A stretch of DNA of 64,000 nt. Source: Pocillopora verrucosa. Its lineage: Eukaryota; Cnidaria; Anthozoa; Scleractinia; Pocilloporidae. Under the pieces are notes generated by a model that had not been told where the DNA came from, did not search any database, and saw only the letters and a program-made list of their open reading frames with translations. The stretch lies in the NCBI RefSeq assembly GCF_036669915.1, contig NC_089322.1, forward strand, positions 18,407,719 to 18,471,718. Reading direction: 5' to 3'. Below are positions 1 to 64,000 of the stretch, in pieces. Within the stretch, counting starts at the first letter, position 1. Each line of letters begins with the position of its first letter. Both the position numbers and the translations under genes were made by a program.

Positions 1-160
1 AACGTTTTTAATAAAACAATTATTCCACCAGCGCTTGTTGGATATGATTATTGTGAACTCGGCCCTACAGTCTCCGTGGACTATCTATCATCTTACATAT
101 ATCCAACGCGCACTCGTGGAATTATTATTAGGTGGCTAATTTTTTTTCAATATTGGTAAG

Positions 161-3003
161 GCCTGTGAAATAAATCCAGATGCAATGCTGTTCATAAGAA
201 TAAAAGATCTTAGGACTCACTTTCAAGCACTATTTGATCGGTAAGTTTAAGATCGGCGTTTACTTGGCATAAACTTTTTAATCAACTGAGCTAACCTAGG
301 CCTGATGAACTTCTGTGAGGATCTTCCATCCAGGTGACCATATGTTTATATGGTTTTACACAAGCGGTACCCTTTAGGCGTCTATTCATTTCAAGAGCCA
401 GTGAAAATGGCGCTACCTTCTTCGTTACATGACAAAATAGTACCCCTCAGCCACGCCCATCATTTTTCGGCTTCTTTTCAAAGTTTCTCAGCCCCATTTC
501 CTGCAGTCTTCTGACAAATGATTTCCTTTACAATCTAGGGATAATTATTGACCTTAATAAAGCTTTTTTTCTGTTTTCATCCGCATTAATCTCATTATTT
601 TAGGTTTCTTCCCTCTATTCGTGTGTCTCACTCTCTAACTGTTAGCGACGTCATTGAAACAGAGCGGACAACAAAAGCTGGATATGGAAGGACTGAATGG
701 AAACAAAGTATCGCATCGTACTCAGGTATTCTTAGTATTATCATTCTTATTAGATATCCGAGGGATCAGTCTTTTCTGCCATATTCTGTGTCGAACAACT
801 CCTTGTTGAGAACATTGAGCATAACCATGCACCATGGTTGCCTATCTCCCTGAAACATTTTAATGTGCCAACTTTTTACACCTCAACATCAGTATAAATA
901 TTTCATACTGTTCATCATACATTTCCAACAGCCCTGACAAGGAGAATCTAATGAAAACTAAAGAGTTTCTCTATTTGGTGATCATTTCCCTTAATATCAT
1001 GACCTTTATGGCTAATTCAGCAGGAAATCTCAAGAAGGAATGAAATGTCAGGGCTAAACGTTCTGAACAATCTTGGCAATCGCACGCATCCAGCATGGCT
1101 TAGAAATGATTATAGAATCATAACCAACTACACGGCTCAAAGGTTGTGAGGGTCCAGTGTAGATTGAGGGAAAGCAATACAGAAATGATCATCAACTGAG
1201 GAAGCTCTTGACTGTTGAACAATTTTTCCTCGTTTGCATCTTAGGAAATGTATAGAGAGAAGTGTCAGTGTAAAACATGCACAGTGACATAAGGGTGTAA
1301 AGGGTTAAATGACAAATAAAAAAAAGGAGTAACCTGTTTTAATCTTGTTTTTGAACCAGACCCCTTTATTTTCTCTCAGGAAATCAATCTGCGGTTAGTC
1401 CAAAGACTGTTCTTCTTCCTCCGAATCCAACCTTTGTGTGTGGAGTGGCAAAACCGCAACAAAAGCTTCGAACGTGTCCGCCAAAAGACGAAAGTGGACT
1501 CACTGGGAGCAAGCTTGAACAATTTACCACAGAACCGAGTATATCACATCACAGATACTCTTTAAACATTAGCAAGGATCTCACACCGAAAAAAACACCT
1601 TATCAAACAAGAAGCGCATGCGGGCCGCGTATTCCGCACGTGACTCTCAAGGAGGTCGTTAGCGTAAAGAGCGCATGCGTGTGTGGTGATAGAAAGTTTA
1701 TCGGAGTGAGGAATTTTTGGGAAAGGAGCGCGGAGGATCTTGGGGACAACGACGTAAGTTTTAATAGGCTAATGCTTATAATCCTTGAGGTAACGCAAGA
1801 GACATTCCCTTCATACGCCTATCATCCATACGCAAATTGTTGTCCAAGCCCCATTGATTCCCATCCACGTGTACCAAGGTTTCTGTCTCCAGACAGATAA
1901 GCTTCGCTATTTTTCGGGAGGTAAATCAATTTTGTTGTGGTGGTTGTTGTTAAATCCTTGATTATCCAGGAATCTTCGCTACTAAATACATAGACGGGTG
2001 AGGAACGTAATTTATGTTTTAATGTAATTAAGACGCCGCTTTCAAGTCAACCAAGGGGATGTTTAATCGTTCAACAAAAATTTACATCTGTTTATTTCAT
2101 AACCTTTGAATTCGTAACTTGTCCAGTATACAAACGATGTCATTCAACCATAACTATCGACAGCCTACCAGAACCAGAAAGGACGTGTTGATTACTTCAG
2201 GAAAATCTTACGTCTTTGTATTTAAAAACCTTTAAAATCGTAACTTTCCAGTAAACAAGTGTGGCAGTTCAACGGTAATTATGTCCGAGTCGGTAGCTCA
2301 TCAGAACTGATCGAGGTGTGCGAAGCAATATCTGTTCTATCCACACCCTCCATAGTAACGTATAATAATTTTGTGTGCAGCTGACCCAGATTTTTATTCA
2401 TTCGTCATCGACCAAACAGGTTCAGATCTGTCGCCTAACCCTTAAGCATGACTAGCAACAAATTTCTCAATACAATATCACACCTGAATCGTAAAAAAAG
2501 TCATAAAAAGTCATAACAATTCAAAGAAATGATCGCCTTCAAGAGGAATTTGAAAGTTAACCAAATTCTCTCCGTCAAATCCGTAGAATAGTAGGAGAAG
2601 ATGCCGACTGATAAATGACCTCAGTATTAGATTTTTGAATGCTTCTCGTGGTGTTTTGGTCTCCAAGGTATCATACTAATTGTGTATTTTGATTGTCATC
2701 TCAAATAATGATCATATACCAGCCTATGAACTTTCTTTGTTAATTTCTCCTTTATCGTAAAGTTTGTTCTTTCTTTTCATTTGTTCTAGGATCTTTCCAT
2801 GAAAAGTGAGAGAATGTACTCAAGGTATAAAATTGATTACAATCGTCATTTCACTTTGTTAGTCTAACTTCATTTTCAAAATGATTTCTTATGGAAGTCC
2901 CCTGATTAAAATCTTCCATTATTTATTTTTCTTTAGGAGGTGGCTGCAAGATAGGATTCCCACGAAAATTCCAGACTTTGCAGGTTGCCGAAAGCTTCCT
3001 TAA
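161..3003 (+). CDS. 3' part of an unrecognised multi-exon gene (last five exons, about 225 residues)
   Basis: Five exons join in one frame: 161-240, 604-725, 1380-1753, 2790-2824 and 2937-3003, with TAA at 3001. Acceptors end in AG and donors start with GT (strong ones at 241, GTAAGT, and 1754, GTAAGT). Intron phases agree throughout (2, 1, 0, 2), which is unlikely by chance. AATAAA lies at 3082, 79 bases after the stop. The 374-base exon encodes a basic, Ser/Thr/Pro-rich stretch with scattered cysteines (VCGVAKPQQ, SACVCGDRKF) and no visible domain, membrane segment or repeat. The C-terminus is short and basic (RRWLQDRIPTKIPDF). The 5' end lies outside the window. I do not recognise the family. 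The first exon's acceptor at 160 is the weakest call. The gene runs tail to tail with the GPCR at 3569. Confidence 0.6.
870..1310. repeat. Fold-back repeat inside the intron at 726-1379
   Basis: The ends are roughly inverted copies of each other: a TTTTTACACCTCAACATC-like left end against a GTGACATAAGGGTGTAAAGG right end. Internal text (GACAAGGAGAAT, GGTGATCATTTCC) recurs at about 49490-49560 and 60460-60530. This is one of the dispersed non-autonomous families of the window and fills most of an intron of the leftmost gene. Limits are approximate. Confidence 0.4.
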
Positions 3004-3568
3004 AGAGAATCTCTCGCGTATTGTCTCAAGTTTACCACAAGCCCTGAAAAATCCGAACATTTTAAATTAATTAAATTTCATAATAAAATTTCATTTAAAT
3101 AAACTCAAAGGTGTAAAACCAAACGAAAACAAACCATAGCACGTTGATAAAACCTCTATGCATTCTCTCTGTAAGGGAGAGGTGCTTGACCATGTAGTTT
3201 TGAAAGATGCTAAGCCCCGGTCCAAACATTTCCTTCATAAACCACTACAGACGCGAAATATACCTCTTCATGTATATATACTTAAAGTACGAACACGCTT
3301 CTCTGACATATTTTTTAATTAGAAATAAAAGCCTAAAGAAGCCTCTTGTAAGTTAAAAAGAACAACATTACTGTGTTTTCTCGTGACTACATAGCCGAGT
3401 CATCTCATGTCATCCTTACTAACGCCGGTAAACTGATAGAAAGTTTTGTCTATTAATATTGCTTTTAAAAATTACCTTAAATGTTTCGATTTTTCTATGG
3501 GTATACCAGTGAAATAAATGATAGGTTTTTTTAACAATCGTAGTTTTAAAGTTATTTTGTAAATCTTG

Positions 3569-4639
3569 TTACAACGTAGTCTCTGACTGAGTGATTACTA
3601 ATGATTCCCGCTGATTAGCTATCAAATGTTCCTCTTGGTGTGAAGAAGCAATCGGATTAAGGTGTGAAATCTCTAGATCTATACAACAGCAACAGAAATA
3701 CATGCAGCAAAAATTCTTCAACCTACGATACAAGAATGATGCCTCTTTTTTGAAGTCACTTTTGAAAAATGTATAAAGAAGGGGATTGAATAAACCAGTG
3801 AAAAACTTGAAAAATAACGAAATCTGGCGAAACCACGAAGGCAGTACAAACAAGGTGTAGTTAGAATCGGCTTCCATTGCCAGAAGAAAATATGGAACCC
3901 ATCCTGCGATGAACACACCGAGCATAGCAGCATAGACCAACTGAGCGTTTTTTCTCGCTGTCTTGAGATTGGCTGTGGTGCACAAGTGATTTGTTTGTCG
4001 CTTTATTGCATTTGTCTGTTGCCTTGCAACGAGCAAAATGTGGACGTGGGCGTATGTCATGAATAAAAGTGGAAGTAACACTATGGCAGTCACACAAAAT
4101 ATATCGTAGATAAAATCATTGTTCCAGATCGTTGATATTTCCTTCCATTCCGGGTTATACCACGAAAGTTGGATGAGCGAAGTGAACAGGGAGATAACCC
4201 ATGTATATGCCAGAACGGTCAAAATACGAGATTTTGTCAGAATTCTAGAGTAAACCATAGGGTAAACAATCGTGATATACCGTTCCGTTGTGATGACCAG
4301 GAGGTGAATAATTGTCGATATCGCCAAAAATCTTTGACATAGATCCATGGCCAAACAAAGCTGTGGCATAACACAGTTTAAAAACGAGCAGGCAACAGTT
4401 AGAGGCAACGCGACGAAGCCGGCCAGAAAATCGCTCGCGGCCAGGCTGCATAAACAAATGTTTGATTGTGTTCGGAGTGGAATCCTTCGCTTCACCAACA
4501 CCAGGACTGTGAAGTTTGCTGTTAAAATAAACAGGGCTAAAACCACAAGACTCGCGCAGATTAAAATCGATGTGATAGGCAACGGTGTTGTTGTACAGAC
4601 GTGTATGGTTTCGTTTGTCGCGTTGGTTGTTTCCTCCAT
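3569..4639 (-). CDS. Class A (rhodopsin-like) G protein-coupled receptor, single exon, 356 aa
   Basis: Seven hydrophobic segments with class A landmarks: Asn in TM1 (TANFTVLVLV), Asp in TM2 (LAASDFLAG), Cys at the start of TM3, ERY at its end, Trp-x-Pro in TM6 (GWVPYF) and NPLLY in TM7. The N-terminus has N-glycosylation sites (NATNET) and the tail has a cysteine cluster (NFCCMYFCCCC) typical of palmitoylation. The start is the ATG at 4639; upstream in-frame codons hold no ATG before a stop. Counting 18 residues back from the ERY arginine gives Gln at position 3.32, where monoamine receptors carry Asp, so a canonical amine receptor is unlikely. No Cys is evident in the second extracellular loop to pair with the TM3 Cys. 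The ligand is unknown. The gene is intronless across the CDS. Confidence 0.9.
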   Translation of the reverse strand: MEETTNATNETIHVCTTTPLPITSILICASLVVLALFILTANFTVLVLVKRRIPLRTQSNICLCSLAASDFLAGFVALPLTVACSFLNCVMPQLCLAMDLCQRFLAISTIIHLLVITTERYITIVYPMVYSRILTKSRILTVLAYTWVISLFTSLIQLSWYNPEWKEISTIWNNDFIYDIFCVTAIVLLPLLFMTYAHVHILLVARQQTNAIKRQTNHLCTTANLKTARKNAQLVYAAMLGVFIAGWVPYFLLAMEADSNYTLFVLPSWFRQISLFFKFFTGLFNPLLYTFFKSDFKKEASFLYRRLKNFCCMYFCCCCIDLEISHLNPIASSHQEEHLIANQRESLVITQSETTL

Positions 4640-7600
4640 TACCAAACTTGAATTTTTAAAACGCTTTAGAACTGTGGAAGTTTCACGCACGCAGGTTTGC
4701 TTGTCGGTACCATTGTTGTTAAGGTTTTGCTGATCGTCGATTTATTTTCCTGCATGATTCTGCAAAAGTTAAACGTAGTCTATTACAATTGATCGATGTC
4801 CGTAAGTACCAGAACTTCTCATACATATGTTGCTTCTCAAGATACATCGTCCGTATGGTAGACTATTTTCTTTTGCCGAAACAAATTAAAATTAATTCAT
4901 ACACCTGCAAAATAACCTCGTCATTGTATTGGTTTGGACAAAGTGCTTTCTTTTACTATTCAATGCCATAGTTGCTAATAGGTTCCAGTCATTCAAATTT
5001 TTCGTACTTTCGTCCTCGTTAATAAGCTGTGAATAAAACCAGCTCGTTGGCGGAATCCATATTTCCAAGCTTGAGTTTAGCTTGGATCCTTTTTAGATGC
5101 TTTTTAATACCATTCGTAATATAAATAAAGTAAAATCTCTCGAGATCTAAAAGAGAGACAACGATAGTCGTAGGTAACTATTAAAATCGTCAGGACAAAA
5201 TCTCGCTGTGGTGTCCTTCATTCAAAAAAATTCGGCGTGTGCAAAGCGGTCAGTTTCTATTTTCAGCCACAGAAAGTTTGAACACTGCCCGTCTGTCTTT
5301 CAATCAACTGTTTAAAGAAATAATCAGCGGTTTTTTCTTATTTTCCTTGATGTTTGATAACGAGGACCAAAGTCTGTTCAGTGTTATTCATTTTCCTTTC
5401 CTTTTAATTAACAAACTGTAAGTCTTGTCCAGACTATTACGTGCATTTCACCTTCGTACAATTGTATACAAATGAACGCGCGTCGTGCTTCCTATCGCCG
5501 GAAAGATCCTTTTTTTTTTGCGCCGGCAATTTTCAGTTTATTGTTCGCAACATCTTTGAAGAACTTCGACATAATAATGATTTTTTTACATGCAAATGAA
5601 TAAAATTATTATTTCAGTCATCACGTTAAAAACAAAAACCTTTTTGTGAATTCATGTAGACTTGGCTCGTAAAAAATTGATCATTTTTTTGCAAACAATC
5701 ATTTGATGAGCTGAAAAGACATAGAGAGTTGATTTGAAGCATTTTAGCGAGAAATAGTCCTTAATATGTCAGAATAAACATGAAGAAAAATTTAATTACC
5801 TTATAGGTATCTTTGAAATTCGGTAAAACATGAAGAACGAATCTTTTGTTATTCTTCAAATTATCATGAAGCATTAAATGGACGTGGGACTCGACAAATT
5901 CAAACCCTACTAATTCTTTACATCGACCAACAAAAAGCGAACATGACTTGTTTAATTTGTCAGCTGATTAAAACATGTGAAAATAATTCTTAAAGATATT
6001 TTTAAAAGGAAAAAGTTGATAAAGATTTTGTTTATCTTTTTTATTACATAACAGTATTAGAAATCTGGTCTTGCAACTTTGGCAAAGATATAGGATCAGA
6101 AATTGCGTCCAAAACAAAAGTTTTCAAGGCTGTCCAAGACTAAACCTTAATCAAAAAAGGTGCTTTGAATTCTGATTTTATTTTCAATAAATTTTTATCT
6201 CCAAATCAGTTGAAGACCTAAAGATAATGTTTTTTGCAATTTCAAAACAACTTAACGAGCAAGGGAGACCCCTAGTAATGAAAACCATTTTTTAATAACT
6301 AATTCAGTCACATCATTCCAAATCGAGGAAAGGTTTAGCATTATAATGAATTTGAGAAACTTTTCTCCGCAATGATATCTGTTCGGAATCTATAGTTCAT
6401 TGTTCTTCAGGTATTTCACTATAATGGACCTTAACACTAGTTAATCATGCGTATTTGATTAAGACAAGTTAAATTAGTTGATAAAATTACAAATTACACA
6501 GGACCCAATTGTTCCTCAGTCGATTAGCGCTAACTCAGGGTTAAATTTTAATCAGGTTTCTTTATTCCTTTATTCCTTTTTCGGTTATTTTCCTCTATTA
6601 TTTTAGAGCATCCAAGCATCAAATTGAAGACAAAAATAGTCATGCTGAATTTTCTTGCAGATCTGAGTTCAAATTTTACACTAACCCTGGGTTATCTGAA
6701 AAACTCAGCCCAGATCCTTAATAGTCCTCCAAGCCCCTTTAACTCTTATTAATTTAATAAATATCTCTTTTTTCATATCATTTCTCGTACCATCGTATTC
6801 TATTTTAGGTGAGCCTGCTTGTTATGTCCTCATGTATTTTAACACATGCAAAAATTACAATGGAAAGGGTTATTTGGTCTTACTCTACCTAAAATATCTT
6901 CTTGAACTGAGTAATTCATTAGAGTAAATTGCGGAAATCATTTCTATTAGATTCAAAAGCAAACGAAATGATAATAATGATAATAATAATTTATAATAAT
7001 CATCATCATTAATCATAAAATTAGTAATAATTAATGATAATAATAATCCACCAAAAGCGCTTTACAGAGCGTGCGTAGTAAAATAAAATAATAAAACCTG
7101 GGAAAGAATTTACATGCTCATCGCTAACGTAAATATTAAAAGTTCTTATCGAAGATTATCACTAAGAATGAAACACATTTCAGGAACTCACGGCCTGTTG
7201 CTAAGCAACCTGAAACCTACTTTAAAAAGCTTATTAGCTTATTCAGATAGAAAAGTGCAAATCCCTCGTCGAACAGTAGTTAGAGAAACCTGTTACAGTA
7301 AGTGGAATATTCAACACATTTTTTTGATACTTAAAGCGCGGTACATTTACGATAGCGCTATCTAGTCGGAAAAAGTGCTAAAGAAGTGTCTCGAATTGAA
7401 ATTCGAAGTTACTCCTTCTCAGCTCTTTTGTACTGCACAGTCTCTCAATTTTTACAGAGGAGGTGTTCTCGGATTATGCATATGAGCAAGAGATCTCTTG
7501 AAATGAACTAATACGACAAACAAATGAAAATTTGATCGAAACACGTACCACTTTATTCCGCTAAAAGCATTTTCCCCTAGACGAAAGCTTTTGCGTCTTT

Positions 7601-7659
7601 GCGTTTTATACCAATTAATAGCTCTTCACGATTTGCGAGGCTTCATTTACACAATTACA
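4640..7659. other. Intergenic AT-rich DNA, no gene seen
   Basis: Only short open frames without splice support or domain-like sequence. A degenerate ATA/ATT microsatellite lies at about 6968-7050, followed by an AGCGCTTTACAG-type motif common at the ends of dispersed cnidarian repeats. The 83-codon frame at 7114-7365 starts with ATG but has no recognisable content. Confidence 0.5.
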
Positions 7660-9340
7660 TCATTGTGAATAAAGTGCGAAAGTTTTCTTCTTTTTTTTTT
7701 TTTTTTTTTTTATATTTTATTGTGTTGTCATTCGCACTTTAACAACGTGTTTTACCGTGTCACTTTCTACAGCAGTCTGCTCAAGATAAATAAATAATTT
7801 GATTTGGAACGGTGTAAAATGCGTGCCAGTTACTGTTTATTTTTCTTCTAAATCATTCGAGAAAGTAATGGCCCTAAGACAGAAAAAAGTATCCTTCAAG
7901 ATCACGTTCACCTCAGTAGCTTTTACAATGTGAAAAGTCGGATACAAAAAGCAAACTGCTGTCAGTCTAAGAAGGCCATAATGCATATTCTATCATGAAG
8001 GATGGTTATATAACGGGATCGCTATAACATTCTTTATACCCACTACAGCATCCTACGCAATTTTTTTTTTTACTGTTATCTTTTTGGAGTCTTTTAATCA
8101 TACGGGTGATAACTTGAAGCTGACATACGTTTGCTAATCGACATTTTTCCTCAAAAATTTTTCTATGGATATCCATGTTCTATAATGACTACAGCTGTAT
8201 TGAGAGGTTTTTCAGTCTTATACCCATCGAGCCAAATGCACAAAGGGATCGCGTTATAATTCTATGCAAACGAGAAACTCGCACAAAATTTGCATGGATT
8301 TGGAAAGTTTCAAAAATATCGAAATAACGAAATAACTTTTCTTCTTGAACATTTCTCATATAGTTTCAAAGTAAAAATAGCCCAGTTATAAATAATAAGT
8401 AATACTACTAGTATAACGATGCAGTAAACTTTGTTGTTGACTTATAACCTATTTTTGGTTATCAGATTCCAATTCTTTTGTAGTATGTATTATAAAGGTA
8501 GAAGAAAAGGGGATATGAATATTCAAAAGCGCCCCTCAAATGAAAATTGGAATATTTGCTTTAAATTCTGATGTTTGAAAAATGCACCAAGAACTATTGT
8601 GTCGTTGAGGCTACAAGAAATTGCGATGTTATACCATGTTTTTGAAGAATTTTGTTTATTCCAAACTTACGTTTGCCCAAATTTCTCGTAAAAAGATCGC
8701 AGTCTTATATTAGGAAGCCCCATTCTTTCATCTCATGGTAAACCGGAAGGGGCAGCCGGAAAACGAGCATACATCGGATAATTACGTTGGCCATGTAGGC
8801 CATTGATTAAATGTACTGAGGTGAAAAACATCAATAATACGGTTTTATCTCTTTCCCTCAAATGTCGAAAAAAATCACAAACGTTATCGAGATTTTATGT
8901 CAAGTACCAACATAGCTCAGTCGGCATTTTTAAAGGAGAAAAAGCTTCGATTAAAAACTGTAAGGTCACGAGTATTTCAGAGGAGTTTTTGAATCAAAAT
9001 CAGTGTTTTAAGGCCATTTGCTTGTCGTAAAATTGTCGTGTCTCGGAAATGGTTTGAAAATGGGATTCTAATCGAGATGACAACACCTGGCTTATAGCTA
9101 TATTTCAGCCAGTAAACTTTAAATGCAAAGTTTTGAATAGCCTAGTACTAAGAAATAAGTTCATAATATCTGGTTTAGTACTTGGTAATTGCAAAAATAA
9201 TCGCTAACTGATCTTTTCTTGATTAACATCAACTCAGTCGCTAAAATCACATATATTTGCTGTCATGACGTTGCACAATTCTCAATGTTATCATTGGCGG
9301 ATAAGAATTTCTTTTTTTTTGAGGAGGAGGTGTCAAAGAT

Positions 9341-9425
9341 TTATAATTACGAGTGTTAATCTAAGATCTTTAGTAACGCTCACGTAACCCGAGAAAGCTG
9401 GCAAAGAAATATAACGAAAGCTCAG
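9341..9425 (+). promoter_or_regulatory. Putative TATA box and noncoding leader exon of GPCR gene 1
   Basis: A TATA-like TTATAAT at 9341 is followed about 39 bases later by a leader conserved with three other sites (CTCACGTAACCCGAGAAAGC here) and a splice donor, CTCAG/GTAAGG, after 9425. TATA-to-donor distance is 84 bases, against 83, 85 and 89 at the other copies. The predicted intron 9426-11495 (2070 bases) ends at an acceptor three bases before the ATG of the CDS. This TATA match is the weakest of the four. Inferred from conservation and spacing, not from RNA. Confidence 0.55.
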
Positions 9426-11498
9426 GTAAGGAATCAGATAACAAAAATTATCATTCGCTCAACCGAAAAGTTGTGGAATCTTTCTGTTTTTCTACTTCGA
9501 TTCGGACAGCATACCTTTTAAAGAAGGGTTTTATCAGATTTTCTTGACTGGGGAACGTCTAAATCAAAAACCTAAAGAACAAGAGTAACAATTCTTTCTA
9601 TTTTATTATTTAACTGAGTAAATGGGATATGCATTTATGGCTCACATATGCATTAGCGCTCTGATCACTGAATTCAAAATGTTTTCAAACTTGCCGAGTC
9701 CGCAGATGAACCTTAGGCAGAATTTCGAATGGTAAAGTTATCCCCTTAGAAAATCTCAAAACGTATTGAGAAGGCCATCATTATTATTATAGCTCTGATA
9801 AATGAATTATAGCTCTGATACCTGAATTCAAAATGTTTTCAAACTCGCGGTGTCTGAAAATGAATCTTTGCGCACTTTTCGAACGGTAAAGTTACGCCCT
9901 TAGAAAATCTCAAAACGTAATAAGAAGGCCAGTAATATTGTTATTTTTTAAAGGCCGAGAGAAAAATAATGTCGTATCTGGGGGACGTATCAATCGAGCG
10001 CAGTTCAGTCAGTGTGTCATGACTTAAAAAACAAAAGCCAAAACGGGGAGTCTCAATGGGGTAATGGCTTTAACTACCGCATGGTTAAAAGTTTGGCTCT
10101 TTTCCCGCTATGAGTAAACCTTTTTTCGTTGCAGTTAAATGAAAACATTTTTCGGTTCACTTTTCTGACGACTAACGTTTAAAATTTGTCTATTCTTACG
10201 CCTAATGTACAGCTAAATTTATTTGCCGTTTTACAGCCAACGGTTTACCCCATTGAGACCTTGAAAGCGGCTTCATTAAGGCTCAATCAAAAGCACGCGG
10301 TGCCATCCAACTGATTAAAACTTCTTGCTTTTCCTAAGAGTTTATCAACCCTTGAAATTTATGACAATGAAGTTTATTTTCTTTCATAATGCATAAACAG
10401 TTCCCAAAATATGTTTGCTCCTTTGTTACTGGGGTACCTATGCAAACCAGTTTCGAGAGACGGGATACAATCCCCTTGCTTTTCCTTAAGGGGAAAATAT
10501 CGCTACCTTTCCAGTCATATGTTACTACTCACAAGTCTAAATAGGAAGAGACCCATCAGTGGGAAAAACAATATCTCTTACGTTAATCACTGAGTGCTTT
10601 ATGAAGAAGGAGGTTATCCTTGCACTGCGTTTTTCGCACATCGCACGCGGCACTCACTGAAATACCCGCTCAGATATTGCACATAACAGAGCGCAAATAT
10701 AACTGGTTTATATTCAACCTTAGAAAACTTTCGTACTCTGGATATGTTAGGGACTGTGAAAATATCATTCAAGGCAAGGCTCTTCCGAGTGTCAATAGCC
10801 TAATGAATGTAAAGACGACAACTTATAACCTTCTAGAAAATTTTCATATATATCTGTAACTAAAGTAAACATCACCCGATGTGGACTAAAGTAATGGCAC
10901 TATGTATGCTGCAGCCAAGCATTGGAGTACACCACCTTGCGATATTTGTGTCGTGACTGGCTCAAATGAGTTTTAAAAAGCAGATTCGGGATGCTAATTT
11001 TCATATTCAGTGAGTGCAGGGTTTATAGTTTTTGCCACAGTGAAAATACTTCTTAAAAATGTAAAAGGTTGTAAATTTAGATGTAACTTCTTGGTTTGAT
11101 CAGTTACTTGAGTCATTGTACATGGCTTATATTTTTGTTGCGGAGCGTGTTTTTCCCTGCCCACATGCATACTTTATGCGAATACGTCTATGGATAAAAA
11201 ATGTGCCATTCGATGCATACGCCATAAAGAAAGGATTATGTGGACTTGCATCTACTTTACAGATGAGTACGAATACTTAAGCATCGTACACGAGCTGAGG
11301 TAGATTTAAAACACCAAACACACAACAAAAAAAAAACCGGTTGATTTATTCTTCTCTAGCGCGGGAGATTTTTCTAGTTTCCTGCACGAAATTTCAGCAG
11401 TTTTGAATTATTCAAAACTTGACAATGACGTGTGTTTTTTTTTTCTTTTTTTGATATTTGGCAGGGTACTGCTTATTTTTTTTTCTTTCCTTTAGGAC

Positions 11499-12443
11499 AT
11501 GTCTGAAGACAGCTTCTTAAATGATGGTTTCATTATCGCCTTCACCATCTCAATGCTCATTAATCTGTTCGGCAACATACTTGTCTGCTTTGTGGTGCTG
11601 AAATTTAGAGACATGCGCATTCCGATGAATTACCTTCTGGTAAATCTTGCAATCAGTGACGTGATGGTTGGTTTCTTCATGTCTCCAAGATTCGTCTTCG
11701 GTCGGACGTTGAATCACCCCAGGGGAACCCTTGGCGACTACTTCTGCAAAATCTTAACTGGGGATTCCTTCACCTGGACAGGGGCGTTGGCTTCAGATGT
11801 CACTCTGGTCTGTATTGCAGTCGAGCGATATCTCTCAATCCGCTTCCCTTATAGCAATAAAAAGAGGCTGACGACTAAGAAGCTTAAATACGTCATACCC
11901 CTATGCTGGGTCTTTGCTCTCGGGGTCAACCTACCAGCCTTTCTCTACCTCAAATACGACCAGAACTCTGGAAGCTGTGTACCATTTTGGCCAACGTCAA
12001 ACTTCATTAAATACCACAGCGTCATTAATGGCCAAATATTCTTTGCTGTCCCTGCACTGATTATGGGGGTGCTATACGTTCTTCTCATTTATCAACTCTG
12101 GTTTAAAAGCAAAACTTCGACCACGTCTGTGGCTCAACGAGCAGTACTCAAGCACCGACGTCGCTCCACCAAGATGGTGATCACAGTGAGTTTGATCTAC
12201 TGCATTTGCTGGTTTCCAAACTGTTTTGTTTACATCTACGTGGCTTACTCAACCAAGCAGTTGTTCGGTGCTATTCACACAGCATCAGTTCTGATGGTTT
12301 CTCTAAACTCCGCCGTCAATCCGGTGATTTACAGCTTGCAGAGTCATCGATTCCGTCGCCATATGGCAGCGCTGATTAAAAGATACCGTTGCAACAAAGT
12401 TACCAATTATGACAATGGCGGAGAATCAAAAGCTGGACTTTGA
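11499..12443 (+). CDS. Class A GPCR, peptide-receptor-like, tandem paralog 1 (314 aa)
   Basis: Intronless seven-helix receptor with Asn in TM1 (FGNILVCF), Asp in TM2 (NLAISDVM), ERY after TM3, Cys in the second extracellular loop (SGSCVPFW), CWFP in TM6 and NPVIY in TM7. The N-terminus is only about ten residues, with no signal peptide or glycosylation site. The third loop is short and basic (KHRRRSTKM). This layout suits small peptide or neuropeptide receptors, but the ligand cannot be read from sequence. The ATG at 11499 lies three bases after an acceptor (TTTCCTTTAG), so transcription should begin in an upstream leader exon. A polyadenylation signal, AATAAA, is at 12681. Over the first 60 residues it differs from paralog 2 at 5 positions and from paralog 3 at 12. 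Confidence 0.92.
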   Translation: MSEDSFLNDGFIIAFTISMLINLFGNILVCFVVLKFRDMRIPMNYLLVNLAISDVMVGFFMSPRFVFGRTLNHPRGTLGDYFCKILTGDSFTWTGALASDVTLVCIAVERYLSIRFPYSNKKRLTTKKLKYVIPLCWVFALGVNLPAFLYLKYDQNSGSCVPFWPTSNFIKYHSVINGQIFFAVPALIMGVLYVLLIYQLWFKSKTSTTSVAQRAVLKHRRRSTKMVITVSLIYCICWFPNCFVYIYVAYSTKQLFGAIHTASVLMVSLNSAVNPVIYSLQSHRFRRHMAALIKRYRCNKVTNYDNGGESKAGL

Positions 12444-13932
12444 TAAACCTTTTTGACGTAATTTCAATCATAGATTGAACAAAAAGGAGTAAGCAAGGTG
12501 ACTCTCAACTCATTTCACGAGTTGTCAAAAGTTTCCGATGGTTTTTTTTTGCATTGTTGTAACATATATATCAAGGGGATAATGTAATCTTTAACAAGAT
12601 ATTTTATGGCGCAGTTGCGTCTTCCAAAGATGAACACAATTTGCTTGTTTGAACCCTCTAAGACTGCTCGGAGCATTGTGAATAAAGTGCGAAAGTCATT
12701 CGTACTTCCACACGGTGTTTAATCGTGTCGCTTTATATAGGAGTCTCGAGATAAATTGGTGTGTGTTAGCTAAACTGCTTATTTTTCCCTTCTAAACTTC
12801 TGAAGGATTGAATTTGCATAGATAGGGGAAAGTACAAAAACAGATGTTACGCGAAATATCCTCTGTAAAATTTAGCTTAGTTTCAAAGCAAAAAATAGTC
12901 CAGTAATCAACAACAACTTATAATAAAGAACAGACATAGACTACAATAAAGTATGCTATTGATTTATATTTTGATCATTTCTGTTCAAATTCCGATTCTT
13001 GTTGTGGTGTGTGCTATAAGGATAGAAGTATGGATTATTCAAAAATGATTTTGGTCCGCGAAATATTCACCAAAAATGTCCCATGTTTACGAAATACACG
13101 GAGAACCATTCGCTTGATGAAGCTCCAAGAAATTGAGACAATCGTCGAAGAAATATGTTTATTCCAAACGCACGAAGTTTGCCCAAAAAATGTCTCGCAA
13201 GAACTTTTAGTCTAGTATGAGGCAGCTTTTTCCTCCCATAGTGCAGCCCGGAACAGACCAAACAACTAATATTTACTTTGGTTATATAAGCTACCGATTA
13301 TCTGTATTAAAGTGAAGAAAAAATATTTATTATTATTTTATTTCTTCTCCTAAAATGTCAAAAAAACACAAACGTTATGGAATATTAATGACAAGCACCG
13401 TCATAACACTAGATTTGGAAAGGACTACTGGACTGAATTTTAGAATTTGACATTTCACCCGAAAAAGATCAATTTAAACAAATACCTGACCAACCTTAAG
13501 TGTTTTAAATAAGTATTTCTAAAACTCGAAAAAGATAAGCCGAGAGGTAATCTCTGGAATATGATACCGTGAGAAATCTTTCCCTAAAAAACATCAAGGT
13601 TGTAATCATTTCAGAAGTTGGTTTGAGTCACAATCAGAATTCTCAAGTTCACCAACTTGCCATAAAATTGTCATGTTTCGGAAATGGTTTGCAAATGGGA
13701 TTCTGATTTTAATGACAATACCTGGTTGATTCCTTTATTGCGCCGGTAATCTTAAATTACATGACGCTGAATAGCTTAGTAATTGAAAAAAATAATTGCT
13801 CATTGCTCTTTTCTTGATCAACATTATCTTAGTCGTTTTAATTAAATATATTTGCTGTCATAACGAACACAATTCTTAGTGCTATCACTGGCGGATGATA
13901 ATTTTTGTTTGAAGAGGTAAAGGTATCAATTC

Positions 13933-14016
13933 TATATAATGACCAATGTTCAAAAGATCTCTTTTAGTGCTCACGTAAGCCGAGAAAGTTGGAAAAGAAG
14001 TGCATCGTAAGCTCAG
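13933..14016 (+). promoter_or_regulatory. Putative TATA box and leader exon, first copy, GPCR gene 2
   Basis: TATATAA at 13933-13939 lies 30-36 bases upstream of the conserved leader (GTGCTCACGTAAGCCGAGAA). The leader ends at donor GCTCAG/GTAAGA after 14016. If spliced to the acceptor at 18056 the intron is about 4.0 kb. A second full copy at 15726-15811 is an alternative start for the same gene. Confidence 0.55.
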
Positions 14017-14814
14017 GTAAGACATCGGCTAATAAAAATTATCATTTGTCCAACTGACAATTTTCTACTTTGGTTCAGAGAGTCTACTTTTCCGAAAAGG
14101 GTTTTAAAAGACTTTCGTGCCTGGCAAACGTCTTAATGAATCAAAAGCCCGAACAATAAGAAATAAATCCCGACAAAACAAATTCTGTCCATCTTTTATT
14201 ATTATTATTGTTTTTAACTAAACAAATACAAGTGCTATCCAGCAAAATATATTCAAGACTCCAATATGCGTCAGTGGTGTTTGCCGTTGAATCTTTGCTC
14301 TTATTTTTGAACTGTGAATTAACCGCTTGGAAAATTTAAGACATGATGAGTGGGGATTGCTATGATAAATGTTTAATGGAAAGGAGAATAATGCTGACGT
14401 GTCTGGAGCACATAAGCCAATCGAGTGCAGCTCGGTCCGTCTTAATCTAAAGACAAAACCAAATCGGGATCAAAGCAGCTTTTTCACGTCTCAATTAAAA
14501 GTGCGCGGAGCCATTTGACTCTTGGTTATGATAATGCCTTATTTCTTTTCCTTTCGGAGTTGATCAACCCTTTGGATTAAGGACTATGATGCATATTTTC
14601 TATCACAAGGCATAAAAAGTCCTCCAATCATGTTTGTGCCTTTGTTATGTGGTTGAGGGGGTTTGAGATTTAACTGCATTGTTGTGAGGCTAAATGTGTG
14701 AGGCTTTCACATTTCACCCTCACAACCACGCAGTTAAGTCTATCGTTCTTAAAAACCTTAAAATTACCTCAAAATGATTCAGAGACTGATACTATCTTTT
14801 CGCAAGACGACTAG

Positions 14815-15235
14815 GTGACCGATTCTGAGGACTCCTTCGCGCCGACATAGAAAGAAATGAAACGGGCGCATCCAAACCAGTCGCTAGACACTTAAATCTC
14901 CTTCACCAATCTAAGCAACATATGGCTGTTTGCGGCCTTTCCCTACACCCAGGCAATTCGGAAAAGCCAAAAACTCAAGAGAAAAATTGTATTTCAAATC
15001 GATACTCTTACTCTCCACGGTATCAACGAGTGGTTTTTATTCAACTAATTTAATCTTGTTTTCTCGTCGCCATATTCCCACTAATAGCGTGGCTCCATTT
15101 CCTGCATGTAAACACACACCACCCACAATTCTTCCAATCGCCCTAACGAAGGGCTAACGCTCGAAACATCAGCTTTTAAACTCTTTACGGTAGCCATTTT
15201 ACGTTATCAACTCAGTTGACAATACCTATGTTACC
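14815..15235 (+). mobile_element. Degenerate 3' end of a Penelope-like retroelement (GIY-YIG endonuclease C-terminus and terminal repeat)
   Basis: Translated pieces around 14820-14965 read RLGDRF, then (after a stop) ASKPVARHLNLLHQSK and HMAVCGLSLHPGNSE. I recognise this as the end of the GIY-YIG-type ORF of abundant cnidarian Penelope-like elements. The frame then shifts, with HGINE-like coding visible before the stop. Downstream is the terminal sequence shared with other remnants (ACTCTTTACGGT, ACGTTATCAACTCAGTTGA). The stops and shifts show it is dead. Family assignment is from memory of such elements, not a search. Confidence 0.6.
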
Positions 15236-15725
15236 TATATGTGTAAGCTTTTAAGATGGACCTTTTCTATGACGAATGGGAACTACAGCGAATAGCTATT
15301 CCGCGGAAATTGCGTATTATAAAGAAAAGAAAAGGCGGCACATAATCTCCTGGATAAGCTTATGACACCGTGGGAAATCTTTTGCTAAAAACAGCAAGGT
15401 TGCGAACATTTTAGAAGTTGATTGGAATCACAATCAGAATTCTCAAGTTCACCAACTTGTCGTAAAATTGTCATATCCGGGAAATGGTTTGTAAATGGCA
15501 TTCAGATCTTAATGACAATATCTGGTTGATTCCTTTTTTTGCGCCGGTAATCTTAAGTTGCATGGCGCTGAATAGCTTAGTAATTCAGTGCAAAAATTAA
15601 TTCGTTCTCGATTGACATCAACTTTGTCTTTTTAATTAAATATATTTGCTGTCATAACGAACACAATTCTCATGCTATCATTAGCGGATGATCATTTTTG
15701 TTTGAAGAGGTGAAGGTATCAATTC

Positions 15726-15811
15726 TATATAACGACCAATGTTCATAGAAGAAATCTATTAGTGCTCACGTAAGCCGAGAAAGCTGAAAAGGAAGTGCAT
15801 CGTAAGCTCAG
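15726..15811 (+). promoter_or_regulatory. Putative TATA box and leader exon, second copy, GPCR gene 2
   Basis: TATATAA at 15726-15732, the conserved leader from about 15764 and donor GCTCAG/GTAAGA after 15811 repeat the arrangement at 13933-14016. TATA-to-donor distance is 85 bases. Spliced to the acceptor at 18056, the intron would be about 2.2 kb, close to that of gene 1. This makes it the better candidate for the main start of gene 2, by analogy only. Confidence 0.55.
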
Positions 15812-16847
15812 GTAAGAAATCGGCCGATGAAAATTATCGTTTGTCCAACTGACAATTTCCTACTTTTGTTCAAGTCTAATCTTCCAAAAAGGGTTTTGAA
15901 AGATTTTCGTGCCTGGCGAACGTCTTAATGAATCAAAAGCCCGAACAAGAAAAAAAAAACAGAAAAAATCCTGACACGACAAATTCTCTCCATTTTTTTT
16001 TTTTTTTTTTGACTTGAGGTGTATCGTTAGCTAAGGTAAGAAATCAGATTATGAAAATTATCATTTGCCCAAATGAAAGTTTTCTACTTTGGTTCAAATA
16101 GTCTACTTTTACAAAAAGGGTTTTGAAAGATTTTTGTGCATGGCGAACGTCTTCAAGGATCAAAAGCCCGAACAATAACGAAAAATCCTGAAAAAGCAAA
16201 TGCTCTCCATCTTTTAAAAACTTTTAGCTAAAGAAATGGAAGTGTTATACATCAAAAGGTATTCCTGACTCAAATATGCGTTAGTGGTGTCTGTAGTTGA
16301 ATCTTTGATCCAATTTTTGAACCGTACATTAACCGCTTTGAAAATTTCTAGACGTGATGAGTAGGGATTGTTATGATAAATATGGTCAATGATAAATGGT
16401 CAATGACCAATGGCCAATTCCCAAATAATGGCCGAGAGAATAATGCTGACGTGTCTGGAGTACGTATCAATCGAGCGCAGCCCGGTCCTTCTTAATATAA
16501 AGGCAAAGCCAACTCGGGGTCAAATCAGTTTTTTCACGCCTTTATTAAAAGCGCGCAAGGCCATTTGACTCTTAGTTAGGATAAAAGCTTATTTCTTTTC
16601 CTTTGAGTTGATCAACCCTTTGAATTAAGGCCGACTATGACGCATATTTTCTATCACAAGGCATAAAAAGTCCTCCAATCATGTCTGTGCCTTTGTTATG
16701 TGGTTTTGAGGGTTTGAGATTTAACTGCATGGTTGCGAGGCTGAATGATGCTCTCACATTTTACCCTCACAATCATGCAGTTAAACCGATCATTCTTAAA
16801 AACTTTAAGTTATTTAAGAAAGATTCAGAGACTAGTACTATCTTTTT

Positions 16848-17290
16848 GCAAGACGACTAGGTGACCGATTCCGAGGACACCTTTGTGCTGACATAGAAAG
16901 AAATGAAAAGGACGCATCCAAACCAGTCGCTAGACACTTGAATCTTACTCACCATTCTAAGCACCATATGGCTGTTTAGGGCCTATCCCTATCTCTAGGC
17001 AATTCGGAAAGCCGCAAAACTCTAGAAAAAAAAATTGCACTTCAAATCGGCAGTCTTACTCTCCACGGTATCAACGAGCGGTTTTAATTCAACTAATTTA
17101 TTCTTGTTTTCTCGTCACCGTATTTCCACCAATAACGTAGCTCCATTTCCTGTATAAAAACACACATATGACCCACAATTCTTCCAATCGCTCTCACGAA
17201 GGGCTAATGCTCGAAACGTCAACTTTTAAACTCTTTACGGTGGCTAATTTACGTCATCAACTCATTTGATAATACTAACTTACCCTTTGT
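16848..17290 (+). mobile_element. Second degenerate Penelope-like fragment
   Basis: A tandem copy of the fragment at 14815-15235, in places better preserved: RLGDRFRGHLCADIERNEKD, SKPVARHLNLTHHSKHH and SLGNSESRKTLEKKIALQ read in frame apart from a stop in MAV*GLS and a stop near the end (NERF*). It lies in the internally duplicated spacer, so the element was inserted before that duplication. The end carries the GGGCTAATGCTCGAAACGTC text discussed in the findings. Confidence 0.6.
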
Positions 17291-18059
17291 TACCTATGTG
17301 TGAAAGCTTTTAAGATGCACCTTTTCTATGACGAATGGAAACTACAGCGAATAGCTTTTCAGCGGAAATTGCGTATTATAAAGACACTCAGTTTACAATA
17401 GCATGTTCCAAAGACCCCTATAGCACTATATTACTGAGAACCTTCACATCTTAGTGGTATAGTTAAAGAACACAGATGCTTTAACAGACTGGGAAATTTT
17501 CATCGTAAAATAAGATGTGGTAATTTATGGTGGAGAATGCAATAAAAACGAAGCACTATCGTTTTTCTGACGATGAACTCATTTTTACACACACGCGTCT
17601 TTTCAGTAATACATCACAGATTACGTCAAAATGCCGTACGTCGGTAGCAACAAAAAAGTAGCACACAATGCACAGCACTTGTAAATTTTTAAAAAAACAC
17701 AAATTGTCTTTTTAACGCCAAATTGCACTCAAAATCATGTTATCACTCATGCAAAGACCACTTAATGTGATGCACTTTGGGGTGAAAAGCAAGATGTTAT
17801 TCAATAAGTAGGCTATGAAACAAAGAATCATGTAGACCTTCATGTTCCTGAGAGATAGGTGAGAGAACTTATTTAGGTATCGATCACGTGCTGAAGTAAA
17901 ACGTGACGAAAGAAAATGGCTAAATTCCTTTTACTCATAAGTTAGCGGCAGTCTCCCATTTTCCACCATGAAGCTTCTGCAAATTTGAAATATTTTAATA
18001 ACTTACCAGTGGACAGTTTTTATTTTAAAGAATGCCTCCGTGCCTTTTTTTTCTAGGGA

Positions 18060-19010
18060 ATGGCTGAAGACAGCTTGTTAAATAATTGTTTTATCATCGC
18101 CTTCACCATCTCGATGCTCATTAATCTATTCGGCAACATACTCGTCTGCTTTGTGGTGCTGAAGTTTCGAGACATGCGCATTCCAATGAATTACCTTCTT
18201 GTAAATCTTGCAATCAGTGATATGATGGTTGGTTTCTTTATGTCCCCGAGGTTCATCTTCGGCCGGATGTTGAATCACCCCGGGGGAACTCTTGGCGACT
18301 ACTTTTGCAAAATCTTAACTGGGGATTCCTTCACCTGGACAGGAGCGTTGGCTTCAGATGTCACTCTGGTCTGTATTGCAGTTGAGCGATATCTCTCAAT
18401 CCGCTTTCCTCATAGCAATAAGAAGAGGCTGACGACTAAGAAGCTTAAATACGTCATACCACTTTGCTGGACCTTTGCCCTCGGGGTCAACCTACCACCT
18501 TTTTTCTATCTCAAATACGACAAGAACTCTGGAAGCTGTGTGCCATTTTGGCCGACGCCAAACTTCATAAAATACCACAGTGTCATTAACACCCACATAT
18601 TCTTTGTTTTTCCTGTACTGATAATGGGGGTGCTCTACACTCTTCTCATTTATCAACTCTGGTTTAAAAAGAAAACTTCGACCTCGTCTGTGGCTCAACG
18701 AGCAGTACTCAAGCACCGACGTCACTCCACCAAGATGGTAATTACAGTAAGTTTGATCTACTGCATTTGCTGGTTTCCAAACTGTTTTGTTTACATCTAC
18801 GTGGCTTACTCAACCAAGCAGTTGTTCGGTGTGATTCACACAGCATCGGTTCTGATGGTTTCTCTAAACTCCGCCGTCAATCCGGTGATTTACAGCTTGC
18901 AGAGTCATCGATTCCGTCGCCACATGGCAACGTTGTGGAAAAGATGCCATTGCAACAAAGTTTATATTCTTGACAATGGTGGAGAATCAAACGCTGTTCA
19001 AACGTCTTAG
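18060..19010 (+). CDS. Class A GPCR, peptide-receptor-like, tandem paralog 2 (316 aa)
   Basis: Same architecture as paralog 1: very short N-terminus, FGNILVCF in TM1, NLAISDMM in TM2, ERY, loop cysteine SGSCVPFW, CWFP in TM6, NPVIY in TM7 and a basic third loop (KHRRHSTKM). The ATG at 18060 lies three bases after an acceptor (TTTTTTTTCTAG), as in the other two paralogs. The tail ends NGGESNAVQTS and is the least conserved part. Close similarity to paralog 1 suggests this pair is the more recent duplication and that paralog 3 is older. The intact frame indicates a working gene. Confidence 0.92.
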   Translation: MAEDSLLNNCFIIAFTISMLINLFGNILVCFVVLKFRDMRIPMNYLLVNLAISDMMVGFFMSPRFIFGRMLNHPGGTLGDYFCKILTGDSFTWTGALASDVTLVCIAVERYLSIRFPHSNKKRLTTKKLKYVIPLCWTFALGVNLPPFFYLKYDKNSGSCVPFWPTPNFIKYHSVINTHIFFVFPVLIMGVLYTLLIYQLWFKKKTSTSSVAQRAVLKHRRHSTKMVITVSLIYCICWFPNCFVYIYVAYSTKQLFGVIHTASVLMVSLNSAVNPVIYSLQSHRFRRHMATLWKRCHCNKVYILDNGGESNAVQTS

Positions 19011-20119
19011 GTGACATAACTTCAGCCTTCGATTGAACAGATGGAACAGAAGTAAGGTGATTCCTAAAACATATGACTTTTCCAAGGTTTGCGATGAAAT
19101 TTTTTTTGCATTGCCGTAACATGTCAAAGAGATTATGAAAATGTCATGCAGAAAGAAGAGCTTGACGCGCACCATTTCATCTATACCCGCTTGTTAAACT
19201 CGGTCAGGTAAAAATATTTGGCCTTTTTACGGACCACGAATAATATCCAAAACGCTTTCAAGTTCACCCGAAATTCAAAAAAATCACGTAGAATTGATAT
19301 AATACTTTCTTTAATCTTAACCAGTCTAACGTGACAAACGATGCTGCAATGTCCTATCTCATTTGTTCAAGAACCATTAGAAATCTGTTTTGTGACTATT
19401 ATCGATCCATAAGATTTCCATCTCTTGTCAAAACCCTTGTCAAAACCTAACCAAAACCGTTCGAGAAAAATACGAACATTTCCAAAACGATAAAATAACC
19501 GGAAATGCATCACGCAAAACAAAATGGTTCACGAATCACGTTCAATTCAGCTCTCAACTCATAGCTCATGCACGTTCAAATAAAAATTTGCCCACGTAGA
19601 TATCATAAGATCTTATCACTATTGATCACGATTCACGGATTCACAAAAAATCAAATCACGATTTACGAGGAAAAAAATCACCAATCACCCTTCACGTTAA
19701 AAGTATATTTCCATCTCAGACAGATGAAAGCTCTCTCTTTTTTTTTTTTTTGACAAATCAAGCAGTATGTATCGATGCATCTCATCAATCATTTGTGTTT
19801 TAGAGAAATGAATTTCACTATCTGAAGATCACTTTCTCGCTCCTAATCAGATTTAATTTAGTATACAGTGCAAGTTGTGTTGAGAAGTATTTAGTTAGTT
19901 AATGTTCAGGGATTTGTTTTAAATATTTTAAGCGTTCAGTTGAGATCTGAATTTGATTTCCGAAGTTATTTGGGGTTTTAGCTATCACGACAAGTTTCTT
20001 ACTTTCGACTTTCTCGTCTAGCGGTCCCACGGCGGATTTTATGTACTTGAATGTCTTTTCTTGAAGAAGTTGTGTTGTGTTTGATCGTTAAGAGTTTATC
20101 TGAATAGGTTCATCCAATA
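19011..20119. other. Spacer after GPCR paralog 2, no gene seen
   Basis: AT-rich DNA with short frames only. About 19500-19690 is rich in CACGATTCACG- and CAATCACG-like short motifs, a degenerate simple repeat. No splice-supported exon was found. Confidence 0.45.
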
Positions 20120-20287
20120 GGCCATTTCCGTATTACCTTTGGCCTCGTTTTCAAAGCGAGTTCTGGTGCTCATCCTTTCATATAATTATAGGTTTCATTC
20201 ACATGCAAATTAATCTCATTTCCATACGAGTGGTTGAGCACCAGGCCTCGTTTTGAAAACGAGGCTAAAGGTAATTCGAAAATGGCC
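20120..20287. mobile_element. Fold-back MITE-like element
   Basis: Near-perfect terminal inverted repeats of about 40 bases: GGCCATTTCCGTATTACCTT followed by a CCTCGTTTTCAAAGCGAG part at the left, mirrored by CTCGTTTTGAAAACGAGGCT and AAAGGTAATTCGAAAATGGC at the right. About 85 bases of AT-rich loop lie between. No coding content. Target-site duplications are not obvious. Confidence 0.7.
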
Positions 20288-20524
20288 TGCTCGCAAAGCC
20301 TCTTATATTAAAAAAAATTCAAAGAGGTTTCTCGCCCAGCCGTTGTTTAGACCATAACTTCCAACTGGTATTTTTGGGAAATATTTGAATCCGCTTCCTA
20401 AACGAGCGGCAACGCCAAAGCATTGAAGCGTTCGCTCAATGAAGGACCATTCAAGCTATTTCCAGAGCAATAAAAAGCAGAAGACCTGGGATATTGCTTT
20501 TTTTTTTCAGGCGTAGCTTACGAT

Positions 20525-21240
20525 ATTAAATTTTCTCGAATGAATCTTCCATTTATGATGCCAGCCTTGTCGTAATCGATAAGATCTGAGATATTATTCG
20601 ATTAGCAATGGTTTTCGCTCCTATTTTGTAGTCATAGTTTAGGATAGTTACTGGGCGCCAATTTTAATGAAGCGCGCATGCGGTTCTTCGTCTTTTTCAG
20701 TATGAGTTTAATAATTCCGCGTCCCTGAGTGATCGAGAGGTTTCCAGCTTCGATCATATGCGAAGTTAAGCACATTTATTAGCACTGAAGACAAGTCCTT
20801 CCGGAAAATTTGGTGAAAATCGGCATGCAGTTTATCAGACCCAGGGGATTTTTCACGATCCATATTTTCAAAGCTTCTGGGCACTCTTTTTCTGCTAAAG
20901 GTCCTTCACAACTCTCTGCGTCACTATAGTTCAGGATGATGTCGTTTTCTGGCTGAAAGAATTCACTTTTAGGCGGTATATCACATTTTCATGGAGCTCT
21001 GTGTAGAAGGCTTCGCACTCAGCGAGAATTTCGTTATCAGATGTGACAAATTTATGTTCATTAATTTTGTAATGACTCATTGTACTCAGTATGAAGTGCC
21101 TTTTGCAAGATTAAGAAAATATTTTATGTTTTTCTCGCCTTCATTGTACCATTTGATTTTGCACCTCGAAAATTTCCCCTAGTGCGCAGTCTCATTATCT
21201 CCTCCAGTTCGCCTTTGAGAGGTCAAAGAGAAGAGAGGTA
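20525..21240 (-). mobile_element. Degenerate L1-type LINE fragment (start of reverse transcriptase)
   Basis: Minus-strand translation shows pieces typical of the region between the endonuclease and reverse transcriptase of L1-clade elements: SRCKIKWYNEGEKNIKYFLN, then EKSPGSDKLHADFHQIFRKD, LINVLNFAYDRSW and, after a stop, EPHARFIKIGAQ. These match the usual order W-x-EGEK-x-KYFLNLEK, SPGSDGLP-x-EFY and NWRPISL. Several stops and frame changes make it inactive. Catalytic motifs further on are absent. Limits are approximate. Confidence 0.65.
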
Positions 21241-22504
21241 GAGGTAATAAATCGACTGTGAATCAGGATCACAGCTGAGAACAAAGAATAAAAAAGACTG
21301 ATCAATCAATTTACGTCCTGAGCGCCTTCTGCTGAGCAGTACGCTCTGTAGCAACCGTCAGACCTAACACACTATTCCTTTCAATTTTTTAAAATTAATC
21401 TCAAAACTGGCCGAGTATTTTTGCCAAAAATTTTCCATTTGAAAAAGACATTTGCTCGAAAAAATGGGCTTAATGTGAGGAATTTTTTTTATTTCTTTTA
21501 GGATTTATTGTAATAAAGCAAATATGTATAATGTTGGAAATAAGTATATTTCAAGGAAAGATTTTTCATCTTGGACGAAGTCTGTTTTCAAACTTTGTGG
21601 TTGGAACGCTTTAAACTATAATTTATTCTTTTCACGACCAAGTTGAAACAATTATCTGGATTTTATGGTTGGCACCGATACAAGAAGCGTTGGTTTATTG
21701 AGCTTCCAAAAATTCAAAACGATAGAAAATCTGTAAGTTCAGTATCTCTTCTGTAACATGTTTGACTATCACTGTTTATTAATATGTTCCGAAATAGATT
21801 CGTGATTTAAAAAAAATCAGAGGAGCAGTGACAACTGCTCTTAATACTGAATGTGAGCGGTTTCTATTCGTTTTTCCTCTTTTTATTTAATCGGTTAAGT
21901 TGGTTGATAAAAAATTGCCGCAGCTAGCGCCAATTCCTTTCGTCTATTCCCTCCAAATTGGCATGAATAGGATAACTAATACTTTCCCAACCATGATCGT
22001 TCTGATATCAAGGATACCATCGCAACAATAGAGCCTCATAAAAACATTCTTATCTTCTGTTTTTTATTCCTGTATTTCCATAAGAAGATGGACGACCCCG
22101 ATTTAAGCTCAGAGCCTCCTTAATTTTATTTGATCATTTAAGGTGGCTTTCGACCGGAAAAAAAATTGCGTAGTTTGAAGTGCTGCCCTGCGTAGGACCC
22201 TTGAATGGATTGTGCTTGTGAAAGAGTGCTCAGCTACTGTGATGAGCATGTCAAAATCCAATTCTGATCAATTTTTTCCATGGAAAAACACAAGTACATG
22301 CTTGTGCCTCATCCTTTATTGTAAAATTAATCCAGCAACTAAGAGCGAATAAGGTATATTTTCTCTGATGATATACCTCCATACAATGTTCAAGCTTTAT
22401 ATCTCCCTAAACAGGCGAATTAGAATCTTGATCAAACAGAAACGGTACCAATATCAATACAAACGGTTCTCAATAGTAGTTTCGACGGGTAATTTAACCA
22501 AAGC
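21241..22504. other. Spacer upstream of GPCR paralog 3, no gene seen
   Basis: AT-rich sequence without supported exons. I saw no clear similarity to the spacers of paralogs 1 and 2 until the leader module at 22505. Confidence 0.4.
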
Positions 22505-22594
22505 TATATGATAAGAAGTGTTGCGTGAAGATCGTCAGTAGCGTATACGTAAGCCAGGAAGCAATTATATTTAGGAAGTATATCGAAAGCTTAG
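22505..22594 (+). promoter_or_regulatory. Putative TATA box and leader exon of GPCR gene 3
   Basis: TATATGA at 22505, the diverged leader (GTATACGTAAGCCAGGAAGC) and donor GCTTAG/GTGAGA after 22594 keep the order and spacing of the other three copies (89 bases from TATA to donor). The sequence after the donor is also conserved (AATGAAAAATTATCATTT). The predicted intron runs to 26989, about 4.4 kb. This is the most diverged copy, in line with paralog 3 being the most diverged receptor. Confidence 0.5.
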
Positions 22595-23456
22595 GTGAGA
22601 GGTTGAATAATGAAAAATTATCATTTTCCCAACTCAAAATTGGAAGAATCGTATCTTAAGAATTATACATAAATATATTTTGTCCCTGCCGTTTCACATT
22701 TTCTGATTAAGAAAAAATAAAGGCTTAGTTGATATGCTTGCCTGTAAAACGCTGACAACCTGAACTAACAAGAAATCGTAAATAAGGCGTCGAAAAAGAA
22801 GAACATGAGGTCTACCGCTGAGTTTTTCTCTTCTTGATCTTTCAAATTAGCAATGTTCTGTCGCATTTAGTTAAAGCTGAAGATAGTAGTCGTTCTCGCT
22901 ATTCTTCGCGCAACTAACACTTGTAACAAGATATCACATTATTCAAGAGAAAAGACTGCTACTGATTGCTAAACTGTGACATAACTAAGTTCATCTTTAC
23001 TTCTTTCAGTCTCTTTTATCTTAGAGAGAGAGAGAGGTACGCGTCATCGCGATACATTGTTCTATTGCCACGACGATTTTTCGGCCTGGCAGAAAAATGG
23101 GTGTGAGGATCATCAAATGACAGCGTTGTCAAAAGATAATCATGCGGAAGGCACTTCAGTTACGTATTCCGAAAGATATTGAGGCGAAGTTCGTCGGGGC
23201 ATCGGGAAACGGGTCAGGCCGCAAGAATATTTCGGTTGAGTTTTTCAATGAGATACAACTCAAATGTTCTAAAAGGTTTTATTTATTTACTCGTTCATAG
23301 CGCCTAACGAGTACAACAAACACAAAAATTTAAAAATCCGGCCAGTTCTGACTCGTTTTGGCGCTTTTTCTTTTCCCATAAATGTCAGCCTAACAGGTGA
23401 TGGATCAACTATGTCCGATCGCGACACTTCAGAACATTGAATTCGGCTCCGCTTTA

Positions 23457-23664
23457 ACCCTTTAACTTCCATAAGTGACCAAGACAGAATTTCTCCATAC
23501 AATATAAATACAATATCAAGTAGACGAATGATGAGAATAAAGAACAATATCAATTAGAGGAGTATAAGTTGATCCAATACTAAATTCTCCAAACTAACAT
23601 CACAAGAACTGTATGGAAGACAGTAAGAAGAATTACCAATGAGATCTTGGGAGTTAAAGGGTTA
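23457..23664 (+). repeat. Dispersed repeat, about 210 bases
   Basis: Begins CCCTTTAACTTCCATAAGTG and ends GATCTTGGGAGTTAAAGGG, so the ends are partly inverted (CCCTTTAACTCCCA against TGGGAGTTAAAGGG). The same family, in either orientation, occurs at about 28566-28774, 33836-34045, 41619-41838, 43980-44147, 47709-47911, 52597-52806, 54470-54602, 55272-55486 and 58690-58898. It has no coding content and behaves like a high-copy non-autonomous element. Confidence 0.7.
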
Positions 23665-23921
23665 ATTGAATGAGTTTTTCTACGACAATATTTTTCCATT
23701 TTAGCAATCTTGGACTGATGATCCTGATGGCGACTGAATATATTGAATAAATAAAAGCTTTTGCTTCTAAAAGCTATCGAAGCCCGCAGATGAATCAAAA
23801 TTTCTGTTCTATGTTTGTTTGTTTGGTTTTTTTTTGTAAATACTTCTTTGCTACCTTGGTGTTTTGTCTTAAACAACAAGAGAAGCGTTGGCCCATGACA
23901 AGAAAGCTTTCCATAATTCAA

Positions 23922-24115
23922 GGTAATTTAGTATTATCAACTGAGTTGATAACGTAAATTGGCCACCGTAAAGAGTTTCAAAGCTGACACTTCGAGTGTT
24001 AGCCCTTCGTCACAGAGAATGGTAGTATGGAATGGTGTTTCGCTCGAAATGTCAGCTTTGAAACTCTTTACGGAAGCCAATTTACGTTATCAACTCATTT
24101 GATAATACCAAATTA
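23922..24115. mobile_element. Inverted pair of Penelope-type terminal sequences
   Basis: A fold-back of about 190 bases. The left half reads GGTAATTTAGTATTATCAAC, then GTTGATAACGTAAATTGGCC and GTAAAGAGTTTCAAAGCTGA. The right half is its inverse (TCAGCTTTGAAACTCTTTAC, ending TTGATAATACCAAATTA). The same unit closes the Penelope-like fragments at 15235 and 17290, so I read it as two element ends joined head to head. Related copies are at 41347-41536 and 52309-52504. Confidence 0.6.
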
Positions 24116-26416
24116 TAAAGTTACCACATTGAATATTCTAACCTGCCAGACTGAGAACCTTTACATATGCGCTTTTTAGGCCGTATCACTTTTCTTTCGT
24201 GTGCTCTAAGAACACTCTATAACCACTGACACTTTTCATTGGCGAGCGAACCCTCTAACATGTTAAAATGGCTCTTTACAGTCGTGTATTTTAAGAACAA
24301 CAGTATTTCTCAAGAGTGACAATTTTACATCGTAGAGTAGAATGTAGTCAACCAGTCAATCATCTTGGCGCGCGCGGAAATGTGTACTATAGTACGTCTC
24401 TTATGTACTAGTCCTTTCTGATTATTTTATTTTAAACCATTCAAGGTATAACGAGGTGGTAGCAAACGAACCAAAGCAAATTGAAGAGAAACGGAGCGAT
24501 AAAAACAATTGTGACTGAACAGGATCAGCAGCAAATACATTAAACTTAAACAGATGCAGAACTGCTGGAACAATCACTGCTAAGGCGAGATAAGCTGTCA
24601 TGTAAAGCGCTTCATCCTCAAAAACAAGGACTGTTTTTTAGGACTCAACCATTTATTTGCACATTTTCCAACACGGGATTGCGTAAATCATCTGACTTAA
24701 ACGTTACTATAAATACCACAATGAAAGGCGAAGTTCACCTTGCTGTCCCATCCTCCCATTTTCCTTCATAACTACTTGAGACAGTTGTGGGACAAGCTCT
24801 GAAAACGCCCTCATTTACTCGTAGTATCTAAATACAAGACCTCTATAATTGCACCAGAAGACTTTCTTTTCCACGTTTCTTTTTTAACTTCATATATCAT
24901 TTACCAGGTAACTTTAACGTAGGCTTAGTTAATTAAGATTTTGCAATTTCGTGTCATATCTTCCTAACATGACGCTTTCAAGAGCAAAGTAATCGCCAGA
25001 TTTTCCTGTAAACAAGATATTGACAAAGTACCCCTCAGTAAAAAAAAAAGTTATATTTTGTCTCATTATACTTGAAGGTTTGGGAAACTAAAGAGCCGCG
25101 AAGCCACTTTGCTCTACATTTATACTGCCAGAAAAGAAATTTTACTTTTAAGTTTAGTTTTCGTGTTATTACTACTACAAGGAAAGAAATAAGAAATTGA
25201 ATTACGTTATATACACTAAAAAGTGAAAAAAAAGAGTGACATTTTTTTAATTTAGTCTCTGTGACCTGATAAATTTTTAATCTGCATGCAAAGATGCTGA
25301 AAGGAAAACTTCGAGGTTTCTTCAAGGTTTCAACCTTTTTGTTTCAGCCCGTTTGTGAGCAAATAGATTAACTTACTCCTCATAAAGGAAAGGAATCATT
25401 TTGTTTAATCAGCTGATATATACGGTCAGGATATATTTATACAACCAAGAAAAAAAAATAAGGAAAAGGATAACATCAGATACATGTCACAACAATATTT
25501 GGAGAAAGAATTACGTTTGTTTGTTGTTTTTTAAATTTGAATTACAGTTCGTTATTACGGGATAAATTACAATTTGTATCACAAGATATTCAAAGAAAAA
25601 GCCTCAATGAAAAGAATTTTTAGCGCCGATTTTTAGGGCGTTTTTCAAAATCTCAGCTTTTTTCCTCCAGCGTGTTCGTGCTCAAATAAGCTTGTGCGGG
25701 TGTTTCAATTTACTTGTCAAAAAACTAGGTCAATATTATACTTAGTAAAAAAACACAATTTCTTGCGTACAGTTTTTTCTTGATTATCGAGGACTTGATT
25801 AAATACTTATGACGCATATTTGCACTTATACTGTACACAGAGCACCAGTAATACATATATCTGCTTGAAATCGCAAATGAGTATCTCACTTCACCCAACG
25901 GTTCAAGACATTAAGAAGTTTAAGCCCCGCATCCGTGGAAGTTCTCTGAAAAAAACACAAAAAGCTAGTTGAAACGTGTAGCGAATCTTTAGCCGGTAAG
26001 ATAAAAGATTTTATTCAACATTTTCGTTTACCCAAATGAAATACTATTTGATGTCACTCTGAACATCCTAAGAAAAAAGCCAATTAATGAAATAAGCTTG
26101 TATCGTTTCAAATGGTTGGCTATTCAAAAGTTATCCATTTTGTAAATTTTACTCGCCACCCGTAACCGTGAAAACGCATTACAACATATGAAATGACCAA
26201 AAAATGTCCGACGGCGCCCAGACAGAAGGGAACGGCTTGCGATAGGATAGTGTCGCATTTTCTTTTCCTGCTTGATTAAGCTAAGTCTCATCCAGAGCTG
26301 ATTTTATCTGAAAGTAATTCTGTGATTGGAAAACACTCAATGCAACTACTTGCGAGGCATTTCTTCTGAAATAATTTTTTCGTAAGGTGTGGTCGTCCAC
26401 TTTCCCTTTTTTTTTA
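24116..26416. other. Long AT-rich stretch in the predicted intron of GPCR gene 3, no gene seen
   Basis: Only short frames, several depending on A or T runs (for example 25035-25325 on the minus strand). No domain-like sequence or consistent splice pattern was found. Confidence 0.45.
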
Positions 26417-26690
26417 TTTGTTTTTGTTTCTGGGTTCTTAAGCAAATTGAAGCTGTGTATCTGACAATGGCAACTAGAAAGAGCTTTATGAGTGTTCTGG
26501 GAAACATTTTACATTTTTCGGTCGTCATTATGAAAAATAACACACACTTAATCTCTTCAGTTTTTTTAACTGTTTCTCAGTTCCTGGACAAGCCACGACT
26601 ATATATCTGACAATGGCTACTAGAAAGAGCATTATCAGTGCTCTACGAAACATTTTACGTTTTATGGGTCGTACTCTGGAAAATAACAGA
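26417..26690. repeat. Diverged direct repeat, two units of about 125 bases
   Basis: Unit one (about 26417-26545) and unit two (about 26566-26690) share ATCTGACAATGGCAACTAG with ATCTGACAATGGCTACTAG, GAAACATTTTAC and GAAAATAACA. Both units are open on the plus strand from ATG GC(A/T) ACT AGA AAG AGC and on the minus strand. It lies 300 bases upstream of the gene 3 coding exon, inside the predicted intron. Function unknown. Confidence 0.55.
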
Positions 26691-26992
26691 AATTTGTTTT
26701 CGTAGTTCCATATGGTTCGCAAAAGGCCCAATCAAATCGGAAAAGAACCTCTGAAAATAAACACCCACGCTTGACGTTCTTAAGTGACTGGATGTGACCT
26801 CAGCACATTTTTTTGTGGCCAGTTAGACTTGTCATGATCATGATCAGCGAACTATTTCTCAAGTCAGGATGGCCAATCGTTTACCATCTACTCGCATGAT
26901 GCCTAAGATTCAAATCAAAACTTATAACAGTAATATGTATTTTCAGCTTGACGATGACCTTTATGAACTTTTTTCCCTTCTTTGTTTAGAAA

Positions 26993-27949
26993 ATGGCCCA
27001 GGATAGCTTTTCAAAGGACGGTTTCATCATTGCTTTCACGTTTTCAATGCTCATTAACCTATTCGGCAACATTCTCGTCTGCCTGGCGGTTCTGGCATTT
27101 CGAGACATGCGCATTCCAATGAATTATCTTCTGGTAAATCTTGCCGTCAGTGATATGATGGTTGCAGTCTTTATGTCTCCGAGGTTCGTCTTCAGCCGGA
27201 CGATGAACCATCCTAGGGGGACTCTCGGGGATTACCTGTGTAAGATCCTTACCGGAGATTCTTTCACCTGGACAGGTGCACTGGCTTCAGACTTCACTCT
27301 CGTCTGCATCGCAGTTGAGCGATATCTCGCCATCAACTTCCCCTATAGTGAGACAAAGAGGCTGACAACTAAAAAGCTTAGATTCGTCATTCCACTTTGC
27401 TGGATCTTTGCTATCGGAGTCAACCTACCGCCGTTTATGTACCTCAAGTACGACGAGAACTCTGGAAGCTGTGTCCCTTTCTGGCCAACACCAAACTTTA
27501 TGAAATACCACAGCGTCATTAACGGCCTGATATTCTTTGTCTTCCCTGCACTGATTATGGGGGTGCTCTACGCTCTTCTAATTTATCAACTCTGGTTCAG
27601 AAACACAGCTGCAACCACGTCTGTGTCTCAACAAGCAGTGCTCAAAAATAGACGTCACTCCACCAAGATGGTGATCACAGTGAGTTTGATCTATTGTATC
27701 TGTTGGTTTCCAAACTGTTTTGCTTACATCTACGTGGCCTTCTCGGCTAAGCAGTTGTTCGGGGAGGTACACACTGCATCGGTGCTGATGGTTTCTTTCA
27801 ACTCCGCTGTCAACCCTGTGATTTACAGCTTGCAGAGCCATCGATTCCGCCGCCATATAGCAGCGCTGTTGAAAAGATGCCGTCGCAACAAAGTTGGTGT
27901 TCATTACAAAACTACAGAAACAAACACTGTTCAAACCTCTACAACGTAG
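26993..27949 (+). CDS. Class A GPCR, peptide-receptor-like, tandem paralog 3 (318 aa)
   Basis: Intact intronless receptor with the family landmarks: FGNILVCL in TM1, NLAVSDMM in TM2, ERY after TM3, loop cysteine SGSCVPFW, CWFP in TM6 and NPVIY in TM7. It is the most diverged of the three, with changes concentrated in TM1-TM2 (12 of the first 60 residues against paralog 1), the third loop (RNTAATTSVSQQAV) and the tail (HYKTTETNTVQTSTT). The start of TM3 is unchanged (CKILTGDSFTWTGALASD), suggesting a conserved ligand-facing surface. The ATG at 26993 is three bases after an acceptor (CTTTGTTTAG). The open frame and conserved motifs indicate a functional gene. Confidence 0.92.
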   Translation: MAQDSFSKDGFIIAFTFSMLINLFGNILVCLAVLAFRDMRIPMNYLLVNLAVSDMMVAVFMSPRFVFSRTMNHPRGTLGDYLCKILTGDSFTWTGALASDFTLVCIAVERYLAINFPYSETKRLTTKKLRFVIPLCWIFAIGVNLPPFMYLKYDENSGSCVPFWPTPNFMKYHSVINGLIFFVFPALIMGVLYALLIYQLWFRNTAATTSVSQQAVLKNRRHSTKMVITVSLIYCICWFPNCFAYIYVAFSAKQLFGEVHTASVLMVSFNSAVNPVIYSLQSHRFRRHIAALLKRCRRNKVGVHYKTTETNTVQTSTT

Positions 27950-29029
27950 AGATTTGTAAACATTCCAACTCTCCAAGGAGAAGGGAAAGAAGGAAAAGGT
28001 AGGAGGAAAAACGTTCTTTACATTCGGCTTCAGACGGTTTGGAAGAAAATAGCTCTACCTTCCCACAACTGAATGAGTAGGGTCTCACTAGTGCTACCAC
28101 AAGAGCGACGAAGCCTGCGGGTTTCGAGTCTTCCAGAGGTCTGCAAGAAGAGATAAGCAAGGGTTCAGGCTCTCATTGTTCGTGCCAGATCCCTAACACA
28201 CACCTTGCACGCCCTTTTCGCTCGAGGGGAGAAACTCGTGGGCCTTGCTACTCCTGTCCCAGTACTAATCATTAAGCCCTGCCTGCAGACTGGCCTTCTC
28301 ATCGTTGGTGCTTCTTTGACTCGTCCCTATCTCCCACGCACTTTCCGCGGTCAAAAAGGGTGCGACTTGGGGCGAGTCAGTGTCAACTTAGTGAACTGAT
28401 AGCATCAATGACCTTATAAACTTCATATCTTGGACAGAAGCTGAATCGCTATTTTTGGATCATGATAATCGGGAAAAAGAGGTTTTAAGATCGATAATAT
28501 GACCCGCGCTAATTCTTCACCGTCATAAAGAATTCTCGTCACCTTAGTTGATAGTTTCAATTTACAACGCTTCACCCTTCAACTCCCAGAAGTGATTGAC
28601 AGGTAACTTCTCCCCATAATATCCATACATTATTTAGCAAACAGCCAATGAGAATAATCAAAATGATCATGTAGAAGTTGTTATCTTGATCCAACACCAA
28701 ATTCTCATAATTGATTTAAAGGAAATTTGTAACGGTAAGTGGGGAGAATTTACAATCAGATCTTGGGAGTTGTAGAATAAAGTTCTTCTCTACCTTGCTT
28801 TTATCTTAATTGGATTGTTTTCATTTCATTTTCCTCGAATCTCCTTGAATGCAAGAAATGTAAAGGGAAATACTGGTCAAGTTTTTGTTGGACTATTGAA
28901 TCATTACATCACACATTGACTCAATATATGCTGACGTAACTCCCTTTCCACATTTCTCCAAAAGGAGACATCATTTGATATGTTTTCCCTGCCATTTCAT
29001 TGCGAAACTCATGTAAATAAGAGCATTAG
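27950..29029. other. 3' flank of GPCR paralog 3
   Basis: Probable 3' UTR followed by a copy of the dispersed repeat at about 28566-28774 (ends GATCTTGGGAGTTGTAG). The open frame at 28205-28399 has no supporting features. No other gene seen. Confidence 0.45.
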
Positions 29030-29227
29030 AAATTTGCGGTCGTGATTACAAGGAATAAGCTCCTTGATCCTAGAAGTGAAAGCTTAATTGCAGCTCTAGT
29101 CCGTGGGGAATTTCAAGAATCAGCTGTTGCTAAATCATCAACCCAAGCGCTAGATAAATGTGTTCCCTCCGTAGCTAAGCCTCATGAAGAACAGGAGTTA
29201 AAGTGGTTTGAATTTTTACAAGATTAA
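29030..29227 (+). CDS. Possible terminal exon of an unrecognised gene (about 65 codons)
   Basis: After an acceptor-like GAGCATTAG at 29029 a frame opens without interruption to TAA at 29225. Its composition looks coding: acidic and Ala/Ser-rich, ending EEQELKWFEFLQD. AATAAA follows at about 29318. There is no ATG near the start, so it would be a last exon whose upstream partners I cannot place, or a fragment of a processed copy. No family recognised. Confidence 0.25.
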   Translation, partial: KFAVVITRNKLLDPRSESLIAALVRGEFQESAVAKSSTQALDKCVPSVAKPHEEQELKWFEFLQD

Positions 29228-29715
29228 ATAGCTTTTCTAGTGTTGTAGTCAGCTGAAATTATGGTGAAATCACTTTTTACAGCGTTCTTCGCTAAAGTAT
29301 TATTGATAAATTCCTCAATAAAAAATGGTAAAAGGTTTTTCATATTTTTTCTTTAATTATTAGCACCACTAGCAGCTTTAATAGCAATTTCTATAGCTTT
29401 AAAATAGATATAAAGATGTATAAATTAAGCGTCTATACTAATCCACACTTAAGTCTTAGAAATAAATAAAATACATAAAGAAAACAAACTTCTCGCTTCA
29501 CTCTAGCTTGAATAAACTGCACAAAACTGTTCAATAAATGCTTAAACTATGCTTTTTCTTTATCGGGAGTTATAAATAAAACATGGTTTTTTAACCACAA
29601 GATAATTTTTCGCATTTCAGTGCTTGCCTTGCGGTTTTCTCATGCTCAGATTTACAGTCAAAAAGATGTGCACTGCGCTTACAATTTTCAAGCGTGAGCA
29701 ATAAGCAGCAATAAG

Positions 29716-30330
29716 CTACGATCGTATCATCATTAATGAGGTCCTCCAGTGTTGAAGGTTCAAAGTAAAAGACTTTAGTTCTGAATTGTCTAAGTTTTCA
29801 GGGAATATACGACCCAAGGAATTCCTTGAACCGCTTACGAGCATAAGTTTCTGTCGACATTTCAGTAACAGTTCCTTTGTGGCGGGAAGCCGGACATATT
29901 TTCCGGAAGTAGTGAGCTCAAAGTCCATATGCTCTGTTGAGGTTTCACGTTTTCCTATCAGCGCGGTTGGATCAGCGACTAACGCCATTGCTTTCGCTAA
30001 AAGAATTTGAGACAACCACTCGTTCCTTTCATCTTGCGAGAAACAAGACAGAAAAAATGTCCGATTCGCAATCTCGCCGGCAGATACAGATCGCTTTACA
30101 AGCCGTAAGCAGTACTTTGTATGTTTATCTGCCTGTTCGTCTATATACAGAGACATGTCATTGAAGAATATAACCTCCTTGGGTGCCTCTTGCAATGATT
30201 CCGCTTCAGTTCTATAGTAACATAGGCACTCTTTGCTCAGGACGAAATAACGGAGATGCCATTGTTTCAGAATTTCGCTTTGCTTTAGAAGGTAACCTTG
30301 TTTTAACGGCTGTGTGTATGCACCTTTCAT
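29716..30330 (-). CDS. PH-domain protein, intronless, 204 aa (copy 1)
   Basis: A pleckstrin-homology domain occupies about residues 10-110. It begins KQGYLLKQSEILKQWHLRYF, has the LCYYRTEAE strand, and ends with the helix containing the family's conserved Trp (ERNEWLSQIL). Such domains bind phosphoinositides or proteins and recruit the protein to membranes. Ligand specificity cannot be read here. The C-terminal half has no known domain but shares two short motifs with its paralog at 36304: KCRQKL and a C-terminal WRTSLMMI. The start is the ATG at 30330; earlier in-frame codons up to a stop at 30378 contain no ATG. It lies opposite its paralog, with 6 kb between their starts, pointing to an inverted duplication. 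Confidence 0.85.
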   Translation of the reverse strand: MKGAYTQPLKQGYLLKQSEILKQWHLRYFVLSKECLCYYRTEAESLQEAPKEVIFFNDMSLYIDEQADKHTKYCLRLVKRSVSAGEIANRTFFLSCFSQDERNEWLSQILLAKAMALVADPTALIGKRETSTEHMDFELTTSGKYVRLPATKELLLKCRQKLMLVSGSRNSLGRIFPENLDNSELKSFTLNLQHWRTSLMMIRS

Positions 30331-30515
30331 TTCTTTCGAAGCTCTCCTGGGTTTCCAGGCAATCAATTTCCGTCGCTATGTGTACAGGTCTGTTTTTCAA
30401 ACATAAACTCTGTTTCTGTACTTTACACAAACTTCAGAAGCGGCAATCTTTCAGGAATCAGACGGGAACTTCGTAATTCCTCGAACCTCAAATGCGAGAA
30501 TACCGTCTCCAAGAA

Positions 30516-30523
30516 TTTATATA
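30516..30523 (-). promoter_or_regulatory. TATA box of PH gene copy 1
   Basis: TATATAAA on the minus strand, 186 bases upstream of the ATG at 30330. This implies a start site near 30490 and a 5' UTR of about 160 bases. Sequence match and position only. Confidence 0.4.
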
Positions 30524-30802
30524 GACGTCAGGCAAGGTCAACAACGGAAAACCGGTCATGTGACACCATGTGATGAGCGTATGCTCTTTGCCTACCGAGA
30601 GATGACTGGCTGTTCCATAGGATATCAACTGTCCGAAATAAGAGTACTTTGATTGAAAAAATTCACTACTTTTTAAAAATAGCAACGCAATCTTTTCCCC
30701 CCTGCCGTCGACAGTTTATAGATGTTATCTGTGTGCACAGAAGCATGTCATGCGACCCATGGAAATTGATATGATATGAGGCAATACGGACGAAAATAGA
30801 AT

Positions 30803-31083
30803 ATGCTTTCTCAGAAGAACCGTTATTGCTTATGTAAGTAGCTTTTCCTTTTTATTTCGATACTGATGGAAAAATTTCCTTAGGTTTGGTTCGAAGTACT
30901 TTCCTAAATTTACCCTTGTCTTTGGTCAGCCAAAACCTTAGACTACAATTTCGGAGATCACGCAAACACGAGATGAAAACAGCACGCGATCCTTACACTA
31001 TGTCGCAACGAAAACGGCGAAGCGCGTTGAGCCATAAATTTCAGTTTCAGTCTTCAGAATCTCGCAACAATTTCGATCTCTAG
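30803..31083 (+). CDS. Possible two-exon small gene (76 aa), divergent from PH copy 1
   Basis: ATG at 30803 opens exon 30803-30833, followed by a strong donor (GTAAGT). A short intron of 50 bases ends at TTTCCTTAG (30883). Exon 30884-31083 continues in phase and ends with TAG. The predicted protein is basic and Ser/Arg-rich (SQRKRRSALSHKFQFQSS, ending SRNNFDL) without a signal peptide or known domain. AATAAA-like text lies at about 31251. The in-phase junction is the main evidence. The intron would be unusually short, so confidence is low. Confidence 0.3.
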
Positions 31084-33835
31084 TGCTAAGTTTCTTTCAG
31101 TTTCAGAACCATTTTTGACTTAATGTGTAACAACAGGTTGGGTCCAAATTGCTGTATTCAAATAAGGGTCATGTCATTAATGACCGTTCTTCAATGAAAA
31201 TTATTAGAAAGAAAACTTTGTGATAGTATGACGTAGTTCTGCGGAAATCTAATAAAATTCAGAGATAAAACACAGGAGGGGCTATTTTTCTGATCCTGGG
31301 AACAGTTCTTTTCCCCTGCCTATGCAGCCGTAGTTTTCTAAGGTCTCCTGGGTGTCTTGCAATCGACAATTTTCCCCTTTTTAAATTGGCTCCCTAAAAA
31401 AAATATTTTTATTTCGAAAGTATTCGATTTCGGTTATTTCCCGATCTGACAGACAATGATTCTAAAGAAAGTCTAAAAATCTACTTTAGTATATCAAAAC
31501 TGACCCCGTGTTGACAAATGTCCAAATATGTGAAAACGCGGTTTATTCGTGTTCTGCCAACATAGCTGGGATGTTTATTTAGGAGGCCCTCAGTAAAATG
31601 TAGACTGAGACTTGGAAGTTAATCTGGAAATTCGCAAGAGGAAAATTTGAATTAGCAAGGGGAGAAACAAAGGTCCGAAATCGGCCGTGATTTGACGCAC
31701 GTGCATGGTATACCATCGAACTGATATATATGTTTTTGAATTTATATTTTCATTTTCTTCGCTGAAAACCACCTGAGTAAAGGACATTTTGGAAGATTTC
31801 ACAAAACAGGATGCATACGTTGTGGCTGCTCAAGATTTCTTGAACAGAATTGTCCCTTGTTGTTTGAATTTGTTAGCCACCATTTCTCAGAAGTGTTTTC
31901 ATTTCCGATTTGATCCTATCAGCCAAGGACAAATTTTTAAATCTCTTGCTTCGCGGAATCTTTTTGAATTTTTCTGAATAGAAGGCTTGTTCAGTATCAT
32001 TCCAACGATGGAATGAAACAGATCTTTTCTCTCTACTCATTTATTTATATTTTAAATATATATACATGATAACAATTTCTTGCATAAAATTTACGAAACT
32101 TGTTTCAGCTGGACTCAGTCCTCCAGCTGTAAAAACCAATATTTTTGGGACAGCCAGCGCTGTTGCATGTAATTGTTTATATTTGCCAGCTATTAGGATG
32201 TCAAAATGTTTTGCAATCAGTTATAAGTTCAAAGGATTTGCGATTTTTTTTAAGCATTGAATTACATAGGAAGGAGGTAGACAAAGAATCGGATCAGTCT
32301 GAACTAATTGTTAATACCGAGAGATATGTATGATTGGCAATATTATAACGGTGATTCTTAAAAAAGACGAACGGTGTTGCGTCATGATCCGTTGAATCAT
32401 AAGTAGATAACTGTATTAAAATTTATCATAATGACTGTTGCTGGGGTGAAAAGTTTAAGTCACCTCATCAGTGCGCATAGAGCAAAATCGAACCTGGAGG
32501 TGTAAGGTAAGGTTGCAAATGTAATAAGGAGTTTGAAAACTTTAAAGCTTAATTCTTTAAGTTGCTCATAGTCAGCAGTTAAGACAGCCTCGGCTAAGCA
32601 TTTAATAAAGGGATTTATTATTCCTCTATTGTTTCATTCTCGAGCGTTTTGACATCTAAATTTCGAAAGACTTCCTATTGTCTATCTGAGCTTCGTACCG
32701 ATCTGAACTTTGGCGTGCGCGAAAGACGAAAACAACCACAACGAAATTATTAGTATATTCCTCTGACCAACAAAAAACCCCTGATGTTTTTAAAAGACTA
32801 ATCTGTTAAAGTCAAGCCTAAGAGACGAACTTAAGTTTGGATCATTCAGTAAGGCCAATTTGTGGCTCCGTTTTCCGTCTGTATAGTTTCCTTGTTCTAC
32901 AGCGTAATACCGTGGCATATTTTACACGTTCTGTTGCCTAAATAAGGTAAAATTGCGTATTAGTAGAATGATAATTCCGGTTACCATAAGGCCCCCAGGC
33001 AAGATACAGGCTCTGGATTCAAAAAGTTCTGTAACATCTGAAGACATATTGAGTCATTGACGCTCTACGGGGCTGCTCACTACAGAATTTTCCAACAGCT
33101 ACATCTTTAAATTTAATTTTAACCCTCTAATCTTTTTTTTGCTTCAGGATCGCAAAAAATTTCAGCGCACTGAATGAGTAACCTTGGAATGAAATACTGA
33201 CCACTGACACAACCGCTATGTCGCAAAACGGAAATGACGACTCCAGATTCCATCACATTTTGCGGTCAAGCAGATGTAATCAGTCTTTTTTTTTCCTGTT
33301 TTCAGCAAACAAAAATTGTGAGTTCTGAGAAAATCTCATTGTGACGGCTGGTTAACGTGCAAGTGACTCAATCATTTGTACTTGCACAGGCATCATGCGG
33401 ACCTTAGCTCGGTCAAACCTGGATCCAAGTTTAGATGGTGACGTCATGAATCCACTTTTCCCAGAAGTTGCGTAGTGTAGAAACAGACTTTTAAAACTTT
33501 GTTCACAACTCTTAGGTCTGTTTATTCAAACAAAGCTAATTCTTGTTCATAAACTGCATTATAAACTACCTTCAATTTTGCCGAACCCTTGTAACTGAAT
33601 ATTTATTTTTGTGAAAAGTGTCAAGACGGCCAAAAGCTGACAGTGGGAAAAGTATTTTTTGGAATCTAATCGATCCACTTGTAGGAGAACCAAAGGCCCA
33701 TTGATTGCGCAAAAACCATGGTTTCGGTTAGACCTCGTGTAAATAACCAACCCTAAATGCTTTTCCGTTTTATTATTTTGGTCTCCTCTAATCAAATTGC
33801 TATTCAGAGCGTTTCTTTGGAGCTAATAAGGACGC
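31084..33835. other. Intergenic DNA, no gene seen
   Basis: Only short frames without splice support. No repeat with clear ends was identified before the dispersed repeat at 33836. Confidence 0.45.
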
Positions 33836-34045
33836 TAACCTTTTCACTTCCAAGATCTCATTGGTAATTCTCCTTACTGTCTGCCATACAATTCTTATAA
33901 AGTTAGTTCTAAGAATTTGGTATTGAATCAACTAACAATCCCCTAACCGACATTTTTCTTTATTCTCATCACTTGTCTGATTTATATCGTATTGATTTAG
34001 TAAGGAAAAAATTATGTCTTGGTCGCTTATGGGATTTAAAGGGAT
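33836..34045 (-). repeat. Dispersed 210-base repeat, reverse orientation
   Basis: Reads CACTTCCAAGATCTCATTGG at the left and GTCGCTTATGGGATTTAAAGGG at the right in part, the reverse of the element at 23457-23664. A shorter, more diverged piece of a related family is at about 34940-35045. Confidence 0.6.
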
Positions 34046-35392
34046 AACTACATTTTAAAAGGCTTTACCTATGAGATGATTAAGTCTGAGTCGCTTCGCT
34101 AAGTTTTTTGTTCAGTTCGGAAACGTTATTTTCCGAAAAAAAACAGTCTAAAGACGGTCAGTTTCGCTTAAGATCTACTTCTTCGACAGAAATGCTACAC
34201 TTTCTATAATCTCAACGTCAGCGTAAAGCGGAAACAATTTTTCCTGATCAGACGCGATAAAGAGCTTACTCGATATGGTAAATTTGATTAGCACAAAGGG
34301 TACTTGAGGGGTAAAACCCTCGTTCTGACAGCATCTACCTTTCTGGCCGGGGTTTTCAGGGGGAATTAAAAAAAAAAACTTGTAATCTCCGGCTTGAACT
34401 CGGTCGAAGTCCAAAACGTTTTCTCTTTCGTGAGCGGGGTGTGAGCGAAACGACGGCTAGATCTTTGACATTCAGGTTTCACCAGGAGAGTAAATCTGAA
34501 TTTAATAGTTATCACTTGTTTGTCAACTTAGAAGTACGTGCTTGGACTTTTGGCTGATTATCAAAAGCCTGCAGGGCTATGTGATATGGGGAATTATTTT
34601 TAAGGTCAAAAAATAAGCAAAAGTTAATTACATGTATCACCCATATTTTCACTGCGTGCTTCAACATGCATTTGGACGTAAAAAAAAGCTGTTCAATTCT
34701 TTCGTGTGTTTGAACGCACTTTAACTTCAGAAAGAGAAAGGTTGAAGGAAAAAGAGTCCCCCTTGCCACCTACGTCACGTCCTGTGAAACCTGTCCAACG
34801 AGAACACTCGGGGGAACCGTGGTAGTGTCCACCTTGTGCAGGGTTTTAAAACCATTGCACTCTCAAGGGTGAGCAGCAAAGATTTTCTTCTTCTATTAGC
34901 CATACACATTCCGGCAGAGATGTTATGTGAAGAAAGAGAAATGTCAATTTGGAGATATTGCCTGATTTAACAACAAATTCTATAGGTTAAAACGGTAAAA
35001 AATATGTGGTAGAGAGTGGGGAGAATTTATAATCAGATCTGGTGAATGAAATTACTCTACAGGCTCACGCAAACTGCGAAATGATAAGCACCTTTTGAGA
35101 GCGTTTCAGGGTCAACTGTACTTATCATTGCAATAACTTTTATTCATCGAATTTCATGTATCTTTCTTCGTGTTTAAAACTTGTTCCAGCGAATTATCAA
35201 AAGACAAGCTTTTTGCAAATGTTTTTGGTAGAATAATTGGCGCGTTTTGCTTAGTGTAGGTTGTCGTTTGACTTGCCGATTCGGCACATCAAGGTATAAT
35301 GACATTGTGTATAATTGGATAATAATTTGAATTGTACAGCAGGAAGGATTCATTTAGCAGTTTTCAGTCGTAAAATCCCTTAGAGTGTCCTT

Positions 35393-35632
35393 TCACTTAG
35401 GTCGCGAGTCAAAAAAAAGCTCAGTTTCAATGTCCTCGTCCACCTCATAAGGCTGCGCACTGAAACGGTGACGGTAATTCAAAGGGAGAAAGACAAAATA
35501 GGGTTTTATGTTTATTAGGTTAATATGACATGGGGTTCGCTCGATACAGATATTTTCACTGTTTTCCTCCAACTTCACATACTTGCTCACTGGGACCAAA
35601 CAAACAAAACAAATGAAACGCAAACTCCCCAT
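35393..35632 (-). CDS. Possible small secreted protein (79 aa), divergent from PH copy 2
   Basis: From the ATG at 35632 the N-terminus looks like a signal peptide (MGSLRFICFVCLVPVSKYV). An acidic and aromatic mature part follows, ending QPYEVDEDIETELFFDSRP. The frame extends upstream to another ATG at 35683. There are two cysteines after the signal region and no obvious dibasic-amide peptide repeats. No family recognised. It lies about 670 bases from the oppositely oriented PH gene, mirroring the candidate at 30803, but the two small proteins show no similarity. It could be a chance frame. Confidence 0.28.
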   Translation of the reverse strand: MGSLRFICFVCLVPVSKYVKLEENSENICIERTPCHINLINIKPYFVFLPLNYRHRFSAQPYEVDEDIETELFFDSRPK

Positions 35633-36303
35633 CAAAATGATCAGTTCTTCTGACACAAGGCGTTCACACTCGTGTAAAATCATTAGCAAAGCAAAGTTCG
35701 TAAACGCGGGGATTCATTGCACTTTACAGAGAAGTAGAAATTGCTGTTTATCTCCACTTAACTAAACACACACGAAAACATGTTTACGAACAAGGTGCTG
35801 ACAATGCGCATGCCAAGCGCGTTACTATTTCAATAGCAAAACCTTTTCTCCCAAAACAAAGCGCATTATTGTTATCTACAGGTGAGACCACTCAGCCAGG
35901 CATTAAGCGAAGGGAAACTTAATCTCACAATTGTTAGAGGACATCCGATCCTTGAAATGATAACAGCGGCGTATTTTTTTGACCTTTCGCTCCGTTTCAG
36001 GAAGACGGGACGCTCCAGAGCTTCAGTAAGGCTCTAAAGGAGGTGTCGTGAGGGAGTCGACTCATATTATTGTGTCCCGCCGAGGGCTGTTCCTGACCTT
36101 CTTTTACCAATCGAGGCCGTGCAAGGCACGCAGTGGCGCCAGGATAGGTATTTGCACTGCGTTCACATTCCTCATAACTCGTCTTACAATTTTGCACGGA
36201 ACCATTAAGACCTTAACATTGCAAGTCTTGCACTGGCTCAGCTCTCGTTGCGCTTACAGATTGGACAAGATTCTGACACTTGTACAATACAGCTCCACTG
36301 AGA

Positions 36304-36927
36304 ATGAAAAGCTTAGATGCAAATAACAACGAAAGGATTTTAAAACACGGTTACCTGCTGAAGCAAAGCGACCTTCTAAAGCAATGGAATCTTCGGTATT
36401 TTGTCCTTAGTAAAGAATGTCTCTGCTACTACAAAACCGAAAAGCAATCGGTAGAAGACGTACCTAAAGAGGTGATATTTTTCAACGACATGTCTCTTTA
36501 TATAGACGAGCTGCCTGAAAAGCAGACAAAGTACTGCTTAAAGCTTGTAAAGCGATCAGTTTCGGCCGGCAAAATCGCAACTCGGACATTTCATCTGTGT
36601 TGCTTCTCAGAGCACGAAAGAAACGAATGGCTTTCGCAGATTCTCCACGCGAAAGCAATCGCGCTGGTGGTCGATCCGACAGCGTGGATGGGAAATCAGG
36701 AAGCTTCCACGCAAGACATGGATATTGAGCTTGCTAATTCAGCTGGCAGTGTCAAGCTCGCCCCTGCTAAAGTGATTTTGCAGAAGTGTCGGCGTAAGCT
36801 TTCTCTCAGTGCAAATACGAGGGATTCTCGAAACTGTTTGTTCCTGGACGACTGTAACGTAAACAGAAGAAGGAAATCCACGCCGCGTTTAAGTCAGGAA
36901 TGGAGAAACACTTTAATGGTGATTTAA
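36304..36927 (+). CDS. PH-domain protein, intronless, 207 aa (copy 2)
   Basis: Paralog of the gene at 29716-30330 in opposite orientation. The PH domain spans about residues 14-114: KHGYLLKQSDLLKQWNLRYF, LCYYKTEKQ, and the terminal helix ERNEWLSQIL. Between the copies the core is nearly unchanged (PKEVIFFNDMSLYIDE, LVKRSVSAG). The region after the domain is divergent apart from KCRRKL and the C-terminal WRNTLMVI. The conserved last eight residues suggest a second functional element, perhaps a protein-docking motif (inference). The start is the ATG at 36304; the in-frame region just upstream has no ATG. No intron interrupts the frame. Confidence 0.85.
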   Translation: MKSLDANNNERILKHGYLLKQSDLLKQWNLRYFVLSKECLCYYKTEKQSVEDVPKEVIFFNDMSLYIDELPEKQTKYCLKLVKRSVSAGKIATRTFHLCCFSEHERNEWLSQILHAKAIALVVDPTAWMGNQEASTQDMDIELANSAGSVKLAPAKVILQKCRRKLSLSANTRDSRNCLFLDDCNVNRRRKSTPRLSQEWRNTLMVI

Positions 36928-38796
36928 CTCCTGTGAGCCCTTAAAAATCGAGAAGGGGGACAGACAATTTTGAAAAGAATAGTAATCTGCAGAATTTGTA
37001 AATGGAAGGATTTAGAAAAATACCTGATCGCTAGCAGCAGAGGAAAGAAGCAAATACTGTTCAGTTTTTGCGCTGCATTTTGTGGCAGTCTGGATGGTTG
37101 ATCGTTCAGTAAACTTCCACGTAAGCATTTATTAAAGTAAAAGAGTGAACATGAAGGTGAAGTAACTTTTACTCGTTTGTTTCGTTCAGTACTTTCCGGT
37201 TGATCAAATAGAAATATTTGATAGAAAGAGTTTATTTTACTATATTTTTAGCTTGTTATATAACGACATTCGAGTGATGAAGTTGAAAAGATGGAACTGG
37301 ACTGAACAATAATTCCCATATAATGGTGTATCGAGTACATTACGTTTTAGGTTTGTGAAAAACATGGCGTTTTAAACCATTTTAAGTTTCACACTAGTAT
37401 CTGAAGCCCACTTTTAAATTCGGAAAAGCTGCCGAAATAAGTGGCGTCTCTTGAAAGAAAGGTTGAATGTCTGCTCCAACGGATGTTTCTCCGTGATTTA
37501 GAACATTGCTAGCAGTCGTACAATCGTTAATGTTAAGTTATTTTACTGATCGGCGATATCACTCAATTTATTTGAATTATTCATGCACGACAAAAAAAAA
37601 AAAAGAAAAAAAATATTAGACGGGGGAAATTACCTGAAATCGGCTTTGATTGCATAATCAGTTGTCAAAACACAAGATACTTTTACTTTCAGAATTTAGC
37701 TGTCAAAGTTGTTGACAGTTTAAAATCTGCACTATGCAGTAAGGTATTTATAAATTATTTTCATTTTGACCAATCTTTAGAGGTATTTAAGAGTCGTTAG
37801 GGAACATATGGTATTTTAGGAATATATTTTGCAGTCATTGCATGTAGCTTGTGTAAAACAGTTCATTTGATCAATATCCGTAACTAAGGAAATTCAAGAC
37901 GCGCTCAACTATGTTGATCTTGTTAATTTTTCGATGAGAATTCAATAAAGCACCATCAGTAGTCCATGGACAAAGTTTCATGTGAAGATAAAAAACAGTG
38001 TAATTACAGTTTCTGATGCATGCAGGTTTTCGAAAATGAACCGCTTGGGAAATAACCTAAGGAACCAACGGCGCAGTTGCTAACCATACGATAAAGGTCT
38101 TCTCACGGTTTATCTTTCGACAACTCTCTGGCATTAATCTTTGGCTCCTTGCCATTATTGTTTTTCCAAAAGGGCAAGAAAACCCATAATAGGTCATTCG
38201 TTTTCTATTTGTGATCTCAACAATCTGAGGCATTATGTTTGGGACAAATGCGCGTCTTTAAGATATTATGATACAACGATTTCATTCTTCACGCATAAAG
38301 AGTCCTATGGAGAGGGAAAAGGGGGGTCTTATACTATAGGCATAGCAAACTGAAAGAATTTCCTCCTAAACACGGGCACTGTTTCAGCGGCCACGGCCAT
38401 CCCCTCACCTGAGGTTCACCTAGCGCTCCCTAATTCCCTCCCCCTCCGCAGAGGCCTGAAATCGAGAATTTCGTCACTTTGGCTGTTGGAAGAATTTAAC
38501 TCAATTTTTGGTTTCAGTTCTCCTTTGAGCAGAAACACAAATAATAATGAGATCGCTCGAATGGCAAAACGCGACAATTCACCATTGTTAAAATGAAGGA
38601 GATGCGGGAGTGGTGGCACTGCAAATGCTCGATTTATTTTATGAACAAGATAACTGGTATTGGTTATCCCCCCCTACTTCTAATGGATTGAGACCTTTTT
38701 TCAGGGGGGGGGGAGTTTGAAGTGCGGAACGGCTCATAAGGAGTCAAAAACGAGCAGGAGCGGAATTCCGCGCGATAGTTGACCTCCCCATTGATC
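36928..38796. other. Intergenic DNA, no gene seen
   Basis: Short frames only. G and C homopolymer runs at about 38670-38715 flank a short stretch and resemble the run at 62680. The minus frame at 38416-38619 has coding-like composition but no start or splice support. Confidence 0.4.
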
Positions 38797-38955
38797 CTTT
38801 GTGCCCTAAGAGTGATTAGCATCTAATTTCTCCCTACAATATCAGCCCTGAATCACACATTAATGTCACAAGAATACGGGAAATGATCACCAACTAAAGA
38901 AGCGACTTATTATCAAACAAATTATCCTTGTCAGCGTTTCAGAAATTATGAGAAC
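38797..38955 (+). repeat. Diverged dispersed repeat fragment
   Basis: Text such as AATTTCTCCCTACAATATCA and GGGAAATGATCACCAACTAA belongs to the same broad family as the elements at 870-1310 and 49480-49622. End points are approximate. Confidence 0.4.
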
Positions 38956-39026
38956 AGTATACTTTTTTTCATTTCTTCTACCTTAACCTTCCCCTCCCCC
39001 CTCCTACACGACATTGGCCTTAAATG

Positions 39027-39304
39027 TTAGTTTTCTACGACTGAAGCAGACTCAACAGCGGCTTGGTTTGATTGCTGAACCGAAATTAATGCCGTGGACC
39101 CTTGAGTAGGGCTGGAAATGATTGACTGTTTGTCTTCAAGTATTTTTTCCAAATCCCGCTTGGATAAATTTGCAAAGCCGTTATTTTCACTGGCAGTACT
39201 TTGCTTTGTTGATCTTAAGACGCTTCCGATGTTTCTACAACCTTCTCTAAATCTTCAAAGTCATCGAGAAACTCTAACTCAAATGTTGGGTTGTTGTTAG
39301 CCAT
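39027..39304 (-). pseudogene. Frameshifted N-terminal fragment of a transposon-like gene
   Basis: From ATG at 39304 the minus strand reads an acidic N-terminus (NPTFELEFLDDFEDLEKV) to a stop. A one-base shift continues it as TASENNGFANLSKRDLEKIL and on to a stop at 39027. The phrase FANLSKRDLEKILEDK resembles the start of cnidarian Crypton or ZMYM-like tyrosine-recombinase proteins (x-LS-x-x-DL-x-x-LL-x-DK), but the recombinase domain is absent. The frameshift and truncation mark it as dead. Family assignment is tentative. Confidence 0.3.
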
Positions 39305-39720
39305 AACAATGGCGAAATTAAGTCTTACGCGAAAAAAGTCGGGGAAACAAATTTTGCTGGCAAGAAATTTCATCGACAGTGACGTCAGCCTGAACCATCT
39401 CTATAAACCATCCATCGTTCATGAAAATGAGTGTCGAAATGAGGGACATCCACATAACTTCTAGTTCAATCATGACGGTCAGGAAATACACGTCGCAATC
39501 ACAAGATTTACCCAAATCGAGGAAAGTAAGAGCACAGTTAAAAAAAAAAAAAAAAATTCTATCCTCAAACGACGAAAAGAAAAACTTGCTTCTCTTGCGC
39601 AGACATTTCACCCTTAAAAGAAATACTTGATAAATCAGAATCTTGACGCAAACATCGTTGTAAATTTCATGCAGTTTAAAACGAGCTGAATTTTGACCAG
39701 GAACGCAGTTTATCGTCACA

Positions 39721-39790
39721 TATAATGATAAATAATATTATTATTTATATATAATAATGATATATTAGTTTATATATGTCATTATATTAT
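39721..39790. repeat. AT palindrome near the duplication boundary
   Basis: Nearly pure A+T with mirror-like ATGATAAATAATATTATTAT and ATAATAATGATATATTAG segments able to fold back. Its counterpart is at 50683-50758. It lies within 120 bases of the start of each duplicated copy. Such AT palindromes are known break-prone sites; a role here is inference. Confidence 0.55.
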
Positions 39791-41173
39791 ATCCAATTTG
39801 TTTACAAGGCGACAATTCGCCTGGTCGACTAACGAGTTTTTGTCTCGCAGTTACGTATCACCTAAATAAACAACATGTGTATTGCGGACCTATCTAATTT
39901 TCTTGTCATAATACTCGTCCCAAGATTTGCCGCGGGATGCTCCTGCCCTCAATAAGAAATCAACAGGGTCAGGACCTCCTTGAGGCCAAGTTTGACTCAA
40001 GTTAAAAGAGAGGCAAGCTAATACAGGTAATGTGGCCCATGTTCCCAAATATATATGCTTTTATGTAAAGTTGAATGCATTCGTAGTGACAGAGAGTGAC
40101 TCTTTCACGATTGAAAACCTTACGATGTATTTCCTCTTGAAATTGATCGAAGTCGATCTGTTGGCGTTCTGAAATGTATTTGCAGCCACCTGTTTTAGTT
40201 TTTTTTGCACTTGATCATCTCCCCACTACTTGCGTTGCGCAACTTTCTTCGATTCTGGTCGTGAACAATTAAATATGCCGCTACAGGTGCATCTGGAGTT
40301 GATTTCCCAATGGATTTCGATTCATACGATGATGACGGGTCAAGTCTTGTTTGCCGCTATATGAAACATTTTCCCGGCTTGAAGTTACGTATTCTTTAAG
40401 AAATCGTTCAAAGTTTAAAGAAACATTAAATTTCGCCACCCATGCATCTTTCTTTACAAAGAAAATTGCGTCGAAATCGATTAATGTGAGCTGGATCAAG
40501 TGTTCTAAGTGTTACTTTTTGTGTTGAAAAGAACAACTCCAACGTCATTACTTTGTTGCTTAGATACCTAAGTATTTATGGAAATTAAGTTTTAAAAGTA
40601 AGTGTCACCAGAATTGTGAGTCATTTGGAGTAACAGCAAGGTATCGGGCGAAAAATATATTTATGTAGGCTTTAATTAAGCAGCCAGTAGAAGCCTGAAA
40701 AATGTAATTTGAGAGTACTTTTAGGAAAACTATTAATAGGAAAGGTTCATGTAAGCAACATTTAACCCTTAAATGGAACACAAACACTATGATTGTAACA
40801 ATAATTATCAGATTCCTTCTACCTGGTTCAGGAATATAACAGTCTTGTTATTCTACCATGTGTATTCGTCTTAATTTGTAAATTCTCAAGATCTATGTAC
40901 TAATTCTCCCTGCTATTTTCCAAAATTTTAGTTTTAAGAGTTTCCTGTTGTAGTTGAAATTTCGTATATTTTTTTTGTTAACATTTCTCTTTGAAATCTC
41001 AACAATGTTGTATGGAAATTACTTTCAATCACACATAGAGAGAAAGGTTAAAAAAAAAACAACATTGAGTGATTAAAATAACATTATGTGAACTTAATAC
41101 ATTTTTGCAATTCAAGTGGTCCATTAAACTCTCTGATTACTGGTAGCCGTTTTCTGTGGATCAGTGAGGAAGG

Positions 41174-44100
41174 ATAAGCCAATCATCATACCCCCCAGCA
41201 GGAGGAGGTTACCAAGGGCAACCAATGCATCCAGGTACAGCATGCAATAAATATTAAGCTGACCTATCATCCTTTTTTATTAATTTTCTTTAGGAGGTAA
41301 ATTTCTAAGGAAACTGTGGTGCTGTGTTGGTGGGATAGTATAACAGGGTAATTTAGTATTATCAACTAAGTTGATAACCTAAACTAGCCACAGTAAAGAG
41401 TTTTAAAGCCGACATTTTGAATCTTAGCCCTTTGTCAGTGTGAATGACAAAGGGCTAACACTCAAAACATCTGCTTCTTTTCTTCTTTATGATGGCCAAT
41501 TTACACCATCAACGCAGGTGATAATACTAAATTACCCTTTTTTACACCTTGTTTAGGTAAAGATTTAAAACAAAGACAGAAATTTAGGTAGAATTTGTTA
41601 TGAAATTACTTTATTGACCATTAATTAACCCTGTATTTCCCAAGATCTGACTGTCCATTCTCCCTTCTAGCTGCTAAATGTTTCTTCGTAAATCAGTTAA
41701 AGGAATTTGGTATTAGATTAAAATAACAACTTCTACCCAATAACTTTTAGTATTCTAATTACCTGTTTTCTAGATAATGTATGGATAATATATAGGAAGA
41801 AGTTATATGTTAATCTCTTCTTGGAGTTTAAGGGCTAAAGGCAGTTTTCTAATGCAACATTGATCAGCAGTTGTAGACATTCAAGATACTAGCAGTTCAA
41901 AACTGAACAGAATGACAAGCTTGTGTTTTTACTTTATGATGGGACAGTACTTGGCTATTTGGCTACTTGGCTACTCACTATTACAATAAAATTGGTAGGT
42001 AGTAAAATATAGCCAATCACATGACAGGTATATTTAGTTGGGAGAATTTGTCAAGAAATCAGAACACTTTTACTGAAGACCTTCTTTCAAACCCATCTAT
42101 ATAATAGCTGATAGTTTTTGCTAATTTCTTATTTACAGGTACACAGCAACCAGGTTATGAATCTAAAGCTCCTGCACAAGGAGTGCTTTCACAAGGATAT
42201 GGTCCTCCTCACCAAGGTTACCCAACTCAGCAACAGCCAGGTTATGGATCACCCCAACAACAAGGAAGTTATGGACCTCCTCAACAAGGAGGTTACACAC
42301 CACCTCAAGAGCAACCAGGGTATGGCCCTCCTCAGCAACAACCAGGCTACCCGCCATTGCAAGGTCAGCACCAGTATAATGGTGCACTACCCCAACACCA
42401 ACAGGGGTATGGAGGTGCACCTAACCAGCAGCAGGTTTTCACTCCTGTTACAGGTCAGTAAGGTTGCTTGTAACACACAGTTGTCTTGGTGGATGGAAGT
42501 GGTGATGAATGAGTAACTCCTTAACTTAACTGTTCTATAAAGCAGTTGTATGAACTCTTTATGAACATTTTATAGCTGTAGTTCTCTTTTGGATACAGCT
42601 GTCTGCAAACATTTTTACCAGATAACTTGAAAACATGCAGTGCTGAGAAATAAAGATGATGAATTGATGAAAAATTATCAATGATTTTAATAATATGTGC
42701 TTTATGTAATTTGTAGGTGAAGCACAAACCCCAAGTTATACTGGCTCAGATGTTCCTGATCAAGATGTAGGTGATAATGAGAATGCCACACCCCCTCCCC
42801 CAAGTGCCCCTCCTGCTGACATGTTCAGAAAGTTTGCTGGATATGAGTCTGTTAGCTTTGGTAGGTATTTGTGCTTAATATACCACTAAGTTAGAGATCT
42901 AACAAGTCCTTAAATAAAGATGTGTACTGTGTTATATCCTTGTTAATAGTGCCAAAGATCTCAAAGAATGGTTTTAAGAAACACACTTTTAGAGAACAAG
43001 ATTGAACTTGGTGTGATGGTTTTTGTGAAAGAAGGAATTATTGATCAAAGAGAAAAAAAAACTCAGAGCATGCACAAAAACTACCCAAAGGCATAATATA
43101 CATATAGCTTTTCCCATTCTAGGTTAAGTAGTAACTATGTGGTATGTTGAGCAGAGAATCTGACAGGGTAGATTTAAGAGAGGCCTGGATGTAAGGGGTT
43201 TTTGCATGATGTGGGACTAATTGTTTTTTATTTCCATGACCTGTGAAAATACAAAATTAAACCCCATGGACTATGAATTTTTTGCTTTTTGCAAAACATG
43301 AACCTAAAAATTGTTTATCTGATTTTTCATAATGCATTATTTCTACTTTTTGATTTATGTGAATTGTGCGCTTCGCAACTTGCGCAATTTTGAGAAAACT
43401 TTGAAAATACATGAAGTTAAATAAATCCATTATTGCCCTTGAGCCCACACAATTACATAAACTTATTCTTTGATTTTTTCAGGTACAGAATATCTGCCCC
43501 CTCCACCAGCATATGAACCTCCAGAACAGCAGCAAACACCAGAGCAGATTTTCCAACAGTAAGTCAATTAGAGATTCCCAGAAGACTATTCTATGAGATC
43601 TTTTTTGTTTTTTATCACAACATGTAAACAAATCATGTTATGCATTCAGCATAGTATGATTTGTGAGAATTATGATCATAGCTGCATCATAAAATAATTA
43701 TATCTGAACAAGCCCAACTGTAAGTGGTCCATTTGAATCATTTTAATCTGAGGGCCACAGCTATCTCTGAAGATCAGGCAAGAGATGCACTGCTTGCATT
43801 TGTAGCTGAGAATTGTTGCTATGGCAAAAAGGCTGCCACGGACATGGACATCAAAGACATAGCTCAATCCAGTGCATACCATGTAAGTGCAGAAATCACA
43901 TTTCCAGTTAGATTTAGTTGGGAGAATTTGTCAAGAAATCACTGAGGTCATCATCTCAAACCCATCATTCCCAAGGTCTCTAACCTTTTAACTCCTAGAA
44001 GAGATTAAAGTGTAACTTCTCCCTATCATGTCCATACATTATCCAGCAAACAGGTAATGAAAATATTCAAACTTATCAAGTAGAAGTTGTTATCTTGATC

Positions 44101-47100
44101 CAACACCAAATTCATGTAACTGCTTTACAGCAAAATGTGTGGCAGCTGGACGCTTGTATGTTTGTCTCAGTAACTGTATTATAGGCTGGCTACAGAGACC
44201 AAGAAAGAACAACAACAATAACATTGTTAATTTTAAAATCAAATGAAACATGACTTCAAACCCCAACTGACAGTGGACAAGCCAAATTATGGGCTGTTTA
44301 CAAGATTTAACGTGGTTTAAGATGTAACCTTGATACTGTCAGGGAACAACTCCAGCTAATTGTAGTGACACAGTAGGACTAAGACCTGGGACAGACCTGG
44401 GACCACAGAAATTGCAACTCATCAAATGATGGTTATCATTGATTATCTGTTTTTAATTTCCAGTATCACTTGATTAGTTTTTTTGAATCAAGATCCACGG
44501 CTTGGAAGCATGAACCCTACAAAGGTGAGTTAAATAAAAAATGGAATAAACAAATAGATAAAAGTGTCAATCTTTGGGAGTCCATAATTATTTAGCTGGG
44601 CCTTTGAAGATGCATATGGAAGCCCAAGGCTCATGATGCTGTTTTCTCTTATGCTTGTTACAACTTTCTTAACTTTGATATTTCACAAGTTTGTTTCATT
44701 TACAAAGCTGGAAGAACCAAGCTTTCCAATCTACATGTATGACAGCAGAAACCATGCTAAAACCACTTATCAAAGCATCTATAGGTAACAGTTTGTTTAT
44801 GAATGTAGGACAGGTGATTGATGGTCCTCAAAATGGCCCTGCCCCTCCACCATGGAGCATTCCTGCTCAACCAAATCAGATATTTACACCTCAGGCAGTG
44901 AACATTGAGGTGCCCCATACTGCATCAGTTAAGGTAAAGACACCTTGTTACATAGGTGGGCATTTGTATTTTGGCTGATTTTAAATAGTGGTAGGGATTG
45001 ATGGAATGTGGAATCATTTTCCAGACAGTGCAACTTCCTAGGCTTGTAACTAATTGTTTATCACAAGTTGTAAGGGAAATTAACAGCAAATTATCATCAC
45101 ATGGTTCTGAGATTAAATTATGTAAATTAAAGTTGACTTAAAATAAATTAACCAAGAGTTCTCTCAACTAACTACATCACCATACTTTATTTTGACATTA
45201 TAAGGCTCTATTTAAATTCTGTGTTCCCTACTTTTTCAGCCCTGCCATGAATGCATGGCCTCAGGCTACAAACTCTGTTACGAATGCCATGGAAGGGGAA
45301 GGGTGAGATAAATTTTTTTTACATTATCTTTTCAATGATGTGTGGTCTCAGGAATATTTGCCCCCCTCCCCCCTCAGGCAGTTTATTTTTGCTCTCAACA
45401 TTTATTCAGGACTTTTAATTTCCAAACCTCCTTTCCCCTCCTCCCCCCCCCCAAAGAAGGGATCTCCTGTGACCCGTGGCGGGGTAGTTATAGAGCTGTT
45501 TTTAGTCTCAAATTGTGTAATGTTTCCTTAATATGTTTTTAACTGGATTTAATTTTTAAGGTCCACACCAAAGAAGCATGAACCTTTGCTCACTCGTGAA
45601 CGATAAAATTCGTATCCCCGCGCGGCCATGTAATGATCTGTTTATTTTATTTATACTGATGAAATTTCAAAGGAACTAGCCGTGCGCCTGAGCGGGAAGC
45701 TCTCTTGTAATTGGCTAATCATGTTAGTAACCATGGCGACACCAATATCCTCACACGTGAAAGATAACTATAGTATCTTCACTGCGCGCAATGAAGATAT
45801 GATTTTTTAAGTGAAAGGAAAATTAGTATCTATATAATATAATACCTTGTACTGCATACAAACCATGGTTCAACGTGTGTAGCAGGAACAGAACTTCGGA
45901 AAATTGAACACGCCAAAAAATCCAACCTCTGCCGTAAAGAGTCATTTACTGAGGTGCAAACAAAGTATACCAGTGGCTGAGCTTTTGGTTTTTAGTAGAA
46001 CGACTTAAAATAAAAACATTACCCATTTCTCAAACAGCCATACTGTATAAATGCTTTAGTTACCTTTGTTTTCTTGTCTACCTTTTCTGCGGCGGTCATT
46101 TTTGAATGATTTACGTTGGCGCCGTTGTTTTTTTGTGGAAACTGGGACCGAGAACTGGAATGTTACAGTCTCAGCCAATCAGATGCGAAATAATCGCACG
46201 ACGACTTCACTCGAATTTTCCCGTGCATTAGGTTGGTCACGTGTATGTACTATTTTCCTCATTGGCTACTTTTAATGTGGAACTTCGTTATGATTGGCTG
46301 ATACGATTAATTTCGTTTTGATTTAACGACATTCAGTCGAGACGACCTTCAAGTAATTTTTGGTAATTGAGTGGTGTGCTCGTATCAAAAATTATTGTCT
46401 TCCTTCTCTGTCAGGTTCGTTGTACATCGTGTAACGGTTCTGGTAACAGTACCGAATACCGTGATGGGCAATCACGTAGCGTAAGCTGCACGTGGTGTTG
46501 TGGATTTGGAACGACAACGTAAGTTCAGCGGAGTATAAATCATAATCACCAATCACAAAAAGAGAAAAAAAGGTACAAAAAGCCTCTGTGAACTCACATT
46601 AAACCTAAAACAACTAGCAGAAGCGCTGGAGAACCGCACGGACTCGGTCGTTCGTTAGTGCGTTCGGTCGTTCGTGCGCGCGTTCGTTTTTTTGCTCGCA
46701 CGTTCGTTTTTGTTGTTCTCGCGTTCGCTCGTTTGTTATAAGGAAATATTGGTGTTAGAAGAGAAAACTGCTGATCAGATCTTGACATTTTAAGGATTAA
46801 CTGTAAGATGCCTTAGTTAGATGTTAATTATTGCAGATGCGACACGTGTCATGGCCATGGACATGTGATATGCTGGATATGTCTGGGGCAGACGCAACTT
46901 AAGTGGTTCATTCAGCTTACGATCACGTGGTGAGAAACTGAATTCTATATTCTTATTAACTGAATATGAAACGTTACTATACCCGCTCTGTGTCATAGGA
47001 AAACCACCTCATGTCACAGGTAAACCACCTCATGTCACAGGTAAACCACCTCATGTCACAGGTGAACCACTCCGTGTCACAAGTGAACCACTCCGTGTCA

Positions 47101-48721
47101 TTAGTAAACCACTCCGTGTCATACTGGAACATTCTGTTAGGGAGTTGGCTTGTTAGACGAACTACAACACAACTGCGGTTTTCAACTGAGTGCCGAAAAT
47201 CCAAAACCAAAGTTCTTATAAAGGCCAATCAGAGAGAAGTTTAACCAATGAGAACTCAAAGTGTAAACATGCAAACTTCTGCGGAACGCGGGAAAACGCG
47301 ACTGACCAAGTCGTGATTGGTTGTAGTTGTGCACCAGATTGGTTGAGTTAGGGGCGCGAGTTTTGAATACCTCAGAGCGAAATAGAGCAGAACTGGAACC
47401 AACAATCCCCTGTTGCTATCGACAATCCATTGAAAAGTTGCTCCGTAAAGACATGTACGAATTAAACGGTTGAAACACTTAATGATAAAGTTATGTACAC
47501 GCATCCTTGTCCTAGAATATCAGGGAATCATTCCCGACCGCCTGCTTTTTTTCTCATCTCACAGGGCAAATCACATCGATAACCACGTGACCGAGAGAAC
47601 AGATCTACCGGATCAACTTATACTAGGGTCTCAGGGAACGGAAATTTTTACTCAAGAACTTCCACGGGTAAATATGACTGATTATGAAACAGAAACAAGA
47701 AAACATTTCACCCTTTAACTCCCATGAGTGACCAAGACAGAATTTCTCCTCACAATATCAATACAATACCAACCAAAAAAGTGATGAGAATGAAGAAAAA
47801 TATTAATTTGAGGATAATTAGTTGATGCAATACTAAATTCTCTGAGCTAACACTATAAGAATTGTATGGTTGACAGTAAGGAGAATTACAAATTTGATCC
47901 GGGAGTCTAACTCGTTTTATATTTTTTTTATGTACACTTTTAGGTTTATCCCATCACAGCCTTTCATGATGAAGATGTGAATAATGGCTCGCAGCGACTT
48001 GTCGAAGCTCATTCGCGGAACTGGCCTACAAAGCGAATCCTTATGCAGGTGGGAAATAGTGAAACTTTTAGTCTTTGGGAAATAGTTTTAGTTTGTTTTT
48101 AGAGATAGAAAGAACAACACCAGGGTAGTTTCCCCAGAATACTAAACCGCTTCCACAGCATTCATAAGTTTGAAACGCGCGCTTGAATGGACGAGGGCGT
48201 CACGCATTTCTCTTCTCGCGAGCGCGTTCTTATTTGCGGCGCAAACAGCCCTTACAGCATCCGGAAGTCTGAAACGCGCGCGAAAGGAAAACCGAGTGTC
48301 ACGCGTTTCTTTCCTCTTGCACACGTTTACAACAGCTCTCATAGCATGGGTAAGTCTGAAATGCGCGAGGGGAGGGGTAAAACCATTGCGCGTTTCTTTC
48401 TCCGGCCCCGCGCGCGTTTCAATCTTCTATAGTATGCTCGTGATATGTTCATATGTTCATGATATGCGTGCGAGAAGGGAAACTACAGCGTTTTAATTTT
48501 TGCGCACAGAGCCCTTGCAACTTTGATATAAAACAGGACTCTTGAACTTGACTGGTCAATACTTTTTGTTTCAGCGTCAAACTCTAAGAGCGGTACCAGT
48601 TTTTGAGGTGAAATATGAATGGAAAGACACTGATACTCGCTACTGGGTGTACGGGTTGGATCACAAAGTACATGCCCCAGACTACCCCCAAAAGTGTTGT
48701 TGGGGCTGCGCCATACTTTAA
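41174..48721 (+). CDS. SSUH2: SSUH2-like protein, left paralog, 13 exons, original start codon lost
   Basis: Exons: 41174-41234, 42139-42453, 42717-42860, 43483-43558, 43753-43882, 44464-44524, 44809-44933, 45240-45302, 46415-46518, 46837-46929, 47565-47667, 47944-48048 and 48575-48721. All phases agree and the sum is 1527 bases. Domains in order: Pro/Gln/Gly/Tyr-rich repeats (GYGSPQQQGSYGPPQQ) with a PPAY motif, a conserved helical segment (EDQARDALLAFVAENCCYG), a cysteine-rich DnaJ-like region with six CxxC pairs (for example CYECHGRG, CTSCNGSG), and the diagnostic C-terminus (YWVYGLDHKVHAPDYPQK, CCWGCAIL). SSUH2/Ssu-2 family proteins are poorly understood. The codon matching the paralog's ATG is ATA (41174). 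The next in-frame ATG is at 41225, costing 17 residues, so translation may still occur (491 aa). AATAAA at 49060. Confidence 0.8.
41347..41536. mobile_element. Penelope-type inverted terminal repeat pair in SSUH2 intron 1, left copy
   Basis: Starts GGTAATTTAGTATTATCAAC and ends GTGATAATACTAAATTACC, with internal GACAAAGGGCTAACACTCAA. It is the same element as 23922-24115 and is present at the same place in the right paralog (52309-52504), so it predates the segmental duplication. Confidence 0.6.
45575..45840. mobile_element. Insertion in intron 8 of the left SSUH2 copy only
   Basis: Between the shared texts GTCCACACCAAAGA and ACTGCATACAAACCATGG the left copy has about 266 bases absent from the right copy at about 56957. 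It contains CGTGAACGATAAAATTCGTA near the left and CACGTGAAAGATAACTATAG towards the right, partly inverted motifs. It looks like a small non-autonomous element inserted after the duplication, unless it was lost from the other copy. Confidence 0.5.
46981..47125. repeat. 21-bp minisatellite in SSUH2 intron 10, left copy
   Basis: About seven units near GTCACAGGTAAACCACCTCAT in part (first unit from 46990), grading from CACCTCAT to CACTCCGT variants. A diverged counterpart lies at about 58090-58235 in the right copy. It produces spurious open frames on both strands. Confidence 0.75.
48155..48425. repeat. CpG-rich tandem repeat, about 85-90 bases x 3, in SSUH2 intron 12
   Basis: Three imperfect units start near ACAGCATTCATAAGTTTGAA, ACAGCATCCGGAAGTCTGAA and ATAGCATGGGTAAGTCTGAA, each followed by CGCGCG-rich text. 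The right copy has the same at about 59157-59425. Unusual for its CpG richness in an AT-rich region. Several overlapping open frames arise here and look spurious. Confidence 0.65.
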
Positions 48722-49147
48722 AGAAATGAACAGAAGAGAGGTTAAGGAACAAAGGCAAACAAATTTCAATGCAAACTATCTATGATGTGAAATAGTTAGA
48801 CTTTAGGTTTCTCTACATTTTCCAGTGGGAATTAAAAAATTATTTTACTTGCTTGATCTCTTAGCTTGATCGCTTTTTCGGAAATGGGAGTAATTTCATG
48901 TGAATAGTAGGAATTAAGTTTACTCTGATTAATTCACTATGCGAACGAAGGCTTTGCTTGAAAGACAACCAAACAACAAACGTAAACCCCATTGATCAAC
49001 TTTAATGGATGAAAACTTTAGTATGTTTTTAATATCTTAAAACTGAATTTGACTGCCGGAATAAAATAAAAATCCGTAGGCTGATTTTCACTCAGTCAAC
49101 ATTTATTCGATTTTCAGGTAGCAAAACGAAGTAAACATGATTGGCAA

Positions 49148-50565
49148 CTACCAGTCGTCAATTCTCTTCTTTTTCTTATGCTTTCGTTTCGGCTGCCATA
49201 TTGATTTGTCAGGTTTAGGTGGCATATTAGCAGCAGCCTTTCTTTCCTTGTACTCTTGCCTGCAAGAAAAGACAAGCGGAGGAAAATTTGAAATCATTAA
49301 AGTCATTTCTTTATTAATCCAGGTTAAATAAAGCACTGGCTTGCATCAATAAATACTTTTTAAAACTGCAACACTACCACATCACTCGTTTGGCCACTCG
49401 TTTCAAACAAACTGATCTTGAACCTTAACACCCAAACATCAGAAGCCATTTTCTCCACACCGTTCTTTAAACATTTCTTTTGGTACTGACAAGGAGAATT
49501 TGATTGACAATCAGGAGCTTTTGAAATTGGTGATCATTTCCTTTATCCTCGTGACCTTTATATTTGATTCAAGAGTGATAAGGTAAGGAGAGATTAGAAA
49601 CCAGTCACTATCAGGGGATTAAAGATTAAACAAGAAGGGCATTTCGCAGCACATAACTTACCATTTCCGTCCGATGTATTTCACAATTCGTACACATAAT
49701 CGGCACACGACAAAACCAGCAACCAAGAAGGCGACAGTGACAGCCAAACCAGCGAAGACAGCATAGACGGCATCTTGCCAGGAAAAGAAATCAAAGCGAG
49801 CTTGAATATGTTTTACATATTCTGTTGGAAAACAAAATTAATGTCACAAATAAGAAACAAAGAAAAGTTTAAAAATATTAGCAATAGTGTACTTTTTCGC
49901 AGAGTCAAATGTAATAATTGAGAAAAAGTCGAGCAACTGTAGAAATTCAGAAGAAATTTGAGGCATCCTTTAAAGTGCACCGTGCGGCCCCTATATAAAA
50001 AAAATAATAGTTAAATGATAATAATAATGTTAATAATAATAATTATTGTAATATTAATGATAATAACAATCTATTCCAGACAAAAAGTGAGAAGTGAAAT
50101 AGTCACTCTCTCCTCTGCTAGGCCAATTATGACTTGTCACACTCAAATTGGTGAACAATTGACTTACCACGGAGGAAACCAAAGTAAACCTCGACAGCAA
50201 CGTCAGTTATAGAGCAGACGACAGGAACAAACGGTTCAACAATCCACATAACTCCGTTAATCATCATCTTGGTCAGCTCAGCTGACATATTTTGGATCAT
50301 CTTAGCGAACGAATCTGTCGCATTTATGGAAAAAACCGTCAACTATTGAAGTCCATTCCAGATAACCTCGGCTAACCATTGAAGTCCACTCCAGTAACGT
50401 CAGCCAACAATTTAAGTCCATTCCAAATAACCTCAGCCAACCATTGAGGTCCATTCTAGATAACCTCGGCCAACCATTGAAATCCATTCCAGATAACCTC
50501 AGCCAACAATTGAAGTCCATTCCAGATAACTTTAGCCAACCACTGAAGTCCAATCCAATACAAAA
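49148..50565 (-). pseudogene. Truncated left copy of the Trp-repeat membrane-protein gene
   Basis: Minus-strand exons in order: 50565-50168 (repeat array then NGVMWIVEPFVPVVC), 49821-49662 and 49259-49148, all with matching phases and GT-AG junctions. The second encodes a single membrane helix (YAVFAGLAVTVAFLVAGFVV) with flanking KHIQARFDFFSWQD. The last is a basic tail (KRKHKKKKRIDDW). The 5' exons are missing because the duplication junction falls in the array. The array has only about six units, with two TAG codons in place of TGG and a frameshift. I take it as a pseudogene. It converges on the SSUH2 gene, whose polyadenylation signal lies 83 bases from this stop codon. Confidence 0.6.
50345..50560. 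repeat. 33-bp tandem array, left copy (about 6 units)
   Basis: Unit near TTGAAGTCCATTCCAGATAA followed by CCTCAGCCAACAA. On the minus strand it encodes an 11-residue pattern W-N-G-L-Q-W-L-A-E-V-I. Stops and one frame change interrupt it. Confidence 0.85.
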
Positions 50566-52139
50566 TATGAAAGTAGGAGTGGGAGCAAATTTTGGGTGAC
50601 TTGCTTGCTGCTGTTTGTCTGATGCATGTTGATATTAGCTCTTAAAACGAGCCGAATTTTGACCAGGAAAGCAGTTTACCATTATATAAAATGATAAATA
50701 ATATCATTATTTATATATAATTATGATATATTAGTTTATATATATATATTATATTATATCAAATTTGTTTACAAGGTGACAAATCGCCTGGTCGACTAAC
50801 GACTTTTGTCTTGCATTTACGTTCCATTTACAATATGTGAATTGCGGACCTATCTAACTTTTTTATCACCATACTCGTGACCAGATCTTCCGCGGGATGC
50901 TCTTGTCCTCCGAAATCAATAGGGTCAGGACCTCCCTGAGGCCAAGTTTGACGCAGATTTAAAGAAGGGCAAGCTAATACAGGTAATGTGGCCCATGTTC
51001 CCATATATATATGCTTTTTTGTAAAGTTGAATGCATTCGTAGTGACAGAGAGTAACTCTTTCACGATTGAAAACCATACGATGTATTTCCTCTCGAAATT
51101 GATCGGAGTCAATCTGTTGGCGTTCTGAAATGTATTTGCAGCCACCTGTTTTAGTTTTCTTTGCACTTGATCATCTCCCCACTACTTGCGTTGCGCAACT
51201 TTCTTCGATTCTGGTCGTGAACAGTTAAGAAAAACTTGTAAATATGCCGCTACAGGTGCATCTGGAGTTGAGTAATTCCAAATAACTTTCGATACTTACG
51301 ATGATGACAGGTCGAGTCTTGTTTGGCGCTATGTAAAACATTTTTTCCGGTTTGAAGTTACGTATTCTTTAAGACTTCGTTCAAAGTTTAAAGAAACATT
51401 AGATTTCACCACGCATGTATCTTCCTTTACAAAAAAAAAAAAAGCGTCGAAATCGATTAATGAGAGCTAGATCAAGTGTTATAAGAGTGTTACTTTTTGT
51501 GTTAATAGAGAACAACTCCCACATCGTTACTTAGTTGCCTAGATACTTAATATTTATGGGAATTAAGTTTTAAAAGTAAGAGTCACCAGAATTATGAGTC
51601 ATTTGGAAAAACAGCAATATCGGGTGAATAATATATTTATGTAGGCTTTAAGCAGCCAGAAGCCTGAAAATGTAATTTGAGAGTACTTTTAGGAAAACTA
51701 TTAATAGAAAAGGTACATGTAACCAACATTTAACCCTCAAATGGAACACAAACACTATGATTGTAACAATAATTATCAGATTCCTTCTACCTGGTTCAGG
51801 AATATAACAGTCTCATTATTCTACCATGTGTATTTGTCTTTATTTATAAATTCTCAAGATTTATGTACTAATTCTTCCTGCTGTTCTCCAAAATTTTAGT
51901 TTTAAGAATTTCCTGTTTTAGTTGAAATTTTGTGTATTTTTTTTGGTTAAAATTTCTCTTTGAAATCTCAATAATGTTGTACAGAAATTACTTTCAATCA
52001 CACATAGGGAGAAAGGTTAAAAAAAAACATTGACTCAGATTAAAATAACATTATGTAAACTTAATATATTTTTGCAATTCAAATCTTCATAAAGCTCTCT
52101 GATTACTGTTAGCTGTTTTCTGTGGATCAGTGAAGAAGG

Positions 52140-52251
52140 ATGAGCCAATCACCATACCCCCCATCAGGAGGAGGCTACCAAGGGCAATCAACATATCCAG
52201 GTACAGTGTGCATTAAATATTAGGTAGACCTAACACCTTATGTTCATTTAT

Positions 52252-52287
<36 letters not shown>

Positions 52288-55200
52288 ATCAGTGGGAGAG
52301 TATAACAGGGTAATTTAGTATTATCAACTGAGTTGATAACCTAAACTAGGGTTAGCCACTGTAAAGAGTTTCAAAGCTGACATTTCGAATGTTAGCCCTT
52401 TGTCAGGGTGAATGGCAAAGAGCTAATGTTCAAAACATCTGCTTCTTTTCTTCTTTATGATGGCCAATTTACACCATCAATGCAGGTGATAATACTAAAT
52501 TACCCTTTTTTATACCTTGTTTAGGTAAAGATTTGAAACAAAGACAGAAATTTAGTTAGAATTTGTTATGAAATTACTTTATTGACCATTAATTAACCCT
52601 GTATTTCCCAAGATCTGATCATTCATTCTCCTCTCTTGCTGCTAAACATTTCTTCGTAAATCAGTTAAAGGAATTTGGTATTAGATTAAAATAACAACTT
52701 CTACCCAATAACTTTTAGTATTCTTATTACCTGTTTTCTAGATAATGTATAGATAATATATAGGAAGAAGTTATATGTTAATCACTTCTTGGAGTTTTAG
52801 GGCTAAAGGCAAGTTTCTGATGCAACATTGATCAGCAGTTGTAGACATTCAAGAATATATACCAGTACTAGCAATTCAAAAGTGAACAGAATGACAAGCT
52901 TGTGTTTTTATTTTATGACAGGACATTGCTTTTTAATGGTGTCTCGCTATTGTTTACTATGGAATAGGTTGGAAATAAGATAGATCACAGGTATATTTAG
53001 TTGGGAGAATTTGTCAAGAAATCACAAAACTTTTAGTGAAGGCCTTCTCTCAAACCCATCTATTTAATAGCTGATAGTTTGAGCTAATTCCTTATTTACA
53101 GGTGTACAGCAACCAGGTTATGGATCTACAGCTCCTTCACAAGGAGTGCCTCCACAAGGATATGGTCCTCCTCACCAAGGTTACCCACCTCAGCAACAGC
53201 CAGGTTATGGACCACCCCAACAGCAAGGAAGTTACAGACCTCCTCAACAACAGCCAGGTTATGGAGCTCCCCAACAGCAAGGAAGTTATGGACCTCCCCA
53301 ACAAGGTTACGCACCACCTCAACAGCAACCAGGATATGGCCCTCCTCAGCAACAACCAGGCCACCCGCCATTGCAGGGTCAGCACCAGTATGATGGTGCA
53401 CCACCCCAACAACAACAGGGGTATGGAGGTGCACCTAACCAGCAGCAGGTTTTCACTCCTCTTACAGGTCAGTAAAAGGGTTATGGTTGCTTGTAACACA
53501 CAGTTGTCTTGGTGGATGGAAGTGGTGATAAATGAGTAACTCCTTAACTTAACTGTTCTATAAAGCAGTTGTATGAACTCTTTATGAACATTTTATAGGT
53601 GTAGTTCTCTTTTTGATATTGCTGTCTGCAAACATTTTGCCAGATAACTTGGAAGTGTGTGGTGCTGAGAAATGATGATTATGAATTGATGAAAAATTAA
53701 TATCAATGATTTTAATAATAGTGATCAAATACATGTGAACTAAAAAAAGAGTAAACACCTACTTGGGAAGTAAACGTACTACTAACAATAATTACCAGAC
53801 ATGAACAATGTTTTGGGTTAGACTACTAATTTATATATAGTTTTTGAAATTTTAATTAATTATGCTTGAATAGATTTATAGTGATTTCTTTCATAGAGGG
53901 CATGTGTTTTTTGATTTACACTCTGACATTTTAAGTATGGAATAAAAACAAATTGTCAGGTCAGACTCTGAAGCTTGATATGAAAGGTGACTAAGGGATT
54001 ATACAGTCTTATTACAAGAGCACATTGGCAAATATTTTTTTTTCATTGAATGTGCTTTATGTAATTTGCAGGTGAAGCACAAACCCCAAGTTATGTTGGC
54101 TCAGATATTCCTGATCAAGATGTAGATGACAATGAGAATGCTGCACCCCCTCCCCCAAGTGCCCCTCCAGCTGAAATGTTCGGAAAGTTTGCTGGATATG
54201 AGTCTGTTAGCTTTGGTAGGTGTTTGCGTTAAATATACCACTAAGTTAGAGATCCAACAGGTTCTTAAAAAAAGATGTGCTGTGTTATGCCCTGGTTAAT
54301 AATGCCAAAGATCTCAAAAAATGTTTTTTAAGAAACATGCTTTAAGGTATTACGATAGAACTTGGTGTGATGGTTTTTGTGAAAGAAGGAATTATTGATC
54401 AAAGAGAAAAATCCTCAGAGCATGCACAAAAACCAACCAAAGGCATTATAGCTTTTCCCATTCTAGATTAATCCTTTCACTCCCACAAGTGACCAAGACA
54501 AAATTTCTCCTTACAATATCAATACAATATCAAGCAGGCAGGTGATGAGAATAGAGAAGAATATCAATTATGGGATTATTAGTTGATCCAATAACAAGTT
54601 CTCTTTGCTTTTTGCAAAACATGAACCTTAAAATTGTTTATCTTATTTTTCATGATGCACTTTTTGTACTTTTTGATTTACGTGAATTGTGTGCTTCATG
54701 ACTTGCACAATTTTGAGAAAACTTTGAAAATACAAGTGATTAATTAATCCTTTATTGCCCTTGAACCCATGCAATTACATATACTTATTCTTTGATTTTT
54801 TCAGGCACAGAATATCTGCCCCCTCCGCCAGCATATGAACCTCCAGCACAACAGCAAACACCAGAGCAGATTTTCCAACAGTAAGTCAATTAGAGATTCC
54901 CAGAGGATTATTCCATGAGATCTTTTTTGAAGCAAAATTTGTGATAACATTTAATGTTATCACATAGCATGATTTGTAAGAATCATGATCATAGCACGCA
55001 CTAACTGTAAGTGGTCCATTTGAATCATTTTAATCAGGGCCACAGCTATCTCTGAAGATCAGGCAAGAGATGCACTGCTTGCATTTGTAGCTGAGAATTG
55101 TTGCTATGGCAAAAAGGCTGCCACGGACATGGACATCAAAGACATAGCTCAATCCAGTGCATACCATGTAAGTGCAGAAATCATGTTTACAATTAGATTA

Positions 55201-58200
55201 AGTTGGGAGAATTTGTCAAGAAATCACAACACTTCTACTGACGTCATTATCCCAAACCCATCGTTCCCAAGGTCTCTAACCTTTTAACTCCTCAAAGAGA
55301 TTAACATGTAACTTCTCGCATCATATCCATACATTATTCAGCAAACAGGTAATGAGAATATTCAAACTTATCAAGTAGAAGTTGTTGTCTTGATCCAACA
55401 CCAAATTCATGTTACTGCTTTACAGAAAAATTTGTAGCAGCTGGAGGGGAAAATTCACGGTCAGATCTTGGGAGTTAAAGGGTTAATCAGGGAAACATTA
55501 AATAATAAATATAATTGGAATTTGGGTGTCAGTGGAGTTGAAAGTTGACACTTATATGTTTTGTCTCAGTAACTGTATTATAGGCTGGCTACAGAGACCA
55601 AGAAAGAACAACAACAATGACATTGTTAATTTTAAAATCAAATGAAACATGACTTCAAACCCCACCTGACAGTGGAAAAGCCAATGGGCTGTTTACAAGA
55701 TTTAACATGGTTTAAGATGTAACCTTGATACTGTCAGGGAACAACTCCAGCTAATTGTAGTGACACAGTAGGATGAAGACCTGGTACCACAGAAATTGCA
55801 ATTCATCTTATGATTGATATCATTGATTATCTGTTTTTAATTTACAGTATCACTTGAATAGTTTTTGTGAATCAAGATCCACAGCTTGGAAGCATGAACC
55901 TTACCGAGGTGAGTTGAATAAAAAATGAAATAAACTAATAGATAAAAGTGTCAATCTTTGGGAGTCCATAATTATTTAGCTGGGCTTTTGAAAATGCAAA
56001 TGGAAGCCCAAGGCTCGTGATGCTGTTTTCTCTAATGCTTGTTACTACTTTCTTGACTTTGACATTTCACAAGTTTGTTTCATTTACAAAGCTAGAAGAG
56101 CCAAGCGTTCCAATATACATGTATGGCAACAGAAACCATGCTAAAACCACTTATCGAAGTATCTGTAGGTAACAGTTTGTTTATGAATGTAGGTCAGATG
56201 ATCGATGGTCCTCAGAATGGCCCTGCGCCACCACCATGGAGCATTCCTGCTCAACCACATCAGATATTTACACCTCAGGTAGTGAACATTGAGGTGCCCC
56301 ATACTGCATCAGTTAAGGTAAAGACACCTTGTTACATAAACAAGGCATTTATATTTTGGCTGATTTTAAATAGTGGTAGGAATTGATGGAGTGTGGAATC
56401 ATTTTCCAGATAGTGCAACCTCCTAGGCTTGTAACAAATTGTTTATCACAAGTTGTAAGGGAAATTAACAGCAAATTATCATAGATTAAATTCTATAAAT
56501 TAAGGTTGACCAAAAATAAATTAACCAAGAGCTCTCTCAACTAACTACATTACCATACTTTATTTTGACATTGTAAGGTTCTATTTAAATTCTTTGTTCC
56601 CTATTTTTTCAGCCTTGCCATGACTGCATGGCCACAGGCTACAAACGCTGTTACAGATGCTATGGAAGGGGAATGGTGAGATATATTTTCTTTACATTAT
56701 TTTTTTCAATGATGTATGATCTCAGGAATATTTGGACCTCAGCTCCATCACTGCCCCCCTCCTCCCTCAGGTAGTTTATTTTTGCTCTCAACATTTATTC
56801 AGGACTTTTTATTTCCAAACCTCCTTTCCCCTCCCCCAAAGGAATGATCTCCTGTGACCCGTGGCGGGGCAGTTATAAAGCTGTTGTTAATCTCAAATTG
56901 TGGAATGTTTCCTTAATATGTTTTCACTAGATACAATTTTTTAAGGTCCACACCAAAGATGATTACCTTTTACTGCGTACAAACCATGGTTCAACGTGTG
57001 TAGCGGGAACAGAACTTCGGAGAATTGAACACGCCAAAAAAATCCAACTTTTGCCGTAAAAAGGCATTTACTGCGGAGCAAACAAAGTATACCAGTGGCT
57101 GAGCTTTTGGATTTTGGTAGAAATACTCAAAATAAAAACATCAACCATTTCTCAAACAGCCATACTGTATAAATGCTGTAGTTACCTTTGTTTTCTTGTC
57201 TTCCTCGTCTGCGGCGGCCATTTTTGAATGATTTACGTTGGCGCCGTTGTTTTTTTGTGGAAACTGGGATCGAGAACTGGAATGTTACAGTCTCAACCAA
57301 TCAGATGCGAAATAATCGCACGGCGACTTCACTCGAATTTTCCCGCGCATTAGGTTGGTCCCTTGTATGCGCTATTGTCCTTATTGGCTACTTTCAATGT
57401 GGAACTTCGTTCAGATTGGCGGCTATGATTAATTTCATTTTGATATAACGGCACTCAATCGAGACGACCTTCAAGTAGTCTTTGGTAATTGAGTGGTGCG
57501 CTCATTTCAAAAATTATTGTCTTTCTTCTCTGTCAGGTTCGTTGTTCATGGTGTCAAGGTTCTGGTCGCCGTACCGAATACCGTGATGGGAATTCACATA
57601 GAGTCAGATGCACGTGGTGTCATGGAAGTGGAAGGAGAATGTAAGTTCAGTGAAATTTAAATCGTAATCACCATTTACAAAAAGAAAACAAGCACAAAAA
57701 GCCTCTGTGAACTCATTAAACTTAAAACAACTAGCTGAAGCGCTGGAGAACCGCAAGGGCTCGGTCGTTCGTGCGCGCGTTCGCTTTTTTGCTCGCACGT
57801 TCGTTTTTGTTGTTCTCGCGTTGGTTCGTTTGTTATAAGGAATTATTGGTGGTAGAAGAGAGAATTGCTGATCAGATCTTGGAATTTTAAGGATTAACTG
57901 TAAAATGCCTTAGCGAGATGTTAATTGTTGCAGATGTAACACGTGTGATGGTAATGGGCGTGTGATGTGCTGGACATGTCAAGGGGCAGCGCAGCTCAAG
58001 TTGTTCATTCAGCTTACGATCACGTGGTGAGTAACTGAATTCCGTATTCTTGTTAACTGATTATGAAACGTTACTATACTTGAATCACGCTGGATAAATC
58101 AGTGTCCTAGGTGATCAACTCTGTGTCACATGTAAACCACCTCGTGTCCCAGTTGATCCACTCTGTGTCACAGGTAAATCACCTCGTGTCATTGGTGAAC

Positions 58201-59683
58201 CACTCCGTGTCACAGGTGAACCACACCGTGTCATAGTGGAGCACTCTGTGAGGGAGCTGGCTTGTCAAACTTCTGTGGAACGCGGGAAAACTCGAGTGAC
58301 CAAGTCGTGATTGGTTGTAGTTGTGCACCAGATTGGTTGAGAAAGGGACGCGAGTTTTGAATACCTCAGGGCGAAATAGAGCAGAACTGGAACCAACAAT
58401 CCCCTTTTTACTATCGACAGTCCATTGAAAAGTTGCTCCGCAAAGTCATGTACGAATTAAACGTTTGAACACTTAATGATAAATTGATATATACGCATCC
58501 TTGTCCTAGAATATCAGTGAATCACTCCCGACCGCCTGCCTTTTTTCTGATCTCACAGGGAATGTCACATCGATAACCACGTGACGGAGAGAACAGATCT
58601 ACCGGATCAACTTATACTAGAGTCTCAGGGAACGGAAATTTTTACTCAAGAACTTCCACGGGTAAATATGACTGATTACGGAAAATATTTCACCCATTAA
58701 CTCCTGTAAGTGACCAAGACAGAATTTCTCCTTACAATATTAATACAATACCAACCAGAAAAGTGATGAGAACAAAGAAAAATATTAATTTGGGGATAAT
58801 TTGCTGATGCAATACTAAATTCTCAGAGCTAATACTATAAGAATTGTATGGTTGACAGTAAGAAGAATTACAAATTTGATCCGGGATTTTAAAGGTTAAA
58901 GTTAGTCTCTAACTCGTTTTATATTTTTTTTTATGTACACTTTTAGGTTTATCCTGTCACAGCCTTTCATGATCAAGATGTGAATAATGGCTCGCAGCGA
59001 CTTGTCGAAGCTCATTCGCGGAACTGGCCTACAAAGCGAATCCTTATGCAGGTTGGAGATAGTGAAATTTTTAGTCTTTGGAAAATAGCTTTAGTCTGTT
59101 TTTAAAGATAGAAAGAACAACACCAGGGTAGTTTCCCTAGAATACTAAACCGCTTCCACAGCATTCATAAGTTTGAAATGCGCGCTTGAATGGACGAGGG
59201 CGTTACGCATTTCTCTTCTCGCGAGCGCGGTTTTATTTGCGGCGCAAACAGCCCTTACGGCATCCGGAAATCTGAAACGCGCGCGAAAGGGAAACCGAGT
59301 GTCACCCGTCTCTTTCCTCTTGCACACGTTTACAAAAGTTCTCATAGCATGGGTAAGTCTGAAATGCGCGAGAGGAGAGGTAAAACCATTGCGCGTTCCT
59401 TTCTCCGGCCCTGCGCGCGTTTAAATATTCTATAGAAGGGAAACTACAGCGTTTTAATTTTTTTCGCACAGAGCCCTAGCAACTTTAATATAAAATGGGA
59501 ATCTTGAACTTGACTAGTCAATATTTTTTGTTTCAGCGTCAAACTCTAAGAGCGGTACCAGTTTCCGAGGTGAAATATGAATGGAAAGACACTGATACTC
59601 GCTACTGGGTGTACGGGTTGGATCACAAAGTACATGCCCCAGACTACCCCCAAAAGTGTTGTTGGGGCTGCGCCATACTTTAA
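52140..59683 (+). CDS. SSUH2: SSUH2-like protein, right paralog, 13 exons, 525 aa
   Basis: Exons: 52140-52200, 53102-53467, 54072-54215, 54805-54880, 55038-55167, 55848-55908, 56193-56317, 56613-56675, 57537-57640, 57934-58026, 58559-58661, 58947-59051 and 59537-59683. The sum is 1578 bases in consistent phases. The start ATG is at 52140. Exon 2 is 51 bases longer than in the left paralog, giving 17 more residues of Gln/Pro/Gly/Tyr repeats. It then carries GTEYLPPPPAYEPP (a PPxY motif able to bind WW domains), the EDQARDALLAF segment, the zinc region (CHDCMATG, CYRCYGRG, CSWCQGSG, CTWCHGSG, CNTCDGNG, CWTCQG) and the C-terminal VKYEWKDTDTRYWVYGLDHK. The zinc region is much more arginine-rich than its sister's. 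This is the better candidate for a working gene. AATAAA at 60022. Confidence 0.88.
52309..52504. mobile_element. Penelope-type inverted terminal repeat pair in SSUH2 intron 1, right copy
   Basis: Same position and sequence type as 41347-41536: starts GGTAATTTAGTATTATCAAC and ends TGATAATACTAAATTACC. Shared ancestry with the left copy shows insertion before duplication. Confidence 0.6.
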
Positions 59684-61276
59684 AGAAATGAACAGAAGAG
59701 AGGTTAAGGAACAAGGACAAACAAATTTCAATGCAAACTATCTATGATGTGAAATAGTTAGACGTCAGGTTTCTCTACATTTTGCGATGGGAATTAAAAA
59801 ATTATTTTACTTGCTTGATCTCTTAGCTTCATTTCTTTTTCGGTAATGGGAGTAATTTCATGTGAATAGCAAGAATTAAGTTTACTCTGATTAATTCACT
59901 ATGCGAAGGAAGGCTTTGCTTGAAAGACAACCAAACTACAAACGTAAACCCCATTGATCAACTTTAATCGATGAAAACTTTAGTATGTTTTTAATATCTC
60001 AAAACTGAATTTGACTGCCGGAATAAAATAAAAATACGTAGGCTGATTTTCACTCAAAAAAAGATTTGTTCGATTTTTAGGCAACGAAATAAAGTAAACA
60101 TGATTGGCAACTACCAGTCGTCAATTCTCTTCTTTTTCTTATGCTTTCGTTTCGGCTGCCATATTGGTTTGTCAGGTTTAGGTGGCATATTAGCAGCAGC
60201 CTTTCTTTCCTTGTACTCTTGCCTGCATAAAAAGACAAGCGAAGGAAAAGTTAAAGTCATTGAAGTCATTTCTTCATTCACTAGTTCAAGTATAGCACTG
60301 GTGTGCATCAAAAATTACTTTTTAAAACTGCAAAACTAACGCATCACTCATTTGGCCACTCATTTCAAACAAACTGATCTTAAACCTTAAATCCCCAAAC
60401 ATCAGAGGCTAATTTCTCCACACTGTTCTTTAAACATTTCTTTTGGTACTGACAAGGAGAATCTTAATGATAATCAGGAGCCTCTGAAATTGGTGATCAT
60501 TTCCTTTATTCTCATAACTTCTATATTTGATTCAAGAGTGATAATGTGAGGGGAAATTAGAAACCAGTCACTATCAGGAGATTAAGGATTAAACAAGAAG
60601 GGAATTTCGCAGCACATAACCTACCATTTCCGTCCGATGTATTTCACAATTCGTACACATAATCGGTACACGACAAAACCAGCAACCAGGGAGGCGACAG
60701 TGACAGCCAAACCAGCGAAGACAGCATAGACGCCATCTTGCCAAGACAAGAAATCAAAGCGAGCTTGAATATGTAAAATAAATAAAAAAAAAAACAAAAC
60801 AAATAAGAAACAAAGAAAAGTTTAAAAATATTAGCAATAGTGTATTTTTTCGCAGAGTCAAATGTAATAATTGAGAAAAAGTCGAGCAACTGTCGAAATT
60901 CAGAAGAAATTTGAGGCATCCTTTAAAGTGTACCGTGCGGCCCCTATATAAAAAAAAATAATAGTTAAATGATAAAAATAATAATTATAATAATAATTAT
61001 TATAATATTAATGATAATAACAATCTATTCCAGCCAAAGAAATCAAAGCGAGCTTGAATATGTATTACATGTTCTGTTGGAAAACAAAATTAATGTCATA
61101 AATAGTAAACAAAGAAAAGTCATTAAAAAATTAGCAATTGTGTACTTTTTTCGCCGAGTCAAATGTAATAATTGAGAAAAAGCCGAACAACTGGCGAAAT
61201 TAAGAAGAAATCTGAAGCATCATTTAAAGTGCACCTTGTAGCCCCTATATAGAGAAATAATAGTTAAGTTCTAATG

Positions 61277-61310
<34 letters not shown>

Positions 61311-61639
61311 TTATAATACTAATGATTATAATAATCTATTCCAGCCAAAAAGTGAGAGGTGAAATGGTCACTCTCTCCTCAGCTAGGCCAATTATGACTT
61401 GTCAAATTCAAATTGATGAACAATTTACTTACCATGGAGGAAACCAAAGTAAAACTCTACTGCAACTTCAGTTATATAGCAGACGACAGGAACAAACGGT
61501 TCAACAATCCACATAACTCCGTTAATCATCATCTTGGTCAGCTCCGCTGACATATTTTGGGTCATCTTTGCGAACGAATATGTTGCATTTATGGTAAAAT
61601 CCATCAACCATCGAAGTCCAGTCCAGATAGCCTCAGCTA

Positions 61640-62260
61640 ACCATTGAATTCCATTTCAGATTACCTCAGCCAACAATTGAAGAGCATTCCAGATAACCTT
61701 AGCCAACAATTGAAGTCCTTTCCAGATAACTTCAGGCAACAATTGAAGTGCTTTCCAGATAACCTTAGCCAACCATTGAAGTCCAATCCAAATAACCTTG
61801 GCCAACCATTGAAGTCCAATCCAGATAACCTCCGCCAACAATTGAAGTCCGTTCCAGATAACCTCAAGCAACAATTGAAGTTCATTCCAGATAACCTTAG
61901 CCAACCATTGAAGTCCAATCCAGATAACCTCCGCCAAAAATTGAAGTCCATTCCAGATAACCCCAGCCAACAATTGTAGTCCATTCCAGATACCCATAGC
62001 CAACCATTGAAGTCCAATCCAGGTAACCTCCGCCAACAGTTGAAGTCCATTCCAGATAACCCTAGCCAACAATTGAAGTCCATTCCAGATAACCCTAGCC
62101 AACAATTGAAGTCCAATCCAGATAACCTTAGCCAACAGTTGAAGTCCATTCCAAAAAAATCCCAGCCAACAATTTCATTCCATTCCAGATAACCTCAGCA
62201 AACCATTGAAATCCACTCAAGATAACCTCAGCCAACCACTCGGCACACTTCCACAACAAT
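61640..62260. repeat. 33-bp tandem array, right copy (about 15 regular units plus older ones)
   Basis: Units near GTCCATTCCAGATAACCTTA followed by GCCAACAATTGAA, regular from about 61640 to 62150 and more diverged towards 62260. The minus-strand protein pattern is I-W-N-G-L-Q-L-L-A-E-V. Because 33 is divisible by three, other frames stay open too: a 162-codon minus frame (61661-62149) and a plus frame (61644-61979). Flanking coding sequence supports only the Trp/Leu frame. Confidence 0.9.
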
Positions 62261-62679
62261 TTTCCAAGCCACCGCGCACCGTTCCACGTCAAGCCTGAAA
62301 GCCATGCGACTTTTCCGCGAGTCCAATTTACCATTCCGATCCAGATGTCTTCAAGTCCATTCCATACTTTGCCAGTCACTGCCCTTGAGATCATGATGCA
62401 TTTCTTCCATATGCAAGAGGTTAATTCCACCGTACCGTCCTGCACCTGGGTCATTACTGTCACTGTGAAGTTCCACATCTGGGGTATTAATCCAGGGTTT
62501 GTAATCTCGAAAGCCTCGTAATCAAAGCATGTTGTGTTTCCGAGATCCTGAATTATTTTCTTGCAATTGAAGATCTGACAATGTCAATTTAGAGAAGTTA
62601 TTAGCCAAGTGACATCCGAAATAATATTCCGGTTAGTTTGGTATTCTAAGACATAAAAGTAATAAAGATATTGGGAGGA

Positions 62680-62940
62680 CCGGGGGGGGGGGGGTACGTT
62701 GGAAGATTTTGGTTGTGTCACGGAAAAATTTACTTGATCCCCCATAAGGCTCTGTAATATTTCTATGATTCCCCTTCCCCCCCCCCCCCCCGTGGGCATT
62801 TTTTCATATGGCTCCCATTTTGTATACTCTCATTAGCGACGCTGACCGATCCTCCCTCTGTCCCCAGAAAAAATGTGATCCCTAAAAAAATGTGATCCCT
62901 AAAAAATGTGATCCCTAAAAAAATGTGAGCCAAAATCCTC
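62680..62940. repeat. G/C homopolymer-bounded element with short tandem repeat
   Basis: A run of about 14 G at 62681-62694 and a run of 15 C near 62776-62790 bracket about 80 bases, and could pair. After it, four copies of a 17-18-base unit (TGTGATCCCTAAAAAA) occupy about 62870-62935. It lies in the predicted first intron of the Trp-repeat gene. It resembles a dispersed non-coding repeat. Confidence 0.5.
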
Positions 62941-63321
62941 CACCCCCCCTCCCTTGTCAAAAAGAAATGACTGGTCCTTGATGGTGCATTAAACGAACTG
63001 TCGTATCTAATACCTTTGAAAGTTCAGGTTTGACGTAGCCATGGGCTTTGCTGTTAACAGCAATGGAAGCTTTTTCGTAAATCAACTTCAGTTTAACATT
63101 CATGGACGGAATCTCACTCTTGACTGCAATCAGCTGCTGTACACACACAAAAAATAATTTTACATGAAAAGGCTTGGAAACGATTTCATTTTGCATGATA
63201 TGCTCAATCATTTCTGATCCATCTTAAATGCATTAAAAAGAGGTCCGCGCGGCTAGAGCATATTCCAGTCTCTAAAGTTCAACAGTTCTTCGCAGATTTC
63301 TGATCCTCCTCAATTTCTCAG

Positions 63322-63649
63322 GTTTCCTTGACGACTCCAGTCTCGAGCCCAAGGTCATTTTGGCTCTTTGCAGCGACAGCCATACCGCCGACAAATGACC
63401 AAAACGACCCTGTGGGCGAGATTGTAGCGACTCGCGCATCCCTGGTACGTAATTATGGAGAAAGACGCTGCAAGAGTAGGTGTCTTGCCCCGCGATGCAA
63501 GGTTTCGAATTATAAATTTATTATTTCTTAATTGCAGTCAACAACTTGTTTTTGTCAGCAATCTAAATTTTGCCAAACCTCGTCGTCCCTCTTTCCAGTC
63601 ATCATCATCTTGTGTTGGTACAAATCATTTCGGCCTTGCATCTCACTAA
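63322..63649 (+). other. Possible plus-strand exon(s) at the window end
   Basis: After TTTCTCAG at 63321 a frame runs 123 bases to a donor CCTG/GTACGT at 63445. A second AG-bounded stretch starts at 63538. Separately, an ATG at 63455 opens a 64-codon frame to 63649. Nothing recognisable is encoded. This is either the edge of a divergent gene or chance. Confidence 0.2.
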
Positions 63650-64000
63650 CTTTCAGAAGAGTTTCTACACAGAAAAAAAAATGAATATTGAACATGGCAG
63701 TGAGAACAAAAAATTCAGTTTTGCGCTCTTGTAGGTTCTTTGAAATGGTCAACACCCCTTGATTTGGAGAGACACAAAAAAGAATTTACGCTGCGTAACC
63801 GTTTCTGGAGCGCATGCTACAAAAAAAAAAAAATGAACGTAAAACCACGCGCGCAGCTACCATAGCAACAAGAAACATTTGTTCTGCGGATACAAAAGTA
63901 CTTTTCATGAGAATTTCCTTGGCGAAAAAGTCAAACCTCATAATTAACTAGACAGATTTAGCAACGAAAACTGATCGATCCATTAACGAATATAGACCGC

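Follow-up and report, generated by a model that had tools for sequence, protein, structure and literature searches.

After a tandem duplication in the Pocillopora verrucosa genome, two copies of a probable SSUH2-like gene changed rapidly in exons 8 to 10, the three exons that encode a cysteine-rich, putatively zinc-binding region (hereafter the zinc exons). Within the window, the whole 64,000-nucleotide stretch of DNA analysed here, 30 of the 87 residues encoded by the zinc exons differ between the copies versus 42 of 421 in the other ten exons, and cysteines and glycines of the region are spared. We regard it as an evenly balanced proposition that this pattern reflects functional divergence of the copies after duplication, in which the scaffold was held, contact residues were retuned, and some positive selection took part.

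Tandem SSUH2-like genes and their cysteine-rich region

Self-BLAST of the window revealed a single segmental tandem duplication of about 11 kb per unit, with a left unit at 39676..50557 and a right unit at 50642..61823 (no strand assigned to either) whose main blocks are 85-92% identical. By reading, each unit contains one 13-exon plus-strand gene and at least part of a minus-strand gene. The right SSUH2-like gene (52140..59683, plus strand) comprises 13 coding exons running in an open frame from ATG to TAA and encodes 525 aa. Its left counterpart (41174..48721, plus strand) also has 13 coding exons in an open frame, with ATA as the first codon and an in-frame ATG at codon 18, and is missing 51 bp of a PQ-rich repeat in exon 2. 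Exon boundaries of both copies were set by reading, from GT/AG sites and the open frame rather than from transcripts, and their phases match between the copies. The minus-strand neighbour gene, found in both units (49148-50560 and 60111-62272), has a C-terminal KRKHKKKKRIDDW exon and a membrane-like exon (by reading), followed by repeats of about 33 bp that are more numerous in the right unit than in the left. Minisatellite-like repeats also occur in intron 10 of both SSUH2-like copies (46983-47121 left; 58102-58250 right).

Based on the exon models and the comparison of the copies, exon 8 of the right copy (56613..56675) encodes CHDC and CYRCYGRG, exon 9 (57537..57640) encodes CSWCQGSG and CTWCHGSG, and exon 10 (57934..58026) encodes CNTCDGNG and CWTCQG, all on the plus strand. 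The equivalent left exons, also on the plus strand, encode CHEC and CYECHGRG (exon 8, 45240..45302), CTSCNGSG and CTWCCGFG, the latter with an additional Cys (exon 9, 46415..46518), and CDTCHGHG and CWICLG (exon 10, 46837..46929). By eye, exons 8 to 10 of the right copy contain four CXXCXGXG motifs, one truncated CXXCXG motif, and one CXXCXXXG motif. At least four CXXCXGXG motifs over three consecutive exons, together with truncated CXXCXG motifs, are likewise described for human fls485 (SSUH2) in passages of the report on that gene (PMC2838759), which present the protein as a putative chaperone without functional proof. The coral genes share this layout, as seen in the right copy, and differ from human SSUH2 in their tandem copies and PQ-rich N-terminus. 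The motif layout, together with the naming in an earlier note on this DNA, makes an SSUH2-like identity of both genes probable.

We found no SSUH2 match in the profile and structure libraries (Pfam, PDB, and NCBIfam). The right copy matched weakly across the DnaJ cysteine-rich profile PF00684 (E=3.8e-5), with bit scores of 24.3 for the right copy, 16.9 for the left copy, and 18.2 for a third copy described below, all under the gathering cut-off of 32.7. Scores against the BSD2 cysteine-rich profile PF25436 (24.5 right, 21.4 left, and 11.6 third) also fell below its gathering cut-off of 27. Matches to PDB entries were weak and included the DnaJ structure 1exk (E=0.0024) and the BSD2 structures 6ekb (E=0.0022) and 9ci1 (E=0.013); the best-ranked chain, 8xku (E=0.00036), had no single significant stretch. 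NCBIfam yielded nothing beyond DnaJ and a single PriA match, with E values of 0.12 or worse. No J domain was detected in the full right and left proteins (E<=0.1). The pair therefore resembles DnaJ, a type I Hsp40, in a weak match to its cysteine-rich domain but differs in that no J domain was detected in the right and left proteins. BSD2 and ZnJ2, described in passages of PMC5818400 as J-domain-less zinc chaperones, may serve as a functional model for the pair, although they work in chloroplasts and the protein considered here is a 525-aa animal protein.

Scans of genome contigs and viral contigs, collections with this genome as their only coral, returned no SSUH2 relatives; the one locus that came back was dropped because it matched by chance within a long bacterial ORF, which by eye reads as a hydrolase. 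Searches of the SSUH2 and coral literature found no paper on this gene pair. Among tandemly duplicated coral genes, tandem duplicates have been described for effusa in passages of PMC10236652, the main text of which does not mention SSUH2.

Replacement changes are concentrated in exons 8 to 10

Residue differences between the left and right copies were 6/20, 17/105, 6/48, 1/26, 0/43, 3/20, and 3/42 in exons 1 to 7 and 6/21, 14/35, 10/31, 3/34, 2/35, and 1/48 in exons 8 to 13, with 66% identity in the 87-residue module of exons 8 to 10 and about 90% outside it. These counts bear out those of the earlier note for exons 8, 9, and 10 (6/21, 13/34, and 10/30); the lower figure for exon 9 arose because a codon split by an intron had been left out. 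The differences reported for exons 12 and 13 were as we found them, and exon 5 is unchanged as claimed, at all 43 residues and 130 bases. Right exon 5 (55038..55167, plus strand) matches left exon 5 (43753-43882) base for base and lies inside a 148-bp identical run. Skipping of this 130-bp exon would shift the frame. The description of the rest of the gene as nearly frozen fits exons 4 to 7 and 11 to 13, which changed little, but not exons 1 to 3, which together differ at 29 of 173 residues and have dN/dS values of 1.38, 1.48, and 0.66, respectively. Left exon 6 (44464-44524) reads SFFESR where the right and third copies read SFCESR, a Cys lost outside the zinc domain.

Nonsynonymous changes occurred at 37 of 206.8 sites in the zinc exons versus 47 of 978.8 in the other ten exons (Fisher p=2.8e-9), an approximately fourfold higher rate in exons that were chosen for testing because they were divergent. 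The zinc exons have a dN of 0.204 and a dS of 0.188, and the other ten exons have a dN of 0.050 and a dS of 0.082. The silent rate was mildly higher in the zinc exons than in the others (p=0.07), and the ratio of nonsynonymous to synonymous changes did not differ significantly between exons 8 to 10 (37:9) and the rest (47:22; p=0.20). Pooled over exons 8 to 10, dN/dS was 1.09, a value near 1 that runs against the reading of selection in the earlier note. Both this value and the unremarkable ratio of changes favour relaxed constraint without positive selection, in which one copy or both would have lost nearly all constraint on the residues between the cysteines, local neutral divergence happens to be high, and Cys and Gly are still needed for folding.

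The three exons differ in how their changes are composed. Exons 8 and 9 carry one silent change each. By NG86, exon 9 has 19 nonsynonymous nucleotide changes and 1 synonymous change in 23.7 silent sites, in agreement with the earlier observation that almost all of its changes are replacements and at odds with a purely relaxed block of high local divergence. Exon 9 changes are also rich in transversions (15 transversions and 5 transitions versus 240 and 332 in the introns; p=0.005). Exon 10, with 11 nonsynonymous and 7 synonymous changes, a dS of 0.52, and an omega of 0.32, shows a silent excess (7 changes in 18.7 sites; p of 0.001-0.002 against introns) unlike adjoining exon 9. This excess, which the earlier note did not mention, is in keeping with relaxed constraint, since it implies that local divergence itself may be raised.

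All 12 cysteines and all 11 glycines of exons 8 to 10 were kept, with none of these 23 Cys/Gly codons among the 30 changed codons of 87 (p=8e-6). The claim that the cysteines and most glycines had been retained was thus correct and, for glycine, an understatement. Exons 8 to 10 encode 13 cysteines in the left copy, 12 in the right copy, and 13 in the third copy, whose additional Cys occupies another position.

Sparing of these residues also bears on whether the left copy is a young pseudogene that drifts neutrally, with its ATA start and a weakened exon 5 acceptor. The left start (41174) is ATA versus ATG in the right copy and in what is probably exon 1 of the third copy, a loss of the ATG that would also fit relaxed constraint. 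A 2-bp insertion (43745-43752) leaves the left exon 5 acceptor as ctgag versus tcag in the right copy, and GAG acceptors are weak. However, the left frame contains no stop or frameshift, whereas simulation in which neutral change along the left branch was assumed to be 4.8% produced a mean of 3.9 stops with a probability of 0.023 for none. Approximately 13 coding gaps are predicted from the intron gap density, counting both lineages, but only one, in frame, was observed, and the in-frame ATG at codon 18 could offer an alternative start. With both frames open and Cys and Gly untouched, we agree with the earlier note that general pseudogene drift fails to account for the pattern, and we consider a neutrally drifting left copy improbable.

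Timing and direction of the change relative to a third copy

A search of the species' own genome (353 Mb in 52 contigs) identified a third copy on the same contig, with exons 3 to 13 at C11:18479987-18487562, starting about 8 kb beyond the end of the window. Its matching exons are of nearly equal lengths, and a probable exon 1 lies about 5 kb beyond the window end (weak match, E=0.016). Over exons 3 to 13, the third and right copies share 65% identity. In the zinc exons, amino-acid distances were 28/83 between the left and right copies and 33/83 between the right and third copies; in exons 3 to 7 and 11 to 13, the corresponding distances were 19/295 and 101/295. Only in the zinc exons does the left-right distance come close to that between the right and third copies; their acceleration thus followed the left/right duplication, before which they had been conserved to about the same degree as the other exons.

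Parsimony placed 8 of the 28 changes in the 83 aligned codons of exons 8 to 10 on the left copy and 5 on the right, with 15 ambiguous. For the 19 changes in the 295 codons of exons 3 to 7 and 11 to 13, the division was 5 left, 4 right, and 10 ambiguous; the left copy is therefore not clearly relaxed in these other exons, which counts against relaxed constraint. When zinc-exon changes were reconstructed under preset rates, about 21 fell on the left branch and about 14 on the right, a division not different from even (p=0.31). Silent sites are near saturation to the third copy (0.76-0.87), making any omega on this long branch soft.

The third copy also gave a direction to the change in charge. 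The exon 8-10 peptide carries 14 lysines and arginines in both the third copy (83 residues) and the right copy (87 residues) but 7 in the left copy (87 residues). Equal numbers in the third and right copies indicate that the arginines of the right copy are mostly old. The arginine gain previously attributed to the right copy was thus in the wrong direction, as it was the left copy that lost basic residues. The two Arg of GRRTEY in the right copy lie in a stretch missing from the third copy, so the direction of this difference is unpolarised, and the right-copy string earlier given as HGSGRRM is actually HGSGRRI, in which the final codon is split across the exon 9/10 junction.

Gene conversion could in principle produce a divergent block, either by homogenising the copies outside exons 8 to 10 or by overwriting the block exons from a more diverged paralogue. 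Two 148-bp identical runs, one at exon 5 and one at exon 13, exceed a simulated 99% value of 125 (uniform rate, no selection), but both lie on conserved exons. The dS and omega of exon 10 are like those of an older tract, whereas exons 8 and 9, with their single silent changes, are unlike sequence from an old donor. The homogenisation of everything else suggested in the earlier note finds no counterpart in silent sites outside exons 8 to 10, which differ at 22 of 284 (0.077), near the introns (0.09-0.105) and without reduction outside the block; divergence in introns 8 and 9 is also ordinary. Both copies carry polarised changes in the block, and neither shows one block derived from the third copy. 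A query with the left zinc region, for which only the best candidates were scored, matched eight places at E<=10, each of them within one of the three known copies. Conversion is also described as very rare among coral tandem genes in passages of Noel et al. 2023 (PMC10236652). Together, these observations leave gene conversion a most improbable explanation.

Neutral yardsticks, plausible selection, and possible function

Nucleotide divergence between the left and right copies is 0.127 in exon 8 and 0.19 in exons 9 and 10. Introns 7, 8, 9, and 10 differ at 0.071, 0.092, 0.092, and 0.128, respectively, the last including a repeat-rich stretch. An intron peak around exons 8 to 10, which the earlier note had named as evidence against its reading, is thus absent from introns 8 and 9, and their ordinary divergence within the block argues against a high local neutral rate as invoked by relaxed constraint. 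Nonsynonymous change in exons 8 to 10 exceeded change in introns 8 and 9 (37/206.8 versus 104/1133; p=0.0003). In codons other than Cys/Gly, nonsynonymous change (37/152.8) exceeded introns 8 and 9 (p=4e-7), a further point against relaxation alone, and also exceeded silent change across the whole gene (p=1.5e-5), but was not significantly above silent change within those same codons (p=0.17).

Non-coding windows of 104 bp were more variable than chance, with 6 of 69 reaching 20 differences, and some of the high-difference windows fall where the two copies have different insertions. When the neutral rate was sampled from actual non-coding windows, the probability of at least 37 nonsynonymous changes was 0.0055-0.082 for all codons and 0.0002-0.034 for non-Cys/Gly codons, depending on how gapped windows were treated; the figure for all codons was about 0.08 with every non-coding window included. 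Under the same null, a pattern like that of exon 9 (at least 19 nonsynonymous changes and at most 1 silent change) had a probability of 0.0007-0.0016 before correction for 13 exons.

Codon likelihood over the three copies gave the zinc exons an omega of 1.5 on the left and right branches as against 0.11 on the long branch to the third copy, gaining 33 log units over a single value. With introns as the clock, the zinc-exon omega after duplication was 2.3 and different from 1 (p=5e-5); this clock omits the poorly aligned intron 3 (0.23) and uses 437 differences in 4838 sites rather than 572 in 5425. For non-Cys/Gly codons, omega rose to 3.3 (p=3e-8), but splitting off Cys/Gly codons favours a high omega for the remainder, and the pooled 2.3 is the safer value. 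The Cys/Gly class in these likelihoods consists of residues conserved in all three copies, 23 codons, equal to the Cys plus Gly count of the right copy. Acceleration of the left copy was significant under the intron clock (p=5e-8), whereas that of the right copy alone was not (p=0.086). When omega was left free for each branch and block, the fit reached a boundary solution (omega 148, branch length 0.001) and was set aside.

Giving the zinc exons their own silent rate changed the outcome. Omega was then 0.94 over all zinc codons, with omega=1 not rejected (0.02 log units), and 1.75 over non-Cys/Gly codons (p=0.12 against 1), so omega=1 fits equally well and relaxed constraint gains accordingly. 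With this rate, letting the left/right omega of the zinc exons differ from that of the rest gains only 2.9 log units (p of about 0.016 by our own arithmetic), which also weakens the case for selection. The diversifying selection proposed in the earlier note is therefore favoured with the intron clock and not with the silent rate of the zinc exons themselves. We conclude that positive selection in exons 8 to 10 is plausible, not proven, and depends on the neutral yardstick chosen. Relaxed constraint without positive selection is a tentative alternative that we hold to be possible but less than probable.

Functional divergence of the copies, the likeliest mechanism, would have proceeded as follows. 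A tandem duplication of about 11 kb produced two copies of an SSUH2-like gene. Its protein has an N-terminus rich in PQ and, in exons 8 to 10, a cysteine-rich putative zinc domain resembling those of DnaJ and BSD2, with no detectable J domain. Fast change between the putative zinc ligands followed, clearest in the left copy with the loss of half its basic residues, while every Cys and Gly was held and exons 4 to 7 and 11 to 13 were little altered. The zinc scaffold would thus have stayed constant while exposed, client-contacting positions were retuned, with some positive selection, clearest in exon 9, added to relaxed constraint. Judging from the sequences, we infer that the zinc region is a client-binding module, that duplication was followed by retuning of its contact residues, and that the left copy is presumably expressed.

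In passages on Acropora, a 'Protein SSUH2 homolog' is described as heat-induced and as lying within a region with heat-adaptation signals. A more specific proposal, which we consider rather unlikely as a whole, is that the two genes form a J-domain-less zinc-chaperone pair, heat-responsive if the Acropora result holds, that split into two client specificities. Recurrent positive selection would have acted on the residues between cysteines, the left zinc face would have gone from strongly basic (14 Lys plus Arg) to nearly neutral (7) and gained a Cys, and most of the rest of the two proteins would have remained interchangeable. The pair adds to systems of a kind already known. Should duplicated SSUH2 genes prove to diversify in their zinc domains, it would provide a compact test of how new chaperone specificities may arise in corals.
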